Shown piece by piece: positions 1 through 64,000 of a stretch of DNA of 64,000 bases (its first letter is position 1; each line of letters opens with the position of its first letter). A program made the position numbers and the translations under genes. The notes under the pieces are model-generated. The model had not been told where the DNA came from. It was given only the letters and a program-made list of their open reading frames with translations, and made no database searches. The DNA is from Bacteroidota bacterium (lineage in GTDB: Bacteria > Bacteroidota > Ignavibacteria > Ignavibacteriales > Ignavibacteriaceae): assembly GCA_021815405.1 (NCBI GenBank), contig JAKAGV010000012.1:1-64000 (forward strand). Reading direction: 5' to 3'.

Positions 1-161
1 AACTGGTACAGAACTCCGGTTTTGTATATCCCCAGCATCGCCGCTGTAAGAACATCACTTAAGCCGTGAGCGCCGAAAGCTCCGATAGCTACACCTAAAA
101 ACCCGAAGACACCGCCGGCGATTATCCACGCGGGTCTCTTATTATTATCTGATTTGTTCAT
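1..161 (-). CDS. DUF423 family small membrane protein (3' part outside window)
   Basis: Only the first 53 codons are visible; the gene runs off the left edge. The start is the ATG at 161-159, although no clear Shine-Dalgarno sequence precedes it. After a short polar N-terminus the protein has a hydrophobic glycine-rich segment reading GFLGVAIGAFGAHGL (residues about 20-34), followed by a second segment with KTGVLYQ. That order is the signature of the DUF423 (YgdD-like) integral membrane family, whose members are about 110-130 residues with four predicted membrane helices. The biochemical role of the family is unknown. The family call rests on motif recognition from a partial sequence. Confidence 0.75.
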   Translation of the reverse strand, partial: MNKSDNNKRPAWIIAGGVFGFLGVAIGAFGAHGLSDVLTAAMLGIYKTGVLYQ

Positions 162-207
162 ATTATTTCGTAATATTTTTTATTATTATCAATGAAGCAC
201 AATCCTT

Positions 208-276
208 GGAATATTGGAGAAATGGAGTATTGGAATAGACTGAGCTATTCCATTATTCCAATATTCCATTACTCCC
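208..276. repeat. Intergenic inverted repeat built of GGAATATTG-like units
   Basis: The left arm (208-238) contains GGAGTATTGGAATAG and the right arm (245-276) contains CTATTCCATTATTCC, separated by a six-base loop. Each arm is itself a run of near-identical 8-9 base words (ATGGAATATTGGA). A second, clearly related copy lies at 32395-32448. Nothing protein-coding was seen in 162-440 apart from this hairpin. It could be a transcript-end structure or a dispersed intergenic repeat family; the sequence alone does not decide. Confidence 0.7.
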
Positions 277-440
277 TTCAATCAAGATAATTTTTACTCT
301 TAAGAATTACCAACACGGAAGAATATCTGTAAATTTTCCATGTGCATTTTGGGATTGACCATTCACCAAAAAGTATTAAATTGCCTGGTTCAAATTAACC
401 GACTTGTTACTAAACAATCAACCTGGATTGAGACCAACTT

Positions 441-2453
441 ATGAATTACTTCAAGCTTAAATCCAATTATGAGCCTTCCGGCGATCAGCCAAAAGCAATT
501 AACGAACTGCTGGAAGGATTGAAACGCGGAGACAAGTTCCAAACTCTGCTTGGTGTTACAGGCAGCGGCAAGACTTTTACCATCTCCAATGTTATTAAGG
601 AAATCAACAAGCCGACTCTTATAATCTCCCATAACAAAACCTTAGCAGCACAGCTGTACTCTGAGTTCAAGTCATTCTTCCCGGAAAATCCTGTTGAGTT
701 CTTCATAAGCTATTATGACTATTACCAGCCGGAAGCTTACGTCGTCTCCAGCGATCTTTATATCGAAAAGGATTTCTCAATCAACGAAGAAATTGACCGG
801 CTCCGTCTTAAAGCAACCACTTCTTTAATTGAAGGACGGAACGATGTAATTGTTGTTGCCAGCGTAAGCTGTATCTACGGCATAGGCGCACCGCAGGAAT
901 ATGCCAACCAGATTATCTTCTTAAAGAAAGGAATGACTGTCCCTAGGAAAAAGCTTCTTCGGGATTTGATTGACATCCATTACGTCCGGAACGACGTAGA
1001 TTTTACCAGAGGCGCATTCAGAGCAAGAGGCGATGTGGTTGAGATTATACCGGCTTACCAGTATGATGAAGCTATCCGCATCGAGTTCTTTGATGATGAA
1101 ATTGAACGGCTGTCCATTATTGATTCGGTTACCGGAGATGTAATCCGGGAGATCGATTCCGCTCCCGTTTACCCTGCTAAATATTTTGTTACGGATAGAG
1201 AACAAACTCAAAAAGCAATCTATAATATCGAGCTTGAACTTGAAGACCGCCTGAAGTATTACAGGAAGGAAGAAAAATATCTTGAAGCCCAGCGGATTGA
1301 ACAGAGAACCAGGTTCGATATTGAAATGATGAAGGAAATCGGCTACTGCTCCGGCATAGAAAACTACTCCCGCCATATGGATGGTCGTGCACCGGGCTCC
1401 AGACCTTACAATCTATTCGATTATTTCCCAAAGGACTTTCTTCTTATAATAGATGAATCGCATGTTACTGTTCCTCAGCTAAGAGCAATGTATAACGGTG
1501 ACAGAAAAAGGAAAGAAACTTTAGTCGAGTACGGATTCCGTCTTCCGTCGGCTCTCGATAACCGTCCTATGAAGTTTGAAGAATTTGAAAGCATGCTTAA
1601 CCAGGTAATATTTGTAAGCGCAACGCCGGCAGATTATGAATTAGAGAAAAGCGGCGGAGTTGTAGTCGAGCAGATTATCCGCCCTACCGGATTGCTCGAT
1701 CCTGAAATTGAAGTACGCCCGATTAAAGGTCAGATTGACGATCTTATTGCCGAGATTAGAATCCGTTCTGCCAAAGAAGAAAGAGTTTTAGTAACAACTC
1801 TTACTAAGAAGATGGCAGAAGATCTATCTGATTATCTTGATAAAATCGGAATCAAAGTAAGATACATCCACAGCGATATTGATGCACTTGAAAGGGTTGA
1901 GATTTTACGTGACTTAAGAATCGGCGACTTTGATGTTCTCGTCGGCGTTAATCTTTTAAGAGAAGGTCTTGACTTACCGGAAGTTTCCTTAGTCGCAATA
2001 ATCGATGCCGATAAGGAAGGCTTCCTCCGCAGCGAGCGTTCTTTAATGCAGACCGCAGGCAGAACCGCCCGTAATGTAAACGGCAAAGTTATAATGTATG
2101 CCGACATAATAACCGACTCTATGAGAAAGACTATCGACGAAACTAACCGCCGCCGGATTCTTCAAACGGAGTATAACATTGCCAATAATATTTCTCCAAA
2201 AACAATTTATAAAAGTATGGAGGAGATTCTCAATTCAACTTCAATCGCGGATGTTAGGAAGAAGGATGAAAAAGATACAGGCTTATTTACCAAAGTAGCG
2301 GAGCCGGTATTAAAATATATGAACACCGAACAAAAGCAGGATCTAATTGAACAGCTAACAGAACAGATGCATCAGGCAGCTAAAGACCTTGAGTTTGAAA
2401 AAGCCGCTTCACTCCGCGACGAAGTAAACCGGCTTAAGAAGATGATCAAATAG
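441..2453 (+). CDS. uvrB: UvrABC excision nuclease subunit B
   Basis: UvrB is the damage-verifying helicase-like subunit of bacterial nucleotide excision repair; it is loaded by UvrA and recruits the UvrC nuclease in the cytoplasm. The 670-residue length is normal. Visible landmarks are the Walker A motif GVTGSGKT (38-45), the aromatic beta-hairpin [10 protein letters not shown] (91-100) that inserts between DNA strands, the DESH Walker B box near residue 340, the C-terminal helicase motifs ([17 protein letters not shown]), and a C-terminal UVR coiled-coil domain (about 630-665) that contacts UvrC. The start ATG gives the standard N-terminus ending in [10 protein letters not shown]. The gene is monocistronic here and faces the convergent peptidase gene. 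No LexA-like box was recognised upstream. Confidence 0.98.
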
Positions 2454-2454
2454 A

Positions 2455-2596
2455 GGTACAAGGAATAAAGGTATAGGCGAAATCCCATCCGGTCATTTAG
2501 ACTATGGAACTTACTCAGTTTATATTATACCCATATACCTTTATACCTCATACCGTATACCTTTATACCCCTATACCATTATAACTTTGTACCTTT
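2455..2596. repeat. Long inverted repeat between convergent genes (GGTATAAA words)
   Basis: The left arm GGTACAAGGAATAAAGGTAT (from 2455) is mirrored by a right arm ending CTTTGTACC at about 2596, and the interior repeats ATACCTTTATACC words several times. It lies exactly between the stop of uvrB and the stop of the convergent peptidase gene, so it may act as a bidirectional transcript end. Its word-repeat construction resembles the element at 208-276, although the words differ. Confidence 0.6.
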
Positions 2597-2600
2597 ACCA

Positions 2601-5129
2601 CTACGGCTTCCCGGCTTCCTTTTGCCGGTTCTCTATTTCCTTAATCGCTCTTTTCGCGACTTCAACAATCCTAAAGTTTGTTGTCTCATGAGCAACTTTT
2701 TGAAGTACCGGGATTGAATCTTCGGTGCCGAGTCTTCCGAGTCCGTTTACAGCAATCAAGCTTACAATCCAGTAAGGATCATTAACTAATTTCTCGCAGA
2801 GCTTTGCAGTCTTATCTTTATTAAAGCTGCTCTGAGTCAACATAAATAGGGCTCTTGTCCTAACCTCATCCGGCTCTCCATACTTTGTAAACTTTACTTC
2901 GTAATCGTATGCTTTATTAGAATCAATAGAAGCCATAGCACTTAGAGCCGCAACTTTAATTGTTCCCTGGTATGAATCTGTGTTCATTGCTCTGATAACG
3001 ACGGGCAAAGCTTTAATCGAGTCTATCTTAGCATAAGCTTCCACCGCTGCCGCGCGGACAAAATAATTTTTTGCTATGTCAAACTTTTCACTTAGCAGTT
3101 TTGCAATTCCTTTATCTTGACTCTGCAGCTTTTCCATTCCATTATTCTTTTCCAATGAGGTCAATTTTGAAAAGTTACCTAAAGAGTTTATTGCACTTAC
3201 TTGTACTCTTTGATCCTTGTCTTTAAGCGCTTCTACAAGAGAATGCTCAGATTCATCATTTACAAATTTACCAAGTAAAGCAGCGCATTGAGAACGTACC
3301 GCCCAGAACGAATCATCTTTAAGAGAAGCCGCTAATGCTTTTTCTGCCTCATCTCCTTTTTCCTTCGCTAACTGATCTGCTGCCCAGATTCTGCCGACAA
3401 CATCCTTATCGTTCTTAAGCTGGTATACAAGCTCAGGCTCGGATTTCTTTACGTTCACTTCATCAAGCAGATAATGACCTTCATCGAAGTTAACCATTAA
3501 AGGCTTTTCATTTACATCAAAGCTGTAAGGGTTATTTAACGAATCAATCCAAACTGTTTTGGTAATCTTCTGCGAAGGAGTCTCGATAAAAATATCAACC
3601 GGAACGCGGTAAACCGGAGTTAAGCTGTCAACTTTTTGAGTTTGATCGACAGTCATTAAAAGCTTATGCGAATCCTGATCATAATTATACTTTACATCGA
3701 ATATAGGATGACCGCCTTTGTAAATCCATTCTCTAAAGAACCAATTTAAATTTCTTCCGGTTGCAGCCTGAAAAGCCCGTTCAAGATCGTGAGTATCAAC
3801 GTTGTGGAATTGATTCCGCTGAACATAAAGCCTTATCGCCTTGAAGAACAATTGATCGCCCAGCATATGTCTCAGCATATTCAAGATAGAAGCTCCGCGC
3901 TGATAAATGTAAACACTGAAGACATCATCGGGAGAATTATATCTTGCATAATACGTAGCCTGTCTCTCACGCTTGTCAGCCATTACAACCTGCTGGTGGT
4001 TCTGGTTCATTTCATAAGTGTAATGATCATTGCCGAATGCATGCTGACCATATAGCGCCTCAAAGAATTGAGCGAAGCCTTCATTAAGCCATGCATCATT
4101 CCAATCGCGGCAAGTCAGCAAATCGCCAAACCACTGATGCGCTGTTTCGTGGGAGACAAGGTTGGTAGAATTTACCTGCGGCTCGGCGTCCTTATCATGA
4201 AGTGTTGTGTTTGTTAAAGTAATTGCAGAAACATTTTCCATTCCGCCTTCGGTAAAATTCTGAACTGTAGAGAGAGAAAGCTTTTCCCATTCATAATGAT
4301 GACCAGTAACTTCTGAAAAATATTTTAAGATATCCGGTGTATGAGAAAAGTTTTCCATTGCGTACTTGGCATATTCCGGCTCTACATAATAATAGATAGG
4401 AACGTCGTCCCATTTTGTTTTTAGGATATCATACTTGCCGGCAATAATCGAGTTAAGATAAACAACGTGCGGTTTGTTCTCAGTCCATGTAAAAGTCTTT
4501 GAGTGGTCTTTCTTATCCGTTGTTTCTTTTGTAAGAACACCGTTGGAAACAACAACCCAACCCTCGGGCACTGTTGCAGTTAACGTGCTTGTACTAAAAT
4601 CATTTGGATGATCCTGGCAGGGATACCAATACTGAGCATCTTCGGATTCGCTCTGACTCCATATCTCCGGGATTCTTTTAGGGTAGGCTTTATCCGGAAG
4701 AGTAAAGAATATTCCTTTCTTAGGAATTGTTGAGTAAGTAACTGAATAAGTCAAAGTATCATTTATTCCATAAGGCTTGTTCAAATCTATAGTAAGAATT
4801 TTCCCGTCATATTGATATTTAAGATTTTCATTCCCCATTGTAACCTTGTCAATTTTCATGTCCATCGCATTCAAATGGACATTCTTATAATCAAGCTGAA
4901 AAGGAACAATCTTTTCAGTTGCAACACCAAAGACTTCCTTTTTAGCAATATCGAAATGGAAATTCAAATCAAGATGGACCATGTGAAATTCCTTATCAGG
5001 CGCATGCCTTATAGGTGCAGTGTTAGACGTCCGCATAAACATCTGGCACCAAAGGAATGATGATGATAAAAGAATGATGGCTAAAATAAATCCCGCAAAG
5101 CGAGTGCCCCTGTGAAACGAACTAGACAT
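2601..5129 (-). CDS. Exported M1 family zinc aminopeptidase with C-terminal HEAT repeats
   Basis: This is a gluzincin metallopeptidase predicted to trim N-terminal residues from peptides outside the cytoplasm. The exopeptidase motif GGMEN (about 295-299), the zinc motif HETAH (327-331) and the downstream glutamate of WLNEGFAQFFE (about 350) are all present. A single N-terminal hydrophobic segment (AGFILAIILLSSSFLWCQ) gives a signal peptide or anchor. From about 560 onward the sequence is alpha-helical HEAT-like repeats (for example SQCAALLGKFVNDES, VQVSAINSLGNF), an addition found in some Bacteroidota M1 enzymes. The frame stays open to a TTG at 5144, but the ATG at 5129 is preferred because GGGAG lies 8-12 bases before it; that gives 842 residues. 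The substrate is unknown. Confidence 0.93.
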   Translation of the reverse strand: MSSSFHRGTRFAGFILAIILLSSSFLWCQMFMRTSNTAPIRHAPDKEFHMVHLDLNFHFDIAKKEVFGVATEKIVPFQLDYKNVHLNAMDMKIDKVTMGNENLKYQYDGKILTIDLNKPYGINDTLTYSVTYSTIPKKGIFFTLPDKAYPKRIPEIWSQSESEDAQYWYPCQDHPNDFSTSTLTATVPEGWVVVSNGVLTKETTDKKDHSKTFTWTENKPHVVYLNSIIAGKYDILKTKWDDVPIYYYVEPEYAKYAMENFSHTPDILKYFSEVTGHHYEWEKLSLSTVQNFTEGGMENVSAITLTNTTLHDKDAEPQVNSTNLVSHETAHQWFGDLLTCRDWNDAWLNEGFAQFFEALYGQHAFGNDHYTYEMNQNHQQVVMADKRERQATYYARYNSPDDVFSVYIYQRGASILNMLRHMLGDQLFFKAIRLYVQRNQFHNVDTHDLERAFQAATGRNLNWFFREWIYKGGHPIFDVKYNYDQDSHKLLMTVDQTQKVDSLTPVYRVPVDIFIETPSQKITKTVWIDSLNNPYSFDVNEKPLMVNFDEGHYLLDEVNVKKSEPELVYQLKNDKDVVGRIWAADQLAKEKGDEAEKALAASLKDDSFWAVRSQCAALLGKFVNDESEHSLVEALKDKDQRVQVSAINSLGNFSKLTSLEKNNGMEKLQSQDKGIAKLLSEKFDIAKNYFVRAAAVEAYAKIDSIKALPVVIRAMNTDSYQGTIKVAALSAMASIDSNKAYDYEVKFTKYGEPDEVRTRALFMLTQSSFNKDKTAKLCEKLVNDPYWIVSLIAVNGLGRLGTEDSIPVLQKVAHETTNFRIVEVAKRAIKEIENRQKEAGKP

Positions 5130-5353
5130 TTTTTTAACTCCCAAATAGAATAAAAAAAATTAATTTAAAAGAAGAAATACAGCTTAGCTTAATAAACATA
5201 GGTGCGAATATAATTTAAGTAATTGAGATTTATCACCGGAAACTGAAAATTATGATAAACGGTAAGACACAGATTTCACTGATTACGCCGATAATTAACC
5301 AAAATATTTTCAGAAAAAAACGGCATAGCGATAAATATTATAAAGGAAAAAAA

Positions 5354-5491
5354 TTAATTACTGAAGTTACGCAATTGTCATGCTGAACTTGTTTTCAGCA
5401 TCTAAAAACAGCTTAAAAATAAAGATTCCGAAACAAGTTCGGAATGACAAATGGATCATTTTATTCATTTTGCGTAACTTCAGTTAATTAA
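5354..5491. mobile_element. MITE-like element with terminal and nested inverted repeats
   Basis: The outer ends are a perfect 15-bp inverted repeat, ACTGAAGTTACGCAA (5360-5374) and TTGCGTAACTTCAGT (5470-5484), with AT-rich TTAATT flanks that extend the symmetry. Inside is a second imperfect inverted pair: TGTCATGCTGAACTTG... (5376-5403) and ...CAAGTTCGGAATGACA (5423-5449). There is no coding capacity. This architecture is typical of a non-autonomous miniature element or a dispersed palindromic repeat. No full-length relative is present in the window. Confidence 0.65.
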
Positions 5492-5926
5492 ATAAAATAA
5501 CATCATCGATGTGAAATATTTTTTTGGAATGACATGTTCATAGTAATTTTATTTTCATAATTCTATTGATTTTAATATTTCAATTAAGCAATTTAAGATA
5601 GAAATTTAAAAGGATTTAGAGGGATCTATTTTTGGTAAGCGTATTTCTCAAATTTACTAACTGTCATAATAAATGGGACTAACTATAGAGCTGATTGCAA
5701 CTTGTTGTAATTTGCCGGCAGTCAGTTCATAAGCGGGGTTACTCTTCATTCCGGGATTTTAACATTAAAATAAATCCCGCGCAGCTTTGGACTTACTCTA
5801 AAAAATTAAATTTAAATTTTGATTAAGTCCATCAGTTAAAAATTAAAATTAAGATTTTAGGAATATTCAAAAAGAAATAATTTTTTCTTTAAGCAAATAA
5901 CGGGATGCCTTAAGATGAATTTATAT
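5492..5926. other. Non-coding AT-rich spacer with one short hairpin
   Basis: No convincing reading frame was seen. The only structured piece is CGGGATTT (5752-5759) with AAATCCCG (5772-5779), an 8-bp hairpin with a 12-base loop and no T-run after it. Nothing else recognisable. Confidence 0.5.
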
Positions 5927-6150
5927 ATCACTAAGGAAAAAAGTAAATTCCGTAAGGAAAAAGTGAATTTCACTAAGGGAAAAATAAATTACCTTAAGGA
6001 AAACCAAATTTGCCGAGGGAAAACGGAAATTTCCTTAGGGAAAAAATGAATTCCCTTAAGGAAAAATCAAAAAACCCCTGGCAAATGAAAAATTCCCAAG
6101 GGAAAAAATGGTTTTCCTAAGGGAAAAAGTAAATTCCCTTAAGGAAAAAA
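5927..6150. repeat. Tandem array of about eleven 19-21 bp units with a TTCCCTTAAGGGAA-like palindromic core
   Basis: Units follow one another without spacers, each made of a degenerate palindrome (consensus TTCCcTTAAGGGAAAAA) plus a short variable A/T tail. Good examples are TTCCTTAGGGAAAAAATGAA near 6030 and TTCCCTTAAGGAAAAA near 6050 and 6134. Unit lengths vary by one or two bases and sequences diverge, so this is not a recent slippage product. It ends about 95 bp before the fibronectin-III protein gene at 6246. It could be a cluster of protein-binding sites or a structured untranslated region. Confidence 0.75.
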
Positions 6151-6171
6151 GCTTTTACCCGAAGTAAAAGC
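6151..6171 (+). promoter_or_regulatory. Hairpin at the end of the palindromic array
   Basis: GCTTTTAC (6151-6158) and GTAAAAGC (6164-6171) form a perfect 8-bp stem with a CCGAA loop, directly following the tandem array and 75 bases upstream of the next start codon. No T-run follows, so it is not an obvious intrinsic terminator; a 5' untranslated structure is possible. Confidence 0.45.
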
Positions 6172-6245
6172 CCTAAAATCGCATAAAATCGAACAATAAG
6201 CTAAAAAATTACAATTTTTGATTTAAAATTTAATAGGAGACAAAC

Positions 6246-6869
6246 ATGTCTAGAGTAAAATCGGATTTAAAAGGAAAAACCGACGAGGAAGTCCTTAGTT
6301 TGAGTGATAATCGTATAAAAACATTAACCGGGGGAGGAAGCAAAGTTGTTGTAACTGAATCTAAGGTAACGGAGTACCAGACAGCAAGAACCACTTTTGG
6401 TGATAAGGTTGGTAATGTTGCGGCTGAAAAAGATAAGTTGAAACAGATAGTTTTGGAAAGAGACAAAGCAAGAGATGACCTGGAGAGGTTAGATGGATCC
6501 ATAGTTGATGAGATAAACAGTAAGGCAACTGAAGCTACCGATTTATTAACCACCGGTTTCCCTTTAACGACCGAAAAGGGAACCTCAGAACCCGTAGAGC
6601 AGGTGGCAAACCTGTCTGCAGCTACCGGAGACGAACCGGGCGAGATCGATGTTAACTTTGACCGCGTTAGATCGGCTTCGGGTTATGAGTATCAGATATC
6701 GGCAGAAAATCCGGATAGCTGGACAAACGCCGGTGCATCGGGTAAGACTTCAAAGTTCACATTCTCAAACTTAACGCCGGGCAAAAAGTACTGGATAAGA
6801 GTCCGCGCATTTAAGGGAGAAGAAAAAGGAATGTGGAGTAACCCAGTTGCGGCTACTGCGCCGTATTGA
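6246..6869 (+). CDS. Fibronectin type III domain protein with helical N-terminus
   Basis: The 207-residue product has a charged, probably helical N-terminal half (residues 1 to about 100, with EKDKLKQIVLERDKARDDLE suggesting coiled coil) and one C-terminal fibronectin type III domain (about 120-205), recognisable from GEIDVNFDRV, GYEYQIS, FSNLTPGKKYWIRVRA and the final WSNPVAATAP. No signal peptide or membrane segment is seen, so its location is uncertain. The start ATG is well supported by AGGAGA six bases upstream. The last codons and the following hairpin are repeated at 9080-9180. It is preceded by the palindromic array at 5927-6150. The biological role is unknown; similar FN3 proteins are usually annotated as hypothetical. 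Confidence 0.85.
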   Translation: MSRVKSDLKGKTDEEVLSLSDNRIKTLTGGGSKVVVTESKVTEYQTARTTFGDKVGNVAAEKDKLKQIVLERDKARDDLERLDGSIVDEINSKATEATDLLTTGFPLTTEKGTSEPVEQVANLSAATGDEPGEIDVNFDRVRSASGYEYQISAENPDSWTNAGASGKTSKFTFSNLTPGKKYWIRVRAFKGEEKGMWSNPVAATAPY

Positions 6870-6890
6870 ATTTACAATTAGCTTGTTTTA

Positions 6891-6922
6891 GAGATGTTAT
6901 CTTTAAGAAAAGACGACATCTC
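6891..6922 (+). terminator. Hairpin after the FN3 gene (imperfect copy)
   Basis: GAGATGTTATCTT pairs imperfectly with AAGACGACATCTC across a TAAGAA loop, 21 bases after the stop codon. The better-conserved second copy is at 9149-9180. There is no strong T-run, so termination strength is uncertain. Confidence 0.55.
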
Positions 6923-6997
6923 TATCTTCTGACATCCGATGTTATTAAAACATTGAGTGCCTTATTTATGGCATTAAAATTTATAAAGGATGGAAAA

Positions 6998-9079
6998 ATG
7001 AATAAACTTATTCTTGTGCTTACTCTGTTTTTTATCATTACACTCAAAGCAGTGGCGCAAATTTACTGGCAGCAAACAAATGGACCTTATGGAGGAGACA
7101 TTCTTTCATTACTGCGGAATGATAATGGTAATTTATTTGCAGGCACAAGAGGTAAAGGTTTATTTATATCTGTTGATAACGGTAAAAGCTGGAACCGGAT
7201 AAAAAATTTCCCACATTCTGACGTATTTACACTCGCCCAAAATTCTATAGGAGAAATTTTTGCCGGTACAAATGAGGCACTGTATAAATCTACCGATCAT
7301 GGAATTAATTGGAACAATATAACAGCTAATTCTAACTATTATTCTGCCGCATTAGCATTAACAATAGATAAAGAAAACAATATTTATTTTGGGGATTATA
7401 CCTGGAATTATAAATCAACTGACGATGGTGAAAGCTGGAATAAGATTAGCGGCGATGAATCTTATAATCATTCTGTCCTTTCAATAGGCGTAGACAACAA
7501 AGGATATATTTATTACACGGCTTCTAACGGTTTTTTCTTAAGCCGGGACGGCGGTTTAAGTTGGCAGCAAGTAATCGTAAATGACACTATCAATAATTTT
7601 GGACCTATTTTGATAGATTCTGATGATGATATTTTAACAGGTACTAATTATGGAATTATAAAATCTACTGATAACGGTGCAAGCTGGAGATTTATTAGGA
7701 TAAACGATCAGAATATGGTCTATGCTTTAAATTTAAACGAATCGAGAAGCGGAACTATTTATGCTTGCTCTAATAATTCAATTTATGTTTCTACTGATAA
7801 AGGTGAAAGCTGGGTAAAGATAATTGGCGAACCTCCATACACCTACATAAATGATTTAATTACAGATACAACCGGCAACATCTTAGTCGGAACATCAAAA
7901 GGATTTTACTTTTCAAGAGATGGCAAGAATTGGGAACAAAATAATACGGGTATCATAAATACAACAATGCGAGTATTAGAGTTTGATAGAGATGGAAATT
8001 TATTTGCCGGAACTTCAAGTGGAATATTTAAATCTTCCGATTTAGGTGAACATTGGGAATTAAGCAGCAGCAATTTACTATATGTATATGATATAGAAAT
8101 GAATTCACATGGTCACATTTTTGCAGCCACATCTTCAGGTATTATACGTTCGAAGGATAAAGGAATGAACTGGACTTTATTAACTACCGGATTATCAGAC
8201 CGTTTTATACATTCATTAGCTATAAATATTAATGATGATATTTATGCGGCTTCCCAGTATTTTATTTTTAAATCCACAAATAACGGAGAAGCGTGGGAAA
8301 AAGTAAATATAGGAATAGATAGTTTATACGTTTATGATATTACAATAAATAACAATGGCTGTATTTTTATAGGCGGTTTTGGAGACTTAGTGAAATCTAC
8401 TGATAACGGATTAAGCTGGAATCATAACAATCCCGGTTTAACAAATAAGTATATCAGTTCATTAAATGTTACGCCTAGCGGTGAGATACTTGCAGGGACA
8501 CAATTCAAAGGCGGTATTTTTCATTCTGTAAATAACGGATCATCCTGGTTTCAGATTAACGGTGGTCAAAAAGAATTCTTCGATATAAAATCAATATACA
8601 GTAATAAGTACGGTGATCTTTTTATTATTACAGAAAAGGGAATTTTCAGGTCAACAAATAACGGTTCTACATGGGAAGACATAAACAACGATATTTCCAT
8701 TGGGTATCCAGGATATATTAATTGTATGACATCTGCTTCAGACGGGACTTTTTTTATCGGTACGTACAACAGCGGTGTATTTAAAACAACTTTGCCTGTC
8801 TTAGAACCGTTAGCAAATGATTATAGGCTTCACCAGAATTTTCCGAATCCTTTCAACATTACATCCACAGTCCAATATGAATTGCCTGTTGATTCAAAAG
8901 TATCCATAAAGCTTTACGACATACTTGGAAGAGAAATAAAGACAATTTATGAAGGCGAACTGCAGCAAGGAAGATATTTTGCAATCATCGACGGACATAA
9001 CCTGGCAAGCGGTATCTACCTGGTTAGGATGAAAACAAATAAATATTCAAAAACAATCAAAACGGTTTTTCTGAAATGA
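6998..9079 (+). CDS. T9SS-secreted sortilin-like BNR-repeat beta-propeller protein
   Basis: The 693-residue exported protein starts with a signal peptide (MNKLILVLTLFFIITLKAVA). It then has roughly a dozen repeats of about 40-45 residues, each containing a variant of KSTDNGxSW, the Asp-box/BNR signature of sortilin-like and Ycf48-like beta-propellers. The last 80 residues are a type A sorting domain of type IX secretion: FPNPFN..., YELPVDSKVSI, YDILGREIKT and a terminal basic strand. The protein should therefore be exported and bound to or released from the cell surface. The frame is open back to a TTG at 6866, but that stretch would cover the hairpin at 6891-6922, so the ATG at 6998, with GGATGG before it and a clean signal peptide, is chosen. 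The ligand is unknown. Confidence 0.9.
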   Translation: MNKLILVLTLFFIITLKAVAQIYWQQTNGPYGGDILSLLRNDNGNLFAGTRGKGLFISVDNGKSWNRIKNFPHSDVFTLAQNSIGEIFAGTNEALYKSTDHGINWNNITANSNYYSAALALTIDKENNIYFGDYTWNYKSTDDGESWNKISGDESYNHSVLSIGVDNKGYIYYTASNGFFLSRDGGLSWQQVIVNDTINNFGPILIDSDDDILTGTNYGIIKSTDNGASWRFIRINDQNMVYALNLNESRSGTIYACSNNSIYVSTDKGESWVKIIGEPPYTYINDLITDTTGNILVGTSKGFYFSRDGKNWEQNNTGIINTTMRVLEFDRDGNLFAGTSSGIFKSSDLGEHWELSSSNLLYVYDIEMNSHGHIFAATSSGIIRSKDKGMNWTLLTTGLSDRFIHSLAININDDIYAASQYFIFKSTNNGEAWEKVNIGIDSLYVYDITINNNGCIFIGGFGDLVKSTDNGLSWNHNNPGLTNKYISSLNVTPSGEILAGTQFKGGIFHSVNNGSSWFQINGGQKEFFDIKSIYSNKYGDLFIITEKGIFRSTNNGSTWEDINNDISIGYPGYINCMTSASDGTFFIGTYNSGVFKTTLPVLEPLANDYRLHQNFPNPFNITSTVQYELPVDSKVSIKLYDILGREIKTIYEGELQQGRYFAIIDGHNLASGIYLVRMKTNKYSKTIKTVFLK

Positions 9080-9130
9080 AAAGAAAAAGGAGCGTGGAGT
9101 AACCCAGTTTCGGCTACTGCGCCGTACTAA
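9080..9130 (+). pseudogene. Truncated 3' end of a second FN3 gene
   Basis: Read in frame, the bases after the preceding stop codon encode KEKGAWSNPVSATAPY and a stop, nearly identical to the last 16 residues of the FN3 protein at 6246. No start or upstream domain remains. The following hairpin is duplicated as well, so this is the tail of a lost paralog rather than a chance similarity. Confidence 0.85.
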
Positions 9131-9148
9131 TGGTATGATTTACTATTA

Positions 9149-9180
9149 GAGATGTCATCTTTAAGAAAAGATGACATCTC
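9149..9180 (+). terminator. Perfect 13-bp hairpin after the FN3 remnant
   Basis: GAGATGTCATCTT (9149-9161) and AAGATGACATCTC (9168-9180) pair without mismatch over a TAAGAA loop. It is the same structure as 6891-6922 and presumably ends transcription of the secreted propeller gene in its present position. Confidence 0.65.
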
Positions 9181-9221
9181 TATTCTCAGACACCCGAGGC
9201 TCGTAACAGCCAAGCAAAAAC

Positions 9222-9261
9222 AAAGCGCATAGAATAATTCTGTCATTACTCTCTGCGCTTT
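9222..9261 (-). terminator. Intrinsic terminator of the RND efflux operon
   Basis: On the minus strand, AAAGCGCA and TGCGCTTT form an 8-bp stem followed by GTTTTTGC, about 20 bases after the stop codon of the pump gene. The stem position and T-run fit a rho-independent terminator. Confidence 0.7.
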
Positions 9262-9281
9262 TCTCTATGCCCTATGTGTTT

Positions 9282-12200
9282 TTACTTTCCCGACTCCGGA
9301 ACTACATCCTCACCCTGGATTCCTGCTGCTTCAAGCTGTGCTAACTTTTCTTTGCCGTATGCAATCCTTGTAATTGTTACGAATAAAACAGGCACAACAA
9401 AAATGGCGATCAGGGTTGCTGCAAGCATACCGCCGATAACCGTCCAGCCGATAGTCTGCCTTGCCTGAGCGCCGGCTCCCGTTGCAACTGCTAACGGAGA
9501 AACACCTAAAATAAATGCAAGCGACGTCATTAGAATAGGACGCAGACGAAGCCTTGCCGCTGAAATTGCTGCCTGAACAAGCGGCACTCCATGGTTGACG
9601 CGCTCCTTGGCAAATTCAACAATAAGGATTGCGTTCTTTGCTGCCAATCCGATTAATGCAACAAGACCAATCTGGGCATATACGTTATTACTAAGACTTG
9701 GATGCAGTTCGAGTGCAATAATAGCGCCGAACGCAGCAATAGGTACAGCAAACAAAACCGAGAACGGTATCGACCAGCTTTCATATAAAGCAGAAAGGAA
9801 TAAGAATACAAACAACAGCGATAAGCCAAAGATGGCAAATGTGCTGCTGCCAGCGTTAATCTCTTCTCTTGATAAGCCGGAGAATTCATAACCGTAACCG
9901 GCTGGTAAAACTTTATCGGCTACTTCCTTTAATGCTTGTATAGCCTGACCACTGCTGTATCCGGGCGCTGCGTTACCGTCTATTTCTGTTGAACGGAACA
10001 TGTTATAATGCGAAATCAAGGATGCGCTCTCTGTAATCTTGTAGCTGATTAAATTGCTCAACGGGATCATATTGCCGGATGAATTCCTTACATAATATTT
10101 TGACAGATCCTGCATTGATGCCCGGTAGCTGGTATCTGCCTGAGCAACAACATGGAAGTCTCTTCCGTATATTGTAAAGTCGTTTACGTATGCGCTGCCA
10201 AGCAGAGTCTGGATAGTACTGAATACATCTGCAATGTTAACTCCAAGCTTTGCGCACTTTTCTCTATCAACATGAAGCTGATAAGCAGGAGTGTTAGCAG
10301 TAAAGAATGAAAATACATTTGAGAGTTCCGGTCGCTGGTTTGCCGCAATTACAAATTTCTGGACAACCTGAGCAAACTGCTGAATGTTATCGGTGCTTTC
10401 TCTCTGTTCAAGCTCAAAACTAAAGCCGCCGGTTTGACCTAAGCCTGGAATTGCAGGCGGTGCAATAACAATAACATTTGCACTCTTTATTACCGAAAAT
10501 TTCTTTCGCAGCGTAGCCATAATGGAATTTAACTGAAGCGCTTTGCTTGTCCGTTCACTCCACGGCGTTAACTGAGTAAAGACTGTTCCGCTGTTCGACT
10601 TAGATGAAAAGTTTACAACGTTCAATCCGCTGATAGCAGCAAAGTGCCCTATACCAGGAGTCTTTTCAAGAATTCCCATTATTTGTTTTAGTACATCAAC
10701 AGACCTTGTTGTAGAAGCGCCTTCGGGAAGCTGGTATGTAATATACAATCTTCCTTCGTCTTCATTTGGAATAAAACCGGTCGGCTTTACATTAAAGAGT
10801 CCGACTGTTGCCGCATAAATCAATATTAAAATTATAATGACGTAAGGCGTCATCTTAATGCTCTTCTTAACTCCTTCGGCATAAGATGCTGTTGTTCTTT
10901 TAAACCATTCATCAAACTTGAAGAAGAATTTATTAAGACCGTGGGAATCTTTGCTCAAGGATGTCGGTCTAAGAATAAGAGAACAAAGAGCGGGAGTTAA
11001 AGACAAAGCAACAAATGCAGATATTAAAACAGACACTGCAATTGTAATTGCAAACTGCTGGTAAAGTTTTCCAACGAGTCCGGGAATAAATCCAACCGGA
11101 ATAAACACCGATGCAAGTATTAAAGCGATTGCGACAACTGGTCCGGAAATATCCTTCATTGCCTTGGCGGCAGCATCTTTTGCAGACATGCGTTCATTAT
11201 CGATATAATGCTGCGCTGCTTCCACAACAATTATTGCATCGTCCACAACTATACCTATTGCCAGGACGAAGCCGAACATTGTCAGAGTGTTAATTGTAAA
11301 TCCAAGAGGAACAAAGAAAGCAAATGTTCCGATAATTGAAACCGGAATAGCAAGGATTGGGATTAAAGTAGCTCTCCAGTTTTGGAGGAACAAGAATACC
11401 ACGAGTACTACCAGTGCTAATGCTTCAAGCAGGGTAATTAATACTTCATTGATAGATTCGCGGACAACCGAAACAGCTTCGAACGGAACACCGTAGTTAA
11501 CATCTTCGGGGAAAGACTGCTTGATCACTTTCATTTCTTTATAAACGCCGTTAGCTACCTGCAAAGCATTACTTCCCGGTGCCTGGAATACAAGCAAGAA
11601 AGATGACCGCCTTCCGTCAATATAAGAATTACTTGCGTAGTTAACCTTGCCAAGCTGAATCTTAGCAACATCTTTCAAATGGACTTCGGATCCATCTTTA
11701 GGATTTTCGCGGACAATTATATCGCCAAACTGCTGGACTGTACTTAGCCTGCTGTTTGTAAATACGGTGTATTCAAATGTCTGGCTGCTGCTCTGAGGAG
11801 GCGCACCAATAGTACCTGCCGCTACTTGAAGGTTTTGACTTGAGAGAGCATTTGTAACATCAGTAGTTGTTAATCCTAATTGTGCAAGCTTATCCGGATC
11901 CAGCCAGATACGCATACTGAAATTATCGGCACGTACAAAAATATCTCCAACGCCCGGAACACGAAGCAAAGCATCTCTAACAAAAATGTTTGTGTAATTA
12001 TCGAGGAACTCTATGTTATGAGTTCGTTTTGGCGAATAAATTGCAACGATCATTAAGATACTTGCTGTACGCTTTCTTGTCGTAATGCCAAGACGCTTTA
12101 CAATGTCCGGCAATTGCGGAGTAGCAATACCAACACGGTTTTGAATATCCATAGTTGCAATATCGGGATTTACTCCCTGGTTAAGATATACGCTGATTGA

Positions 12201-12467
12201 AGAGCTTCCATCGCTTGAACTGTTGCTCGTCATGTATGCCATTCCCGGAGTTCCATTTACCTGAGTTTCAATTGGAGTGGTAACAGTCTGCTCGACAGTC
12301 GTTGCATCAGCGCCGGTAAATGCAGCAGATATATTAACTGTAGGCGGAGTAATATCCGGATATTGACTGACAGGCAGATTAAAAATTGAAAGTCCGCCTA
12401 TCAATACAATAACAATTGAGGCTACAATAGCAGTTACGGGTCTCTTTATAAAAGTATCGGCAATCAT
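9282..12467 (-). CDS. RND multidrug efflux pump, inner-membrane transporter (HAE1/AcrB type)
   Basis: Proton-driven inner-membrane component of a tripartite efflux system; exports hydrophobic or amphiphilic compounds through the partner adaptor and outer-membrane channel. The length (1061 residues) and the layout of twelve membrane segments around two large periplasmic loops match the family. The N-terminus carries FIKRPVTAIVASI and LPVSQYPDITPP. The proton relay is intact: the Asp pair in GIVVDDAIIVVEA of TM4 and the Lys in GLAAKNAILIVEFA of TM10. The frame begins at a TTG (12473), but the ATG at 12467 has AGG about 10 bases upstream and gives the usual MIADTFIKRP start. It is the last gene of a three-gene operon, 20 bases after the adaptor gene. 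The substrate cannot be told from sequence. Confidence 0.96.
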   Translation of the reverse strand: MIADTFIKRPVTAIVASIVIVLIGGLSIFNLPVSQYPDITPPTVNISAAFTGADATTVEQTVTTPIETQVNGTPGMAYMTSNSSSDGSSSISVYLNQGVNPDIATMDIQNRVGIATPQLPDIVKRLGITTRKRTASILMIVAIYSPKRTHNIEFLDNYTNIFVRDALLRVPGVGDIFVRADNFSMRIWLDPDKLAQLGLTTTDVTNALSSQNLQVAAGTIGAPPQSSSQTFEYTVFTNSRLSTVQQFGDIIVRENPKDGSEVHLKDVAKIQLGKVNYASNSYIDGRRSSFLLVFQAPGSNALQVANGVYKEMKVIKQSFPEDVNYGVPFEAVSVVRESINEVLITLLEALALVVLVVFLFLQNWRATLIPILAIPVSIIGTFAFFVPLGFTINTLTMFGFVLAIGIVVDDAIIVVEAAQHYIDNERMSAKDAAAKAMKDISGPVVAIALILASVFIPVGFIPGLVGKLYQQFAITIAVSVLISAFVALSLTPALCSLILRPTSLSKDSHGLNKFFFKFDEWFKRTTASYAEGVKKSIKMTPYVIIILILIYAATVGLFNVKPTGFIPNEDEGRLYITYQLPEGASTTRSVDVLKQIMGILEKTPGIGHFAAISGLNVVNFSSKSNSGTVFTQLTPWSERTSKALQLNSIMATLRKKFSVIKSANVIVIAPPAIPGLGQTGGFSFELEQRESTDNIQQFAQVVQKFVIAANQRPELSNVFSFFTANTPAYQLHVDREKCAKLGVNIADVFSTIQTLLGSAYVNDFTIYGRDFHVVAQADTSYRASMQDLSKYYVRNSSGNMIPLSNLISYKITESASLISHYNMFRSTEIDGNAAPGYSSGQAIQALKEVADKVLPAGYGYEFSGLSREEINAGSSTFAIFGLSLLFVFLFLSALYESWSIPFSVLFAVPIAAFGAIIALELHPSLSNNVYAQIGLVALIGLAAKNAILIVEFAKERVNHGVPLVQAAISAARLRLRPILMTSLAFILGVSPLAVATGAGAQARQTIGWTVIGGMLAATLIAIFVVPVLFVTITRIAYGKEKLAQLEAAGIQGEDVVPESGK

Positions 12468-12487
12468 TATCAAATCCTATAAGTAAA

Positions 12488-13591
12488 TTATTTACCGGAA
12501 TATTTTGTACCGGCATTAGCACCAGCCTCTGAAGCGAGTACTATTGGAGAATTGTCTCTTAATTTCTGGACGCCTTGCGTAACTATTTGTTCGCCGGACT
12601 GAAGCCCGCTGTTTACAATAACCTTGTCTCCTTCGATCGTTCTTCCAATCTCAATTTTCTGCTGGGAGACTTTGTTACCGTGAATAACGAAAACGAAATA
12701 TTCTCCCATCTGAACCGTAACAGCCTTAAATGGTATTACAACGCTCTTGGCGAAGTTATTATTAAGCACTCTTACATTGCAAGTAAGTCCGGGACGTAAA
12801 TAGTTTTTGGGATTAGGGAATGTAAGTCTAATCATTAAAGTCCCAGTCTGCGGATCAACGGCGCGGTCTAATAATAGAAGTCTGCCATGATAATTGTAAA
12901 TAGACCCATCAGGAAGCTGCAGAGTAAAAGTAGAATCGCTGTTCTCACGCCTATCATTGAGCATCCTGTTGTAGCGCTCAATCTGGCTTTCGTCAACGGC
13001 AAAGTCAACCGCCATCGGGTCATCCGACGATAAGTTATTCATAAGTGTTTGCCCGGCAGTTATTGCGGAGCCTAATTTCACTTGAGATATTCCAATGGTT
13101 CCGCTGAAAGGAGCGTATATAATTGAATTACGAAGATTAGTTTCAACTTCGGATAATTGGCTTTGGGCTGCTTTTAAATCTGCAGCAGCATGTTCTAAAG
13201 TCTGCTGAGCAATTGCATTATTCTGTGCAAGCTGCTGGTATCTTTTATAATCCTGCTCTGCTTTTTCCAGATTAGCTTTTGCAACGTCGTAAGCGGCTTT
13301 ATACTGCTGTTGATCTATTCCATATAATTTCATTCCCTTTGTTACATGCTGTCCATCCTGAAAATAAATATTGGTAAGATAGCCCGATACTTCCGGTCTA
13401 ATTTCAATCTGGTCTAGCGCTACAACAGTTGCAGGATAGGTGTCATAGTAAGATGCCTTTTCTTCTTTAACAGTATAAGCAGTTACTTGAGTAGGCGGAA
13501 ACTGCATCATAGGCTTTTTACCCTCACCGCAGGAAGCTAGTAATCCTGAAATAGCTGTAGTAATTATCAATAAATAAATTTTGTTTTTCAT
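12488..13591 (-). CDS. RND efflux periplasmic adaptor lipoprotein (HlyD/AcrA family)
   Basis: Membrane-fusion protein that links the RND pump to the outer-membrane factor. The N-terminus is a lipoprotein signal (KIYLLIITTAISGLLASC, lipobox Cys near residue 21). It is followed by a biotinyl-lipoyl half (IEIRPEVSGYLTNIYF, DGQHVTKGMKLYGID), an alpha-helical hairpin rich in Gln/Ala (about 75-150), the second lipoyl half (IYAPFSGTIGI) and beta-barrel domains. The ATG at 13591 puts the signal peptide at the very N-terminus; an upstream in-frame ATG at 13621 would add ten residues and cannot be excluded, since neither has a strong ribosome site. It lies between the outer-membrane factor and pump genes, all on the minus strand. 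Confidence 0.93.
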   Translation of the reverse strand: MKNKIYLLIITTAISGLLASCGEGKKPMMQFPPTQVTAYTVKEEKASYYDTYPATVVALDQIEIRPEVSGYLTNIYFQDGQHVTKGMKLYGIDQQQYKAAYDVAKANLEKAEQDYKRYQQLAQNNAIAQQTLEHAAADLKAAQSQLSEVETNLRNSIIYAPFSGTIGISQVKLGSAITAGQTLMNNLSSDDPMAVDFAVDESQIERYNRMLNDRRENSDSTFTLQLPDGSIYNYHGRLLLLDRAVDPQTGTLMIRLTFPNPKNYLRPGLTCNVRVLNNNFAKSVVIPFKAVTVQMGEYFVFVIHGNKVSQQKIEIGRTIEGDKVIVNSGLQSGEQIVTQGVQKLRDNSPIVLASEAGANAGTKYSGK

Positions 13592-13622
13592 AATGTTTTT
13601 AACTTTTAATTGAAAATTCATT

Positions 13623-14945
13623 TTAATACTTTACTGTACCCAAAGCTTTTTCAACATCCAGTTTATTGCTGAGAAGTTGATATAGAGAGTTAGAATAATT
13701 TACTTCAGTAGTGCGAAGATCTGTCTCGGCAGTAATTACATCCAGGTAAGTTTTAACTCCGGCTTTATACTGGAGTTCAATTGTGCTGTAAACATCTTTA
13801 GCAAGCTCCAGATTCTCTTTAGCTGCGTTGAAATCGCTTAAGCTGCTCTTATAATTAGCCAAAGCCTGAGTATATTGAACATTAATTGCACTTCTTAACG
13901 AAGCAAGATCATACTCACTTCTTTGCACTTGTAAAGAAGCTTCGTCAATTTCCTGGAATCGTTTACCTCCCTGGAAAATAGGAAAAGAAAGTGTCAGTCC
14001 GGCATATTCACTTGGATAATTAATATTGTAAAGATTTTTAAATACATCATTTTGATATTGAAGATTATAAGTTCCGAAAACCGAAAGCGAAGGTAAAAAG
14101 CTCCAGTAATTATAACTTAGGTTAGCTTTCTGAAGACGAAGCTGCGTTTGAAGTATTTTATATTCTATTCTGTTTTCATAGTTCACCGGTTGGGTCGTAT
14201 CAATAAATGCTTCGCTTTCCATTTGGGTTGTATCATAAGCAAGAGTCATTTGATCATTCACGGGATATCCCATCAGATTCTTTAATGCGGCAAAGCTTGT
14301 TTTCAATTGCCCTTCATCAAATTTCTTTTCTGCAATTGAATTGTTCAATGAAATTTTTGCTCTTTCATAATCGGTTTTATCTACGGTTCCGCTCTTATAC
14401 TGGTTGTAAGCATCCTGATAGCTTTGCTGTAATCGAAGAATATCTTCGTTTACCAGCTTAATTTGCTGCTGCGCTAACAGGACTGAGTAGAATGCTTTAC
14501 TTACATTAACAGCAAGATTTATTTTATTGTTTGTTGTTGTTTGAGTTGCCTGCAGGCGTACATCTTGAGAAGTGCTGCTGGCAAGTAAAACATCTCTATC
14601 GAAAATTGTTTGAGTTAATGTAAAATTAGCATTCGAAGTATTTACTACTCCAAACTGAACAGGCCTTCCCTGGAAAATTGATGTCGGCAATTTAAAGTTA
14701 TGCTGAAAATTAAAATTAAAGTTCAGTTGCGGATACCAATCAGACAACTTAATATCAATTTCCTTGTTTACTATCTTTTGGTCTAACAACGATTGCTGAA
14801 TAGCCGGCTGATGAGCTAATGCATAATCGACACAATCATGAAGAGTAGCCTGCTGCAGTAAAGAATCAACTCCGCTTTGCGTTTGAGATAAAACCAGACT
14901 ATTTATTAGTAAAAATGCAGCTATTGAGAGAAGCAGTTTATTCAT
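13623..14945 (-). CDS. TolC-family outer-membrane factor of the RND efflux operon
   Basis: Outer-membrane channel component, first gene of the operon. The protein (440 residues from this start) has a signal peptide (NKLLLSIAAFLLINSLVLSQ) and two OEP halves of long amphipathic helices, for example the region around YQDAYNQYKSGTVDKTDYER and its C-terminal counterpart LELAKDVYSTIELQYKAGVK, the internal duplication typical of TolC. The frame continues to a TTG at 14987, but the ATG at 14945 gives the proper signal peptide and is preferred. The gap to the adaptor gene is short (about 30 bases, or none if the longer adaptor start is used), supporting co-transcription. Confidence 0.93.
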   Translation of the reverse strand: MNKLLLSIAAFLLINSLVLSQTQSGVDSLLQQATLHDCVDYALAHQPAIQQSLLDQKIVNKEIDIKLSDWYPQLNFNFNFQHNFKLPTSIFQGRPVQFGVVNTSNANFTLTQTIFDRDVLLASSTSQDVRLQATQTTTNNKINLAVNVSKAFYSVLLAQQQIKLVNEDILRLQQSYQDAYNQYKSGTVDKTDYERAKISLNNSIAEKKFDEGQLKTSFAALKNLMGYPVNDQMTLAYDTTQMESEAFIDTTQPVNYENRIEYKILQTQLRLQKANLSYNYWSFLPSLSVFGTYNLQYQNDVFKNLYNINYPSEYAGLTLSFPIFQGGKRFQEIDEASLQVQRSEYDLASLRSAINVQYTQALANYKSSLSDFNAAKENLELAKDVYSTIELQYKAGVKTYLDVITAETDLRTTEVNYSNSLYQLLSNKLDVEKALGTVKY

Positions 14946-15328
14946 AGCATTTATTTTTCGTGTGGATTTAAAACTTCCTTTTTTCAAGTTTACAAACTAA
15001 TACTAATAATACTTATTGTGCTTGACGTAAATCATCATTCCAATTTAAACCAGCTAGTTGTTTTTAAATTCACTGGAAGTTTATTAATACCTGAAAGACG
15101 AAATTTTTCTAAAATAAAGTTCAACCAGGCAAAATCAATTGAAAAGTAATTTTTCTTTTATTTCCCTATTATTTTTTCCGATTTCCAAATAATTTTTCTT
15201 TTGATTATAAATAAATCTTTTTATATTAGCTCCGAATTTAGAGCGACATTCGAATCCAAAATGAAAATTTTTCTTTTCAGCAATTATGCAGAAAAGTGAT
15301 GAGGATAAGTATCCTCTTTTTTTGAGAT

Positions 15329-15535
15329 ATGACTAAAAATAAAAAACGAATAAAAAAAGTATTTGTAGCCGTTACTGGTTTTACCATTTTATTGGTTGGT
15401 ATAATTCTTATCGTACTTCCTGGTCCGGCTACACTGGTTATCCCCGCAGGTCTTGCTGTTCTTGCAACAGAATTTGTTTGGGCAGAAAATCTTCTAAACA
15501 AAATCAAATCTAAATTAAAAAGAAATAAAAGCTGA
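15329..15535 (+). CDS. Small PGPGW-type membrane protein
   Basis: A 68-residue protein with a basic N-terminus (KNKKRIKKVFVAV), one hydrophobic hairpin-like segment (VTGFTILLVGIILIVLPGPA) and a second (LVIPAGLAVLATEFVWAENLL), ending in a basic tail. The LPGPA...GLAVLATEFVWA pattern matches the PGPGW family of putative transmembrane proteins (usually PGPGWxxx...LAxLAxEFxWA); here the fourth residue of the signature is A instead of G. The function is unknown. It stands 15 bases upstream of the DinB-like gene and may be co-transcribed with it. Confidence 0.75.
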   Translation: MTKNKKRIKKVFVAVTGFTILLVGIILIVLPGPATLVIPAGLAVLATEFVWAENLLNKIKSKLKRNKS

Positions 15536-15550
15536 AAAATATTCATTTTT

Positions 15551-16090
15551 ATGAACGAAGCTGACGAATTTAAATTGCGTTATCCCATCGGTAAGTTTAA
15601 AATTGAAGGTGAAGTAACCGCAGATATGATAAAAGGTTTCATTCGAGATCTGGAAGAAGCACCAACTAATCTCTATAATGCTGTAAACGGATTATCGGAG
15701 GAACAACTTAACACTCCTTATCGTCCGGGTGGATGGAATGTAAAGCAGGTAGTCCATCATTTGCCGGACAGCCATATGAACAGTTATATAAGATTCAAAC
15801 TTGCTTTAACTGAGGATGAACCGCTTGTTAAAACTTATAAAGAAGCAAAATGGGCTGAATTACCGGACTCAATTAATACGCCTGTTTCAGTTTCTTTAAG
15901 ATTGTTTGAAAATTTGCACATTAGATGGGTTGCTTTATTAAAAGCAATGTCGGCAGAAGATTTCAAGCGAACATTACATCATCCTGAAAATGGAATAATG
16001 AAACTGGACAGAACATTAGCTGTTTATGCGTGGCATGGGAAACATCATATTGCTCACATAACATCACTCCGTAAGCAGATGAACTGGTAG
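15551..16090 (+). CDS. DinB-superfamily YfiT-like putative metal-dependent hydrolase/transferase
   Basis: A 179-residue four-helix-bundle protein of the YfiT/BstA type. It carries the N-terminal signature LRYPIGKFK, then PGGWNVKQVVHHLPDSHMN with the first metal histidines (69-70), and AWHGKHHIAHI (161-170), which supplies the other two (His162, His166). Characterised relatives bind Ni or Zn and transfer thiols such as bacillithiol, but whether this organism makes such a thiol is not visible here. The start ATG has no good Shine-Dalgarno sequence. A second, more distant DinB protein lies at 16872. Confidence 0.85.
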   Translation: MNEADEFKLRYPIGKFKIEGEVTADMIKGFIRDLEEAPTNLYNAVNGLSEEQLNTPYRPGGWNVKQVVHHLPDSHMNSYIRFKLALTEDEPLVKTYKEAKWAELPDSINTPVSVSLRLFENLHIRWVALLKAMSAEDFKRTLHHPENGIMKLDRTLAVYAWHGKHHIAHITSLRKQMNW

Positions 16091-16153
16091 TAAAATACTT
16101 TTGCTATTTTTGAAATTTAAATCTCACTCAACATTTTTCGAATCATTAAATTA

Positions 16154-16588
16154 TCAACTAAGAATTGCAAGGAAGGTGTTTGTCACCTCTTTTAGCGTTA
16201 CAAATCCGGTAATATTATTTTCTTTATCAACAATAAATGCTGCTCCTATCTTAGATTGGAAAAAAATATCATAAACCTGATGAATACTTGAGTCTTCATT
16301 AAAATACATCGGCTCGTGAAGTCCTTCTGTTAAATCAATTTTATTTTCCGATAATGAATTAACTAATAGCTCTTTGATATGTATTATCCCAATTACATTT
16401 TCTTTATTGCCGCTGCAAACAGGGTAGAATGTTCTTCTGCTTTTCGAAATCTTTTCCTTCAATGTTTGTCGTGTATCGTTAATATCAAGAAAAGGCACGT
16501 CGCATATTTTTGACATGATAATGGAAATCTTCTTACTGCCCGTTTCTAAGAAATTGCTTACGAGCAATTCTAATGATTGTCTGTTCAT
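16154..16588 (-). CDS. Stand-alone CBS-domain pair protein (CorC/CNNM-like)
   Basis: The 144 residues contain two CBS motifs, about 15-75 and 80-140. The spacing and wording (SRRTFYPVCSGNKENVIGII, HIKELL, AAFIVDKENNITGFVTLKEV) match the CBS pair of CorC/CNNM-type Mg/Co efflux proteins, but the membrane DUF21 domain and the C-terminal transporter-associated domain are both absent. Such isolated pairs usually sense adenine nucleotides and act on a partner. The start is supported by AAGGTGA five bases before the ATG. No partner gene is adjacent. It may be a degenerate remnant or a free regulatory module. Confidence 0.75.
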   Translation of the reverse strand: MNRQSLELLVSNFLETGSKKISIIMSKICDVPFLDINDTRQTLKEKISKSRRTFYPVCSGNKENVIGIIHIKELLVNSLSENKIDLTEGLHEPMYFNEDSSIHQVYDIFFQSKIGAAFIVDKENNITGFVTLKEVTNTFLAILS

Positions 16589-16871
16589 GGCTCACCTTTT
16601 TATCATTTTTATCATTATTTACTACAGACAAATTTATATCATTGATAAACATTAAGAGAATAATATATGATGAGTGGAGATTTGACTGTATTTCTGGATT
16701 ATATTCTACAGGAATTATAAGACATATTACCAACCAATAGGTACACATTATATTTCAGAACTTTAGTTTTTGTAAAGGATAATCTTATAAGGATGAGTTT
16801 TTCACCTTTAAAATTTATAATTTTGTTCGTGCATTAATAAATTAGATAGAAAATGAAAGGAACTTTATAGT

Positions 16872-17345
16872 ATGGGAAAGTATAATGATTATTATACAGA
16901 ATTTTTTGAATCGACTGAAGTAAATCTCCGCGACATGACAGATGAAACTGCAAACTCATCCTATGCGCCCGGAAAATGGACGAGGAAAGAGGTTCTTGGG
17001 CATCTCATTGACTCAGCAGCCAATAACCACATTAGGTTCGTAAATGCGCAATTCTCGGATGATTTGGTTTTTGCATCCTATGATGAAAACAGTTGGGTGA
17101 AATTTCAAAAATATAAAGATGCTGCATGGGGAGATCTGATTACTCTCTGGATAGCATATAACAAACATATTCTTTACGTAATAGATTCAATTGAAGAAGA
17201 TGTTCTTTCCGAGCCGCGCGATATTCATAACCTGGATGAAATCTGTTTCCAGAAACCATCACCTGATGATCCGGCTACGCTTGAATATTTAATCGATGAT
17301 TACTTTGACCACATGCAGCATCATCTGGAACAAATATTTTCCTAA
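16872..17345 (+). CDS. DinB-superfamily protein
   Basis: A 157-residue DinB_2-type four-helix protein. The metal triad is visible as His44 in KWTRKEVLGHLIDSA and His147 and His151 in DYFDHMQHHLEQIF at the C-terminus. The PGKWTRKEVLGHLIDSAANN stretch is the usual start of helix 2. Members are putative metal-dependent thiol transferases or of unknown activity. AAAGGAAC precedes the ATG at a usable distance. It is only distantly similar to the YfiT-like protein at 15551. Confidence 0.82.
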   Translation: MGKYNDYYTEFFESTEVNLRDMTDETANSSYAPGKWTRKEVLGHLIDSAANNHIRFVNAQFSDDLVFASYDENSWVKFQKYKDAAWGDLITLWIAYNKHILYVIDSIEEDVLSEPRDIHNLDEICFQKPSPDDPATLEYLIDDYFDHMQHHLEQIFS

Positions 17346-17498
17346 GAAATGATAGCCAATATTCGTTAATTTGAGCATTGGCGAAAGATTCATCATTTCT
17401 ATTATCTGCCGTCTATCATTTCTCAATTGATGTTTAGGACCGCAGTTAATATTTTTATATAGAAAAAGAAAGTTACTTCCATTAACTCCTTTAAAAAA

Positions 17499-18602
17499 AT
17501 GAACACCACTTTTGAAACCGGTAAAGATCCTAAATTAGGAAGAGTGCTGAGGGACGACATCCATCAGATTAGAATTACGCGGGACTTTAATCAAGAGATA
17601 AGAGAACTGAAGCAATTCTACATCGACGAGGAAAAAAAGAAACGCCTCCAACAAATGGGAATGTTTTCGCGATTTGTACACCAGGTCCTCTGGATTCTCA
17701 AAAGCATGTTCCTTAAACTTACTCCATTCAGAAGATTGCTTGTTGCTGTCGGATTAATTTTTCTAATTACAGGTTCCACAATTTCTGTAAATGATCAAAA
17801 CACCTCTGCAAACAACAACGGATTAATCGGCGGTGTAATTATTTTATTCGTCCTTATGCTTGAGTTGAAAGATAAACTACTCGCCAAGGATGAACTTGAA
17901 GCCGGACGAAAGCTTCAGCAGGCATTGCTGCCAAAACAAAGTCCCTCGGTTAACGGCTGGTCAATGTGGCTGTTTACAAGGTCAGCTAATGAAGTCGGCG
18001 GCGATTTAGTCGATTATATAAAAGTGGACGAGAATAAAATTGGTATTGTAATTGCCGATGTTGCAGGAAAGGGATTGAAAGCTGCTTTGCTGATGGCAAA
18101 GCTTCAGGCAACGGTAAGAGCTCTCTCACCGGATTATGATTCACTTTCAAAGCTTGGTTCTAAGGTACATGAAATTTTTTACCGCGATAGTTTGCCTGGT
18201 TTATTTGCTTCGATGATATATACGGAAATTTTGCCCGGCAAGGGAGAACTAAGATATATCAATGCCGGACATTTACCGCCGCTTTTAGTTAAATCAGATG
18301 GTATTTCTGAAATGCAGAAAGGCGAACCTGCATTAGGTTTGATGAGTAAGTTTGATTATTCAGAAAACTTTCTTGAACTGAATTCCGGAGAAATATTCTT
18401 TGCATATTCCGACGGCTTATCCGAAGCACAAAATGAATACGGTGACTTTTTCGGAATAGAAAGAATTAAGCGGCTTCTGCCTCAATTAAAAGATTACGAT
18501 GCCGCAGGAATTGGTCAGATTGTAGTTGGCGAAGTAGACAGATTCGTCGGTAACGCAAGCCGCTTTGATGACCTTTCACTTATTATCCTCAAAAAGTTAT
18601 AA
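17499..18602 (+). CDS. Membrane-anchored PP2C/SpoIIE (RsbU-type) serine phosphatase
   Basis: The 367-residue protein has a charged cytoplasmic N-terminus with a short coiled coil (about 30-50), two membrane helices (about 80-100 and 106-124), then a SpoIIE/PP2C catalytic domain. The metal-binding motifs are present: GGDLVDYI, IADVAGKGLKAALLMA, YINAGHLPPLL, FAYSDGLSEAQN and the final FDDLSLIIL. RsbU-type phosphatases dephosphorylate anti-sigma-factor antagonists or other STAS proteins; no STAS or HATPase partner gene is adjacent, so the partner must be elsewhere. There is no sensor domain other than the membrane region. The gene ends one base before the stop of the convergent gene at 18604, with no terminator between them. 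Confidence 0.9.
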   Translation: MNTTFETGKDPKLGRVLRDDIHQIRITRDFNQEIRELKQFYIDEEKKKRLQQMGMFSRFVHQVLWILKSMFLKLTPFRRLLVAVGLIFLITGSTISVNDQNTSANNNGLIGGVIILFVLMLELKDKLLAKDELEAGRKLQQALLPKQSPSVNGWSMWLFTRSANEVGGDLVDYIKVDENKIGIVIADVAGKGLKAALLMAKLQATVRALSPDYDSLSKLGSKVHEIFYRDSLPGLFASMIYTEILPGKGELRYINAGHLPPLLVKSDGISEMQKGEPALGLMSKFDYSENFLELNSGEIFFAYSDGLSEAQNEYGDFFGIERIKRLLPQLKDYDAAGIGQIVVGEVDRFVGNASRFDDLSLIILKKL

Positions 18603-18603
18603 A

Positions 18604-19617
18604 TTAATTTATATCCATTTCGTGGTTAATGTCTTTTCCGAAATGTTCCTTGTATAATTTTTTATATTTTTTAAAAAGATTATCCGGTACTATCTTTCCG
18701 TTTATTATCATTTCCTTTGAATTGAACTTCATGTCAAACTCTTCATCTTCGTTCTTAATAAGTTTATCATTAACAAGTTCATGTCGCAAGTCAGTCATGA
18801 AAGAATGATAGCTTTTCATCTCTTTATCAAACTTTTTCATATTCATACCGAAATGCTTCATCTCCTCGCCAAACTTTCTCATATCATTTTCAAACTCACG
18901 CATATCTATTTTAAAATCATCGCTGTTGAAGCGGTTGCGCTTCATTTCTTCCCGGAATTTTCTCATCTCTTCTTTGAAGGCACCCATATCGCACTGAAAA
19001 TCATGGCGGTTGAACTTCATATGTTCTAAATTCTTTTTTAATTCTCGCATGCTTTTATTAAATGCAGAAGTGTCAAAATGAAAATCAAACTTCATTTTCT
19101 TTAAGCCTTGCAAATTTTTCCGCAGGCTGTCCATTTGCACTCTGAATTCTTTACTGTTAAATGCGGAATCCACCCAGCCGAAATCTTTGTGAGAAAGACT
19201 TTCACTCAAATGTTTTAGTGAGCTGTCTAAAGCACTTCTGTCAATCCAGAAGTGAAAATGACGCGGCGGAAAAACGAAATGGTCAGGATTCAATTCGGCA
19301 AGCTCATCTTCAACCATAGATTGATAATCTCCAATATCTTCCTTGGGGATTTCTTTGCCGTTTTTATAAAGCTCAACAATTTTTCCGTCTTCGAATACCA
19401 CTTTCCAGAGATTATCTTTGCCCTCTGCCATTTTGTGGAAAATAAAGGTCTTCTCGCCTTGGTTTGCCGTTTTAGTAGAATCCGGTGCATTCTGAAGATT
19501 TTCCTGTGCCGGTGCTGCACAAGTATAATATGAGAAAGCAATTGTCATAAATATTATCAACTGCAGCAGCTTCATATTTAGTGAAGAAAATTTCTTTGTT
19601 GTAGAATAAAAGTTCAT
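18604..19617 (-). CDS. Exported Met-rich coiled-coil protein with 28-residue repeats
   Basis: Not a named family that I can assign. The 337-residue protein has a signal peptide (LLQLIIFMTIAFSYYTCAA), a spacer, and then a long charged helical region rich in Met, Phe and Lys. It holds at least three 28-residue repeats, each starting DF.xDxxxF (for example DFQCDMGAFKEEMRKFREEM and DFKIDMREFENDMRKFGEEM), which is four heptads and so a coiled coil. The C-terminal segment LIKNEDEEFDMKFNSKEMII...NG resembles the tail found in Bacteroidota M56/BlaR1-associated proteins. The start is well supported by GGAGGT close to the ATG. It is probably a periplasmic or envelope-attached protein of unknown role. 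Confidence 0.75.
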   Translation of the reverse strand: MNFYSTTKKFSSLNMKLLQLIIFMTIAFSYYTCAAPAQENLQNAPDSTKTANQGEKTFIFHKMAEGKDNLWKVVFEDGKIVELYKNGKEIPKEDIGDYQSMVEDELAELNPDHFVFPPRHFHFWIDRSALDSSLKHLSESLSHKDFGWVDSAFNSKEFRVQMDSLRKNLQGLKKMKFDFHFDTSAFNKSMRELKKNLEHMKFNRHDFQCDMGAFKEEMRKFREEMKRNRFNSDDFKIDMREFENDMRKFGEEMKHFGMNMKKFDKEMKSYHSFMTDLRHELVNDKLIKNEDEEFDMKFNSKEMIINGKIVPDNLFKKYKKLYKEHFGKDINHEMDIN

Positions 19618-19847
19618 GTCAACCTCCGTTTGCTTAGTGATTAATTATTTTCTTTTACTATAGACAAAAAGATAAAATCCTTCTGTCTTCTAAAGGTTAA
19701 GACGATGAATGATATTCTTGGTTTTGGCTTTCTTCATTTAATTATATGAACGGTTATATACTGTTTTTAATGGCTTAGACGAGGACTTACCGGAATGTTT
19801 TTTACGACTAATTATCCGAAGTTATAATTTGGCTTTGTTCATATTTG

Positions 19848-22016
19848 TTATATTAGAATAATTGAAGTTTCTCTTAATTCTTTCCAAGTGTCGGAAGACA
19901 AAAATTCTTTAAAGTCTTTTTCATTGCCAGGAAAAGATTCCTGCATCTCATAAAATTTTATCTTTATTTGGGAATCTATTAAAGAATTTTTTGCAAGTTG
20001 TATTATCCATTCTCCAATGGATTTGGTAGTCAGCCATTCTGCATGAAGAGACGGAGTTTGCAGAGACAAGGAATATTCTTTTGAATTTAATCTCTTTAGA
20101 ATCGGTATGCTGCCAAGCCAAATTACTTTTGAATTCAAATCATCAAAAGCTGAAATTTCTTGAGAGATAAATTTTTCTACCAGATTTTTATCAATAGTTG
20201 TTGGTGGCACTTCGAAATCAAACCATTTACTTACATTCCAATCCAAGCCTACACCGTGCATAAAATTATAAAGAGCTTTTTTAAGTCCGCCGGAATATTT
20301 ATCATAATCAATTCCGGTAAGATCATAATGGACGAGATTGTTGTTTGCAAAAGGATTATCTGCAGGTGATAGTATTTTAATTTTAAAAGTTTCTGCATTA
20401 TGAGCAACCGGACTGTGAACAGTAAGCGTAAATAAATGCCAGTAAGCAGATTGGAAAAGATTATTCTTTACAAATTGTCTTACAAGCTCCAGGCTGTTTA
20501 TAATTTCTTGCTCAGTTTGAGAAGGAAAGCCGTACATCAAATAAGAATGAACCATAATTCCCGAGTCTCTGAAATTTCTGCAAACCACAGCAGTCTGATC
20601 AAGAGTTATTCCTTTGTTTATCAATTTGAGTAGCCGCTCATCGGCAACTTCAAGACCACCGCTGAGCGCAACGCATCCCGAAGCTGCCATCAATTTACAG
20701 AAATCTTTAGTGAACGCTTTTTCAAATCGAATATTTCCCCACCAGCTTACTGGAAGCTTTCGTTTTAGAAGCTCAAATGAAAGCTCTTTCAAGACGGCAG
20801 GTGGCGCAGCTTCATCAGTAAAATGAAATGCTGTTTTGCCGGTTTTATTAATCATATCTTCCATCCAATCAACAATATTTTTTGCATTGGCTGGAGAATA
20901 TCTGCCGATGTAATCAAGAGTAACATCGCAGAAGGTACATTTACGCCAGTAGCATCCGTGAGCAATCATCAGCTTGTTCCAATATCCGTCCGACCAGATG
21001 CGGTGCATAGGGTTAAGCATCTCAGTCATTGCAACATAATCATCCGGATCGATCCCTTCTAATGAAGGCGGAAAGAGTTCATTGTGGTTTATGTATTTTA
21101 TATCGGCATCATCTTTAAATACCAATTCATTATTTAGAATAAACAATGTTCGAGTCCAGTGAGGATTTTCATTATTGCCTTCAAGATTTTGAATTATGTT
21201 TAACAAAGGAAGTTCGCCGTCATCGTAAGTGATAAAATCAGTATAGTTAAAGATTCGTTTATCATTCAAGCTTCCTAACTCAGTGTTAATATAACCGCCT
21301 CCAAAAACTATTTTGATTCCGGGAAAATTCTTTTTGATATACTTTGCTGAAACTAAAGCACCCAGCAAGTTGCCGGGAAATGGAACTGTATAACCTACCA
21401 AGTCAGGTTTATAATTATGAATCTTTAAATTTGTAATATCGCAAATGGTTTCTTCAATTAAATTTGGTTCGCGTTCCAATTCAATTTGAATCTGATCGAA
21501 CGTAGGCGGGCTTACCGCAATTTTCTCGGCGTAACGGCTCAATCCGAAATGCGGAGTAATTGTCTTATGGATAATTTCAGTTAGATCATCAATTACAAGT
21601 GAGCAGTAGTATTTAGCTTTATCCTGTAAACCAAAATAACCGAAAGCCTCAAGCTCATTCTTTTGTTGAGTAAAAGATTCACCCTGTGGAAGAAAATCAT
21701 CACCTACAATTCTATACGCTAGGTTTGGGTTTTTACCTTTCAAAAAAGTAATAACAGAATCAATCTTACTCACATAATGATCTTCGAGCGATAAAGCTCT
21801 TTCCACAAAATCATCGCGATAATCATTCTGCTTGATTGCGGCAAAGATTTTAGTCAAGCCTTCCTTCGAAAAAATATTTAGGAAGACTGAAAGTGAAAGA
21901 TCAAAACTTTCTGCAGAATATCCTTTCGCCTTAAGAAATCCTGCTAATTGAGTAGTTGAAGGATAGGTAGTATTAACCTGAGTGAACGGAGGAATTATTA
22001 ATAAAATTTTCAGCAT
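19848..22016 (-). CDS. B12-binding-type radical SAM protein
   Basis: A 722-residue enzyme with an N-terminal Rossmann-like cobalamin-binding region (LLIIPPFTQVN; KPDLVGYTVPFPGNLL; IKIVFGGGYINTEL, about 200-250) and a radical SAM TIM-barrel from about residue 345. The Fe-S ligands are Cys355, Cys360 and Cys363 in HGCYWRKCTFCDV. This is CX4CX2C rather than the usual CX3CX2C, a variant that I believe occurs in some B12-radical-SAM subfamilies. The DxHxxG cobalamin lower-ligand motif is not visible, so cobalamin may bind base-off or not at all. MHSYLMYGFPSQTEQEIINS matches the radical SAM C-terminal strand pattern. The substrate is unknown; no biosynthetic neighbour is present. The start codon lies in one arm of an inverted repeat (22006-22050). 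Confidence 0.88.
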   Translation of the reverse strand: MLKILLIIPPFTQVNTTYPSTTQLAGFLKAKGYSAESFDLSLSVFLNIFSKEGLTKIFAAIKQNDYRDDFVERALSLEDHYVSKIDSVITFLKGKNPNLAYRIVGDDFLPQGESFTQQKNELEAFGYFGLQDKAKYYCSLVIDDLTEIIHKTITPHFGLSRYAEKIAVSPPTFDQIQIELEREPNLIEETICDITNLKIHNYKPDLVGYTVPFPGNLLGALVSAKYIKKNFPGIKIVFGGGYINTELGSLNDKRIFNYTDFITYDDGELPLLNIIQNLEGNNENPHWTRTLFILNNELVFKDDADIKYINHNELFPPSLEGIDPDDYVAMTEMLNPMHRIWSDGYWNKLMIAHGCYWRKCTFCDVTLDYIGRYSPANAKNIVDWMEDMINKTGKTAFHFTDEAAPPAVLKELSFELLKRKLPVSWWGNIRFEKAFTKDFCKLMAASGCVALSGGLEVADERLLKLINKGITLDQTAVVCRNFRDSGIMVHSYLMYGFPSQTEQEIINSLELVRQFVKNNLFQSAYWHLFTLTVHSPVAHNAETFKIKILSPADNPFANNNLVHYDLTGIDYDKYSGGLKKALYNFMHGVGLDWNVSKWFDFEVPPTTIDKNLVEKFISQEISAFDDLNSKVIWLGSIPILKRLNSKEYSLSLQTPSLHAEWLTTKSIGEWIIQLAKNSLIDSQIKIKFYEMQESFPGNEKDFKEFLSSDTWKELRETSIILI

Positions 22017-22050
22017 GATCTTTTTCTTAAGAAATTACCATGCTGAAAAT
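22006..22050 (-). promoter_or_regulatory. 12-bp perfect inverted repeat enclosing the start codon of the radical SAM gene
   Basis: ATTTTCAGCATG (22006-22017) and CATGCTGAAAAT (22039-22050) are exact complements separated by 21 bases. In the mRNA the second-transcribed arm contains the ATG of the radical SAM gene, while the first arm contains another ATG that opens a four-codon frame (M-V-I-S-stop). A folded hairpin would sequester the start. This may be translational control or coincidence. Confidence 0.5.
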
Positions 22051-22083
22051 AATCTGAAGAAAGAAGAAAGCAAAGCTAAAAAA

Positions 22084-22101
22084 TATCCGGCATCATGGAT
22101 A
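22084..22101 (-). terminator. Weak intrinsic terminator after the head-GIN gene
   Basis: On the minus strand TATCC and GGATA form a 5-bp stem followed directly by TTTTTT, 20 bases past the stop of the head-GIN gene. The stem is short, so the call is tentative. Confidence 0.35.
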
Positions 22102-22121
22102 CCGGGTATCAAAATAGATTT

Positions 22122-22835
22122 TTATTTCCCTCTGGATACTCCCGATCCGCCGCTGAAATCGGTATTGCCGAGAGTTGCTTTGCCGTAATAAGTAAGCCTT
22201 GAACCGCCGCTTTGTTCTGCATTTAGAGTACCGTTCATTGTTACGGTAGCATGCGTTCCTCCCGAAAGATCAGTATCAACATTGTTAACAGAAAAATCTT
22301 TAAGCTCAAAAGTACAACCTCCGGAGCCTGCTATTTTCAAATCATTACCTTTGCCCGAAAGACTTACTCTACTTCCGCCTGATAAATCAAACTTTGCATT
22401 TCCGCAAGTTAAATTACCATGAAGCTTTGCACCGCCGGATAATTCGGATGAAAAATATTTCGACGGAACGTCCATTGTAATATTTCCTGATGCGCCGCCG
22501 TTTAATCCAACACCGGTTAATGCCGGCATTTTAATATTTATCTCAATCCTTCCGTGCCTATGACCGAAGAAAGAGAAGAAACTGCTTTTTAAGTAAAATT
22601 CAACTTTGTTCCCTTTCTGTTCTGCACGGAAATACTTAAGATCATCGTTGTCTATTTTAACTTCAACGCTGTAGGTATTTGATTGAGTGACATTCAAAAC
22701 CATTCCGCTGCTTGCTTCTACTACAGAAAAATCTTTGAAATCATACGTTTTAGTAACTACATCGTAAGCGAAAATCATTCGACTAAAAAACAGGACTGAT
22801 GCAGCAACCAATAACAAAGTATACATTCTTTTCAT
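22122..22835 (-). CDS. Exported head-GIN domain protein (DUF2807)
   Basis: The 237-residue protein has a signal peptide (YTLLLVAASVLFFSRMIFA). The rest is a repetitive beta-helix-like domain with recurring GG turns (LNGGASGNITM, LSGGAKLHGNL, LSGGSRVSLSG, LSGGTHATVT, QSGGSRLTYYG, FSGGSGV), the hallmark of DUF2807, the putative auto-transporter adhesin head GIN domain. The N-terminal FKDFSVVEASSGMVLNVTQ matches the conserved start of the domain. Such proteins are common in Bacteroidota and relatives; the role is unproven, presumably cell-surface. AGAGGTG before the ATG at 22835 supports this start. Confidence 0.9.
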   Translation of the reverse strand: MKRMYTLLLVAASVLFFSRMIFAYDVVTKTYDFKDFSVVEASSGMVLNVTQSNTYSVEVKIDNDDLKYFRAEQKGNKVEFYLKSSFFSFFGHRHGRIEINIKMPALTGVGLNGGASGNITMDVPSKYFSSELSGGAKLHGNLTCGNAKFDLSGGSRVSLSGKGNDLKIAGSGGCTFELKDFSVNNVDTDLSGGTHATVTMNGTLNAEQSGGSRLTYYGKATLGNTDFSGGSGVSRGK

Positions 22836-23048
22836 TTAACACCTCTTTTGGATATAATTAGAGTGAACTAAAAATTAGACTAAATTCTACAATAATAAGT
22901 TACAAGCACTAAAAGCTAATGTCCTTATTCATTTGACTTAGACAATCTCCATTTGGTTGTGTTCCATATAAATTAAACTTTATACTTTGCGCTTTTGTCG
23001 AAAGCATTGAAAATTAGATACACGTTTTGATATGCAGGATAAAACCAG

Positions 23049-25520
23049 ATGAGAAGTATTTACAGAAATCGAGTCTTTCTCAACATAATAATCATTTCAA
23101 TATTCTTTGGATTCATAAGCCTAAAAGGTTCCTCTTTAAATTCTGAAATTAATTTGAAGAATACTTCAGGGCAGGCAAAAATTATTTACATTTCACCTGT
23201 TCCGGGGGCCATTTATGTTACACCACAAACCAATATAATTATCCGATCATCGGAAAATATTGATGAATCGAGTCTTAACCAAACTTCGTTAATTACCGTA
23301 AAAGGCTCATCAAGCGGCAGTCATTCTGGCAAAATTATTTTGGCTGACGATCAAAAAACAATTTTATTCCAGCCTGATGTTCCATTTAACAGCGGAGAAA
23401 TTGTAACAGTAAAAATTGCAGAAGGAATCCGAACTGAAAACGAAAACATTTTACCAGATACAACTTTTAACTTCACAATCTCTTCAAGTTCTTTCAGCTC
23501 TGAGTTTAAGAGTCAAGCTTTGTTAAAAGAAATAATCGAGATGAAAGATCAAAATAAGTCAGCAGTTCCCATCTCTACCAGCAAAAAGAAAATTATTAAT
23601 AAAGTAACCGGTATAAAAGATTTACCGGATGATTTCCCTGAGCTTTCTGTAACACAATATAATAATCCTAATCCTGGATATATTTTTTTAAGCAACTTTT
23701 CGATTCAGACTGGAAATGTTTACGGTAATTATCTGATGATAGTTGATAATTTCGGTAATCCTGTTTTTTATAGAAAGATGAACGCGCCGTGCTTCGACTT
23801 TAAAGTTCAGCCCACAGGATTAATGACTTATTATGATCTAAGCACTCATAAGTTTTACGGAATGAACTCTAAGTTTGCAATTGTTGACAGCTTCGCATGC
23901 GGCAACGGATATGTTACCGACGTCCATGAACTGCGCTTGCTGCCAAATGGTAATTACTTTTTGCTCGCTGATGATTACGAAAAAGTTGATATGAGCCAGA
24001 TTGTTCCCGGCGGAAATCCAAATGCAACAGTAACAGGAATAATAATTCAAGAACTCGACAAATCCGGCAACGTTATCTTTCAATGGCGAAGCTGGGATCA
24101 TTTCAAAATAACCGATGCAACTCATGAGGACTTAACTGCAGCATCGATTGACTATGTTCATTCCAATGCAATTGAGATAAACAGCGATAGTACTTCAATT
24201 CTTCTTTCATCTAGACACCTAGATGAAATAACAAACATCGACCTTAATACCGGAAACATTATCTGGCGGCTTGGCGGAAAAAATAATCAATTTAATTTTA
24301 TTAATGATAATATCGGCTTTTCGCATCAGCATTCAATTAGAAGAATCCCGAATGGAGATATTACTTTATTCGATGACGGCAACTTCCATACTCCGCCATT
24401 TTCCAGAGGAGTTGAATATAAACTTGATGAGGTAAATAAAACTGCAACTTTGGTCTGGCAGTACAGGAACAATCCAGACATTTACGGTGATGCGATGGGT
24501 TATGTTCAGAGGTTTGATAACGGTAATACTTTGATCGGCTGGGGAACTGCCAATCCGAGTGTTACCGAGGTAGCTCCGGATGGAACTGTTGCATTAGAAC
24601 TGTCACTTCCCTTCGGTCAATGGAGTTACAGGGCATTCAAGTTCCCAATGATTTTTCTTGACGCACCTAACGGTGGAGAAAAATGGAAATCAGATACAAC
24701 ACACAATATAACATGGACCTCTTCCGGCGTTGATAAGGTTAATATTGATTATTCATTAAACGGCGGAATGAACTGGCAGAATATTGTCCAAAATTATCCT
24801 GGTGATTCCGAAAGCTATGCTTGGAATGTATCCGACTTGTCATCGTCAAACTGCTTAATTAGAATTTCAAATGCATCAACATCATCAATTCCGTATTCTG
24901 TTCAGAGCGATTCCAGTTTCTCCATTAGCAACTCACTTAATGTTATGCTAGAATCATTTACTTCAGAAATAAACTCTAGTACAGTTCAGCTTAATTGGAC
25001 AACCCAAGTCGAAAAGAATAATTACGGATTTGAGATTGATAGAAAGATGGGTGCCGAATCATGGCAGAATATCGGGTTTGTTGCAAGCCAGCAGACTGCA
25101 TCGGCAAACTATTCTTTTAGTGATGAACTAGATACAACATCTTATGTTGGAGATATTTTTTACCGCTTGAAACAGATTAATCTCAACGGTACGGCGCAAT
25201 ATCTGAAAGAAGTGAAGCTCAATATAAATTTAACACCACAGTCGTACATATTGTTTAATAATTATCCTAATCCTTTTAACCCATCAACAGTAATAAAATA
25301 TTCACTGCCGGTAAACAGCAATGTAGTAATTCAAATTTATAATGCAATCGGTGTAATGGTTCAGCAGATTATTAATGCTACTCAAACTGCCGGAGATCAT
25401 AAAACAGCTTTTAACGGAATTGAATTACCATCCGGAGTTTACTTTTATGCTTTGAGAGCAAAATCTTTAGATGGGAAACAAAGTGCTTTCTTAGTCAAGA
25501 AGATGATGCTAATAAAATAA
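23049..25520 (+). CDS. T9SS-secreted arylsulfotransferase-like (ASST) multidomain protein
   Basis: An exported 823-residue protein. After a signal peptide (residues 1 to about 28) comes a bacterial Ig-like (Big_5) domain (IIYISPVPGAIYVTPQTNII, about 40-145). An arylsulfotransferase-type beta-propeller follows (about 190-540) with the landmarks DVHELRLLPNGNYFLLADD, DYVHSNAIEI, IWRLGGKNN, FSHQHSIRRIPNGDITLFDD and ATLVWQYRN. Next is an Ig-like GGEKW/ITWTSSG domain (about 545-630) and a C-terminal type A T9SS sorting domain (NNYPNPFNPSTVIKYSLPV ... GVYFYALRA). True ASST enzymes transfer sulfate between phenolic compounds; the conserved histidines HSNA and HQHS are present, but activity is inference. 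TTATACTTTG about 60 bases upstream resembles a Bacteroidota -7 promoter element. Confidence 0.88.
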   Translation: MRSIYRNRVFLNIIIISIFFGFISLKGSSLNSEINLKNTSGQAKIIYISPVPGAIYVTPQTNIIIRSSENIDESSLNQTSLITVKGSSSGSHSGKIILADDQKTILFQPDVPFNSGEIVTVKIAEGIRTENENILPDTTFNFTISSSSFSSEFKSQALLKEIIEMKDQNKSAVPISTSKKKIINKVTGIKDLPDDFPELSVTQYNNPNPGYIFLSNFSIQTGNVYGNYLMIVDNFGNPVFYRKMNAPCFDFKVQPTGLMTYYDLSTHKFYGMNSKFAIVDSFACGNGYVTDVHELRLLPNGNYFLLADDYEKVDMSQIVPGGNPNATVTGIIIQELDKSGNVIFQWRSWDHFKITDATHEDLTAASIDYVHSNAIEINSDSTSILLSSRHLDEITNIDLNTGNIIWRLGGKNNQFNFINDNIGFSHQHSIRRIPNGDITLFDDGNFHTPPFSRGVEYKLDEVNKTATLVWQYRNNPDIYGDAMGYVQRFDNGNTLIGWGTANPSVTEVAPDGTVALELSLPFGQWSYRAFKFPMIFLDAPNGGEKWKSDTTHNITWTSSGVDKVNIDYSLNGGMNWQNIVQNYPGDSESYAWNVSDLSSSNCLIRISNASTSSIPYSVQSDSSFSISNSLNVMLESFTSEINSSTVQLNWTTQVEKNNYGFEIDRKMGAESWQNIGFVASQQTASANYSFSDELDTTSYVGDIFYRLKQINLNGTAQYLKEVKLNINLTPQSYILFNNYPNPFNPSTVIKYSLPVNSNVVIQIYNAIGVMVQQIINATQTAGDHKTAFNGIELPSGVYFYALRAKSLDGKQSAFLVKKMMLIK

Positions 25521-25572
25521 TGACAAATGTCGTAATAGTAAATAAAGATTAATTGAGCCATGATAGCTTTAC

Positions 25573-25605
25573 AGATTTCCGGTGTTATAGAAACACCGGT
25601 AATCT
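25573..25605. terminator. Bidirectional terminator hairpin between convergent genes
   Basis: AGATTtCCGGTGTT pairs with AACACCGGtAATCT (14 positions, one T-T mismatch) over an ATAGA loop, with TTTTAA on the plus side. It lies between the secreted ASST-like gene and the convergent oxidoreductase gene and can serve both. Confidence 0.7.
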
Positions 25606-25606
25606 T

Positions 25607-26587
25607 TTAATCAATTTCCAGAATAATTTTTCCTATGTTTTTATTCGCCTCGATCCGTTTATGCGCTTCAGAGACATCTTTCCAATCAAAAATTTTATCT
25701 ATTACAGGGACAAGCTTTCTGCTTTTAAATTTTTCAAGTGCAAAAGAAGAAAATTCTCTAACAAGATTTGTCCTGTATTCGAGGCTGCGTGAACGCAATG
25801 CCGAACCGATAATTGAAAGCCGCTTCCCAATCATGTTTCTTAAATCCAATTCTTTCACCTTACTTCCTCCAAGAAGAGAAAGCATTACAAGTCTGCCGTC
25901 AGTTTTTAAACAATTAATATTCTTCTGCAAATAAGGAGCGCCGATAAAATCAATTATCAAATCAACACCGTTTCCTCCGGTGAATTTCACAACTTCATCA
26001 TAAAAATCTTCATGCTTATAGTCGATTGCTTTTTCTGCACCAATGTTAAAACAAGCTTCATGCTTTTCTTTAGAAGCAGTAATTATAATATGCGCCTCCA
26101 ATAATTTTGCAATTTGAATTGCAGCGGTACCTACGCCGCTGGCACCCGCATGGATTAAGGCTGTTTCTCCTTTCTGAATCCTGCCGTAATAAATTACTGA
26201 CTGATAAGCAGTCAAAAACACTTCCGGAATTGCGGCAGCTTCCGCCATGTTTAAATTTTCCGGCAAAGGCATAGCCATATCTTCATGAATGATTGCATAC
26301 TCTGCATAGCCGCCTCCCGGTATTAAACCGAAAACTTTATCGCCTATTCTCCATTTTGTTACTTCGCTTCCTATCTCCTCAACAACGCCTGCTATTTCCA
26401 AACCGAGTATTGTGCTTGCACCTTTCGGCGGAGGATAGTGTCCCTTCCGCTGCATTATATCTGCTCGGTTAACGCCTGCAGCTTTTACTCTTACTAAAAT
26501 TTCTTTTGAAGAAGGCGATGGTGTCTCGACCTCTCCGATTTTTAATTCGTCCGCAGTGTACCCGTCTTTATAAAGTATTGCCTTCAT
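25607..26587 (-). CDS. NAD(P)H quinone oxidoreductase, PIG3/zeta-crystallin family
   Basis: A zinc-free medium-chain dehydrogenase predicted to reduce quinones with NADPH in the cytoplasm. The 326-residue product has the GroES-like half (ILVRVKAAGVNRADIMQRKG, YPPPKGAS, GLEIAGVVEEIG) and the Rossmann half with the AGASGVGTAAIQIAKL nucleotide loop and GADLxID-like strand (NGVDLIIDFIGA). No zinc-binding cysteine cluster is present. The frame extends 12 codons upstream to 26623, but the ATG at 26587 gives the standard MKAILY start and is chosen. Wording such as RKGHYPPPKGAS fits the PIG3 subgroup. No operon partner. Confidence 0.92.
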   Translation of the reverse strand: MKAILYKDGYTADELKIGEVETPSPSSKEILVRVKAAGVNRADIMQRKGHYPPPKGASTILGLEIAGVVEEIGSEVTKWRIGDKVFGLIPGGGYAEYAIIHEDMAMPLPENLNMAEAAAIPEVFLTAYQSVIYYGRIQKGETALIHAGASGVGTAAIQIAKLLEAHIIITASKEKHEACFNIGAEKAIDYKHEDFYDEVVKFTGGNGVDLIIDFIGAPYLQKNINCLKTDGRLVMLSLLGGSKVKELDLRNMIGKRLSIIGSALRSRSLEYRTNLVREFSSFALEKFKSRKLVPVIDKIFDWKDVSEAHKRIEANKNIGKIILEID

Positions 26588-26845
26588 GGTTATATCTTCT
26601 AAGTTTATTGAAAAACAATTCAAAACTTAATTCTTTAGAAAATAAGTTTCGTTGACAGGATATACAGTTTTGTTAATGAAGAATTACTACCTAAACAATT
26701 GTTACATGTTGCCTTCTTTATTTTACAAAACCGGTTTTTATTTCAATTGAATTTTATGAGTTATAATTATAAATTCAAACGGTTATATTTATTGTTAAAA
26801 TTAAATAACAACGTTTGATTATGATTAAATTGAAGGGACAAAAAA

Positions 26846-27298
26846 ATGGTAACCAAAAACGCAATTGAAAGTTTTTTCTCATCAAAAAAACTTGCAGTAG
26901 TTGGTGTTTCCCGAAGCGGAAAGAAATTTGGGAATTCAGCAATGAAAGAACTTAAGTCAAGAGGCTTCAAAGTTTATCCTGTAAATCCTAATGCCGATAA
27001 AATAAACGGGGAAGTTTGTTATCGCAGCTTGAATTCGTTACCTGAAAAAGTAGACGGCGCTGTAATTATAGTACCGCCAAATGAAGCTGGAAAGGTTGTT
27101 AGAGATGCAGCAGCAGCAGGCATCAGTCAGATTTGGCTGCAGCAAGGTTCCCAGTCAAATGATGCTGTCAGATTTTGCGAGAGCAGCGGCATAAATGCTG
27201 TTTATGGCGAATGTATTTTGATGTTTACCGAACCGGTTGCAGGTTTTCATAAATTTCATAGAACAATAAATAAAATCTTTAGAAGGCTCCCAAAGTAA
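26846..27298 (+). CDS. CoA-binding domain protein
   Basis: A 150-residue single-domain protein with the CoA_binding_2 Rossmann fold: KKLAVVGVSRSGKKFGNSAM (nucleotide loop), GFKVYPVNPNADKINGEVCY, VDGAVIIVPPNEAGKVV, AAGISQIWLQQGSQSNDAV and the conserved NAVYGECILMF end. Relatives resemble the CoA-binding half of succinyl-CoA synthetase or YccU; the physiological role is unknown. AAGGGAC precedes the ATG. Confidence 0.88.
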   Translation: MVTKNAIESFFSSKKLAVVGVSRSGKKFGNSAMKELKSRGFKVYPVNPNADKINGEVCYRSLNSLPEKVDGAVIIVPPNEAGKVVRDAAAAGISQIWLQQGSQSNDAVRFCESSGINAVYGECILMFTEPVAGFHKFHRTINKIFRRLPK

Positions 27299-27411
27299 TA
27301 TTGTGTAAATCTCAGGTTTTTTTTGTGACTTTGAAATCCATTATTTATTCTTTAAGTTACATCAAGGCAGTTTAGTTATATTATTTATAACATTTTTTTC
27401 GGGGAGGCACT

Positions 27412-27885
27412 ATGAACACATTTCCAAATATCAATCCAGTAGTAAAAAGGATTGAAGTCTGGGCTGATAGCCATCATCCAAAACTTATTGACTACATAAG
27501 AATTTTTCTTGGCATCGTACTTATTGCTAAAGGATTTTTCTTTGTAATAAATAATGAAGAAGTAATGAATATGATTGCTCAACAGGAGTATTGGGTAGTT
27601 CACTACGCAATTGCACATTACGTAATTGGCGGTTCCATCGTATGCGGCATCTTAATTATAATCGGATTGTTCTTCCGTTTAGCAGTCATTTTTGAAATAC
27701 CGGCGCTGCTTGGTTCGATTATTTACGTAGATATTCACAAAAGTTTTTTTGCAATCAACTCAGCGCTGGTATATTCATTTATTATTCTTTTAATGCTAAT
27801 ATTTTTCTTCTTTTACGGTCCGGGAAAATATTCTATTGACCATTACCTAGAAACGCACAAGGACAAAAATTACGATCTACGGTAA
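27412..27885 (+). CDS. DoxX-family membrane protein (copy 1)
   Basis: A 157-residue protein with four hydrophobic segments of DoxX type. The first follows HHPKLIDYIRIFLGIVLIAK; the others are VIGGSIVCGILIIIGLFF, IFEIPALLGSIIYVDI and SALVYSFIILLMLIFFF. The GGGAGG before the ATG is a strong ribosome site. It is clearly paralogous to the next gene (shared motifs W-D/G-D-x-HHP, IDxxRIxLG, xKGFxF). DoxX proteins have varied roles, including terminal-oxidase accessory functions and redox stress; nothing here identifies the partner. Confidence 0.82.
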   Translation: MNTFPNINPVVKRIEVWADSHHPKLIDYIRIFLGIVLIAKGFFFVINNEEVMNMIAQQEYWVVHYAIAHYVIGGSIVCGILIIIGLFFRLAVIFEIPALLGSIIYVDIHKSFFAINSALVYSFIILLMLIFFFFYGPGKYSIDHYLETHKDKNYDLR

Positions 27886-28074
27886 GATAAAAAACAATTG
27901 TAATATATAAACTTATTTTATAACCTTTCGGTTTAGTAATTAGCTGCAGGAGGTGATTGTAAGGTTAATTCTATATTTTGCTTTTGGTGTGCAAGATCAT
28001 TTACAACTTCTTTCTTCTTCAATATTTTAGTAAAAAAATTCGTATCTAATGATTCAACATTTAAGGAATTCAAA

Positions 28075-28515
28075 ATGAACGCAATATTAAAAGTTGAAGA
28101 ATGGGGCGATCAACATCATCCAATATGGATTGATTTTTTACGTATCCTGCTTGGATTGTTTCTGATAGTAAAAGGATTTTTATTTGCAGAACACTCAGGC
28201 GTAATAACCAATCTGCTTATTCAAAATCATCTACAGTACCTCATCTTTATGGCAGCGCAATATACAATTTTGTTTCTTATTGCAGGAGGAATTTTAATTG
28301 CGTTAGGGATCCTTACGCGTTTCTCGGCACTAATGAATATTCCGGTTTTAATTTACACTGTCTTCTTTATAAACTTTCCCAAAAGCTTACTGCCGTTTAA
28401 TACCGAATTAATTCAATCTATTGTTGTGCTTCTATTATTAGTTGCCTTTTTGATCTTAGGTGATGGAAATTTTTCTACCGATCATTTTGTCTCCGTTCAT
28501 CGAGATATTTGGTGA
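28075..28515 (+). CDS. DoxX-family membrane protein (copy 2)
   Basis: The 146-residue paralog of the upstream gene has the same opening (WGDQHHPIWIDFLRILLGLF) and four membrane segments, ending DGNFSTDHFVSVHRD, matching GPGKYSIDHYLETHKD in copy 1. The 190-base gap between the copies holds no second gene. AAGGAATTC before the ATG provides a usable ribosome site. Tandem duplication is the simplest explanation. The function is not determined. Confidence 0.82.
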   Translation: MNAILKVEEWGDQHHPIWIDFLRILLGLFLIVKGFLFAEHSGVITNLLIQNHLQYLIFMAAQYTILFLIAGGILIALGILTRFSALMNIPVLIYTVFFINFPKSLLPFNTELIQSIVVLLLLVAFLILGDGNFSTDHFVSVHRDIW

Positions 28516-28765
28516 GATATATTGACATTGGATAAAAATTTTTAGTAATTACATATCGTAAATCCAAAACATTTACTAATAATGTTTTCGAAGAAGCAAG
28601 CGGGGATTCTAAATTATATCCTCCGCATCTTCCTGATGAAATTAGTTTTGATTCAAATTCGGCAGTTTAGCTGTTGACTTGGAGTCTCTTAATTTCGGTT
28701 GTCCAAAAGGCTTCCTCTTCTTTTGTGTTTTCGGATTATTTCAACCAAATAATTTCGGAGGTAAC

Positions 28766-29785
28766 ATGGGCACAGACAGCAAATCCAATCATTCTTTTTC
28801 TTCTTTTCAGCCATGGCAAACGCTAATGGGCATAGTTGTGTTCCTTATCTTACTTATTATTATTTATACAGTCTGGCATATTAATGTAAAAGGAAGTCAA
28901 GCTGCAAAGCTTACCAATGAGGATAAGACAGCTGTAACATTATTATTGAACAACCCGCAGCTTTCCGATTCAATAAAGATTGAAAAGGCTGTTAATTATA
29001 TGGCACAGAATCTTTCTCCATCAAGTGAAAAAGTGAAATCCGATTTTATAAATGAGTACAGCAAATTTAAAATAACCGATCTTATAGCAGCACTCCCGTC
29101 AATAAGCATGGATTCAAAATCTTACTTCTGGCTTAATACCGACATGAAATATATTGAAGTTATTTTCTGGTCGATATTCGGAGTACTTGCGAGTATTCTT
29201 TACTTTTCTTCTGAGTCTATGCGAACAGGAACATTTAGAAAAGAAGAGCTGCCGGTTTATTGGGCAAAAATTTTTTATGCACCGTTAATTTCTTTAATAA
29301 TTATATTCAGCTATAAGCTGATTACATCATCCGGTACCGCAGTATTCGACTACACATCAATCGAAATAATTGTCTTCTCGTTTATCCTTGGATTCTTTTC
29401 CGGAAGAGCGATCGAGCTGTTGAATAAAATAAAGGATGTAATACTTCCCGGCGGCAAAGCTGAAGAGGTTCCCGCAGGCAAAGGAATTCTTGCTGGTAAA
29501 ATCGCTGTCCCACGAAATGTTGATGGTTTAACATCCGCAAAAATAAAAGTCACTTTAACATCTGTTGTAAATAGCGGTATTCCTGTTGATACCGAAACCG
29601 ATACAGATGGGGTTTATTGTTTCAAAAATATAAAAGACGGTGTTTACGAACTTAAAGCCTTTAAAAATCTAAAAGAAGTAAACTATTCGGCATCAGTATT
29701 AAACAAAAAAATTTCTAAAGATAAATCTATCGTTTTGGAAGACCTTCTTCTTGAAGAAGAAAAGAAAGAAGAGTTACATGTATGA
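28766..29785 (+). CDS. Polytopic membrane protein with C-terminal carboxypeptidase-regulatory-like domain
   Basis: I do not recognise a named family. From the ATG at 28766, which follows an excellent CGGAGGTAAC site, the 339 residues have a membrane helix (about 22-42), a polar region (about 45-125), and three further helices (about 130-150, 170-190, 207-224). A soluble beta-sandwich follows (about 245-325: AGKIAVPR, KIKVTLTS, TDTDGVYCFKNIKDGVYELKA) that looks like a CarboxypepD_reg/CNA-B fold, then an acidic-basic tail. The longer frame from 28679 lacks a ribosome site. The stop overlaps the next start by four bases (ATGA), so the two proteins are probably made together. Confidence 0.78.
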   Translation: MGTDSKSNHSFSSFQPWQTLMGIVVFLILLIIIYTVWHINVKGSQAAKLTNEDKTAVTLLLNNPQLSDSIKIEKAVNYMAQNLSPSSEKVKSDFINEYSKFKITDLIAALPSISMDSKSYFWLNTDMKYIEVIFWSIFGVLASILYFSSESMRTGTFRKEELPVYWAKIFYAPLISLIIIFSYKLITSSGTAVFDYTSIEIIVFSFILGFFSGRAIELLNKIKDVILPGGKAEEVPAGKGILAGKIAVPRNVDGLTSAKIKVTLTSVVNSGIPVDTETDTDGVYCFKNIKDGVYELKAFKNLKEVNYSASVLNKKISKDKSIVLEDLLLEEEKKEELHV

Positions 29786-30558
29786 ATTTGACCGAAGAAT
29801 TAAAAGACGATTACAGTCAATTATTTGATACTTGCATTATCAAACCTGCCCAAGCTTCTTTAGTTGAGGCTGTAATAAAAAAAATTCTGGATAATAAAAA
29901 CAGGTACCAATCCGTAGGAAATGTACTTGGGATTCCCTGGTATTTTATTGCAGTAATTCACAATATGGAATCATCGCTTAATTTCAAGTGTCATTTACAC
30001 AATGGCGATCCGCTAACTGCAAGAACTGTCCACGTACCGGCAGGCAGACCATCTCAGGGCAATCCGCCTTTTACATGGGAAGAAAGTGCAATGGATTCAC
30101 TCCGTTTGCAAAAACTTGACGCATGGAAGGATTGGTCGCTTTCAGGCTTGTTATTTAAACTTGAGGCATACAACGGATTCGGATACAGGACAAAGCATCC
30201 GGAAGTTCTTTCGCCTTATTTGTGGAGCTTTTCTAATCACTACACGAGCGGTAAATTTGTTGCCGATGGAAGATGGTCCGACACGGCAGTATCAAATCAA
30301 TGCGGTGCGGCGGTATTGCTGCGCCGCTTGGCTGAAAGGCAAGAAATAACTTTTCCAAATGAGCCTCTTATTTTCAAAGATGAGGAACCTGTTCTAAAAT
30401 TTTCTAATAAAAAAATTCCCTACAGTGAAGAGCTGCAGACTTTCTTAAATAAATTTCCTGGTGTATATGTTAAAGTAGATGGCATTCCAGGTAAGCGAAC
30501 ATCAGATGCATTTAAAAAGGTAACAGGATATTTCTTGATGGATGACCCACGAGTATAA
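29782..30558 (+). CDS. Lysozyme-like (COG5526-type) putative peptidoglycan hydrolase
   Basis: The 258 residues resemble the COG5526 lysozyme-family proteins. The segment GIPWYFIAVIHNMESSLNF (50-68) carries the presumed catalytic Glu63. It is followed by HLHNGDPLTARTVHVPAGRP and PPFTWEESAMDSLRL, both characteristic, and by the glycine/aromatic stretch YNGFGYRTKHPEVLSPYLW. The C-terminal 60 residues (GVYVKVDGIPGKRTSDAFKKVTG) look like a peptidoglycan-binding fold. There is no signal peptide, so export must be unusual or the target cytoplasmic/phage-like. The gene is translationally coupled to the membrane protein upstream and followed 23 bases later by a small unknown gene. Confidence 0.75.
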   Translation: MNLTEELKDDYSQLFDTCIIKPAQASLVEAVIKKILDNKNRYQSVGNVLGIPWYFIAVIHNMESSLNFKCHLHNGDPLTARTVHVPAGRPSQGNPPFTWEESAMDSLRLQKLDAWKDWSLSGLLFKLEAYNGFGYRTKHPEVLSPYLWSFSNHYTSGKFVADGRWSDTAVSNQCGAAVLLRRLAERQEITFPNEPLIFKDEEPVLKFSNKKIPYSEELQTFLNKFPGVYVKVDGIPGKRTSDAFKKVTGYFLMDDPRV

Positions 30559-30581
30559 TAAAAATAATTGGAGGAAATATT

Positions 30582-30929
30582 ATGTCATTCTATATAAAAT
30601 CTTTTAGGTTAAGTCCTCAAGCACTTGAAAAGCAAGAGGCAATTCCGGATAAGACAAAATTCACGATTGGAACTGATGTTGTCTGCCTTCAACATCAAGT
30701 AAACTGCAGATTCAATTTTGTGTATTTTGCCGGAGACATAGAAATTGCCAACAGCTACAAAGACTGCAGCGGGGAAGTTGAGAATCACTACGTAAGCGAT
30801 GAAGTTGAAGTTATTTCCGATAAATGGGGCGGCGGAAATATTTCTGAGATTCCGGTAATGGTTGTCGTAACTCATGAAGAATACGACGGAAGTAAAGACA
30901 GTGAGACTTCAACCTGGGTTGAAGAATAG
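30582..30929 (+). CDS. Small conserved-looking protein of unknown function
   Basis: A 115-residue protein without signal peptide or membrane segment; I recognise no family. TGGAGGAAA before the ATG is a strong ribosome site. The sequence looks beta-rich, with a conserved opening YIKSFRLSPQALEKQEAIP, a TDVVCLQHQVNC cysteine-containing strand and a WGGGNISEIPVMVVVTHEE strand. Reality is supported by the decayed paralog directly downstream (30970-31309), which keeps the same motifs. It follows the lysozyme-like gene closely and is probably in the same transcript. Confidence 0.65.
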   Translation: MSFYIKSFRLSPQALEKQEAIPDKTKFTIGTDVVCLQHQVNCRFNFVYFAGDIEIANSYKDCSGEVENHYVSDEVEVISDKWGGGNISEIPVMVVVTHEEYDGSKDSETSTWVEE

Positions 30930-30969
30930 CTATTAGAACGAATTTATTTTTCTAATTGTTGAGGCTACC

Positions 30970-31309
30970 ATAATTAAATCTTTTAATATAATACCGCAGG
31001 CTCTTGAAATTAAAGATGCTATCCCCGATAATAGCGAATATTAATTGACTACTGACGTAGTATGCTTAAACCATTTTTCGGATGACAAAATATTGTTTGC
31101 ATATAAAGCAGGCAGTAAACCAATAACCTTCTCCGAAAAGACGTGCAGCAATATTAAAAAAACAACACGAGGTTCATGATGAGGTGATAGTTGTATCAAG
31201 GCGCTGGGGTAATGGGGTTGAATCACTTATTAATATTTCTGTCACGGTAATACAGAAGAAAATTGAAGCAAGGAATACATATAAAACAATGACATGGGTT
31301 ATAGCGTAA
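30970..31309 (+). pseudogene. Decayed paralog of the small unknown gene at 30582
   Basis: Translation from 30970 gives IIKSFNIIPQALEIKDAIPD, matching the neighbour's YIKSFRLSPQALEKQEAIPD, then an in-frame TAA at 31042-31044, then LTTDVVCLNH matching GTDVVCLQH. A frameshift near 31170 is needed to read on as DEVIVVSRRWGNGVESLINI, matching DEVEVISDKWGGGNISEIPV, and the frame ends TMTWVIA-stop, matching TSTWVEE. No start codon remains at the 5' end. It is therefore a tandem duplicate broken by at least one stop and one frameshift. Confidence 0.85.
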
Positions 31310-31365
31310 GAACATTTTCCTTTTTATTCGTCTAAAATACAGTTAAGAATACGAGGCGAAGTATT

Positions 31366-31794
31366 ATGGAAAAGTTATTTTGTATTGCTGGAGTATTTCT
31401 TTGTTTTACAGTCAATTGTTTCGGACAAATTAGGCATAAAACTAATTTTAGAGGTAAGGACAGTACTGTAGTGCCATCTATCAACAAATTTGAAAAACAA
31501 AATTACGAATATCCGTTTTTACAAAAGGAGAATTTGTCACCGGAAGATAATTTTTTGCTTTATTATAATCCCAAAATTTACTTCGAGCTAAATACTCAGA
31601 TGAGCACTATGCTTTTGTCCAGAAATTTACGTTTAACCAATGATCCACTATATTATTATAAAAAGAATATGACTAGACTTCTTACTTTAAGATATGCAGA
31701 TTATAACAAATATGATCTCGGAATAATTGGTCGGTACCTGGGATTATCAAGGAAGGCATTTGCAATAATACTTGCAATTTTGTCAATTAAATAG
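31366..31794 (+). CDS. Putative exported protein of unknown function
   Basis: A 142-residue product with a signal peptide (KLFCIAGVFLCFTVNCFGQ) and a mature part with no family that I recognise. Aromatic and asparagine content is high (NYEYPFLQKENLSPEDNFLL, YYNPKIYFELNTQMS). The C-terminal 20 residues (KAFAIILAILSI) are hydrophobic, so the protein may be anchored at its end. A weak GAGGCG lies upstream of the ATG. It stands alone after the pseudogene. Base composition is similar to its neighbours. Confidence 0.55.
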   Translation: MEKLFCIAGVFLCFTVNCFGQIRHKTNFRGKDSTVVPSINKFEKQNYEYPFLQKENLSPEDNFLLYYNPKIYFELNTQMSTMLLSRNLRLTNDPLYYYKKNMTRLLTLRYADYNKYDLGIIGRYLGLSRKAFAIILAILSIK

Positions 31795-31893
31795 AATTTA
31801 TGCCGTGTAGATTAAAAGTATCATTGATTATAAAAAGTTAAATCATTATTGTCGTATTAAGAATTAATTTTAGTCAGGGTTAATGGAGAGATT

Positions 31894-32370
31894 ATGAATA
31901 ATGAGAGCAGCCTTAAGTTGAACAATTTTACTTCGTTTATTCTTGGAGGAATAGCCGGAGGAATTATCGCATTACTTTTTGCACCATGCAGCGGCGAAGT
32001 ATTACGGCAGAGAATAAATTCCAGTACGAATGATATAATCAAATCAGCAAAGAAAAAAGAAGAAGATATTATACTTAAAGCAAGAAAGACCGCAGATGAT
32101 TTGATTATGAAGTCAATTCAGTTAGCTGCCTTAACTGACAAATATGCTAGCGGTGCCATCGATATTCCGGCTGAGAAAATTGAGCTTGAAATTAAAAGTC
32201 TTAAAGCAGCTATAAATGCAGCAGTAAAAACTTACAGGAGGAAAAACGGAAACTCAAGCGAAATCGACGATAAGATTGAAACTATTGAAAATATCTTTTC
32301 AGATTTTGATAATGTTGTTTTGCCAAAACGCGAAGGAATGAAACGAAGATTTAACTTAAAATTCAGATGA
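31894..32370 (+). CDS. YtxH-domain stress-type membrane protein
   Basis: The 158-residue protein opens with a short polar stretch and then one glycine-rich membrane helix running straight into the Pro-Cys segment (FILGGIAGGIIALLFAPCSG, about 14-33), the YtxH signature (GxxxGxxxGLLFAP.SG). A long lysine/glutamate-rich amphipathic helix follows (SAKKKEEDIILKARKTADDL). YtxH proteins are general-stress-type small membrane proteins without known activity. GGAGAG before the ATG supports the start. Confidence 0.82.
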   Translation: MNNESSLKLNNFTSFILGGIAGGIIALLFAPCSGEVLRQRINSSTNDIIKSAKKKEEDIILKARKTADDLIMKSIQLAALTDKYASGAIDIPAEKIELEIKSLKAAINAAVKTYRRKNGNSSEIDDKIETIENIFSDFDNVVLPKREGMKRRFNLKFR

Positions 32371-32394
32371 TTTCAACTATGTTATACAACCCTC

Positions 32395-32448
32395 TGGAGT
32401 ATTGGAATATTAGAGTTGAGAGATTTATTCCAATATTCCATTTCTCCA
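32395..32448. repeat. Second copy of the GGAATATTG intergenic hairpin repeat
   Basis: TGGAGTATTGGAATA (32395-32409) pairs with TATTCCAATATTCCA (from 32426), and the right arm ending ATTTCTCCA matches, in reverse, GGAGAAATGG of the copy at 208-276. The two loci are over 32 kb apart, so this is a dispersed family. Nothing else was seen in 32371-32603. Confidence 0.7.
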
Positions 32449-32603
32449 AAAGAGAATTACTAACGTAAAATGAACCATTAACTCCATTTCATCAAATTCT
32501 TCTATTAGTACTGTACACCAAATCATTCATAACGAATAATTATCTTTCCATAAAATATTTTTAGCCTTTATCCGTCTAGATTAATGAAAGCTCGAATGTT
32601 TGA

Positions 32604-33158
32604 ATGTTGGAAAGTGCAAGTCAAATAGAATTTACCATAAAGAAGGAAAGGAAAAAGCTTTTCAACTTTATAAGAAAATATCTTCCGACCAAAGAAGATG
32701 CTGAAGATGTTCTCCAGGACGTATTCTATCAATTCATAAACGGTTTTGAAGAGATAGAATATGCCGACAGAATTTCCGCATGGCTGACTAAGGTTGCGAA
32801 GAATAAAATTATTGACATACAAAGGAAAAAGAAAAACCAACCTCTGCAATCTGAGAAAATTATTTTCCAGGATGAAGATTCGGATGATGCGCTAACACTT
32901 GCGGATATACTTCCGGATTTAAGCGGTCGCCCGGATGAAGTTTATTGGCAAAATTTTATATGGGATGAAATTGAGGCGGCTCTAAACGAATTGCCGGAGG
33001 AACAAAGAGATGTTTTTCTTTTAAATGAATTTGAAGGCTTGAGTTTCAAAGAAATTGCAGATATTAAGCATGAACCTGTAAATACACTGCTATCCAGAAA
33101 AAGATATGCAGTTCTTTATCTAAGAAAAAAATTGAAAAATTTATATAAGGAGTTATAA
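32604..33158 (+). CDS. ECF-type RNA polymerase sigma factor
   Basis: The 184-residue protein has a sigma-70 region 2 (about 10-80: KEDAEDVLQDVFYQFIN, ISAWLTKVAKNKIIDIQRKK) and region 4 (about 125-178: ALNELPEEQRDVFLLNEFEGLSFKEIADI and VNTLLSRKRYAVLYLRKKL). It lacks regions 1 and 3, as ECF factors do. It would redirect RNA polymerase to a dedicated promoter set. The ATG at 32604 gives a normal N-terminus, although the ribosome site is poor. The next gene, a small membrane protein, starts three bases after the stop; no recognisable anti-sigma gene is present, so that small protein is the obvious candidate regulator. Confidence 0.92.
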   Translation: MLESASQIEFTIKKERKKLFNFIRKYLPTKEDAEDVLQDVFYQFINGFEEIEYADRISAWLTKVAKNKIIDIQRKKKNQPLQSEKIIFQDEDSDDALTLADILPDLSGRPDEVYWQNFIWDEIEAALNELPEEQRDVFLLNEFEGLSFKEIADIKHEPVNTLLSRKRYAVLYLRKKLKNLYKEL

Positions 33159-33161
33159 TCA

Positions 33162-33446
33162 ATGTGCGGAATTCATCATAATAAACGCGGCTGGATCTTA
33201 TTAAGGATTCTTTTAGGATTGGCTTTTGTTGTACTAATTACTTTTGTACTGATGTTGCTCTGGAATGCACTTCTTCCGGCAATATTCGGATTGAAATCTA
33301 TCAGCTACCTTCAAGCATTGGGTTTGCTGATCCTATCTAAAATTATTTTTTCAGGTATAGGAAGGTCTCACAAACATTACCATAGACCGCCGTGGGTAAA
33401 GAGAGCAAACATTGATTCAGGGAATGCGACTGAAGAAACTAAATAA
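33162..33446 (+). CDS. Small membrane protein paired with the ECF sigma factor
   Basis: The 94-residue protein begins MCGIHHNKRGW and has two membrane helices: about 13-35 (LLRILLGLAFVVLITFVLMLL) and about 50-66. The connecting text LWNALLPAIFGLKSISYLQALGLLILSKIIF is a pattern that I recall from short Bacteroidota proteins beside ECF sigma genes. A cytoplasmic His-rich tail (RSHKHYHRPPW) follows and could bind metal. The three-base gap after the sigma stop implies translational coupling. A role as sensor or anti-sigma factor is inference from position only. Confidence 0.7.
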   Translation: MCGIHHNKRGWILLRILLGLAFVVLITFVLMLLWNALLPAIFGLKSISYLQALGLLILSKIIFSGIGRSHKHYHRPPWVKRANIDSGNATEETK

Positions 33447-33460
33447 TCTCAAAAGGCATA

Positions 33461-33495
33461 GCTGGATTTGAAAATAACCCCAACTCAAATCCGGC
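33461..33495. terminator. Bidirectional terminator hairpin
   Basis: GCTGGATTTGA (33461-33471) and TCAAATCCGGC (33485-33495) form an 11-bp stem with one G-T pair, followed by ATCTTATTTATTCTT. It lies between the sigma-factor operon and the convergent SemiSWEET gene. Confidence 0.65.
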
Positions 33496-33551
33496 ATCTT
33501 ATTTATTCTTATACTGCTGCATATCTTTTTTTAAATAATCCAGTCTTACCT

Positions 33552-33785
33552 TCATATAAAAATATAAATTGAAAGAAAGAACGTAACAAAGTTTGCAGCC
33601 ATTACCGGTATAGACCAAATCATTATTCTGTAAATGAACCATAAAAAAATTCCTACGCTCATAAGAGTAAACATACCAATAGAAATATCTTCTTTCCTTC
33701 GAGTTTTATATAACTTCGCCGCTTGAGGTATGTACGCAAGCGAAGTTAAGACTGCTGCAAAATATCCGACTACATTTCCTATCAA
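33552..33785 (-). CDS. SemiSWEET sugar transporter
   Basis: The 77-residue triple-helix-bundle protein has the three membrane segments of a bacterial SemiSWEET and the PQ motif at 20-21 (VVGYFAAVLTSLAYIPQAAK). The loop KTRRKEDISIGMFTLMSVG and the tail WSIPVMAANFVTFFLSIYIF match the family. These proteins dimerise to form a sugar uniporter in the inner membrane. No ATG is available: the frame is open from a stop only six codons upstream, and TTG at 33785 with AGAAGG eight bases before it is taken as the start. Not adjacent to sugar genes, although a sucrose operon lies at 48-53 kb. Confidence 0.88.
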   Translation of the reverse strand: MIGNVVGYFAAVLTSLAYIPQAAKLYKTRRKEDISIGMFTLMSVGIFLWFIYRIMIWSIPVMAANFVTFFLSIYIFI

Positions 33786-33977
33786 TAATATAACCTTCTC
33801 ATTCTACAGTAATATTTATCGGCTTTAAGTCCTTATCGCTTGACAAAGAGCCGACTAGTAAATTATGGTTTCCTTTATTTACAACCCAACACGGCGCTGC
33901 TTGTTGTATTTCATCTATCACCATCAATTTTTAGGGTTTGAAATCTATTTTTTTTTCGTTAAGTTTGAAGCGCAATT

Positions 33978-34070
33978 ATGAAGAAAGAAAATTTAAATAC
34001 TGATTCAAATGCAAGAAGCAACACAGTTCATCATCACCATTGGATTTATGGCTGTGCCGGATTGTGTTGA
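33978..34070 (+). CDS. hisL: Histidine operon leader peptide
   Basis: A 30-codon frame that ends about 70 bases before hisG. It encodes MKKENLNTDSNARSNTV, then four consecutive histidines (codons 18-21, 34029-34040), then WIYGCAGLC and a stop. A run of His codons in a short peptide before a terminator is the hallmark of ribosome-mediated his attenuation: scarcity of charged tRNA-His stalls the ribosome on these codons and lets the antiterminator form. The stop codon lies close after the antiterminator 5' arm, so a ribosome that completes the peptide would cover that arm. Translated only for regulation. Confidence 0.92.
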   Translation: MKKENLNTDSNARSNTVHHHHWIYGCAGLC

Positions 34071-34120
34071 ATTAAATTAAAATAAACGAAATTTACACCC
34101 CGGCAATTGCTGGGGTTTTT
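34055..34120 (+). promoter_or_regulatory. his attenuator: antiterminator and rho-independent terminator
   Basis: The terminator is CCCCGGC (34098-34104), loop AATT, GCTGGGG (34109-34115), followed by TTTTTGCTTTT. TGCCGG (34055-34060, inside the leader peptide frame) is exactly complementary to CCGGCA (34100-34105), the left arm of the terminator, so the two structures exclude each other. With ribosomes stalled at the His codons TGCCGG is free and the terminator is prevented; with ribosomes at the stop codon it is covered and the terminator forms. I did not find a convincing pause hairpin. Confidence 0.88.
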
Positions 34121-34140
34121 GCTTTTAAAGGATGTTTATA

Positions 34141-35007
34141 ATGAATGGCAACCTAAAACTAGCTCTTCAGAAAAAAGGAAGGCTGACTGAAAAATCGCTG
34201 GAACTTCTTCGACTTTGCGGAATGGAAGTGGAAAATTATTCCGAGCGGCTCGTTGTTTCAGTCAGAAATTTTCCGCTGGATATTCTCTTCCTTCGTGACG
34301 ACGATATTCCGGAATATGTACAGGACGGTGTTGCAGATATCGGAATCGTTGGCGAAAATGTTATTTACGAAAAGCAAACCAATACTCCGGTACTCGAGAA
34401 ACTAGGCTTTGGAAGATGCAGCCTTTTATTTGCTTACCCCGAAAATAAAGAATTGAAAAAACTTGAAGATGTTAACGGAAAAACCATTGCAACTACTTAT
34501 CCCAAAATTTTGAAAGACTTTTTGAAATCGAATAACCTAAATGCAAAAGTAATTGAGTTGAGCGGCTCGGTTGAAATTGCGCCGTCGCTCGGAGTTGCAG
34601 ATTTGATATGCGATATTGTTTCAACCGGCAATACTTTGATGATGAACAAGCTGAAAAAATCTTTCAAGGTATTCGACTCGGAAGCTGTTTTGATTTCTGC
34701 TGAGACCACACTCAAAGATGAAAAGAAGAATGAATATTTAACCGATCTTCGCCGGAGAATCCGCTCGGTGATGACTGCGCATTCTTCAAAATATTTGATG
34801 ATGAATATTCCCAAAAATTCGCTTGACAAAATAATCGGAATCATCCCTTCGCTGAAGAGCCCGACAGTATTGCATCTTGCTGAGAAGGATATGCTTGCTG
34901 TTCATGCAGTGATTCCTTCGGATAAGTTCTGGCATATAATTGATGATCTGAAAGCAGCAGGCGCTTCGGGTATATTACTTTTGCCAATTGAAAATTTGAT
35001 TCAATAA
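34141..35007 (+). CDS. hisG: ATP phosphoribosyltransferase, long form
   Basis: First enzyme of histidine biosynthesis: condenses ATP with PRPP. The 288-residue length and the C-terminal regulatory domain (from about residue 215; SLKSPTVLHLAEKDMLAVHAV) mark the long, histidine-feedback-inhibited form that needs no HisZ. Visible motifs are LKLALQKKGRLTEKS at the start, DGVADIGIVGENV, and CDIVSTGNTLMMNKL. The frame also opens at an ATG at 34132, but that codon sits inside the AAAGGATG ribosome site, so 34141 is preferred. It is the first gene after the attenuator. Confidence 0.97.
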   Translation: MNGNLKLALQKKGRLTEKSLELLRLCGMEVENYSERLVVSVRNFPLDILFLRDDDIPEYVQDGVADIGIVGENVIYEKQTNTPVLEKLGFGRCSLLFAYPENKELKKLEDVNGKTIATTYPKILKDFLKSNNLNAKVIELSGSVEIAPSLGVADLICDIVSTGNTLMMNKLKKSFKVFDSEAVLISAETTLKDEKKNEYLTDLRRRIRSVMTAHSSKYLMMNIPKNSLDKIIGIIPSLKSPTVLHLAEKDMLAVHAVIPSDKFWHIIDDLKAAGASGILLLPIENLIQ

Positions 35008-35009
35008 AA

Positions 35010-36293
35010 ATGAGAACGTACTATTTAAATAAATTATCCGACGAAGAAGTAAACGGATTAACTAAGCGTCCGGCAATAAACCTTGAAAAGATTTTTGAAA
35101 CAGTTCAACCGGTTCTTGACGAAATAAAAGCAGCCGGTCTGCAAGCTGCGCTGAAGTACGCTAAAAAGTTTGATGGCTTTGAAGGAAATGAAATAAAAGT
35201 AACTAAAGAAGAGTTTGATAAAGCTGAAGCAGAACTCGCTCCGGAAATTAAGTCCGCGTTAGAAACTGCTTACAATAATATCAAGAAATTCCATCTTAAT
35301 CAGCTTCCATCGAAATATGAAATTGAAACGATAAGCGGAGTTAAATGCTCACGCGAGTACCGGGCGATTGAGAATGTCGGCTTGTACATCCCCGGCGGCA
35401 GTGCAGTTCTTCCTTCAACAATGCTGATGCTTGGCGTTCCTGCTAAGATTGCCGGATGCAAAAGAGTTGTTGTTTGTTCGCCTTCTAAAAACGGAATGAT
35501 AAATTTCCCGCTTTTATATGCAGCTAAGCTTTGTGGTGTTGATGATTTCTATAAAATCGGCGGAGCGCAAGCAATCGGCTTGCTGGCTTATGGTGATGAA
35601 ACAATTCCGAAAGTAAATAAAATTTTGGGTCCGGGTAATCAGTATGTAACAGCTGCAAAACTTATGGTCAGTATTGATATGGATGGATGTTCGATTGATA
35701 TGCCTGCTGGTCCAAGCGAAGTATTAGTTATCGCTGATTCGAATGCTAACCCAGCGTTCGTCGCTGCCGATTTATTATCACAAGCAGAGCATGGAATAGA
35801 TTCTCAAGTTGTTCTGATTACGACAACTTTAGGAATGGCAAACAACATTGAGTTTGAACTAGTAAATCAGCTTGAAAATCTGCCGCGTAAAAATTTTGCG
35901 GCAAAGGCACTCGAAAACTCTTTTACTTTGATATCGGAAAGCATCGACAGTGCAATTGAGTTCAGCAATAAATATGCGCCGGAACATTTGATAATCAACG
36001 TGAAGAACGCCGAGAGCTATGTTTCCAAAATTTTGAACGCGGGTTCGGTTTTCCTCGGAGAATATTCTCCGGAAAGCGCAGGCGATTATGCTTCAGGTAC
36101 AAATCATTCGCTGCCGACATACGGCTACGCAAAAACTATCGGCGGAGTTACCGTAGAATCTTTCCTGAAGTCGATGACAGTTCAACACTTGACTAAAGAA
36201 GGCTTAAAAAATATAGCTACAGCAGTTGAGACTCTTGCAGAAACCGAAGGGCTGCTGGCTCATAAAAATGCAGTTAGCATAAGATTGAAATGA
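35010..36293 (+). CDS. hisD: Histidinol dehydrogenase
   Basis: Zinc enzyme that catalyses the last two oxidations, L-histidinol to histidine, with NAD. The length (427) is standard. Recognisable segments include NVGLYIPGGSAVLPSTMLML, PSKNG, FYKIGGAQAIGLLAYG, KILGPGNQYVTAAK, DMPAGPSEVLVIAD, DLLSQAEHGIDSQVVL with zinc/catalytic Gln and His, and YASGTNHSLPTYGYAK. The gene begins two bases after the hisG stop, consistent with coupled translation. Confidence 0.98.
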   Translation: MRTYYLNKLSDEEVNGLTKRPAINLEKIFETVQPVLDEIKAAGLQAALKYAKKFDGFEGNEIKVTKEEFDKAEAELAPEIKSALETAYNNIKKFHLNQLPSKYEIETISGVKCSREYRAIENVGLYIPGGSAVLPSTMLMLGVPAKIAGCKRVVVCSPSKNGMINFPLLYAAKLCGVDDFYKIGGAQAIGLLAYGDETIPKVNKILGPGNQYVTAAKLMVSIDMDGCSIDMPAGPSEVLVIADSNANPAFVAADLLSQAEHGIDSQVVLITTTLGMANNIEFELVNQLENLPRKNFAAKALENSFTLISESIDSAIEFSNKYAPEHLIINVKNAESYVSKILNAGSVFLGEYSPESAGDYASGTNHSLPTYGYAKTIGGVTVESFLKSMTVQHLTKEGLKNIATAVETLAETEGLLAHKNAVSIRLK

Positions 36294-36300
36294 AATTGCC

Positions 36301-37374
36301 ATGGACATAAAAAATTTAGTGAGAAAAAATATTTTGAATTTAAAGCCGTACACATCGGCACGAGACCTTTATGAAGGAAGCGGAATACTTCTCGACGCAA
36401 ATGAGAATAGCTGGGGTACAACATTCACTAAAATTGAAGATCTCCTTGACGAGAAATTTAATCTTGAGTTAAACCGCTACCCCGATCCGCATCAAAAGGA
36501 AATCAGAGAGCTTGTTGGTAATCTTATTGCTATTCCGAAAGATAATTTATTCTTCGGTGTAGGCTCGGATGAAATTATAGATTTGATGATTAGAATTTTC
36601 TGTAATCCCGGTAAAGATAAAGTAATTATTCCCGAACCGACTTACGGCATGTACAAGGTTGCCTGCGATGTTAATGATATTGAGACAGTTGAAGTACTCC
36701 TGAACGATAATTTTCAGGCTGACCTTAGTGTAATAAGAAATAATTATTCAAGCAACGTCAAAATGATTTTCCTTTGTTCACCAAATAATCCAACCGGAAA
36801 TCTTCTTAATAAAGAAGATGTAATTTTACTTTGCAATGAGTTCAATTCAATAATTGTTGTCGATGAAGCATACATTGACTTCGCCGGCGATGGTTCGATT
36901 ATAAATGAAGTGAAGAACTACCCAAACCTCGTTGTCTTGAGAACTTTTTCAAAAGCCTGGGGATTGGCTGGAATTAGACTTGGCTATTGTGCAGCAAATG
37001 CTGAAATCATTAATCTTCTTTTCAAGATAAAAGCTCCATACAACATTAATTCACTTACACGATTTGCACTTGAAGCTTCAATTAAAAATCTGGAGCTAAA
37101 AGAAAAATACATAAGAGGCATTGTTAAAGAAAGAAAAAGATTGAAGAATCAGCTTGAGACTCTGCCGGATGTAATTACGATTTATAATTCTGATGCAAAT
37201 TTCCTATTGGTGAAATTCAAAAATGCAAGGCGAGTGCAAGCAAAATTAGCTGAAGCCGGAATCATTGTTAGGGATAGAAGTTCCCAGCCTAAACTGGAGA
37301 ACTGCCTTCGAATTTCAATCGGCAGTGAAGAAGAGAATGATATTCTATGGAACGAATTAAAAAAGATTGCATAA
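36301..37374 (+). CDS. hisC: Histidinol-phosphate aminotransferase
   Basis: PLP enzyme converting imidazole-acetol phosphate to histidinol phosphate. The 357 residues carry LLDANENSWG, the LNRYPDPHQ segment, FFGVGSDEIIDL, FLCSPNNPTGN, IIVVDEAYIDFAG and the PLP lysine in LRTFSKAWGLAGIRLGY. All active-site elements appear intact. It starts seven bases after hisD within the operon. Confidence 0.97.
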   Translation: MDIKNLVRKNILNLKPYTSARDLYEGSGILLDANENSWGTTFTKIEDLLDEKFNLELNRYPDPHQKEIRELVGNLIAIPKDNLFFGVGSDEIIDLMIRIFCNPGKDKVIIPEPTYGMYKVACDVNDIETVEVLLNDNFQADLSVIRNNYSSNVKMIFLCSPNNPTGNLLNKEDVILLCNEFNSIIVVDEAYIDFAGDGSIINEVKNYPNLVVLRTFSKAWGLAGIRLGYCAANAEIINLLFKIKAPYNINSLTRFALEASIKNLELKEKYIRGIVKERKRLKNQLETLPDVITIYNSDANFLLVKFKNARRVQAKLAEAGIIVRDRSSQPKLENCLRISIGSEEENDILWNELKKIA

Positions 37375-37389
37375 AAGGCGATTAGAATT

Positions 37390-38286
37390 ATGTACAAAGT
37401 GATTATCGATAAAAAATTCTTAGAACTGAACTCAGAAATTTCTGCCGGACTGATTTCCAGCATGAAGAAATTATTGCAGAGGAATTTCTGTATTGAAATA
37501 AATGATTTCATTCCAGGAAATACCGGCTGCTTAGATAAAATTCTTCAACTTGAAGGAATCAATATTAATCCTTCCGGAAAAGATAGTTTTGAAAAAGTTT
37601 TCTTAATTACTTCCGAGAAAACTTCGGGAAGAAACTCAATCTTAGTTCAAAAGAAAAGTAAAATCAACACATTCGAAAAAGCAATCAATCAAATTTTAAT
37701 AGACCTTCGCAAATCAGTACAACATAGACAAACAAAAGAAACCGATATAAAAGTTGAACTTTCCCTTGACGGCAGAAGTGAATCAAGTATAAACACCGGA
37801 ATTGGATTTTTCGACCATATGTTAGAACAAATTGCCAAGCATGCAAACATAAATTTGAAAATAAAAGTTAAAGGTGATTTACACGTAGATGAACATCATA
37901 CGGTTGAAGATGTTGGAATAACATTTGGCACTGCTTTAAGCGAGGCACTCGGCAATAAACTCGGTATTAAGCGCTACGGATTTTATCTCCCGATGGATGA
38001 TTCAATTGCAGAATGTGCTATCGACCTCGGAGGAAGAGCGTACCTAAATTTCAATTGTAAGTTTGAAAGAGAAAAAGTTGGTGAGTTCCCTACCGAACTT
38101 ACGGAAGAATTTTTTAGAGGATTAGCCTCGGGATTGAAAGCAAACATTTTTATTAAAGCAAAAGGTAAGAACGACCACCATAAGATCGAGGCGATATTCA
38201 AAGCTTTTGCTAAATCATTAAATGAAGCATGCAGACTTGATGAGCGCAGTGAAGGCATGCTTCCTTCAACAAAGGGCGTTTTATGA
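37390..38286 (+). CDS. hisB: Imidazoleglycerol-phosphate dehydratase with a divergent N-terminal domain
   Basis: Residues about 112-298 are a complete IGP dehydratase, the sixth-step enzyme: GFFDHMLEQIAKHANINL, the Mn-binding HHTVED (169-174), and the second metal half DHHKIEAIFKAFAKSL. The first 110 residues are unusual. In Bacteroidota and enterobacteria the HisB N-terminus is a HAD histidinol-phosphate phosphatase starting with a D-x-D-G-T motif. Here the opening is KVIIDKKFLEL, without the catalytic aspartates, and the domain is about 50 residues shorter. It is either a degenerate HAD remnant or an unrelated extension. No ribosome site within the frame suggests a shorter start. Overlaps hisH by four bases. 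Confidence 0.93.
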   Translation: MYKVIIDKKFLELNSEISAGLISSMKKLLQRNFCIEINDFIPGNTGCLDKILQLEGININPSGKDSFEKVFLITSEKTSGRNSILVQKKSKINTFEKAINQILIDLRKSVQHRQTKETDIKVELSLDGRSESSINTGIGFFDHMLEQIAKHANINLKIKVKGDLHVDEHHTVEDVGITFGTALSEALGNKLGIKRYGFYLPMDDSIAECAIDLGGRAYLNFNCKFEREKVGEFPTELTEEFFRGLASGLKANIFIKAKGKNDHHKIEAIFKAFAKSLNEACRLDERSEGMLPSTKGVL

Positions 38287-38873
38287 TTGCATTAATTGAT
38301 TACGGCTCAGGCAATGTAGCTTCTGTGGTGAATGCGCTGACCGAGCTGAAAGAAGAATTTAAAGTTACAAACAACGAAGTGGAGATTTGCAAAGCAGATA
38401 AAATAATTTTCCCCGGTGTAGGAGAAGCTTCATTTGCTATCCGTCAGTTACACATGCTGAATTTGTTTTCCGCACTGCGAATGATAAAAAAGCCGATGCT
38501 TGGAATCTGCCTTGGCTTGCAGTTAATGGCAGACCATTCCACCGAAGGGAACGTTGCTTGTCTCGGGATATTCCGTGTAAACGTCGAGAAATTTGATCCC
38601 GCAAAAACAAAGGTGCCGCACATGGGATGGAACGACATTCAGATAAAATCATCCAGCAAGTTATTCAACGGTATAGAAAGCGGAGAACGGTTTTATTTTG
38701 CAAACTCTTTTTACATACCGGTTAACGTATGCACTACTGCAGTAACCGATAACAACGGTACACTTTTTTCTTCAGCAATGGAGAAGGAAAATTTTTACGG
38801 TGTACAATTTCATCCCGAAAAATCCGGCGATGCAGGGCTTAGGCTTATAAAAAATTTTATAGAATTATGCTAA
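38283..38873 (+). CDS. hisH: Imidazole glycerol phosphate synthase, glutaminase subunit
   Basis: Class I glutamine amidotransferase that feeds ammonia to HisF. The 196 residues include IALIDYGSGNVASVVNAL, PGVGEASFA, the nucleophile elbow MLGICLGLQLM (catalytic Cys near 76), PHMGWNDI, and the His-Glu pair in VQFHPEKSGDAG. The overlap with hisB (ATGA) and with hisA (seven bases) shows tight translational coupling. Confidence 0.97.
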   Translation: MIALIDYGSGNVASVVNALTELKEEFKVTNNEVEICKADKIIFPGVGEASFAIRQLHMLNLFSALRMIKKPMLGICLGLQLMADHSTEGNVACLGIFRVNVEKFDPAKTKVPHMGWNDIQIKSSSKLFNGIESGERFYFANSFYIPVNVCTTAVTDNNGTLFSSAMEKENFYGVQFHPEKSGDAGLRLIKNFIELC

Positions 38874-39586
38874 TAATACCGGCAATAGATATTTATGATA
38901 ATTCCATCGTAAGATTGGAGAGAGGCGACTTTGACAATATAACATATTATAAGAATTCTCCTCTCCAGCAGGCGAAAATATTTGAATCTCACGGTTTCGG
39001 AATTATTCATATTGTTGACCTCCTTGGTTCAAAAAGCGGAAAGTTAACTTCGCTTGAATCGGTTGAGAAAATAAAAAGCGAAACAAAATTACAAGTTGAA
39101 TTCGGAGGCGGAATTAGAGATGTTAAAACTGTTGCCGAGCTTTTTAATGCTGGAGTTGATTTTGTTGTCATCGGAACTCTTCCTGTAAAGAATAAAAAAG
39201 AATTTGAATTGATAATTAATAATTATCCATCGGAAAAAATTATTGCAGTCATAGATTCGATAAATGAAATGCTTAAGATAGGCGGATGGACTGAAAGTAC
39301 GAAGATTTCAATCTACGATCATATCGAATATTGCTCTGGACTTGGAATAAAAAAATTTCTTTGTACCGATATTTCAAAAGATGGAATGCTTACAGGCACT
39401 AACATCGATCTTTATAAAAAAATTATGAAAAACTATCCGGAGATAGATCTAATTGCTTCCGGAGGCGTTAAAGATATTGATGATATTGAAAAGTTAAATA
39501 AACTTAATCCGTATGCAGTTGTAGTCGGCAAAGCTATTTATGAAGAGAAGATTGATTTGAAGGAGCTCGCAAAAGTTGCTGTGTAA
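38867..39586 (+). CDS. hisA: ProFAR isomerase (1-(5-phosphoribosyl)-5-[...]imidazole-4-carboxamide isomerase)
   Basis: TIM-barrel isomerase of step four. The 239 residues start LIIPAIDIYDNSIVRLERGD with the first catalytic Asp of PAIDI. They also contain IIHIVDLLGSKSGK, LQVEFGGGIRD, the second active-site region TDISKDGMLTGTNI, and DLIASGGVKDIDDI. The HisA/HisF half-barrel duplication is evident from the phosphate-binding GGGIR and SGGV segments. It overlaps hisF by 11 bases. Confidence 0.96.
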   Translation: MLIIPAIDIYDNSIVRLERGDFDNITYYKNSPLQQAKIFESHGFGIIHIVDLLGSKSGKLTSLESVEKIKSETKLQVEFGGGIRDVKTVAELFNAGVDFVVIGTLPVKNKKEFELIINNYPSEKIIAVIDSINEMLKIGGWTESTKISIYDHIEYCSGLGIKKFLCTDISKDGMLTGTNIDLYKKIMKNYPEIDLIASGGVKDIDDIEKLNKLNPYAVVVGKAIYEEKIDLKELAKVAV

Positions 39587-40331
39587 AAGAATAATACCAT
39601 GCCTGGACGTTAAGGATGGCAGAGTTGTTAAAGGGACCAACTTTATAAATTTAATTGATGCAGGATCACCGGTTGAACTTGCAGAAAGATATTCTAAAGA
39701 AGGTGCGGATGAACTGGTGTTCCTGGATATTACTGCTTCTTCGGAGAAAAGAAAAACTCTTGTTGAATTAGTAAAGGATGTTGCAAAAGCAATTCGGATT
39801 CCTTTTACTGTCGGCGGAGGAATTTCTGAGCTGAGCGATATTGAACTGTTATTGAAAGCCGGTGCGGATAAGGTCTCTTTGAATTCTTCGATTGTAAAAA
39901 ATCCGGAACTTATAACCAAGGCTTCACGGCAATTCGGAAGCCAGGCTGTTGTTGCGGCTATTGATGTAAAGTATAATGGAACAGAATATAAAGTTTACAT
40001 CAAAGGAGGAAGAGAAGAAACGGACTTGATTGGAATGGAATGGTGTAAACGTGTAGCTGAACTTGGTGCCGGCGAAATCTTACTAACCTCAATGGACCGC
40101 GACGGAACTAAAGAAGGTTATGATTTAAAATTCTTGAAGGAATTATCCTCGGTTGTTAGTGTTCCCGTTATCGCTTCCGGCGGTGCCGGAAAGAAAGAAG
40201 ATTTCTTAAGTGCATTTAAAGATGCAAATGTGGACGCATGCCTGGCAGCAAGCTTGTTTCATTTCAATATTCTTCCTATCAAAGATCTAAAATACTATTT
40301 GAAAGAAAACAATGTGGCGGTAAGAATCTAA
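39576..40331 (+). CDS. hisF: Imidazole glycerol phosphate synthase, cyclase subunit
   Basis: TIM-barrel cyclase that, with HisH, closes the imidazole ring and releases AICAR. The 251-residue sequence has the canonical KRIIPCLDVKDGRVVKGTNF start (first catalytic Asp), TVGGGISELSDI, DKVSLNSS, the second catalytic region TSMDRDGTKEGYD and VIASGGAGKKEDF. The start codon is TTG at 39576: it gives ML-C-KRIIPCLDV, aligned with the family's MLAKRIIPCLDV, and there is no ATG upstream. The overlap with the end of hisA supports this. Confidence 0.96.
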   Translation: MLCKRIIPCLDVKDGRVVKGTNFINLIDAGSPVELAERYSKEGADELVFLDITASSEKRKTLVELVKDVAKAIRIPFTVGGGISELSDIELLLKAGADKVSLNSSIVKNPELITKASRQFGSQAVVAAIDVKYNGTEYKVYIKGGREETDLIGMEWCKRVAELGAGEILLTSMDRDGTKEGYDLKFLKELSSVVSVPVIASGGAGKKEDFLSAFKDANVDACLAASLFHFNILPIKDLKYYLKENNVAVRI

Positions 40332-40388
40332 GAAAAATTATTATAGGTTTTAATAAACATCAACATTATGAATTAGGAGACATTTAAA

Positions 40389-41000
40389 TTGGATAAGAAT
40401 GATATTAGTAAATTGAACTTTGAAAAACTTAACGGATTGATCCCGGCAATTGTAATTGACAATGCAAATAACCAGGTGCTGATGCTTGGTTTCATGAATA
40501 AAGCTTCACTCGAAAAGACTTTCGAATCGAAGCTAGTAACATTTTACAGTCGCACCCGAAAAACTTTGTGGACAAAAGGAGTAACTTCAGGAAATTACTT
40601 AAATCTTATAGATATTAAGCCGGATTGTGACAATGACACTTTATTAATCTTTGCTAAACCAGATGGCAATACCTGCCACACAGGCAAATACTCTTGCTTT
40701 GATGTGCCGGATATTCCTGCTACTAATTTTTTAAACAAACTTTTTGATTTAATAAAAGACAGACGCATGACGATGCCGGAAAATTCTTATACTTCTGAAT
40801 TATTCAGATCAGGCTCAGATAGAATTATTCAGAAAGTCGGCGAGGAATCTGTTGAGACAGTCATCGCTGCAAAGAATCGCGACAAGAAAGAAATAATCAA
40901 TGAGACTTCAGACTTGATCTATCATCTTTTTGTTATGCTTGCAGACCAAGGAATTGAGCTTAGCGATATCGTGAAGAATCTTCAGAAAAGATCAAAATAA
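40389..41000 (+). CDS. hisIE: Bifunctional phosphoribosyl-AMP cyclohydrolase / phosphoribosyl-ATP pyrophosphatase
   Basis: Performs steps two and three in one 203-residue chain. The N-terminal HisI half (about 10-108) holds LMLGFMNKASLEKT, LWTKGVTSGN, the Zn/Mg motif DCDNDTLL and NTCHTGKYSCF. The C-terminal HisE half (about 115-203) holds SYTSELFRSG, IIQKVGEESVETVIAAKN and ETSDLIYHLFVMLADQGI. The start is a TTG at 40389 preceded by TAGGAGA at good spacing; no ATG is available. It lies 57 bases after hisF and is the last gene of the operon; no terminator was found after it. Confidence 0.96.
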   Translation: MDKNDISKLNFEKLNGLIPAIVIDNANNQVLMLGFMNKASLEKTFESKLVTFYSRTRKTLWTKGVTSGNYLNLIDIKPDCDNDTLLIFAKPDGNTCHTGKYSCFDVPDIPATNFLNKLFDLIKDRRMTMPENSYTSELFRSGSDRIIQKVGEESVETVIAAKNRDKKEIINETSDLIYHLFVMLADQGIELSDIVKNLQKRSK

Positions 41001-41438
41001 ATTTTTCTTCTAATAGGGCATTTTGAACTATACAATTTTCTATTCGTCCTTAAATCCTTCAATAAATGGCAGGAAGCTATGCTTCTCGCATGTCCTGTAA
41101 GTAGGTACAAAGATGATTTATAGAATAGTTAAGCTTTCCACAGTCTTCAAGTAAAGAATGACGTTGAATAAAAAGGTTGCACGGATAGGTATTTATTCCT
41201 TTCAGTTACGGCAGTCTTTTATAAAATGAGTGCAGATACTCAATTTGAATTCCAGTTTTCCAGGCAATAGAATAGTTTGTCCGAAATTTAGTTTATTCAA
41301 ATAGGAATAGTGTATTTAAAAATGACAGAATATCTATTTGATACTTAAAAAGAATTAGGAAAGTAAAATTTAATGCTTATTTTCAGGTATAGATTTTGAG
41401 ATATTTGTTGGTAAGACAAAATTTTCAGAGCAAATGGA
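41001..41438 (+). other. 438-base non-coding region upstream of the pseudopilin cassettes
   Basis: No gene was found. A compound hairpin lies at 41070-41097: CAGGA ... TCCTG outside and ATGC-TTCTC-GCAT inside. The rest is AT-rich and without recognisable riboswitch motifs. It probably contains the promoter and leader of the genes at 41439 onward. Confidence 0.5.
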
Positions 41439-41960
41439 ATGAACACGGGACAAAGTATTTTAACAATAATGGCGATGCTTTTGCTCTCAATCCTGGTTTT
41501 GAGAGTAAACAATACTTTCCTTTCAACCGGTAGTGTTATATCCCGCTCAAAAGTTGGAATGATTGCTACTTCAATTGCCGAATCCAGACTTGCCGAAATT
41601 AAAAGTAAAGCCTTTGATGAATACACTGCTCAAGGTAATATACCTGATAATCATTATGTGAATGAACTTACGGCACCAGGAAACCTGGGACCGGATGGCA
41701 GTGAAACGTATCCTAATTTTGATGATGTAGATGATTATAATGGTTTTGCAATTAACGACACTGTTCAGGTTCAATCTACAATGAAGCCCGAAATCTTCCG
41801 CGATTCCTGTAAGGTTGAATATGTTGATTCAGATAATCCGAATGATATATCTAACAGCTCTCCAACGTTCAATAAAAAAATTACTGTTTTTGTAACCAGC
41901 AAAATGCTTCCTGAGACAATTAAAATTTCTACTATATACAGCTACTGGAGTTTCAAGTAA
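41439..41960 (+). CDS. PilV-like putative minor pseudopilin (cassette 1, gene 1)
   Basis: The 173-residue protein starts MNTGQSILTIMAMLLLSILV: four residues, then a long hydrophobic helix running into a helical segment (VGMIATSIAESRLAEIKSKA) and a small beta-rich C-terminal part. This is the shape of a PilV/GspI-type minor pseudopilin. The canonical prepilin peptidase site (G-F-x-x-x-E) is not met: the residue at +5 is T, not E. The paralog at 44037 shares MNTGQS, LLLSILVLRVNNTF, the SLGPxxGETYPN-like turn, DVDDYNGF and the final STIYSYWxF(R/K). First of three genes, one base before the next. Role in pilus, secretion or surface structure is inference. Confidence 0.68.
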   Translation: MNTGQSILTIMAMLLLSILVLRVNNTFLSTGSVISRSKVGMIATSIAESRLAEIKSKAFDEYTAQGNIPDNHYVNELTAPGNLGPDGSETYPNFDDVDDYNGFAINDTVQVQSTMKPEIFRDSCKVEYVDSDNPNDISNSSPTFNKKITVFVTSKMLPETIKISTIYSYWSFK

Positions 41961-41961
41961 A

Positions 41962-42561
41962 ATGGGATACAGTACCATCATAGATATAATCGGTTCAACT
42001 ATAGTCGGTGGATTGTTGATGTTAATTTTATTCCGTACAAATAGTTCTGCAGTTGAAAATACTTATAACTATGGAAGTGATCTAAGTGCTCAGCAAAGAT
42101 TAGCTGTGATTTCAAAAATTATTGATTATGATTTTTCCAAAATAGGATATTGCAAAAACCAGGTTACAGATTATACTGGGGCAATTAAATATGCCGATTC
42201 TACTCAAATACAATTTTATACCGACATGAATGACGACGGTATTAGAGATTCAGTAACTTACAAGCTTGGTCCTACAAGCGATCTTTCCAGAACTCCCAAT
42301 CCTTCAGATAGGATTATTTACAGAACGGTTTACGATACAACATTTCCACAAATTGATCCGTTAGCCGGAGTAACTGTTTTCAAAATGATTTATTATGACA
42401 CTTCGGGCACGTTGATGAGCTTTCCAATTTCCAATACAAGTATAATTCGTAAAATAAAAATTTTATTAAAAACGGAAACCTCAGCTCCTTTTAATGGTGT
42501 GTATGCCTCTGCATTTTTAGAAGATACTAAATATGTTGCTTACAATATAAATCGAAGGTAG
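41962..42561 (+). CDS. PilW-like putative minor pseudopilin (cassette 1, gene 2)
   Basis: The 199-residue protein opens MGYSTIIDIIGSTIVGGLLMLILF, a single N-terminal membrane helix with almost no leader. The body has the PilW-type wording FSKIGYC, QIQFYTDMNDDGIRDSVTY and LGPTSDLSRTPNPSDRIIYR, i.e. a helix that ends in a Gly-Tyr-Cys and a DG-containing beta domain. Its paralog at 44534 has the same length and keeps all of these. No G-F-x-x-x-E processing site is present, although an acidic residue (Asp8 in TIIDII) lies within the helix. Starts one base after gene 1, so translation is coupled. Confidence 0.68.
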   Translation: MGYSTIIDIIGSTIVGGLLMLILFRTNSSAVENTYNYGSDLSAQQRLAVISKIIDYDFSKIGYCKNQVTDYTGAIKYADSTQIQFYTDMNDDGIRDSVTYKLGPTSDLSRTPNPSDRIIYRTVYDTTFPQIDPLAGVTVFKMIYYDTSGTLMSFPISNTSIIRKIKILLKTETSAPFNGVYASAFLEDTKYVAYNINRR

Positions 42562-42572
42562 GAAGTTTAATA

Positions 42573-43832
42573 ATGGGCGGAAAATCGGTTTTATTTTTGG
42601 TTGTCGGATTCAGTTTAATCTTTTTATTTATGGGACAGAAATTCGACCGTATTACAGTTGACGCTGCAAAAAATTACGTCGATTATTATTCTTCAACTCT
42701 TGCCAAAAATATTGCCGAAAGCGGGGCTAATCTTGCAGTAAATCAGATTTATCAAAATCCTTTATGGGTAGATGGCTATAATAACGTTGACTGCGACGGA
42801 GGTAAAATTAACGTAGCAGTTTCAATATTAGACCCGGTAAGGAATGTTCGCATGGTAACTTCAACCGGAACATTTAATGGATATTCATCAACAGTTCAAG
42901 TCACTCTTTCTTTGAGCTATTTTTCAAAATTTGCATATTGTTCTGATAACGAGAATGGCATTTGGTGGGCAACAGGCGATACTGTTAATGGTCCATTTCA
43001 TACACAAGACCATTTGAATGTCGACGGACATCCGGTATTTAATCCCGGACCGAACAGTTACATATCGACGAAACTGGGATTAAATAAAGCTACAGGAAGC
43101 TCGAGCCCTATTCTTATAAATACCACAATACACACCGGTGATGACATGCCTATTCCTCAAAATGGAGTAGCTACAATAGAAAATTTAGCAAGCTCCGGCG
43201 GGTATGTGTTTACCGGTCATAGTAATGTTTACATTGTTTTTCAAAATGATTATTTAAAATATAGTTTCAGTACCGGATGGAATGCCAGCTGGACCACTGT
43301 TAAAACATCAACGCTTGCGCCTAACGGAACAATAGTTGCCGATAATGCGAACCTTCATATTCAAGGTACAGTGCAAGGTCAATTAACTATTGCGGCTACC
43401 GGAAGTGGTTCGTTGTACAATCCGACAGGGAATATTTATCTTGATGGAGATATTGTCTATTCTTCTGATCCGAGAAGTAATCCGCATTCAACAGATTTAC
43501 TAGGCATCGTTGCAAAAAATAATGTTTATGTTACGGACAACTCAAATAACAACAACGGAATAAATATTGACGCTGCTATTTATGCAGAGTCTGGCGGCTT
43601 TGGTGCACAAAATTATAACACACGTCCCTACTGCGGCTATATAAATCTATTAGGTGGAATAACTCAAAATTCAAGATTAGCAGTTGGAGTAATCTCGACA
43701 AATTGGCGTGGAGTTCAGTCAATTTCCAATGGATTTAATAAAAGTTATAATTATGATAATAGACTTCGATATGCCGTACCTCCAAACTTCCCTCATACAA
43801 ATTCCTATCAAATTGTTTCTTGGCATGAATAA
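42573..43832 (+). CDS. PilX-like protein with DUF4900-type beta domain (cassette 1, gene 3)
   Basis: A 419-residue protein with a short N-terminal leader and membrane helix (MGGKSVLFLVVGFSLIFLF), then a PilX-like helix (AKNYVDYYSSTLAKNIAESGANL), and a large beta-rich domain. The domain includes FAYCSDNENGIWWATGDTV, GPFHTQDHLNVDGHPVF, a bactofilin-like stretch APNGTIVADNANLHIQGTVQ, LLGIVAKNNVYV, and IYAESGGFGAQNY...GYINLLGGITQNSR. The GPFHTQDxLxVxGHPV motif resembles DUF4900 proteins, which sit in pseudopilin operons. It is clearly homologous to the gene at 45137. AGGAAG lies near the ATG. Function unknown. Confidence 0.68.
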   Translation: MGGKSVLFLVVGFSLIFLFMGQKFDRITVDAAKNYVDYYSSTLAKNIAESGANLAVNQIYQNPLWVDGYNNVDCDGGKINVAVSILDPVRNVRMVTSTGTFNGYSSTVQVTLSLSYFSKFAYCSDNENGIWWATGDTVNGPFHTQDHLNVDGHPVFNPGPNSYISTKLGLNKATGSSSPILINTTIHTGDDMPIPQNGVATIENLASSGGYVFTGHSNVYIVFQNDYLKYSFSTGWNASWTTVKTSTLAPNGTIVADNANLHIQGTVQGQLTIAATGSGSLYNPTGNIYLDGDIVYSSDPRSNPHSTDLLGIVAKNNVYVTDNSNNNNGINIDAAIYAESGGFGAQNYNTRPYCGYINLLGGITQNSRLAVGVISTNWRGVQSISNGFNKSYNYDNRLRYAVPPNFPHTNSYQIVSWHE

Positions 43833-43887
43833 AAAGGTGATTTGACCTTCAACATTAATAGATAAAAACCCAATCCTCAGAATACAA

Positions 43888-43914
43888 GGCGTCATTATTG
43901 TCTGCTACGACGCC
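43888..43914 (+). promoter_or_regulatory. Hairpin between the two pseudopilin cassettes
   Basis: GGCGTC (43888-43893) and GACGCC (43909-43914) pair over a 15-base loop, in the 204-base spacer between cassettes. No T-run follows, so it could be a weak terminator, an RNA-processing site or chance. Confidence 0.35.
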
Positions 43915-44036
43915 AACATTGTCGCAATTATTATTTAAGAATTCAGATTTCTTGTTTAATTGAATAATACTAAAGGAAATTTTATTGGAATAAATTTTGG
44001 CGATATTCATCAGCTATCATCAGATTAAAATGAAAT

Positions 44037-44528
44037 ATGAATACCGGACAAAGTTTATTAAGTATCGGTGCTATGATGCTTCTTTCAATTTTAGTCTTGC
44101 GAGTAAATAATACTTTTAACAATACGAGTACTGTACTTCAAGACTCTAAGCTGGGAATACTGGCAACTTCTATCGCCACGTCGCAGATAGAAGAAATAAG
44201 CCGGCTTGCTTTTGATGAGTGCACCGACAGTAATTCCACTAACAGTCTTTCAAGTTTAACTCCTCCGTCAAGCTTAGGACCGGAACCCGGTGAAACTTAT
44301 CCGAATTATAATGACGTTGATGACTATAATGGTTTTACAAAGACAGACACTTCCATGACTGCCGTCTTCAACATTTCATGCAGTGTTGTATATGTTTCAG
44401 ACACAAATCCCGACGTAGCATCATCGGTTCCAACGTGGAATAAAAAAATAACAATCACCGTTACAAGTCCGTCTATGATAGATACAATTCGCGCCTCAAC
44501 AATATACAGTTACTGGTATTTTAGGTAA
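44037..44528 (+). CDS. PilV-like putative minor pseudopilin (cassette 2, gene 1)
   Basis: The 163-residue paralog of the protein at 41439 begins MNTGQSLLSIGAMMLLSILV and has the same membrane helix followed by STVLQDSKLGILATSIATSQIEEISRLAFDE. The C-terminal domain shares SLGPEPGETYPNYNDVDDYNG and the closing STIYSYWYFR. As in copy 1 the +5 Glu of classical prepilins is absent. It starts a second cassette of the same order, implying duplication of the whole unit. The next gene begins five bases later. Confidence 0.66.
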   Translation: MNTGQSLLSIGAMMLLSILVLRVNNTFNNTSTVLQDSKLGILATSIATSQIEEISRLAFDECTDSNSTNSLSSLTPPSSLGPEPGETYPNYNDVDDYNGFTKTDTSMTAVFNISCSVVYVSDTNPDVASSVPTWNKKITITVTSPSMIDTIRASTIYSYWYFR

Positions 44529-44533
44529 TATTT

Positions 44534-45133
44534 ATGGGATCAACAACAATCTTAGATATAATAGGTTCGATTATTATTGGCGGTTTCATACTTCTAATTT
44601 TATACAGAACAAATGCTTCGGCAACGGAAAATACCTATAACAATGGAAGCGATTTGATCGTTCAGGAAGATATTACAACAATTGTCGAGATACTGGAAAA
44701 TGATTTCAGAAAAATCGGTTACTGTGAAGATTGGACTAAGATTCCCGATCCGACAAAATCAATTATCTATGCCGACACTTCAAGCATAAAATTTTTAACA
44801 GACACCCAGAACGATGGTACGGTAGATACGCTCTATTATTACCTGGGTCCTACAAGTGATTTGCCAAATACGCCTAATCCAAATGATAGAATTCTATATA
44901 GACAGGTTGATAACAATCCGCCGCAGGGAATCAGTCTCGGAGTAACAGAGTTTAACATGCTTTACTTTGGAGCGCTAGGAGATACTCTTAGCTTTCCCAT
45001 TGCTACCCCCGGAGCTATTGCAAGTATGCAAATAACTATTCGTGTCGAAAATTCAGCAGCTTATAATAATAAATATGAAGATGCCTTCTGGAGACAAATT
45101 CGTCTTGCAGCTAGAAATTTAAGGAATAGATAA
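44534..45133 (+). CDS. PilW-like putative minor pseudopilin (cassette 2, gene 2)
   Basis: A 199-residue protein, identical in length to its paralog at 41962. It begins MGSTTILDIIGSIIIGGFIL and shares NASATENTYNNGSDL, FRKIGYCEDW, LGPTSDLPNTPNPNDRILYR and the basic end AARNLRNR. Divergence between the copies is large outside these blocks, so the duplication is old and both copies have been kept open, which argues for function. Location is predicted at the inner membrane with the body outside. Confidence 0.66.
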   Translation: MGSTTILDIIGSIIIGGFILLILYRTNASATENTYNNGSDLIVQEDITTIVEILENDFRKIGYCEDWTKIPDPTKSIIYADTSSIKFLTDTQNDGTVDTLYYYLGPTSDLPNTPNPNDRILYRQVDNNPPQGISLGVTEFNMLYFGALGDTLSFPIATPGAIASMQITIRVENSAAYNNKYEDAFWRQIRLAARNLRNR

Positions 45134-45136
45134 TTT

Positions 45137-46348
45137 ATGAGTGGAAGAGCAATATTATTTTTGGTTCTCGGATTTAGTATTATCTACTTAATACTCGGTC
45201 TGAATTTCGGCAGATTGTCAACTGACTCGGTAAAAAATTATGTCACGTATTATTCAAGTACCAATGCTCATAATATAGCTGTCAGCGGAGCTAACTTAGC
45301 AGCCAATCAAATTTTCTTTGATCCTACATGGACGACTGGGTACACCAATGAAAATTATAACGGCGGCACTATGAACGTCAGCGTTAATGTTCTTGATGCT
45401 TTTAAGAACGTAAGACAAATAGTTTCTACAGGTACGTATCAAGGTTATTCTTCTACCGTAAAAGTCACATTGCAACCAAGTTCATTCTCTAAATTTGCAT
45501 ATTATTCTGTTTATGAAAATGGAATTTGGTGGGTAACGGGCGATACTGTTTTTGGTCCTTTTCATACACAAGACTATCTTAGAGTTGCCGGGCATCCTGT
45601 TTATGACGGCAAAGTTACAATATTGAAAAGCATAATTAAATACAACTATCAATCAAGTCCTATATTCAACGGAGGTTTTCAGCAAGGCGTTAATTTGCCT
45701 CTGCCAACTAATGGCGTTGCTAATCTTGAGAACGTCGCAAATTCAGGAGGTCATACTTTTACCGGGCATGATACGGTGTATTTAACTTTCGTAAAGGACA
45801 GCATCAGATACAGATTTGCTTATAACGCTCCGGAGACTACGGTGCTTACTTCATCATTCGCACCGAATGGAACTATAGTAGCAGATAACGCAGTATTAAG
45901 GATTAAAGGAACCGTTTCAGGACAGCTTACAGTCGGTGCTTCCGGTTCAAATGGATATGGAAATGTTTATATTGATGACAACGTTGTTTATAATTCTGAT
46001 CCGCGTACAAATCCCAATTCAACTGACCTTCTTGGAATTGTTGCTAAGAATAATGTATTAATTACAGATAACGTACCTAACCACAATGATGTAATTATCG
46101 ATGGGGCTATATACGCCGAGTCAGGTGGATTCGGAGCCCAGAATTATTCAACCAGACCAATCAGCGGTACAATTTATTTGCTCGGAGGAATAACTCAAAA
46201 CAGCAGGGCTGCCGTTGGAACGTTCAATTCTTATGGAATTGTTTCGGGATTTTATAAGAACTATCGATATGATAACCGCTTAATGCTCAGTTCACCGCCG
46301 TATTTTCCTAACACAGGTGCGTTTGAGATTGTTTCCTGGTATGAATAA
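45137..46348 (+). CDS. PilX-like protein with DUF4900-type beta domain (cassette 2, gene 3)
   Basis: The 403-residue paralog of the protein at 42573 has the N-terminal MSGRAILFLVLGFSIIYLIL helix, then YSSTNAHNIAVSGANLA, and the domain blocks GIWWVTGDTVFGPFHTQDYL, GHPVYDG, APNGTIVADNAVLRIKGTVS, LLGIVAKNNVLITDN, IYAESGGFGAQNYSTRP, LLGGITQNSRAAVG and a shared ending YDNRLMLSSPPYFPNTGAFE. Three bases separate it from gene 2. Nothing related to pilus ATPases, platform proteins or prepilin peptidase is present in the window. Confidence 0.66.
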   Translation: MSGRAILFLVLGFSIIYLILGLNFGRLSTDSVKNYVTYYSSTNAHNIAVSGANLAANQIFFDPTWTTGYTNENYNGGTMNVSVNVLDAFKNVRQIVSTGTYQGYSSTVKVTLQPSSFSKFAYYSVYENGIWWVTGDTVFGPFHTQDYLRVAGHPVYDGKVTILKSIIKYNYQSSPIFNGGFQQGVNLPLPTNGVANLENVANSGGHTFTGHDTVYLTFVKDSIRYRFAYNAPETTVLTSSFAPNGTIVADNAVLRIKGTVSGQLTVGASGSNGYGNVYIDDNVVYNSDPRTNPNSTDLLGIVAKNNVLITDNVPNHNDVIIDGAIYAESGGFGAQNYSTRPISGTIYLLGGITQNSRAAVGTFNSYGIVSGFYKNYRYDNRLMLSSPPYFPNTGAFEIVSWYE

Positions 46349-46590
46349 TTTTTTATAAACTAAAAAATAGTCGGTTAAAAGATCTTTCCAGATATTAAGT
46401 CTTCATTACGCAAAAAAAATTTATAATCTTTCAAATCGAAATATTTGAGTTTAATTCAAATTTAAAACCTTTCGTTAAGAGATTTGTTCCAGCAGATATT
46501 GCTGTGAATAAACGCTCAATCTAACTCGTTATAAAATCTTATCTTTGCCTATATAATTCCACTCAATCAAATGCAGGAGTAAATTAAATA

Positions 46591-47646
46591 ATGCAAAATC
46601 TCTTAAATGAAACTTTTCTAGGCAACAGTATTTGGCAATACATTTCGGCAGTTATCGTTTTAATTATCGGAATAACAGCGGTAAAAATATTTAAGAAGAT
46701 TGTACTGCATAAGCTTAAAAGCTGGGCTGAAAAAACCAAAACTCATATTGATAATTTACTGTTAAGAGAAAGTGAGAAGACAGTAATCCCTCTTCTCTAT
46801 TACGGCGCCGTTTACCTTGCTGTTACCTCATTAACATTAAATTCAAAAATTGGAAAGTTCATTGATTATACATCGATCATTCTTGTTACATTCTTTTCCA
46901 TCAGGCTTTTTACATCGTTCTTAAACTTTGGTCTCAATATTTTTCTTAGCAAACGCGGTACAGCAGAATCCAGAAAGAAAGAATTAAGAGGGATCAGTAC
47001 TATTCTGAATATCCTAATTTGGATTTTCGGCATTATGTTTCTTCTCGAAAATCTCGGCTTCAATATCGGGACTATCATTGCAGGCTTGGGAATCGGCGGT
47101 ATTGCAATTGCGCTAGCTGCGCAGACAATCCTGGGCGATTTGTTCAGCTACTTTGTAATTTTTTTAGATCGTCCTTTTGAGATCGGCGATTTTATTACTG
47201 TTGGTGATAAAGCCGGCTCAGTTGAGTACATCGGAATTAAAACCACAAGGTTACGGGCTATCGGCGGCGAGCAGCTTGTCTTTTCAAACAAGGATCTTAC
47301 AAATTCGCGCATCCATAATTATAAAAAAATGCAAAAGAGGCGCGTAGTTTTTACTCTCGGAGTAACATATCAGGCAACTGCCGAGCAGCTTAAAGCAATT
47401 CCCAAAATTGTTAAAGAAGCAATCGAGGGGCAGGAAGATGTTACATTCGATCGGGCTCACTTTGCCAATTATGGTGACTCAAGCCTGAACTTTGAATGCG
47501 TTTATTATGTTATCAGTGCCGATTATACAAAATATATGGACATTCAGCAGGCTATCAATCTAAAAATTTATACGGAATTTGCAAATCTTGGTGTTGAATT
47601 TGCTTATCCGACAAGAACAGTTTTTATTTCAAAAGATGTTGAATAG
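46591..47646 (+). CDS. MscS-family small-conductance mechanosensitive channel
   Basis: A 351-residue inner-membrane protein with an N-terminal membrane helix, two more helices (about 65-80 and 88-112) and the pore helix GLGIGGIAIALAAQTILGDL (about 158-178) of MscS channels. The cytoplasmic beta domain (IVFLDRPFEIGDFITVGDKAG...VEYIGIKTTRLR and an S-N-K-D-L motif) and the alpha/beta C-terminal domain follow. It would release solutes on osmotic downshock. The ATG is preceded by AGGAGTAAAT. Monocistronic. Confidence 0.93.
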   Translation: MQNLLNETFLGNSIWQYISAVIVLIIGITAVKIFKKIVLHKLKSWAEKTKTHIDNLLLRESEKTVIPLLYYGAVYLAVTSLTLNSKIGKFIDYTSIILVTFFSIRLFTSFLNFGLNIFLSKRGTAESRKKELRGISTILNILIWIFGIMFLLENLGFNIGTIIAGLGIGGIAIALAAQTILGDLFSYFVIFLDRPFEIGDFITVGDKAGSVEYIGIKTTRLRAIGGEQLVFSNKDLTNSRIHNYKKMQKRRVVFTLGVTYQATAEQLKAIPKIVKEAIEGQEDVTFDRAHFANYGDSSLNFECVYYVISADYTKYMDIQQAINLKIYTEFANLGVEFAYPTRTVFISKDVE

Positions 47647-47718
47647 AGATTTTGTTTATCAAGTTTTTCTTATTATATAAACGATATTTATTCAGAGATA
47701 AATTGCTGGGAGGTATTT

Positions 47719-48073
47719 ATGGGATTAGCATTTATCGACGGCAAAGTGAAAGCTGACTTCAGTAAAGAAATCAATGCCAGATTTTTTTGTTGATAGCGGT
47801 GCATCCCTAACATTGCTGACAAACTAACATCGTAAAGAACTCGGTCTCAAGCCAAGAAGAATAATGAAATTTACACTTGCAAACGGCGAGGTAATAAAGC
47901 GGAATGTATCGGAATGTTAAATTATCTTACCGTTGGGCGAAGAGCATGCGCCAGTTATTTTTGGTGAAGAAAGAGATACTCCTTTACTAGGAGTCATAAC
48001 TCTTGAGATACTTGGCTTGAAGCTTAATCTGTTCCAAAGAACACTTGAACCGATGAAGATGATGCATGCATAA
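47719..48073 (+). pseudogene. Broken retropepsin-like aspartic protease gene
   Basis: From an ATG with a strong GGGAGGT site the frame reads GLAFIDGKVKADFSKEINA and stops after RFFC because of a seven-T run. Removing one T restores FFVDSGASLTLL, the DSG active-site motif of clan AA (retropepsin-like) proteases. Two further in-frame TAA codons (near 47826 and 47919) interrupt it, after which ELGLKPRRIMKFTLANG and PLLGVITLEILGLKLN continue to the natural stop. One frameshift and two stops make expression of an active enzyme unlikely; about 118 codons originally. Confidence 0.85.
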
Positions 48074-48123
48074 AAATTGGAACTGATAATTGTCGAATGA
48101 CTACTAGACAATGGCAATAAGAA

Positions 48124-50514
48124 TTACCTTCTATTATGTTCTTCAAGTATTGCATTAGCTTTTGGTTTGTAGAGAAGATGATAGAGTACATCAAGATAAG
48201 CCGTCAACTCTTCCATTTCTATATGAGTTGTATATTTCCAGAAGCCGTAAATCTTGGCAAGGGATAAAAGATTTTTCGAGTACAATTCCCAATTGTAAGC
48301 AGTATCTACTCTCTTTATTGCTTTAGATGAAATCTTATCCCAGTATGCGGAATCGTTCTTGCACTTTTTAATGAATTCGAGAATTATATTGGAAGACTCG
48401 GCACCGTTAACAGGATCAATATGAAATCCTGAAACATGATCTTGAATAATTTCCAGCGGACCTCCGTACAAAGTTGCAAACACCGGCAAGCCGGATCTCA
48501 TAGCTTCCAGCACTGTTAAACCGAAGCCTTCAAACAATGCAGGCTGCACAAAAATTCCTTTATGATCGGCTATAACACGGTAAACTTCACCGGTTTGGTC
48601 TTTTCTAAAAAGCTTACCTATCCATCTAATTTTTTTCTGAAGTCTGTACTGCTCAATCAGATGATGCATCCATTTGATTTGTTCTTTCTCCTCGCCGTCA
48701 TCGGATTTATTTTCATCAATCTTTCCTGCAACAATAATTAAATTAGAAACCTCCTGTAGTTTAGAATTTTCTCCAAACCAGTTAACCAAACCGGTTATAT
48801 TCTTAATCCTATCTAATCTTGATAAAGAAAAGATTGGAACAAGGTCGGGATTCTCCAATTTACCGTACACTTCGTTATCAGAAATATTTTCAAATAGAAG
48901 TGAATTAAGTTCATCGCGAATTGCTTTAATTCTTTCAGCTTCATTTGTAAATGGAAAAAATATTTTTGTATTCACACCGGGAGGAACTATGTTAAACTTC
49001 GGATTAAATAAATTAATTCCGCCTTCAACACGATACAGTTCAGGCATGGTAAAGTTCACGTAAGATTCATATTGACCAATGCTTTCATCGGTACCGGCAA
49101 TTTCCTGAAAGGTTGAAGTGATGACTATATTTGCCGCATTCATCGCAATTAAATCTGCTGTGAATTGAATTGAAAAATTATAAAACTGTTCCATTCCCTT
49201 CCAATAAAGTGCAGCATAAAGATACTTGCTTTTCTCGAGTGCATGTGCAATGCTGCATTGAGTAACTCCAAACTTTCTTGCAAGCATATAAGCTACCATG
49301 TTGCCGTCGGAGTAATTGCCAATTATAAAATCTGGTCTGTCCCCAAACTCAGCAAGCAGTCCTTTGTGAGCATCCTCGGCAAAGCCTTCCAGATAAGGCC
49401 AGACTTCAAACCTAGAAATCCAATTGTCTGTCACTTTTTTATTATGCTCTCTGAAAGGTATGCGAAGTATCCAGCAATTTTCCGTTTCGTGGACTTTCTC
49501 CAATCTCTGGTTGGATTTTGTCTGTCCGGCATTTGGAATAAGTCTTGTTAAAATTATGATTTTCGGTTTTGCATCCAATCCGGATTCATTAAGTGATTTT
49601 ATCATTTCTTTCTCAAGAGCTTTTACCTGGTCAAGTATGTAAACAACCTGCCCACCGGTATCCGGCATTCCAAGAACATTTTCCTGACCAAAATATCCGT
49701 GAGGAGAAATAATTGCAATTTTGAAAATCATCGGAATGCGGGAAAGAAATTTTTTAAGTGAATCATGATCGGGGAATTGAAGCAAGCCGTCAAGAATTTC
49801 AAGACTTTCAATAATCTTTCCGGCGGTGTTTCCCAGACCAGGCTCAAAGCCGATCTGCCTAAGGTCATGAATAAAATTCTTATAAGGCTCATCTTCCGGT
49901 TTTTCACGCAGGAAGTTCAGCGCCCTTTCAATACTTTTATTCAACTGCTCAAAGTTTTTTATCATTCCGTTTAAAATTAACTGCTGCGATTTATACTTAT
50001 GAACGAAAAGAAAATCGAACAAAGCTCTGGAAAGTTTTTCGGGCTGCATAAACAGTGTACTTGAAAGATAACGGTTCAGGAAGTCAACGCCGCGACCGAT
50101 ATTTTTATATTCGCGTATGCTGGGGAATTTTCCGTAGAAAGTCTCAAAGTCAATTGTCAAGAGATCGTCGCGGTAATCCGGACTTACAAAGTACTCTTTT
50201 ATTAAAAGAAATTCATGAACATTTATTTGCTCGAAAAACAATTCTTCCAGGTTGAAATGAATAAAACACGGAGAGGCTATTTTTTCTCTTATCTCAAAAT
50301 AAATATTATGGTCGCTAACTATGGCTTCGTTAATCCGTTTTATAATTTCTTCAATCTCTTTATTATCAACGTTACTGTCTTTTTTGTTTTCTTCCCAGAT
50401 ATCGAGAAGATTTCCTTTTACAAGCAGCTTATTCTCACTTGAAGCTACCCGGTTAAAATAACTAAACAGTTCTTTTTTGTTTTCTTCAATTTGTGTGTTC
50501 AAATCCTTTGTCAT
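48124..50514 (-). CDS. Sucrose synthase
   Basis: GT-B glycosyltransferase (GT4) that reversibly interconverts sucrose + NDP and NDP-glucose + fructose; cytoplasmic. The 796 residues have the N-terminal regulatory/EPBD region (about 1-260) typical of sucrose synthases, then IISPHGYFGQENVLGMPDTG (about 269-288) and GGQVVYILDQVKALE. The nucleotide domain follows with ADYRIxxG-type text and the E-X7-E motif EGFGLTVLEAMRSGLP. The start ATG with TTGGAGATGG before it overlaps the end of the upstream SPS gene by 29 bases. It is the last gene of the operon; a weak ATTGTC/GACAAT stem lies shortly after the stop. Confidence 0.96.
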   Translation of the reverse strand: MTKDLNTQIEENKKELFSYFNRVASSENKLLVKGNLLDIWEENKKDSNVDNKEIEEIIKRINEAIVSDHNIYFEIREKIASPCFIHFNLEELFFEQINVHEFLLIKEYFVSPDYRDDLLTIDFETFYGKFPSIREYKNIGRGVDFLNRYLSSTLFMQPEKLSRALFDFLFVHKYKSQQLILNGMIKNFEQLNKSIERALNFLREKPEDEPYKNFIHDLRQIGFEPGLGNTAGKIIESLEILDGLLQFPDHDSLKKFLSRIPMIFKIAIISPHGYFGQENVLGMPDTGGQVVYILDQVKALEKEMIKSLNESGLDAKPKIIILTRLIPNAGQTKSNQRLEKVHETENCWILRIPFREHNKKVTDNWISRFEVWPYLEGFAEDAHKGLLAEFGDRPDFIIGNYSDGNMVAYMLARKFGVTQCSIAHALEKSKYLYAALYWKGMEQFYNFSIQFTADLIAMNAANIVITSTFQEIAGTDESIGQYESYVNFTMPELYRVEGGINLFNPKFNIVPPGVNTKIFFPFTNEAERIKAIRDELNSLLFENISDNEVYGKLENPDLVPIFSLSRLDRIKNITGLVNWFGENSKLQEVSNLIIVAGKIDENKSDDGEEKEQIKWMHHLIEQYRLQKKIRWIGKLFRKDQTGEVYRVIADHKGIFVQPALFEGFGLTVLEAMRSGLPVFATLYGGPLEIIQDHVSGFHIDPVNGAESSNIILEFIKKCKNDSAYWDKISSKAIKRVDTAYNWELYSKNLLSLAKIYGFWKYTTHIEMEELTAYLDVLYHLLYKPKANAILEEHNRR

Positions 50515-52687
50515 TATCCATCTCCAATCCGCTGTTCAAAAAATTATAATGCCGGATGCCTTCAATTATTCCTCCGGCATACGGTTTATTTGCAAAATAA
50601 ATTTTTTTACTGTCTCTTAAATTTTCCATTTCGGGGCTGTAGTTAGAAACCACAACGCCGAGAAGCTCGCCTTTTAGCATTTCTCTGTCGTTGCCGGAGT
50701 CACCGGCAGCTAAAATATTTTCGAATGGTATATCCCATCTGTATGCAAGGTAACGAACTGCTTTCCCTTTTGATGCTCTGTAAGGAAGAACATCCAGATA
50801 GCGTCCGCTGCTGTATATTATATTCACCTTTAATTTATTTTTTGATAATTCTTCTTTTACTGCAAGAAGCTGTTCAGGATTTTCATCAAGGAAATAACTT
50901 ATCTTAAATTTTCTCTGAGTCCCTTCTTCCTGAAATTTTAAAAAGCTGAATTTCGACAACACCTCTAATATCCTTTCCCGCTTCCATTGATTTGAAATAT
51001 GAGCATCCCAGCCTTTGGAATAAATTAATCTTCCGGTATAATTGTAATAAATCTCAGTGCCGACTGAAGAAATTATTACATCAGGAAGCGGGACTTTATT
51101 CTCTTCAAGTGATGATACAGTTGATTCTACTGTTCTGCCGGTAGCAACAGCAAATCCAATTTTATTTCTGTTGGCTTTCATTAGGCAGATAAATTCATTT
51201 AATGCTTTATCATCCCCCAGCAAAGTATGATCAATATCCGTAACGATTAATTTTTCCACTTGCATTAATCTTCTGCCGACATCTGCAAATGATTCCGGTT
51301 TTTCTTTTATTACATGAGGAAGCTGCGAAATTTCATTTAGATATTTATCCGTATGAGCTTTCCATGAATAAAACTTCCTAACATTTTTTATTCCATTTTC
51401 GGAAAATTCATTCCAGAGATTTTTATTATCAATAATCTTATTCAATGCCGCAGCAATGTTCTTTGGATCGGAAACATCAACAAGAATTCCATTCCGACAA
51501 TTTGCAATTATATCTCTCGGACCGCCGTCATCTGTAGCAACCACCGGAACACCGGCTGCAGCGGCTTCAATTAAGGTTAAACCAAACGGCTCCGTTAAGG
51601 CAGCATTTACAAAAACTCCGCCAGTCTCTGCAGCAATTCTGTATAGCTCGGGTACTTCATGTTCCTGTTCGTGTTTCTTGGGAATTGCCATCTTGCCGTA
51701 TAGATTATACTTATCCATCAGCAATAAAATTTCCGTAAGCACTTCGCGTTCATTCTCTTCCATAGATTGAATATCTTCCCTAATGCCGGCAAAGATGGCA
51801 AGGTTTGCCTTCTTCTGAAGTTCTTTATCTTCGCCGAATGCAGTAATCAAACCTGAAATATTTTTTTTCTTTGCGGGTCGGCAAAGAGTGAGTATCAGCG
51901 GTTTGTTTACATCTACAAAAAAGCGGAGAAGCTTTTGGGTTATTAATTCTTTAATCTTTAACGCTTCTTTTTGAATTGAGTCCCTTTCGTTAAACGGAAA
52001 AAATTTTTCAAGGTCAACCCCCGGCGGAATTACTCTAAACTTTTCCGAAACGGTATTATTATATTCCTCATATTGTTTTTGAATTTCCTGTCGAGTGCTT
52101 GTTATTATCAGATCGGCAGAATGCAGGACATCTTCTTCAACATCTATTCGACGGCTTATTTTATAGCGCTTCTCAATCTCTTCCATTTCCATTCCTTCAT
52201 CAAGAAGTTTTCTAAGCTTTGCTCTTCCTAAAGAATGTCCGGTATGTATAAACGGAATGCCGAAAAAATTTGAAAGCTCGCTACAGACATAGCCCGCATC
52301 GGCATAGTGGCTGTGAATTATGTCCGGCAGTCTGCCGGTTGATTTGATGTACTTAATACTCTTATCGATGAATTCTTCCAGATGGCTCCAGAGTAATTCT
52401 TTGCGAATATATTTGCCGCCGCCGCAGCGGATGCGGATTATACTTAATTTATCATTTATTTTTTCTACCGGCTTAGCGTAATCCTTTGAGACGTTATTAT
52501 CATTTATCCATCTGGTAACGAGTTCAACTTTTCCAACTCGATCATCTATGCTTAAAGTATTTGCAAGCTCGAGGACGTACTTAGTCTGTCCGCCAGTATC
52601 TGCATCTCTTCCAAGCTCAAGGTCATGTCCTCTAATTAAGCCGTGGATGCTGTATAACTGAATATATAGTTTTTTGTCTTCATGCAT
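50486..52687 (-). CDS. Sucrose-phosphate synthase fused to sucrose-phosphate phosphatase
   Basis: A bifunctional enzyme: residues about 1-465 form the GT4 synthase making sucrose-6-phosphate from NDP-glucose and fructose-6-phosphate, with DADTGGQTKYVLELANTL (28-45), HTGHSLGRAK and the E-X7-E region EPFGLTLIEAAAAGVP. Residues about 475-733 form a HAD phosphatase with catalytic DIDHT (Asp484, Asp486), ATGRT, and GDSGNDREML (662-671), which removes the phosphate. Direct fusion makes sucrose formation effectively irreversible. The gene starts within the end of the kinase gene (eight-base overlap) and overlaps the sucrose synthase gene by 29 bases. Confidence 0.95.
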   Translation of the reverse strand: MHEDKKLYIQLYSIHGLIRGHDLELGRDADTGGQTKYVLELANTLSIDDRVGKVELVTRWINDNNVSKDYAKPVEKINDKLSIIRIRCGGGKYIRKELLWSHLEEFIDKSIKYIKSTGRLPDIIHSHYADAGYVCSELSNFFGIPFIHTGHSLGRAKLRKLLDEGMEMEEIEKRYKISRRIDVEEDVLHSADLIITSTRQEIQKQYEEYNNTVSEKFRVIPPGVDLEKFFPFNERDSIQKEALKIKELITQKLLRFFVDVNKPLILTLCRPAKKKNISGLITAFGEDKELQKKANLAIFAGIREDIQSMEENEREVLTEILLLMDKYNLYGKMAIPKKHEQEHEVPELYRIAAETGGVFVNAALTEPFGLTLIEAAAAGVPVVATDDGGPRDIIANCRNGILVDVSDPKNIAAALNKIIDNKNLWNEFSENGIKNVRKFYSWKAHTDKYLNEISQLPHVIKEKPESFADVGRRLMQVEKLIVTDIDHTLLGDDKALNEFICLMKANRNKIGFAVATGRTVESTVSSLEENKVPLPDVIISSVGTEIYYNYTGRLIYSKGWDAHISNQWKRERILEVLSKFSFLKFQEEGTQRKFKISYFLDENPEQLLAVKEELSKNKLKVNIIYSSGRYLDVLPYRASKGKAVRYLAYRWDIPFENILAAGDSGNDREMLKGELLGVVVSNYSPEMENLRDSKKIYFANKPYAGGIIEGIRHYNFLNSGLEMDNDKGFEHTN

Positions 52688-53573
52688 TTATAAACTCCTC
52701 TTTGTATTTAATATAGAATTCGTCGTTATCCGGAAGCGCCCCCTGAATTCCTACAATGTCCGATGCAAATCCGGCTGCAAGCTTATTTATCTTTTGGATC
52801 TCCCAGCCTTCAAGATAACCGAGGCATAGTATTGCTGCATAAGCATCTCCTGCGCCAACCGTATCTACAACCTTCTTCGCTTCTGCTTTTTGATAATCGT
52901 TTTTTCCCAGAGAATATAATAGCGCGCCGCGTTCTCCCAAAGTAACGCAGACCAGTTCAATCTCAAATGTTTCTGAAATAATCTTAGCAAGACTAACTTC
53001 ATCAACATCCCGGTTTATGAACAATTTGTTAAGCAGGTTAAGTTCTTCATCATTCAACTTAAGAACATTTGAAGCTTTAAGTGATTCTTCAATTATTTCC
53101 TTTGAATAAAAATTTTGGCGGATATTCAAATCGCAGAAAAGTTTTTTCTTCTTATTAAATAATGACCGAAGTGTCATTCGCGATTTCTCATTTCTTTGCA
53201 CCAAAGTTCCGAAGTAAAGACAATCCGTATCGTTTTCAATTAAGTTGTAAAGTCTCTCTTCCTGTTCAATAAAATCATATGCGCTGTTAGAGGCAATCTT
53301 CCAGTGTGGAATTTTATTTTCATCAAGATTAGCGTAAGCGGCGCCTGTCGGATGATCATTATCTATTTGAATAAATCGAGTCAGTAGGTCATTTGATCTC
53401 ATAAACCCAATAATCTCATCGCCCATAGGGTCGCTGCCGATCCGGCTTATAAAATTTCCGTTGCCTGTAATTTCTTTTACATGGTAGATAAAATTAAATG
53501 GAGCGCCACCAATCTTTCTGCCATCGGGGTAGACGTCAAATAAAACTTCCCCGAATGAAGTTATTCTTTTCAT
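52680..53573 (-). CDS. PfkB-family fructokinase of the sucrose operon
   Basis: A ribokinase-fold sugar kinase of 297 residues with GEVLFDVYPDGRKIGGAPFN at the N-terminus, the FGTLVQRNEKSR region and the C-terminal PfkB signature VVDTVGAGDAYAAILCLG (catalytic Asp243). Its position as first gene of an operon with sucrose-phosphate synthase and sucrose synthase indicates fructose as substrate: it would recycle fructose released by sucrose synthase to fructose-6-phosphate. The kinase sequence alone does not prove specificity. Confidence 0.9.
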   Translation of the reverse strand: MKRITSFGEVLFDVYPDGRKIGGAPFNFIYHVKEITGNGNFISRIGSDPMGDEIIGFMRSNDLLTRFIQIDNDHPTGAAYANLDENKIPHWKIASNSAYDFIEQEERLYNLIENDTDCLYFGTLVQRNEKSRMTLRSLFNKKKKLFCDLNIRQNFYSKEIIEESLKASNVLKLNDEELNLLNKLFINRDVDEVSLAKIISETFEIELVCVTLGERGALLYSLGKNDYQKAEAKKVVDTVGAGDAYAAILCLGYLEGWEIQKINKLAAGFASDIVGIQGALPDNDEFYIKYKEEFINA

Positions 53574-53643
53574 ACTATTCTATTTTAAAACAATTATAAA
53601 AATTTAAAACATAAAAGCAAGTTACCTGGAACACCATGCAGCA

Positions 53644-53677
53644 AAAAAGCGTACCGGTTTTAATCAGTACGCTTTTT
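53644..53677. terminator. Perfect 11-bp terminator hairpin
   Basis: AAAAAGCGTAC (53644-53654) and GTACGCTTTTT (53667-53677) pair over a 12-base loop, with T-runs on both strands. It lies at the 3' end of the decayed gene at 53676-54097 and upstream of the fructokinase gene, so it probably insulated the two. Confidence 0.75.
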
Positions 53678-54097
53678 ATATTGATAGAAATTGCTGAGGG
53701 ATTATTTGTTTTACAAACCAATGGTATGATAGCTTCCAAATCCGGCTTATCTCATCAAGTATGTTTACATATTTTTTTGCGTAATAGTCCAATATTGAAT
53801 GCAGCTTGTCTTCATCTAAGCGTTCTGCGATTTGTTGTGCTTTTTCATAATTGCTTAGCCAGGTAAAGCGGTTATCGTTTTTCTGTAATTGCTGCTTACT
53901 CTATTCCGGTAAATATTAAAATTGTTTTCTATTTCTAATGAGCTTAATACCACCACCAATCCTGGATGATTGCCTCTTTTTTATATTATTGATTTTACCA
54001 ATTCATCTTTTCTTATCTTTGAATTATTCAGATATTGGTATTAAACTTCTTCTTTCTGAGCTATTGCTATTGCGTGGTATTTTATTTTCTTTGCCAT
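53676..54097 (-). pseudogene. Remnant of a transposon-type gene
   Basis: On the minus strand an ATG at 54097 gives MAKKIKYHAIAIAQKEEV, a stop, then YQYLNNSKIRKDELVKSII, another stop, then KRGNHPGLVVVLSSLE. After a gap the text NRFTWLSNYEKAQQIAERLD and KLHSILDYYAKKYVNIL ... YHWFVKQ follows. I recall a widespread mobile-element-associated family with the same order (NNSKIRKDE, HPGLV, WxxxYEKAQxIAD, LDxYA, YHW), in which a longer central part is present that is missing here. Several stops and a large internal deletion show it is dead. The family naming is from memory and uncertain. Confidence 0.6.
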
Positions 54098-54345
54098 TTG
54101 GCATTACCAGAGGCTTACTTAAGTTTTAATTTAAGATTTTCCACTATAAATTTTTGTCCAGTTTTTGTGGGGAAGTAAATATTATGAACCAATAACCTCT
54201 TTATATATCGTCTTCGGTTACTTTATTTATGATCCAATGCGCTGTCTAACACCCAAGATTATTTACCTGATAATTAGTTTAATATTTATTATGTTAATAA
54301 AACATAGAAATACTATCATTAAAGTAGCGCTGTACTAAAATTTAA

Positions 54346-56568
<2,223 letters not shown>

Positions 56569-56622
56569 CATAAAAGTCTTAAAAGGCTTCTGACAGGAAA
56601 AAGAAAAACGCTAACTTAATAA

Positions 56623-56661
56623 CCGGTTAAAGCGGACGGTATATTGCCTCCGCTTAACCGG
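56623..56661 (+). terminator. Terminator hairpin after katG
   Basis: CCGGTTAAAGCGGA (56623-56636) and TCCGCTTAACCGG (56649-56661) form a 13-bp stem with a single bulged A, 55 bases after the katG stop. The T-content after it is low (AACTTTATAT), so termination may be rho-independent or the structure may protect the mRNA 3' end. Confidence 0.65.
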
Positions 56662-57046
56662 AACTTTATATGCACTTCCGCACGAAATTGGGAATCTATT
56701 TAGTAGTGTATACATTTTGGATTTCCTTTTTCACAGAAGGACATTTTTGAAGCAGACTACTTATTAATAGATATAAATCCCCTTTTGACTCTGCCTTTTT
56801 GCTTCATTTCTGATTCAATAAGGTAAGAAAATTATTTGAAGTGTGTTTGTGCGCGGGTTTTCTATTGAATCGAAAAATGGACTAATTGAATGTTTGTCTA
56901 ATTTTTAATTAGAAAAACATTCTGACAAATATTTATTTTGTAATTCTTATAAAGCGAATATTTAACCAATACTATTACAACTGGATTAGAAATAAATAAC
57001 TATTCAAAAACTGATTTATTAGTTTTACATTTAAAAACTTATAAGA
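56662..57046. other. AT-rich non-coding spacer
   Basis: I see no reading frame, RNA gene or repeat of note in this 385-base stretch between the katG terminator and the stop of the next gene. Confidence 0.5.
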
Positions 57047-58159
57047 TTATTTCAAAAGCAGCATCTTTCTGGTTTCAGAATATTTACCTGCACTCATTAC
57101 ATAGAAATAAATTCCACTGCACAATTTGTTCGCGTTAAAATCTATTTCGTGATAGCCAGCTTCCTTATTCTCATCAATAAGAGTTTTTACTACTTCACCT
57201 AAAAGATTCATTATTTGAATTTTTATTTTACATGCTTCGGGAAGTGTAAAACAAATTTTGGTTGATGGATTAAAAGGATTTGGAAAGTTCTGCATCAATT
57301 TATATTCAAGTGCTTCCAGCTTAACTGACTCAATTGAAGAGAATGAATACTTGCCGTCATTATCAATTTGCTTTAGTCTATAGTTAATCACTTTTCCCCA
57401 AGTTGGATTTTTGTCAACGTAAGAATATTCTTTCGGTGAATTGCTGTTTCCATTTCCTTTTACAAAACCAATTGTACTCCAGTCGTCCGTATTTATACTG
57501 GTTTGATCATTAATAGTTCTTGTATTCATCACCGCCTTCTGAATTTCAAATCCATAGTTATTAAGCTCAGTTGCTGTCTTCCATTTAAGTATTACGTCGG
57601 TTTTGGCTACACGTGTAGTAAAAGATGTTAGCTCTACAGGCAGCGGCAGCGAAGTTGAACTTTGATAGAATGGTGTTTGAGAGTTGATATAATTGTACAA
57701 TTCAATTTCAATGTATGGATCAGTATGAAAATCTGAAGTGAATCCGAACGGACATAATTCGAATATACCCAAACCTCCATCTGTATGGTTTAAAGCCACT
57801 GAAAGTATTTGATATTCTGTATTTCCAGACCAATTGATGATTAATGGATCTTGTGGGAAATAGAAATTTTGATACACGTAAATTCCCAACTTATTTTCAT
57901 ATCCTCCTTTGGCTATTCCATAATCGGAAGAAGTAGATCCAAGTGTAATCCCATAACTTGATAACCACCTAATAGCGAAAACCATTCCTGTTAATTTTTT
58001 ATTTGAAATATTAGCCGTAGGTTTTACCTTTACTACCAAATTACCTTCAATATTAAATATTCCGAATTGAATTGTTTGACTTTTAGAAAGATCTGTTAGA
58101 AAGATAATAAACATAAAAGTCAGAACTATTTTGCTAAAATAAGTACGATTACTTTTCAT
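57047..58159 (-). CDS. Exported protein with T9SS type A sorting domain
   Basis: The 370-residue protein has a signal peptide (about 1-27, ending LSKS-Q). Its N-terminal domain (about 28-165: IQFGIFNIEGNLVVKVKPT, LTGMVFAIRWLSSYGITLG) is a type that I do not recognise beyond its frequent occurrence in secreted Ignavibacteria proteins. A middle domain contains LPVELTSFTTRVAKTDVILK and WKTATELNNYGFEIQK, a common linker-type region preceding sorting domains. The final 80 residues are a T9SS sorting domain with MQNFPNPFNPSTKICFTLP and SGIYFYVMSAG. No ribosome site stronger than GGAGAT is seen. It should be exported to the cell surface or medium. Transcribed with or after the 58236 gene on the same strand. 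Confidence 0.85.
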   Translation of the reverse strand: MKSNRTYFSKIVLTFMFIIFLTDLSKSQTIQFGIFNIEGNLVVKVKPTANISNKKLTGMVFAIRWLSSYGITLGSTSSDYGIAKGGYENKLGIYVYQNFYFPQDPLIINWSGNTEYQILSVALNHTDGGLGIFELCPFGFTSDFHTDPYIEIELYNYINSQTPFYQSSTSLPLPVELTSFTTRVAKTDVILKWKTATELNNYGFEIQKAVMNTRTINDQTSINTDDWSTIGFVKGNGNSNSPKEYSYVDKNPTWGKVINYRLKQIDNDGKYSFSSIESVKLEALEYKLMQNFPNPFNPSTKICFTLPEACKIKIQIMNLLGEVVKTLIDENKEAGYHEIDFNANKLCSGIYFYVMSAGKYSETRKMLLLK

Positions 58160-58235
58160 TTATATCTCCATTAATTTTTAGACTCTATAACTTTTATTAT
58201 ATAACATGATTATCTAATTCATTATTCAACTAACT

Positions 58236-61200
58236 TTATTTTGGAACCTGCGTTAGCCTAATTGATGTCGGATCGGCTAATCCAACCGCACGAAGAATAA
58301 TTAATTTATCGTTATTGGCTCCCGCATATTTTGTCCATCCATCTAAATTCAAGTCTGCATTATTATAGCCGTAAACAGGCATAGTCGGATCAATTAATCC
58401 TACGGTACCTAGCAATGATGCCTTATCATTACCAGCTCCAGTGTATTTAACAACACCGTCTCTGTTTATGTCGCCACCAATCATGCCGTATATATTTTCA
58501 CCTAAATCTATCATTGGGTCGGTACCGTAGGCTTTTATCTGTGAATTCGTAAAATCATAAAGAGAACTGGATTCATTTAAAAATTCTTGTGCAGCACTCA
58601 TTATAGCAAGGTGGTTACGGTGTTTAACAACCAAATAATAATTTCCAGGGCTCACTCCGTAAAACTTAAGCGGACTCATGCCGTCGCAATCAGTTATTCT
58701 TCCATCTTTTTTTATAAAGCCAGCTTGCACTGCAACTTTGGTATTTGCTGCAGTTCCGCTTCTTAATTCAACTATTATCCAATCAACAATATCGGGATTA
58801 GGTATGCTTGTAACACTTCTTGCCGTGTAACCGTATGCTGAAGATGGATAGGCAATTTCTGAATTTAAGGGAATTAAGCCGCTGGAGTTTAACGCAGTTG
58901 ACATTTCATTTGAAGAATAAGGACCATCAAGAAATATTTTAATGTCAGCAGTTATCGGAGAAGTGAAAAAGCTTCTTGATGACCAGTTAGTAGTTCCATT
59001 TGAATTAGAAGCATTCACTCTCCAGTAATATTGAATTCCAATTTGTAATGACGAATTAACTATATAGCTTGTAGCAGCCTGATTTATATTTATAATAACC
59101 GAATTAAAATTGGGATCATCTGATAATTGAAAGTTATAAGAAACAGCACCGCTAGAAGATGCCCAAGTGAAAGTAGGTTTAGTACTTACTCCTTCAACTA
59201 AGTCTAAAGGAGATAATAAAGTAACTTTTGCAGGAAGTTCAGGATCGTTTATTGCGGTAAGAAATAAAGACGGGGAGTTAGAAATTGATGTAAAAGCTCC
59301 GCCGATATAAATATACTGGCTGCCAAGTGAAAGTGATTTTACAATATTATTTGCATTCGGATTCCAACTTGTTGGGCTTCCAGTTGAAGTATCAAGAGCT
59401 GCGACAAAGTTGCGTGGATAGGTACCTGCGAAAGAAGTAAACTCTCCACCGACAAAAATATTTGAATTACATACCAGAAGGTAATTAACAGTGTTATTCG
59501 CGTTCGGGTTCCAATTTGTGACCTTAGAAGTTAATGCATCAATTGCAGCCAAACGATTTCTAGTTACATTTTCATTCAACATGGTAAACTCTCCGCCTGC
59601 ATAAACTGTTGAATTAAGAACTTCTAAAGTTAAAACGGCGCCGTCAGCATTCGGATTCCAGTTGGTAGTCAATCCCGAAGAAATATCTACGGCGGCAATA
59701 TGGTTTCTGGTAATTCCATTTATAGTGGTAAAGCTGCCGCCTAAGTAAACTGTTGAACCGGAGACAACAATAGAATGAACAATACTGTTAGCGTCCGGCT
59801 TCCAGTCTTTAACAATTCCTGTTTGAAGATCGATTGCAGCAACGTGATTTCTTCGTGCGCTTCCATTTACCGATGTAAAGCTGCCGCAAACAAAAGCAGT
59901 TGAAGATGATATTGTAATTCCGTCAACTTCAAAATCTGTATTTGGATCCCAGCCAGTTAAAATTCCTGATAAGCCCTCGATAGCCGCCAGATGATTTCTC
60001 TCAGTCCCGTTTATTGAAGTAAAATTTCCGCCCACATAAATATTTGAACCAGAAACTGCAAGTGTACTTACATACGAATTAATATTTGGTTTCCAGTTTA
60101 ATAAGGATCCTGTTTCTTCATCTATTGAAGCTATATGGTTCCTTATTCCTCCATTCAAATATTTAAAAGAACCTCCAGCATAAATAGTTGTTAAGTTAAT
60201 TCCAAAAGCATAAACAGGTGCTTCAGCATTTGGATCCCAACTATTTACAGCTCCGGTTGCAGCATCGATAGAAGCAATATAATTTCTTTCTATTGATCCG
60301 TTATTAAATGCAGTAAAATATCCGCAGGCAAAAATGGATGAACCAGAAACTTTTATAGATGTTACGTAATTATTAGCGTTAGGATTCCACGGAGTTGCTG
60401 TTCCGATTGTTGCATCTATTGAAGCGATATAATTTCTGTCGACGCCACCAATATTTGTAAAACATCCCGAAACAAATACTAATGAATTTAATATTGCGAT
60501 GGATGTTACCTTTGAATTTGCATTTGGATCCCATCCTGATATTGCATTACCTGTTATTGCATCAAGGCAAGCGATCCTGCTTCTTGATTGCCCTCCAATA
60601 TTTGTGAATGTACCGCCTGCATACACAACTAAACCGGAAGGAGAAACAGATAAGGCAAAAACGCTGTCATTTGCATTTGGATTCCAGCTTGTTGCTGCGC
60701 CAGTTGCTGCATCAAGAGCGGCAATGTAATTTCTTGAAGCTCCGCCGATTGTAATTTGATTCGGTGCTGAAACATAAAAATTTCCGCCCACATAAACATT
60801 TGTTCCGTACAGAACAATCGTATTTATACTTCCGTTTGATCCTCCGGTATTCCAATTCAATATGATATTTCCATCAGAAAGATTAAGCGCGGCAATATTA
60901 TTTTTAGGAACACCTCCGATGAGGCTAAACTCTCCGCCTACATATACTCTTGTATCAGAGACGGCAATTGTATTAACAGTACCATTTACGCCGCCGGAAC
61001 ACCATGAAGCATCAATTGTTTTATCAGGTTTAATGTGTGCTATCCTGTTGCAAACAATTCCATTAATAGAAGTAAAATCACCGCCAATAAACCAACCGCC
61101 GTTATTATCAGATGCAACTGCTTTTATAATTCCATTTACTATCGGAAAAGAAACATCTGCTTTTCCGGTGCTTAAGTTAATTGCAGCCCCGTTTCCGGTA

Positions 61201-61367
61201 TATTGCCCTACATAAGTAAAGTCGCCTCCGATATAGATTTTTTTCGAGGAACTATCTACATATACACTTCTAACTTGTCCATTAGTTGACGGGAAATTAA
61301 TCGGAGTTTGTGCATACAGTTGATTAGGCAAAAGGAATATTAGAAGGGAAAAAGTAAAGATTTTCAT
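58236..61367 (-). CDS. Large exported repeat protein with about fourteen propeller-like repeats
   Basis: A 1043-residue protein with a signal peptide (KIFTFSLLIFLLPNQLYAQ), then about fourteen repeats of 45-50 residues covering residues about 30-690. Each repeat carries a strand like VYVGGEFTSING followed by RNHIAAIDxxTG and WNPNANxxV, a delta-60/DUF5122-like beta-propeller pattern. A fibronectin-III-type domain follows (about 705-795: TFTWASSSGAVSYNFQLSDD, YYWRVNASNSNGTTNW), then a beta domain and a C-terminal dockerin-like pair of calcium-type loops: GGDINRDGVVKYTGAGNDK and ADLNLDGWTKYAGANNDK. No T9SS sorting domain ends this protein. AAGAAGG before the ATG supports the start. Likely surface or secreted; ligand unknown. 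Confidence 0.8.
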   Translation of the reverse strand: MKIFTFSLLIFLLPNQLYAQTPINFPSTNGQVRSVYVDSSSKKIYIGGDFTYVGQYTGNGAAINLSTGKADVSFPIVNGIIKAVASDNNGGWFIGGDFTSINGIVCNRIAHIKPDKTIDASWCSGGVNGTVNTIAVSDTRVYVGGEFSLIGGVPKNNIAALNLSDGNIILNWNTGGSNGSINTIVLYGTNVYVGGNFYVSAPNQITIGGASRNYIAALDAATGAATSWNPNANDSVFALSVSPSGLVVYAGGTFTNIGGQSRSRIACLDAITGNAISGWDPNANSKVTSIAILNSLVFVSGCFTNIGGVDRNYIASIDATIGTATPWNPNANNYVTSIKVSGSSIFACGYFTAFNNGSIERNYIASIDAATGAVNSWDPNAEAPVYAFGINLTTIYAGGSFKYLNGGIRNHIASIDEETGSLLNWKPNINSYVSTLAVSGSNIYVGGNFTSINGTERNHLAAIEGLSGILTGWDPNTDFEVDGITISSSTAFVCGSFTSVNGSARRNHVAAIDLQTGIVKDWKPDANSIVHSIVVSGSTVYLGGSFTTINGITRNHIAAVDISSGLTTNWNPNADGAVLTLEVLNSTVYAGGEFTMLNENVTRNRLAAIDALTSKVTNWNPNANNTVNYLLVCNSNIFVGGEFTSFAGTYPRNFVAALDTSTGSPTSWNPNANNIVKSLSLGSQYIYIGGAFTSISNSPSLFLTAINDPELPAKVTLLSPLDLVEGVSTKPTFTWASSSGAVSYNFQLSDDPNFNSVIININQAATSYIVNSSLQIGIQYYWRVNASNSNGTTNWSSRSFFTSPITADIKIFLDGPYSSNEMSTALNSSGLIPLNSEIAYPSSAYGYTARSVTSIPNPDIVDWIIVELRSGTAANTKVAVQAGFIKKDGRITDCDGMSPLKFYGVSPGNYYLVVKHRNHLAIMSAAQEFLNESSSLYDFTNSQIKAYGTDPMIDLGENIYGMIGGDINRDGVVKYTGAGNDKASLLGTVGLIDPTMPVYGYNNADLNLDGWTKYAGANNDKLIILRAVGLADPTSIRLTQVPK

Positions 61368-61468
61368 ACCAGCCTTCTTTAATTTTTATATATGCTAAAG
61401 TGAATTTGCATGAAAACAGCTAACTTTTTTTTGTAATGGTTTATGTTATTTGAATTTGTTCCACTTAG

Positions 61469-61924
61469 TTATAGAGTTTTTTCCAAATTGATTATTGATA
61501 TTGTTTTTCTTTCATATTCAATTTTATCTATCAAACCTTGACTTTCACCGAAGACAACTTCTTTTAATGAACCTAGTATTTTTTCATTAGGTGTTATAAA
61601 TTCAACAATCTGATCAGCATAAACAGCTGCTTTTTTATTGTCAGCAATAATTAAGATTGAATATTTATGGAGGCTTAATCTTTTTGATTCTTCTTTATTA
61701 TTAAGCGAATCAATATTAATTAAGGGGAAATTTTCATCATGATATCTTATAAATTCGCTTTTATTTGAGCTTTTAATCTCTATGGAATTATTTCTTCCCA
61801 ATGAGATAATTGTTAATACATATCTGATGTCTAAACAAAATTCTTTACCCGAAAGAATAAACGTAAGTAATCCCTTCGGAGCTTTTGTGAATATCGAACA
61901 ATCATGACTAATCATTGGTGTCAT
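61469..61924 (-). CDS. CheW-like domain protein
   Basis: The 151-residue protein looks like a single CheW-like beta-barrel domain. It has LLTFILSGKEFCLDIRYVLTI near the N-terminus, RYHDENFPLINIDSL in the middle (in CheW, RG...PVIDL), and YSILIIADNKKAAVYADQIVEFI near the C-terminus (in CheW, VVxxxxxxGLLVDxVxEV). CheW links chemoreceptors to CheA. No other chemotaxis genes are near, so it could be an orphan adaptor for a sensory array or a regulatory module. Sequence similarity is weak; the call rests on pattern order. Confidence 0.6.
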   Translation of the reverse strand: MTPMISHDCSIFTKAPKGLLTFILSGKEFCLDIRYVLTIISLGRNNSIEIKSSNKSEFIRYHDENFPLINIDSLNNKEESKRLSLHKYSILIIADNKKAAVYADQIVEFITPNEKILGSLKEVVFGESQGLIDKIEYERKTISIINLEKTL

Positions 61925-62537
61925 ACTTTTTCCTGATAATGATTTTTTCTAATAAGCTAAAAACATACCGAACTGTAAATCAGTTTATATATAGATTTTT
62001 TATCTTAATTGGAAAGTGGAAATGGAACAAGGTAGTAAAAAAATTAAACGGGATTTAAAATTTATACGTATCACTTACTTAAATCTGATGGTGTCAGTAG
62101 ATAAAAAAGCGTTATGGTTGAGATTAAGATGTATTGAGAAGGGCGTTAAAGGATTTGGATTAAATTGAATTGCAACACAGATGCTGGTGAGATATTAAAT
62201 TTGTAAGAATTAAATTTATGTGGAAAATAGGAATCAAAAAATACATTTCACTGTAAAGTAAAATATATTTCTCAAATCGTGTTGTTCTTTCCGACTATTA
62301 ATTACTTTATTTATTTATCTTCTTAAAGATCAGAAAGAATCTAAAGAATTTGCTTAAGCTTGGTATTAAAGTCCTATTACAGACAATCAATAAATTTCAT
62401 CAAGTATTTAGACTAGTAAATAATATTGTTTTATGAATACCTTTTAAAAGATTATCGTTTCTCTTTTTATTTATAAAAATTTTGTTGTTCTAGGTTTGTA
62501 TTTATATCAATTCTCTAATCAAGCATTTGTGGAAAAT
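61925..62537. other. 613-base AT-rich intergenic region
   Basis: There is no established gene. A possible small frame at 62022-62168 is listed separately. Otherwise I see only AT-rich text without hairpins of note. Confidence 0.5.
62022..62168 (+). CDS. Possible small basic protein
   Basis: A 48-codon frame MEQGSKKIKRDLKFI...GFGLN with GGAAAG six bases before the ATG. The product would be strongly basic and amphipathic (IKRDLKFIRITYLN; KALWLRLRCIEKG). It has no known family, and base composition gives no clear coding signal, so it may be chance. Listed only because of the ribosome site and length. Confidence 0.2.
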   Translation: MEQGSKKIKRDLKFIRITYLNLMVSVDKKALWLRLRCIEKGVKGFGLN

Positions 62538-64000
62538 TCATTTCCAATCCGGCATTGTTCCGTTAATCATTAATCGAGTCCGATTAATTCCTTCTGAACT
62601 CATAACCCATATACTTGGGAGTGCAGATCCATCATTTGGTGAATTAGTAAAAATTATTTTTGAGCCGTCCGGAGAGTAGCTTGGAAAAGTATCATTTGTG
62701 CCGCCAATTTTATTAAAAGATAAATCAACAGTATCTCTATTATCTATATTTATAGAAAAGATATGTGAATTTAACGATCTACCTGTCGAATTTTGAAAAC
62801 CAGACACATCATAACAATATAGGAGCTTTTTTCCGTCAATAGAAAAGGCAGGTCCTTCAAGTTTTCCACCCGTACTGCTTACTAAGAGTGTGTTATTTGT
62901 TCCATCTGTGTTCATTAAATAAATTTCTGATTCATAAATATTTGATCCGACTGTATGAACCGCAATTTTATTCGCAACTGGAGATACATCGCATTCTCTG
63001 AAGTTCCTATTTTGCGGTGCGGTGGAAATTAGCGTTAAGTTCGATCCATCCATCCCTATTCTATATAATTTATCATAATGTGCGTAGTATAAATAAAATC
63101 CATCCGGCGACCAGCAAAATCCCGTTCCGTTATTATTATAACCTGCAACAGAAATAGTAGTTACCTTAAATAATCCTGTTCCATCTCTATTGATTGTATA
63201 AATTTGAGGTTCAACTTCAACATCAGAAGTAAAAGCAATTTTATTATATCTTCTATTAAGCTTAGGCCACCAGTTTCGGTTATTTGTTGTTGTTAATGTA
63301 ATTGAATTTTCGCCAGAGCTATTCATAGAAAGCACCTGATAGTTACTATTTACTTGTTGTGTAAATACGATAGAGTTATTAGGCAAGGGTTGAGTAGTAA
63401 AATTCCAAATTTCACTGCATGTTTTGTTTGTGTCTTTGCCTTTGGCTATTACCTGCCAGAAGTAAGTTGTGTTGTATTTAAGATTTAGTACACTAATGCT
63501 CGTGTCAGTAATATTTGATGCAATTTTATTATCCGAAGTTGAACCGGACTCATAAAGGTATACATCGAACAAAGTTGAATCTGCACTATAATAAATTGGG
63601 GATTGCAGTGACCATGACAGCATTAGAGAAACCTGCTGATTTGCTGATTGATTTGGTGGCGATGGATTCTTAGGTATACCTGGTGTATAGGAACTTGAAG
63701 AATTATTTAGAAAAATTATTGCCTGTGAGGTTTCTCCATTTACTACCGAAATTGATACGGTACCTTTGCTATACCCATTTTTAGATGCGGTAATAATATA
63801 ATTGCCTGTTGGAATATTAGTAATTGAAAAGGCGCCAGAGTCATTCGTAACAATTGCACTTGTCGGGGGATTAGTTGTTACGCTCGCACCAGTAATTATT
63901 GTTTTTCCATCCGGACTGAAAACTACCCCTTTCAAATTTCCGTAAAGCACTGGTTCAACTGTGTTCTCATTACATGCAGATACTATTAAAAGAACAAATG
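62538..64000 (-). CDS. Lipoprotein with carboxypeptidase-regulatory, FN3-like and TolB/PD40 repeats (5' end outside window)
   Basis: The frame stays open past a GTG at 63950 to the right edge, reading FVLLIVSACNENTVEP, a lipoprotein signal with lipobox VSAC; the true start is beyond 64000. After the Cys comes a carboxypeptidase-regulatory-like domain (GNLKGVVFSPDGKTIITGAS, GNYIITASKNGYSKGTVSI), then an FN3-like domain (SWSLQSPIYY, YNTTYFWQVIAKGKD), and then TolB-like PD40 beta-propeller repeats with WSPDGFYLYYA, VSPVANKIAV, SYSPDGSKIIFTN and so on to MINGTMPDWK. Such proteins are anchored to the outer membrane or periplasm; the function is unknown. Confidence 0.82.
   Translation of the reverse strand, partial: FVLLIVSACNENTVEPVLYGNLKGVVFSPDGKTIITGASVTTNPPTSAIVTNDSGAFSITNIPTGNYIITASKNGYSKGTVSISVVNGETSQAIIFLNNSSSSYTPGIPKNPSPPNQSANQQVSLMLSWSLQSPIYYSADSTLFDVYLYESGSTSDNKIASNITDTSISVLNLKYNTTYFWQVIAKGKDTNKTCSEIWNFTTQPLPNNSIVFTQQVNSNYQVLSMNSSGENSITLTTTNNRNWWPKLNRRYNKIAFTSDVEVEPQIYTINRDGTGLFKVTTISVAGYNNNGTGFCWSPDGFYLYYAHYDKLYRIGMDGSNLTLISTAPQNRNFRECDVSPVANKIAVHTVGSNIYESEIYLMNTDGTNNTLLVSSTGGKLEGPAFSIDGKKLLYCYDVSGFQNSTGRSLNSHIFSINIDNRDTVDLSFNKIGGTNDTFPSYSPDGSKIIFTNSPNDGSALPSIWVMSSEGINRTRLMINGTMPDWK

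Follow-up and report, generated by a model that had tools for sequence, protein, structure and literature searches.

What controls the histidine biosynthesis genes in this Ignavibacteria genome, from a little-studied bacterial group? The window, meaning the whole stretch of 64,000 nucleotides that was analyzed, is part of contig C30; the genome has 31 contigs totaling 4.97 Mb. The closest named HisG relatives are Ignavibacteria, Ignavibacteriales, and Ignavibacteriaceae records, and others are titled just Bacteroidetes. Open reading frames (ORFs) and Pfam/NCBIfam matches reveal a complete hisGDCBHAFIE operon downstream of a short leader ORF and a terminator, all on the forward strand, to which window coordinates refer unless noted. 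The first structural gene, hisG (34141 to 35007; TIGR00070 and PF01634), has its start set at ATG 34141, with an alternative start at 34132, and the rest of the operon (35010 to 41000) comprises hisD (35010 to 36293), hisC (36301 to 37374), hisB (37390 to 38286), hisH (38283 to 38873), hisA (38867 to 39586), hisF (39576 to 40331), and hisIE (40389 to 41000). Judged by family matches, these genes synthesize the very amino acid that the leader would sense. Upstream of the leader, 32604 to 33158 encodes a sigma factor of the sigma-70 family, with regions 2 and 4. The first 88 residues of HisB (37390 to 37653) lie outside all Pfam/NCBIfam matches, the remainder being an IGP dehydratase; this N-terminal part is where bifunctional HisB would carry a phosphatase domain.

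The leader ORF (33978 to 34070) runs from an ATG at 33978 to a TGA at 34068 to 34070 and has 30 codons plus stop, with the predicted translation MKKENLNTDSNARSNTVHHHHWIYGCAGLC. Four consecutive His codons, CAT CAT CAC CAT (34029 to 34040), form the proposed ribosome stall site, and an intrinsic terminator lies between the leader and hisG. The original prediction took this arrangement for a ribosome-mediated his attenuator, and direct reading finds its coordinates for the leader with four His codons, the TGCCGG/CCGGCA complementarity, and the terminator to be exact. The His run exceeds chance: four CAY codons in a row occur once in the window on both strands, and just two ORFs of up to 60 codons, the leader and one at 55742 to 55840 on the minus strand, carry 4 or more His within 6 residues, against one in total in 20 simulated 64-kb sequences. 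The RNA from 33978 to 34125 also folds better than 200/200 shuffles (z = -3.24). A terminator scan of 1.2 kb gave 1 match versus a shuffle mean of 0.7, no more than chance, so the weight of the window terminator comes from conservation in relatives.

The terminator (34097 to 34120; -14.4 kcal/mol), identified by the scan and by relatives, reads ACCCCGGC-AATT-GCTGGGGT followed by a T-run, with a stem of 34097 to 34104 and 34109 to 34116, a loop of 34105 to 34108, and the T-run at 34116 to 34120. Its left arm holds CCGGCA (34100 to 34105), the complement of a switch strand, TGCCGG (34055 to 34060), that starts the antiterminator 14 nt past the last His codon. The antiterminator hairpin (34055 to 34105; -13.9 kcal/mol) is composed of three helices, TGCCGG:CCGGCA, GTGT:ACAC, and GAATT:AATTT, and is longer than the 6 bp originally noticed. 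It has a z-score of -2.79 versus tail shuffles, with 0/50 shuffles equally stable. In minimum free energy (MFE) folds, a protector helix between CAACACA (34019 to 34025) and TGTGTTG (34063 to 34069) encloses the His codons, and its second strand shares bases with the stop codon and with part of the antiterminator stem. The antiterminator and the terminator are mutually exclusive, and the switch strand is placed so that a ribosome stalled at the His codons would leave it free and a ribosome at the stop codon would cover it, a placement judged with the size of the ribosome footprint.

Four elements of the resulting model are predictions: that the promoter is used, that the ribosome stalls, that transcription terminates, and in which direction the operon responds. 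Transcription would begin a few bases upstream of the leader ATG, with a ribosome trailing RNA polymerase along the leader. If charged tRNA-His runs short, the ribosome would stall on the four His codons and cover or disrupt the first protector strand; TGCCGG, just downstream of the ribosome footprint, would stay free and, with the bases that follow, pair with the emerging left arm of the terminator, allowing read-through into hisGDCBHAFIE. With ample histidine, the ribosome would reach the stop codon and cover TGCCGG, so that the terminator at 34097 to 34120 forms and transcription ends. Without a ribosome, CAACACA:TGTGTTG would hide much of TGCCGG, and termination would be favored as well.

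Is this arrangement kept in relatives? The original prediction had proposed searching related genomes for the His run and the mutually exclusive stems; both are conserved, and the arms of the switch covary. Within the family, HisG was matched at 44 places in 43 of 80 genomes, three of which were set aside: G014, G005 (HisG start missing), and a weak second place in G069. A leader was defined as an ORF of <90 codons that has 3 or more His within 8 residues and ends 40 to 140 nt upstream of hisG; 40 of the 41 remaining loci had one. Two further families of the order contributed 28 matched genomes, and after G349 was dropped (start missing), all 27 loci had a leader. His-run leaders therefore stand upstream of hisG at 67 of 68 loci in the order, compared to a mean of 0.55 and a maximum of 2 in 20 rounds of dinucleotide shuffling of the 68 upstream sequences, and 2/68 on the reverse strand. 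The sole order-level hisG without a His leader is L053 (genome G077). Two loci counted among the 67, L052 and L054, are doubtful, with weak hairpins and no clear switch pairing.

After removal of exact duplicates, 77 leaders were available, seven of them from named records, and a hairpin scan placed a hairpin with a T-rich tail after every one. An order-level set of 71 was obtained by dropping six: the doubtful L052 and L054, and L087, L089, L090, and L124, which lie outside the order. A terminator-like hairpin occurs in 71/71 of these versus 20% of shuffled intervals, and each of the 71 outscores all 10 of its own shuffles. The antiterminator, called when the leader end forms a helix with at least 4 bases of the terminator left arm in the RNA as it stands before the right arm appears, is found in the MFE fold of 71/71 versus 42% with shuffled tails. 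Its stability relative to shuffles has a mean z of -2.41 (65/71 below -1 and 41/71 below -2). A gapless switch duplex of at least 5 bp exists in 66/71 leaders, the other five relying on interrupted helices. The antiterminator starts a median of 16 nt past the last His codon (10th to 90th percentile, 7 to 18; n = 71).

Across the 77 leaders, the mean energies of the antiterminator and the terminator are -14.1 versus -14.2 kcal/mol, and the antiterminator is the more stable of the two in 35; neither dominates on energy alone. The protector is the weaker arm of the model. In the window, its helix is just weakly more stable than shuffles (z = -0.93), and the leader RNA before the terminator has a mean z of -1.48 in the 77 leaders, with 49 below -1 and 11 above 0. 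The switch strand is partly paired with upstream RNA in 16/17 of the folds printed.

Do the two arms of the switch evolve together? The switch strands score 16.5 with their own terminators and 13.8 (standard deviation, 0.28) when permuted between the 77 loci, with 0/5,000 permutations as high, in a test that breaks relatedness along with pairing and ignores shared ancestry. Tail shuffles score 11.7, and by the gapless score 43/77 loci individually beat 95% of their own tail shuffles. On the HisG tree (71 rows), one switch base and its partner are C-G in 36, U-A in 8, U-G in 5, and C-A in 0, and 22 are unclassifiable, the state being taken where possible from the best-pairing stretch, which favors paired states. 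The U-A state needs three changes on the tree, in L017/L061, in a five-row group (L031/L032/L104/L106/L110), and in L041; a history of one gain and two losses is possible.

The terminator might instead belong to an unrelated upstream transcript or act as a constitutive partial terminator, the His-rich ORF being either chance or a functional small protein. A terminator alone would have the same appearance, and small His-rich peptides are able to bind metals. However, leader and terminator co-occur upstream of hisG in the order together with the covarying alternative pairing, and the switch core shifts reading frame or falls past the stop codon while the RNA is kept, which argues against a small protein. 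We consider this explanation highly improbable. The core, NYCGG, could be located in 59 of the 71 leaders. Within the ORF it occupies frame 0 in 38 leaders, frame 1 in 14, and frame 2 in 2, and in five others (L047, L049, L104, L116, and L119) it follows the stop by 1 to 2 nt. The occurrence of the switch strand in differing frames or past the stop indicates that the RNA is kept, not the peptide, whose ends vary with the frame of the core (for example, AGLC, CRR, and AGK). A second role had been suggested for the Cys-rich tail of the window peptide. After the His run, 41 of the 71 leaders have no Cys, 29 have one, and solely the window's leader has two; conservation speaks against a function of the Cys residues, and the codons of the tail are accounted for by the antiterminator and protector strands. 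This candidate was rejected, a function of the Cys residues appearing unlikely from these comparisons. The choice between stall and stop codon put forward originally is supported by the conservation, by the covarying arms, and by where the switch strand lies; the locus very probably controls the his operon by ribosome-mediated transcription attenuation.

The predicted attenuator would be transcribed from a promoter of the phylum's own type. The sequence TAAGTTTG (33960 to 33967), which begins 18 nt upstream of the leader ATG, is an exact match to TAnnTTTG, the -7 box that the primary sigma factor of Bacteroidota uses, as given in parts of one study (PMC7366714), and the position of this box from -12 to -5, as stated in passages of another (PMC9723704), goes with a predicted transcript start at ~33972 and a 5' untranslated region (UTR) of ~6 nt. 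Some ~3.7% of 5' UTRs in B. thetaiotaomicron are <10 nt, according to a section of the former (PMC7366714). TAnnTTTG starts 8 to 35 nt upstream of the leader ATG in 38/77 leaders (35/71 in the order-level set), compared to a mean of 2.8 and a maximum of 7 in mononucleotide shuffles. A sigma-70-like match at 33840 to 33869 (10/12) would imply a 5' UTR of ~100 nt instead of 6; 5 such matches were found versus 4.1 in shuffles, and a sigma-70 promoter was set aside as these matches are at chance level. The Bacteroidota box is preferred because it recurs at the same position in relatives.

How does this element compare with known systems? The enterobacterial his attenuator hisL (Rfam His_leader, RF00514) likewise has a His-run leader upstream of hisG, a choice between antiterminator and terminator, and the his operon downstream. 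In E. coli, hisL has seven His codons in a row, whereas the leader here has four, lacks an Rfam match, and would sit behind a Bacteroidota box with a 5' UTR of ~6 bases. No Rfam family, T-box and His_leader included, reaches its gathering score in the window, and a permissive Rfam scan of 33850 to 34200 with E values up to 5 returned neither of the two. A T-box or another riboswitch binding tRNA or a ligand could in principle act on the same terminator without translation being involved, and T-boxes regulate his genes in Firmicutes and Actinobacteria, as parts of a published account describe (PMC9413887). A T-box or known Rfam element was rejected for want of either a gathering-score or a permissive match, and the conserved His run also counts against a riboswitch, a reading that we regard as extremely unlikely.

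The distribution of His leaders outside the order is uneven. Elsewhere in the class, where 69 genomes were matched, short His leaders were found at 3 of the 22 loci read (L087, L089, and L090), so that the His leader is not class-wide. Long His-containing frames in L083, L085, and L086 were taken for the upstream gene, and L088 has just 76 nt of upstream sequence. In the phylum, HisG was matched in 252 of 296 genomes, and 60 upstream sequences were picked by hand, mostly one per genus with listed coordinates, a nonrandom set that leaves out L131 to L140. As raw counts, a short His-rich ORF is present in 53 of these 60, of which 39 also have a T-run hairpin; several of the cases look weak (e.g., L172, L195, L196, and L200). 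In family f41, the leaders have a different switch strand; in L184, for instance, reading by eye pairs CTCAAGCG with CGTTTGAG. In L055 to L058 and L060, a sequence between the T-run and hisG, TTTACTCAG, is perfectly or almost perfectly complementary to the left arm and loop of the terminator, CTGAGTAAA, which may hint at one more alternative hairpin; comparable complements were seen by eye in some f41 loci, such as L174.

Could the stalled ribosome affect hisG translation or the access of Rho rather than intrinsic termination? In family f43, another family of the phylum, His-rich leaders precede hisG at 9 of 10 loci (L157 to L163, L165, and L166; absent in L164), and a T-run hairpin was found at none of these 9, which means that other outputs probably exist; the output there is perhaps Rho-dependent or translational. 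In the window, by contrast, a GC-rich stem followed by a T-run overlaps the strand that the switch strand pairs with, and such a hairpin follows 71/71 order-level leaders. For the locus studied here, an output other than intrinsic termination seems very unlikely. The f43 leaders mostly have a GTG start a few bases past a box resembling TATNTTTG, and a pyrimidine-rich stretch follows.

Is his the sole operon controlled in this way? In the same genome (G000, contig C21), trpE is preceded by a leader, MKKFSGTYYNTNKNLNLNWWWWFGMCNNMTQ, and an intrinsic terminator (locus L141). The ORF, at position 681 of that locus, has 31 codons with WWWW, and the terminator (804 to 832) lies 27 nt past its stop. 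TrpE-like proteins were matched in 60 of the 61 family genomes searched, and among the best 30 trpE loci of the 60, an ORF with at least 2 Trp in 8 residues and a nearby T-run hairpin were present in 30/30. In these leaders, the Trp residues are nonadjacent in L228 and form a mere pair in L219, L222, L231, and L235. The putative trp attenuator resembles that of his in placing a leader with consecutive regulating codons before a terminator, but it uses Trp codons and a different terminator sequence, the likeness being one of leader and terminator alone. No terminator was seen at the two remaining chorismate-binding genes (L142 and L143), and no leader with a terminator was recognized in the stretches read around leuA/ilv (L144, L145, and L206) or the homoserine dehydrogenase gene (L238). 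The single hairpin with a T-tail in L144, at 3526 and found in L145 too, is contained in a long open frame.

Leader-peptide attenuation had been thought less well described in this lineage. We found no report of it in Ignavibacteria as judged by titles, in a coverage that takes in few subscription journals, and that part of the claim stands. For the phylum it does not, as passages of a flavobacterial study already report strong clues of leader-peptide attenuation upstream of amino acid operons (PMC9723704). The same passages describe a structured element upstream of hisG in Flavobacteriaceae, present in other genera of that family and lacking an Rfam hit (PMC9723704), which is like the present one in phylum, in position upstream of hisG, and in the missing Rfam hit, a likeness of description and not of sequence. 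In 2010, leader-peptide systems were unknown outside Proteobacteria and Actinobacteria to the knowledge of the authors of one paper, who proposed a case in bacilli, as portions of that paper state (PMC2965389). The word "leader" is absent from the main text, as accessed, of a survey of his genes in this superphylum (PMC8305728). The his attenuator thus appears to be a well-supported instance of a known mechanism, one already reported for flavobacteria of the phylum, with no earlier report found in Ignavibacteria.

A broader reading can be offered tentatively, with slightly less than even confidence. Leader-peptide attenuation might be the common ancestral control of his, and in this Ignavibacteria family also of trp, across Bacteroidota, operating from nearly leaderless ORFs that begin with ATG or GTG just a few bases past the transcript start, with ribosomes loading at the extreme 5' end, and with the terminator swapped for another, perhaps Rho-dependent, output in at least one family. 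The phylum relies little on Shine-Dalgarno sites, according to sections of the flavobacterial study (PMC9723704). The predicted 6-base 5' UTR raises a question: how would ribosomes in such a phylum load fast enough to match the pace of the polymerase? The element itself is a covariation-supported RNA without an Rfam match. A textbook form of control best known from Proteobacteria and Actinobacteria would be the usual arrangement upstream of the his operon in this Ignavibacteria order, with a counterpart that reads Trp.
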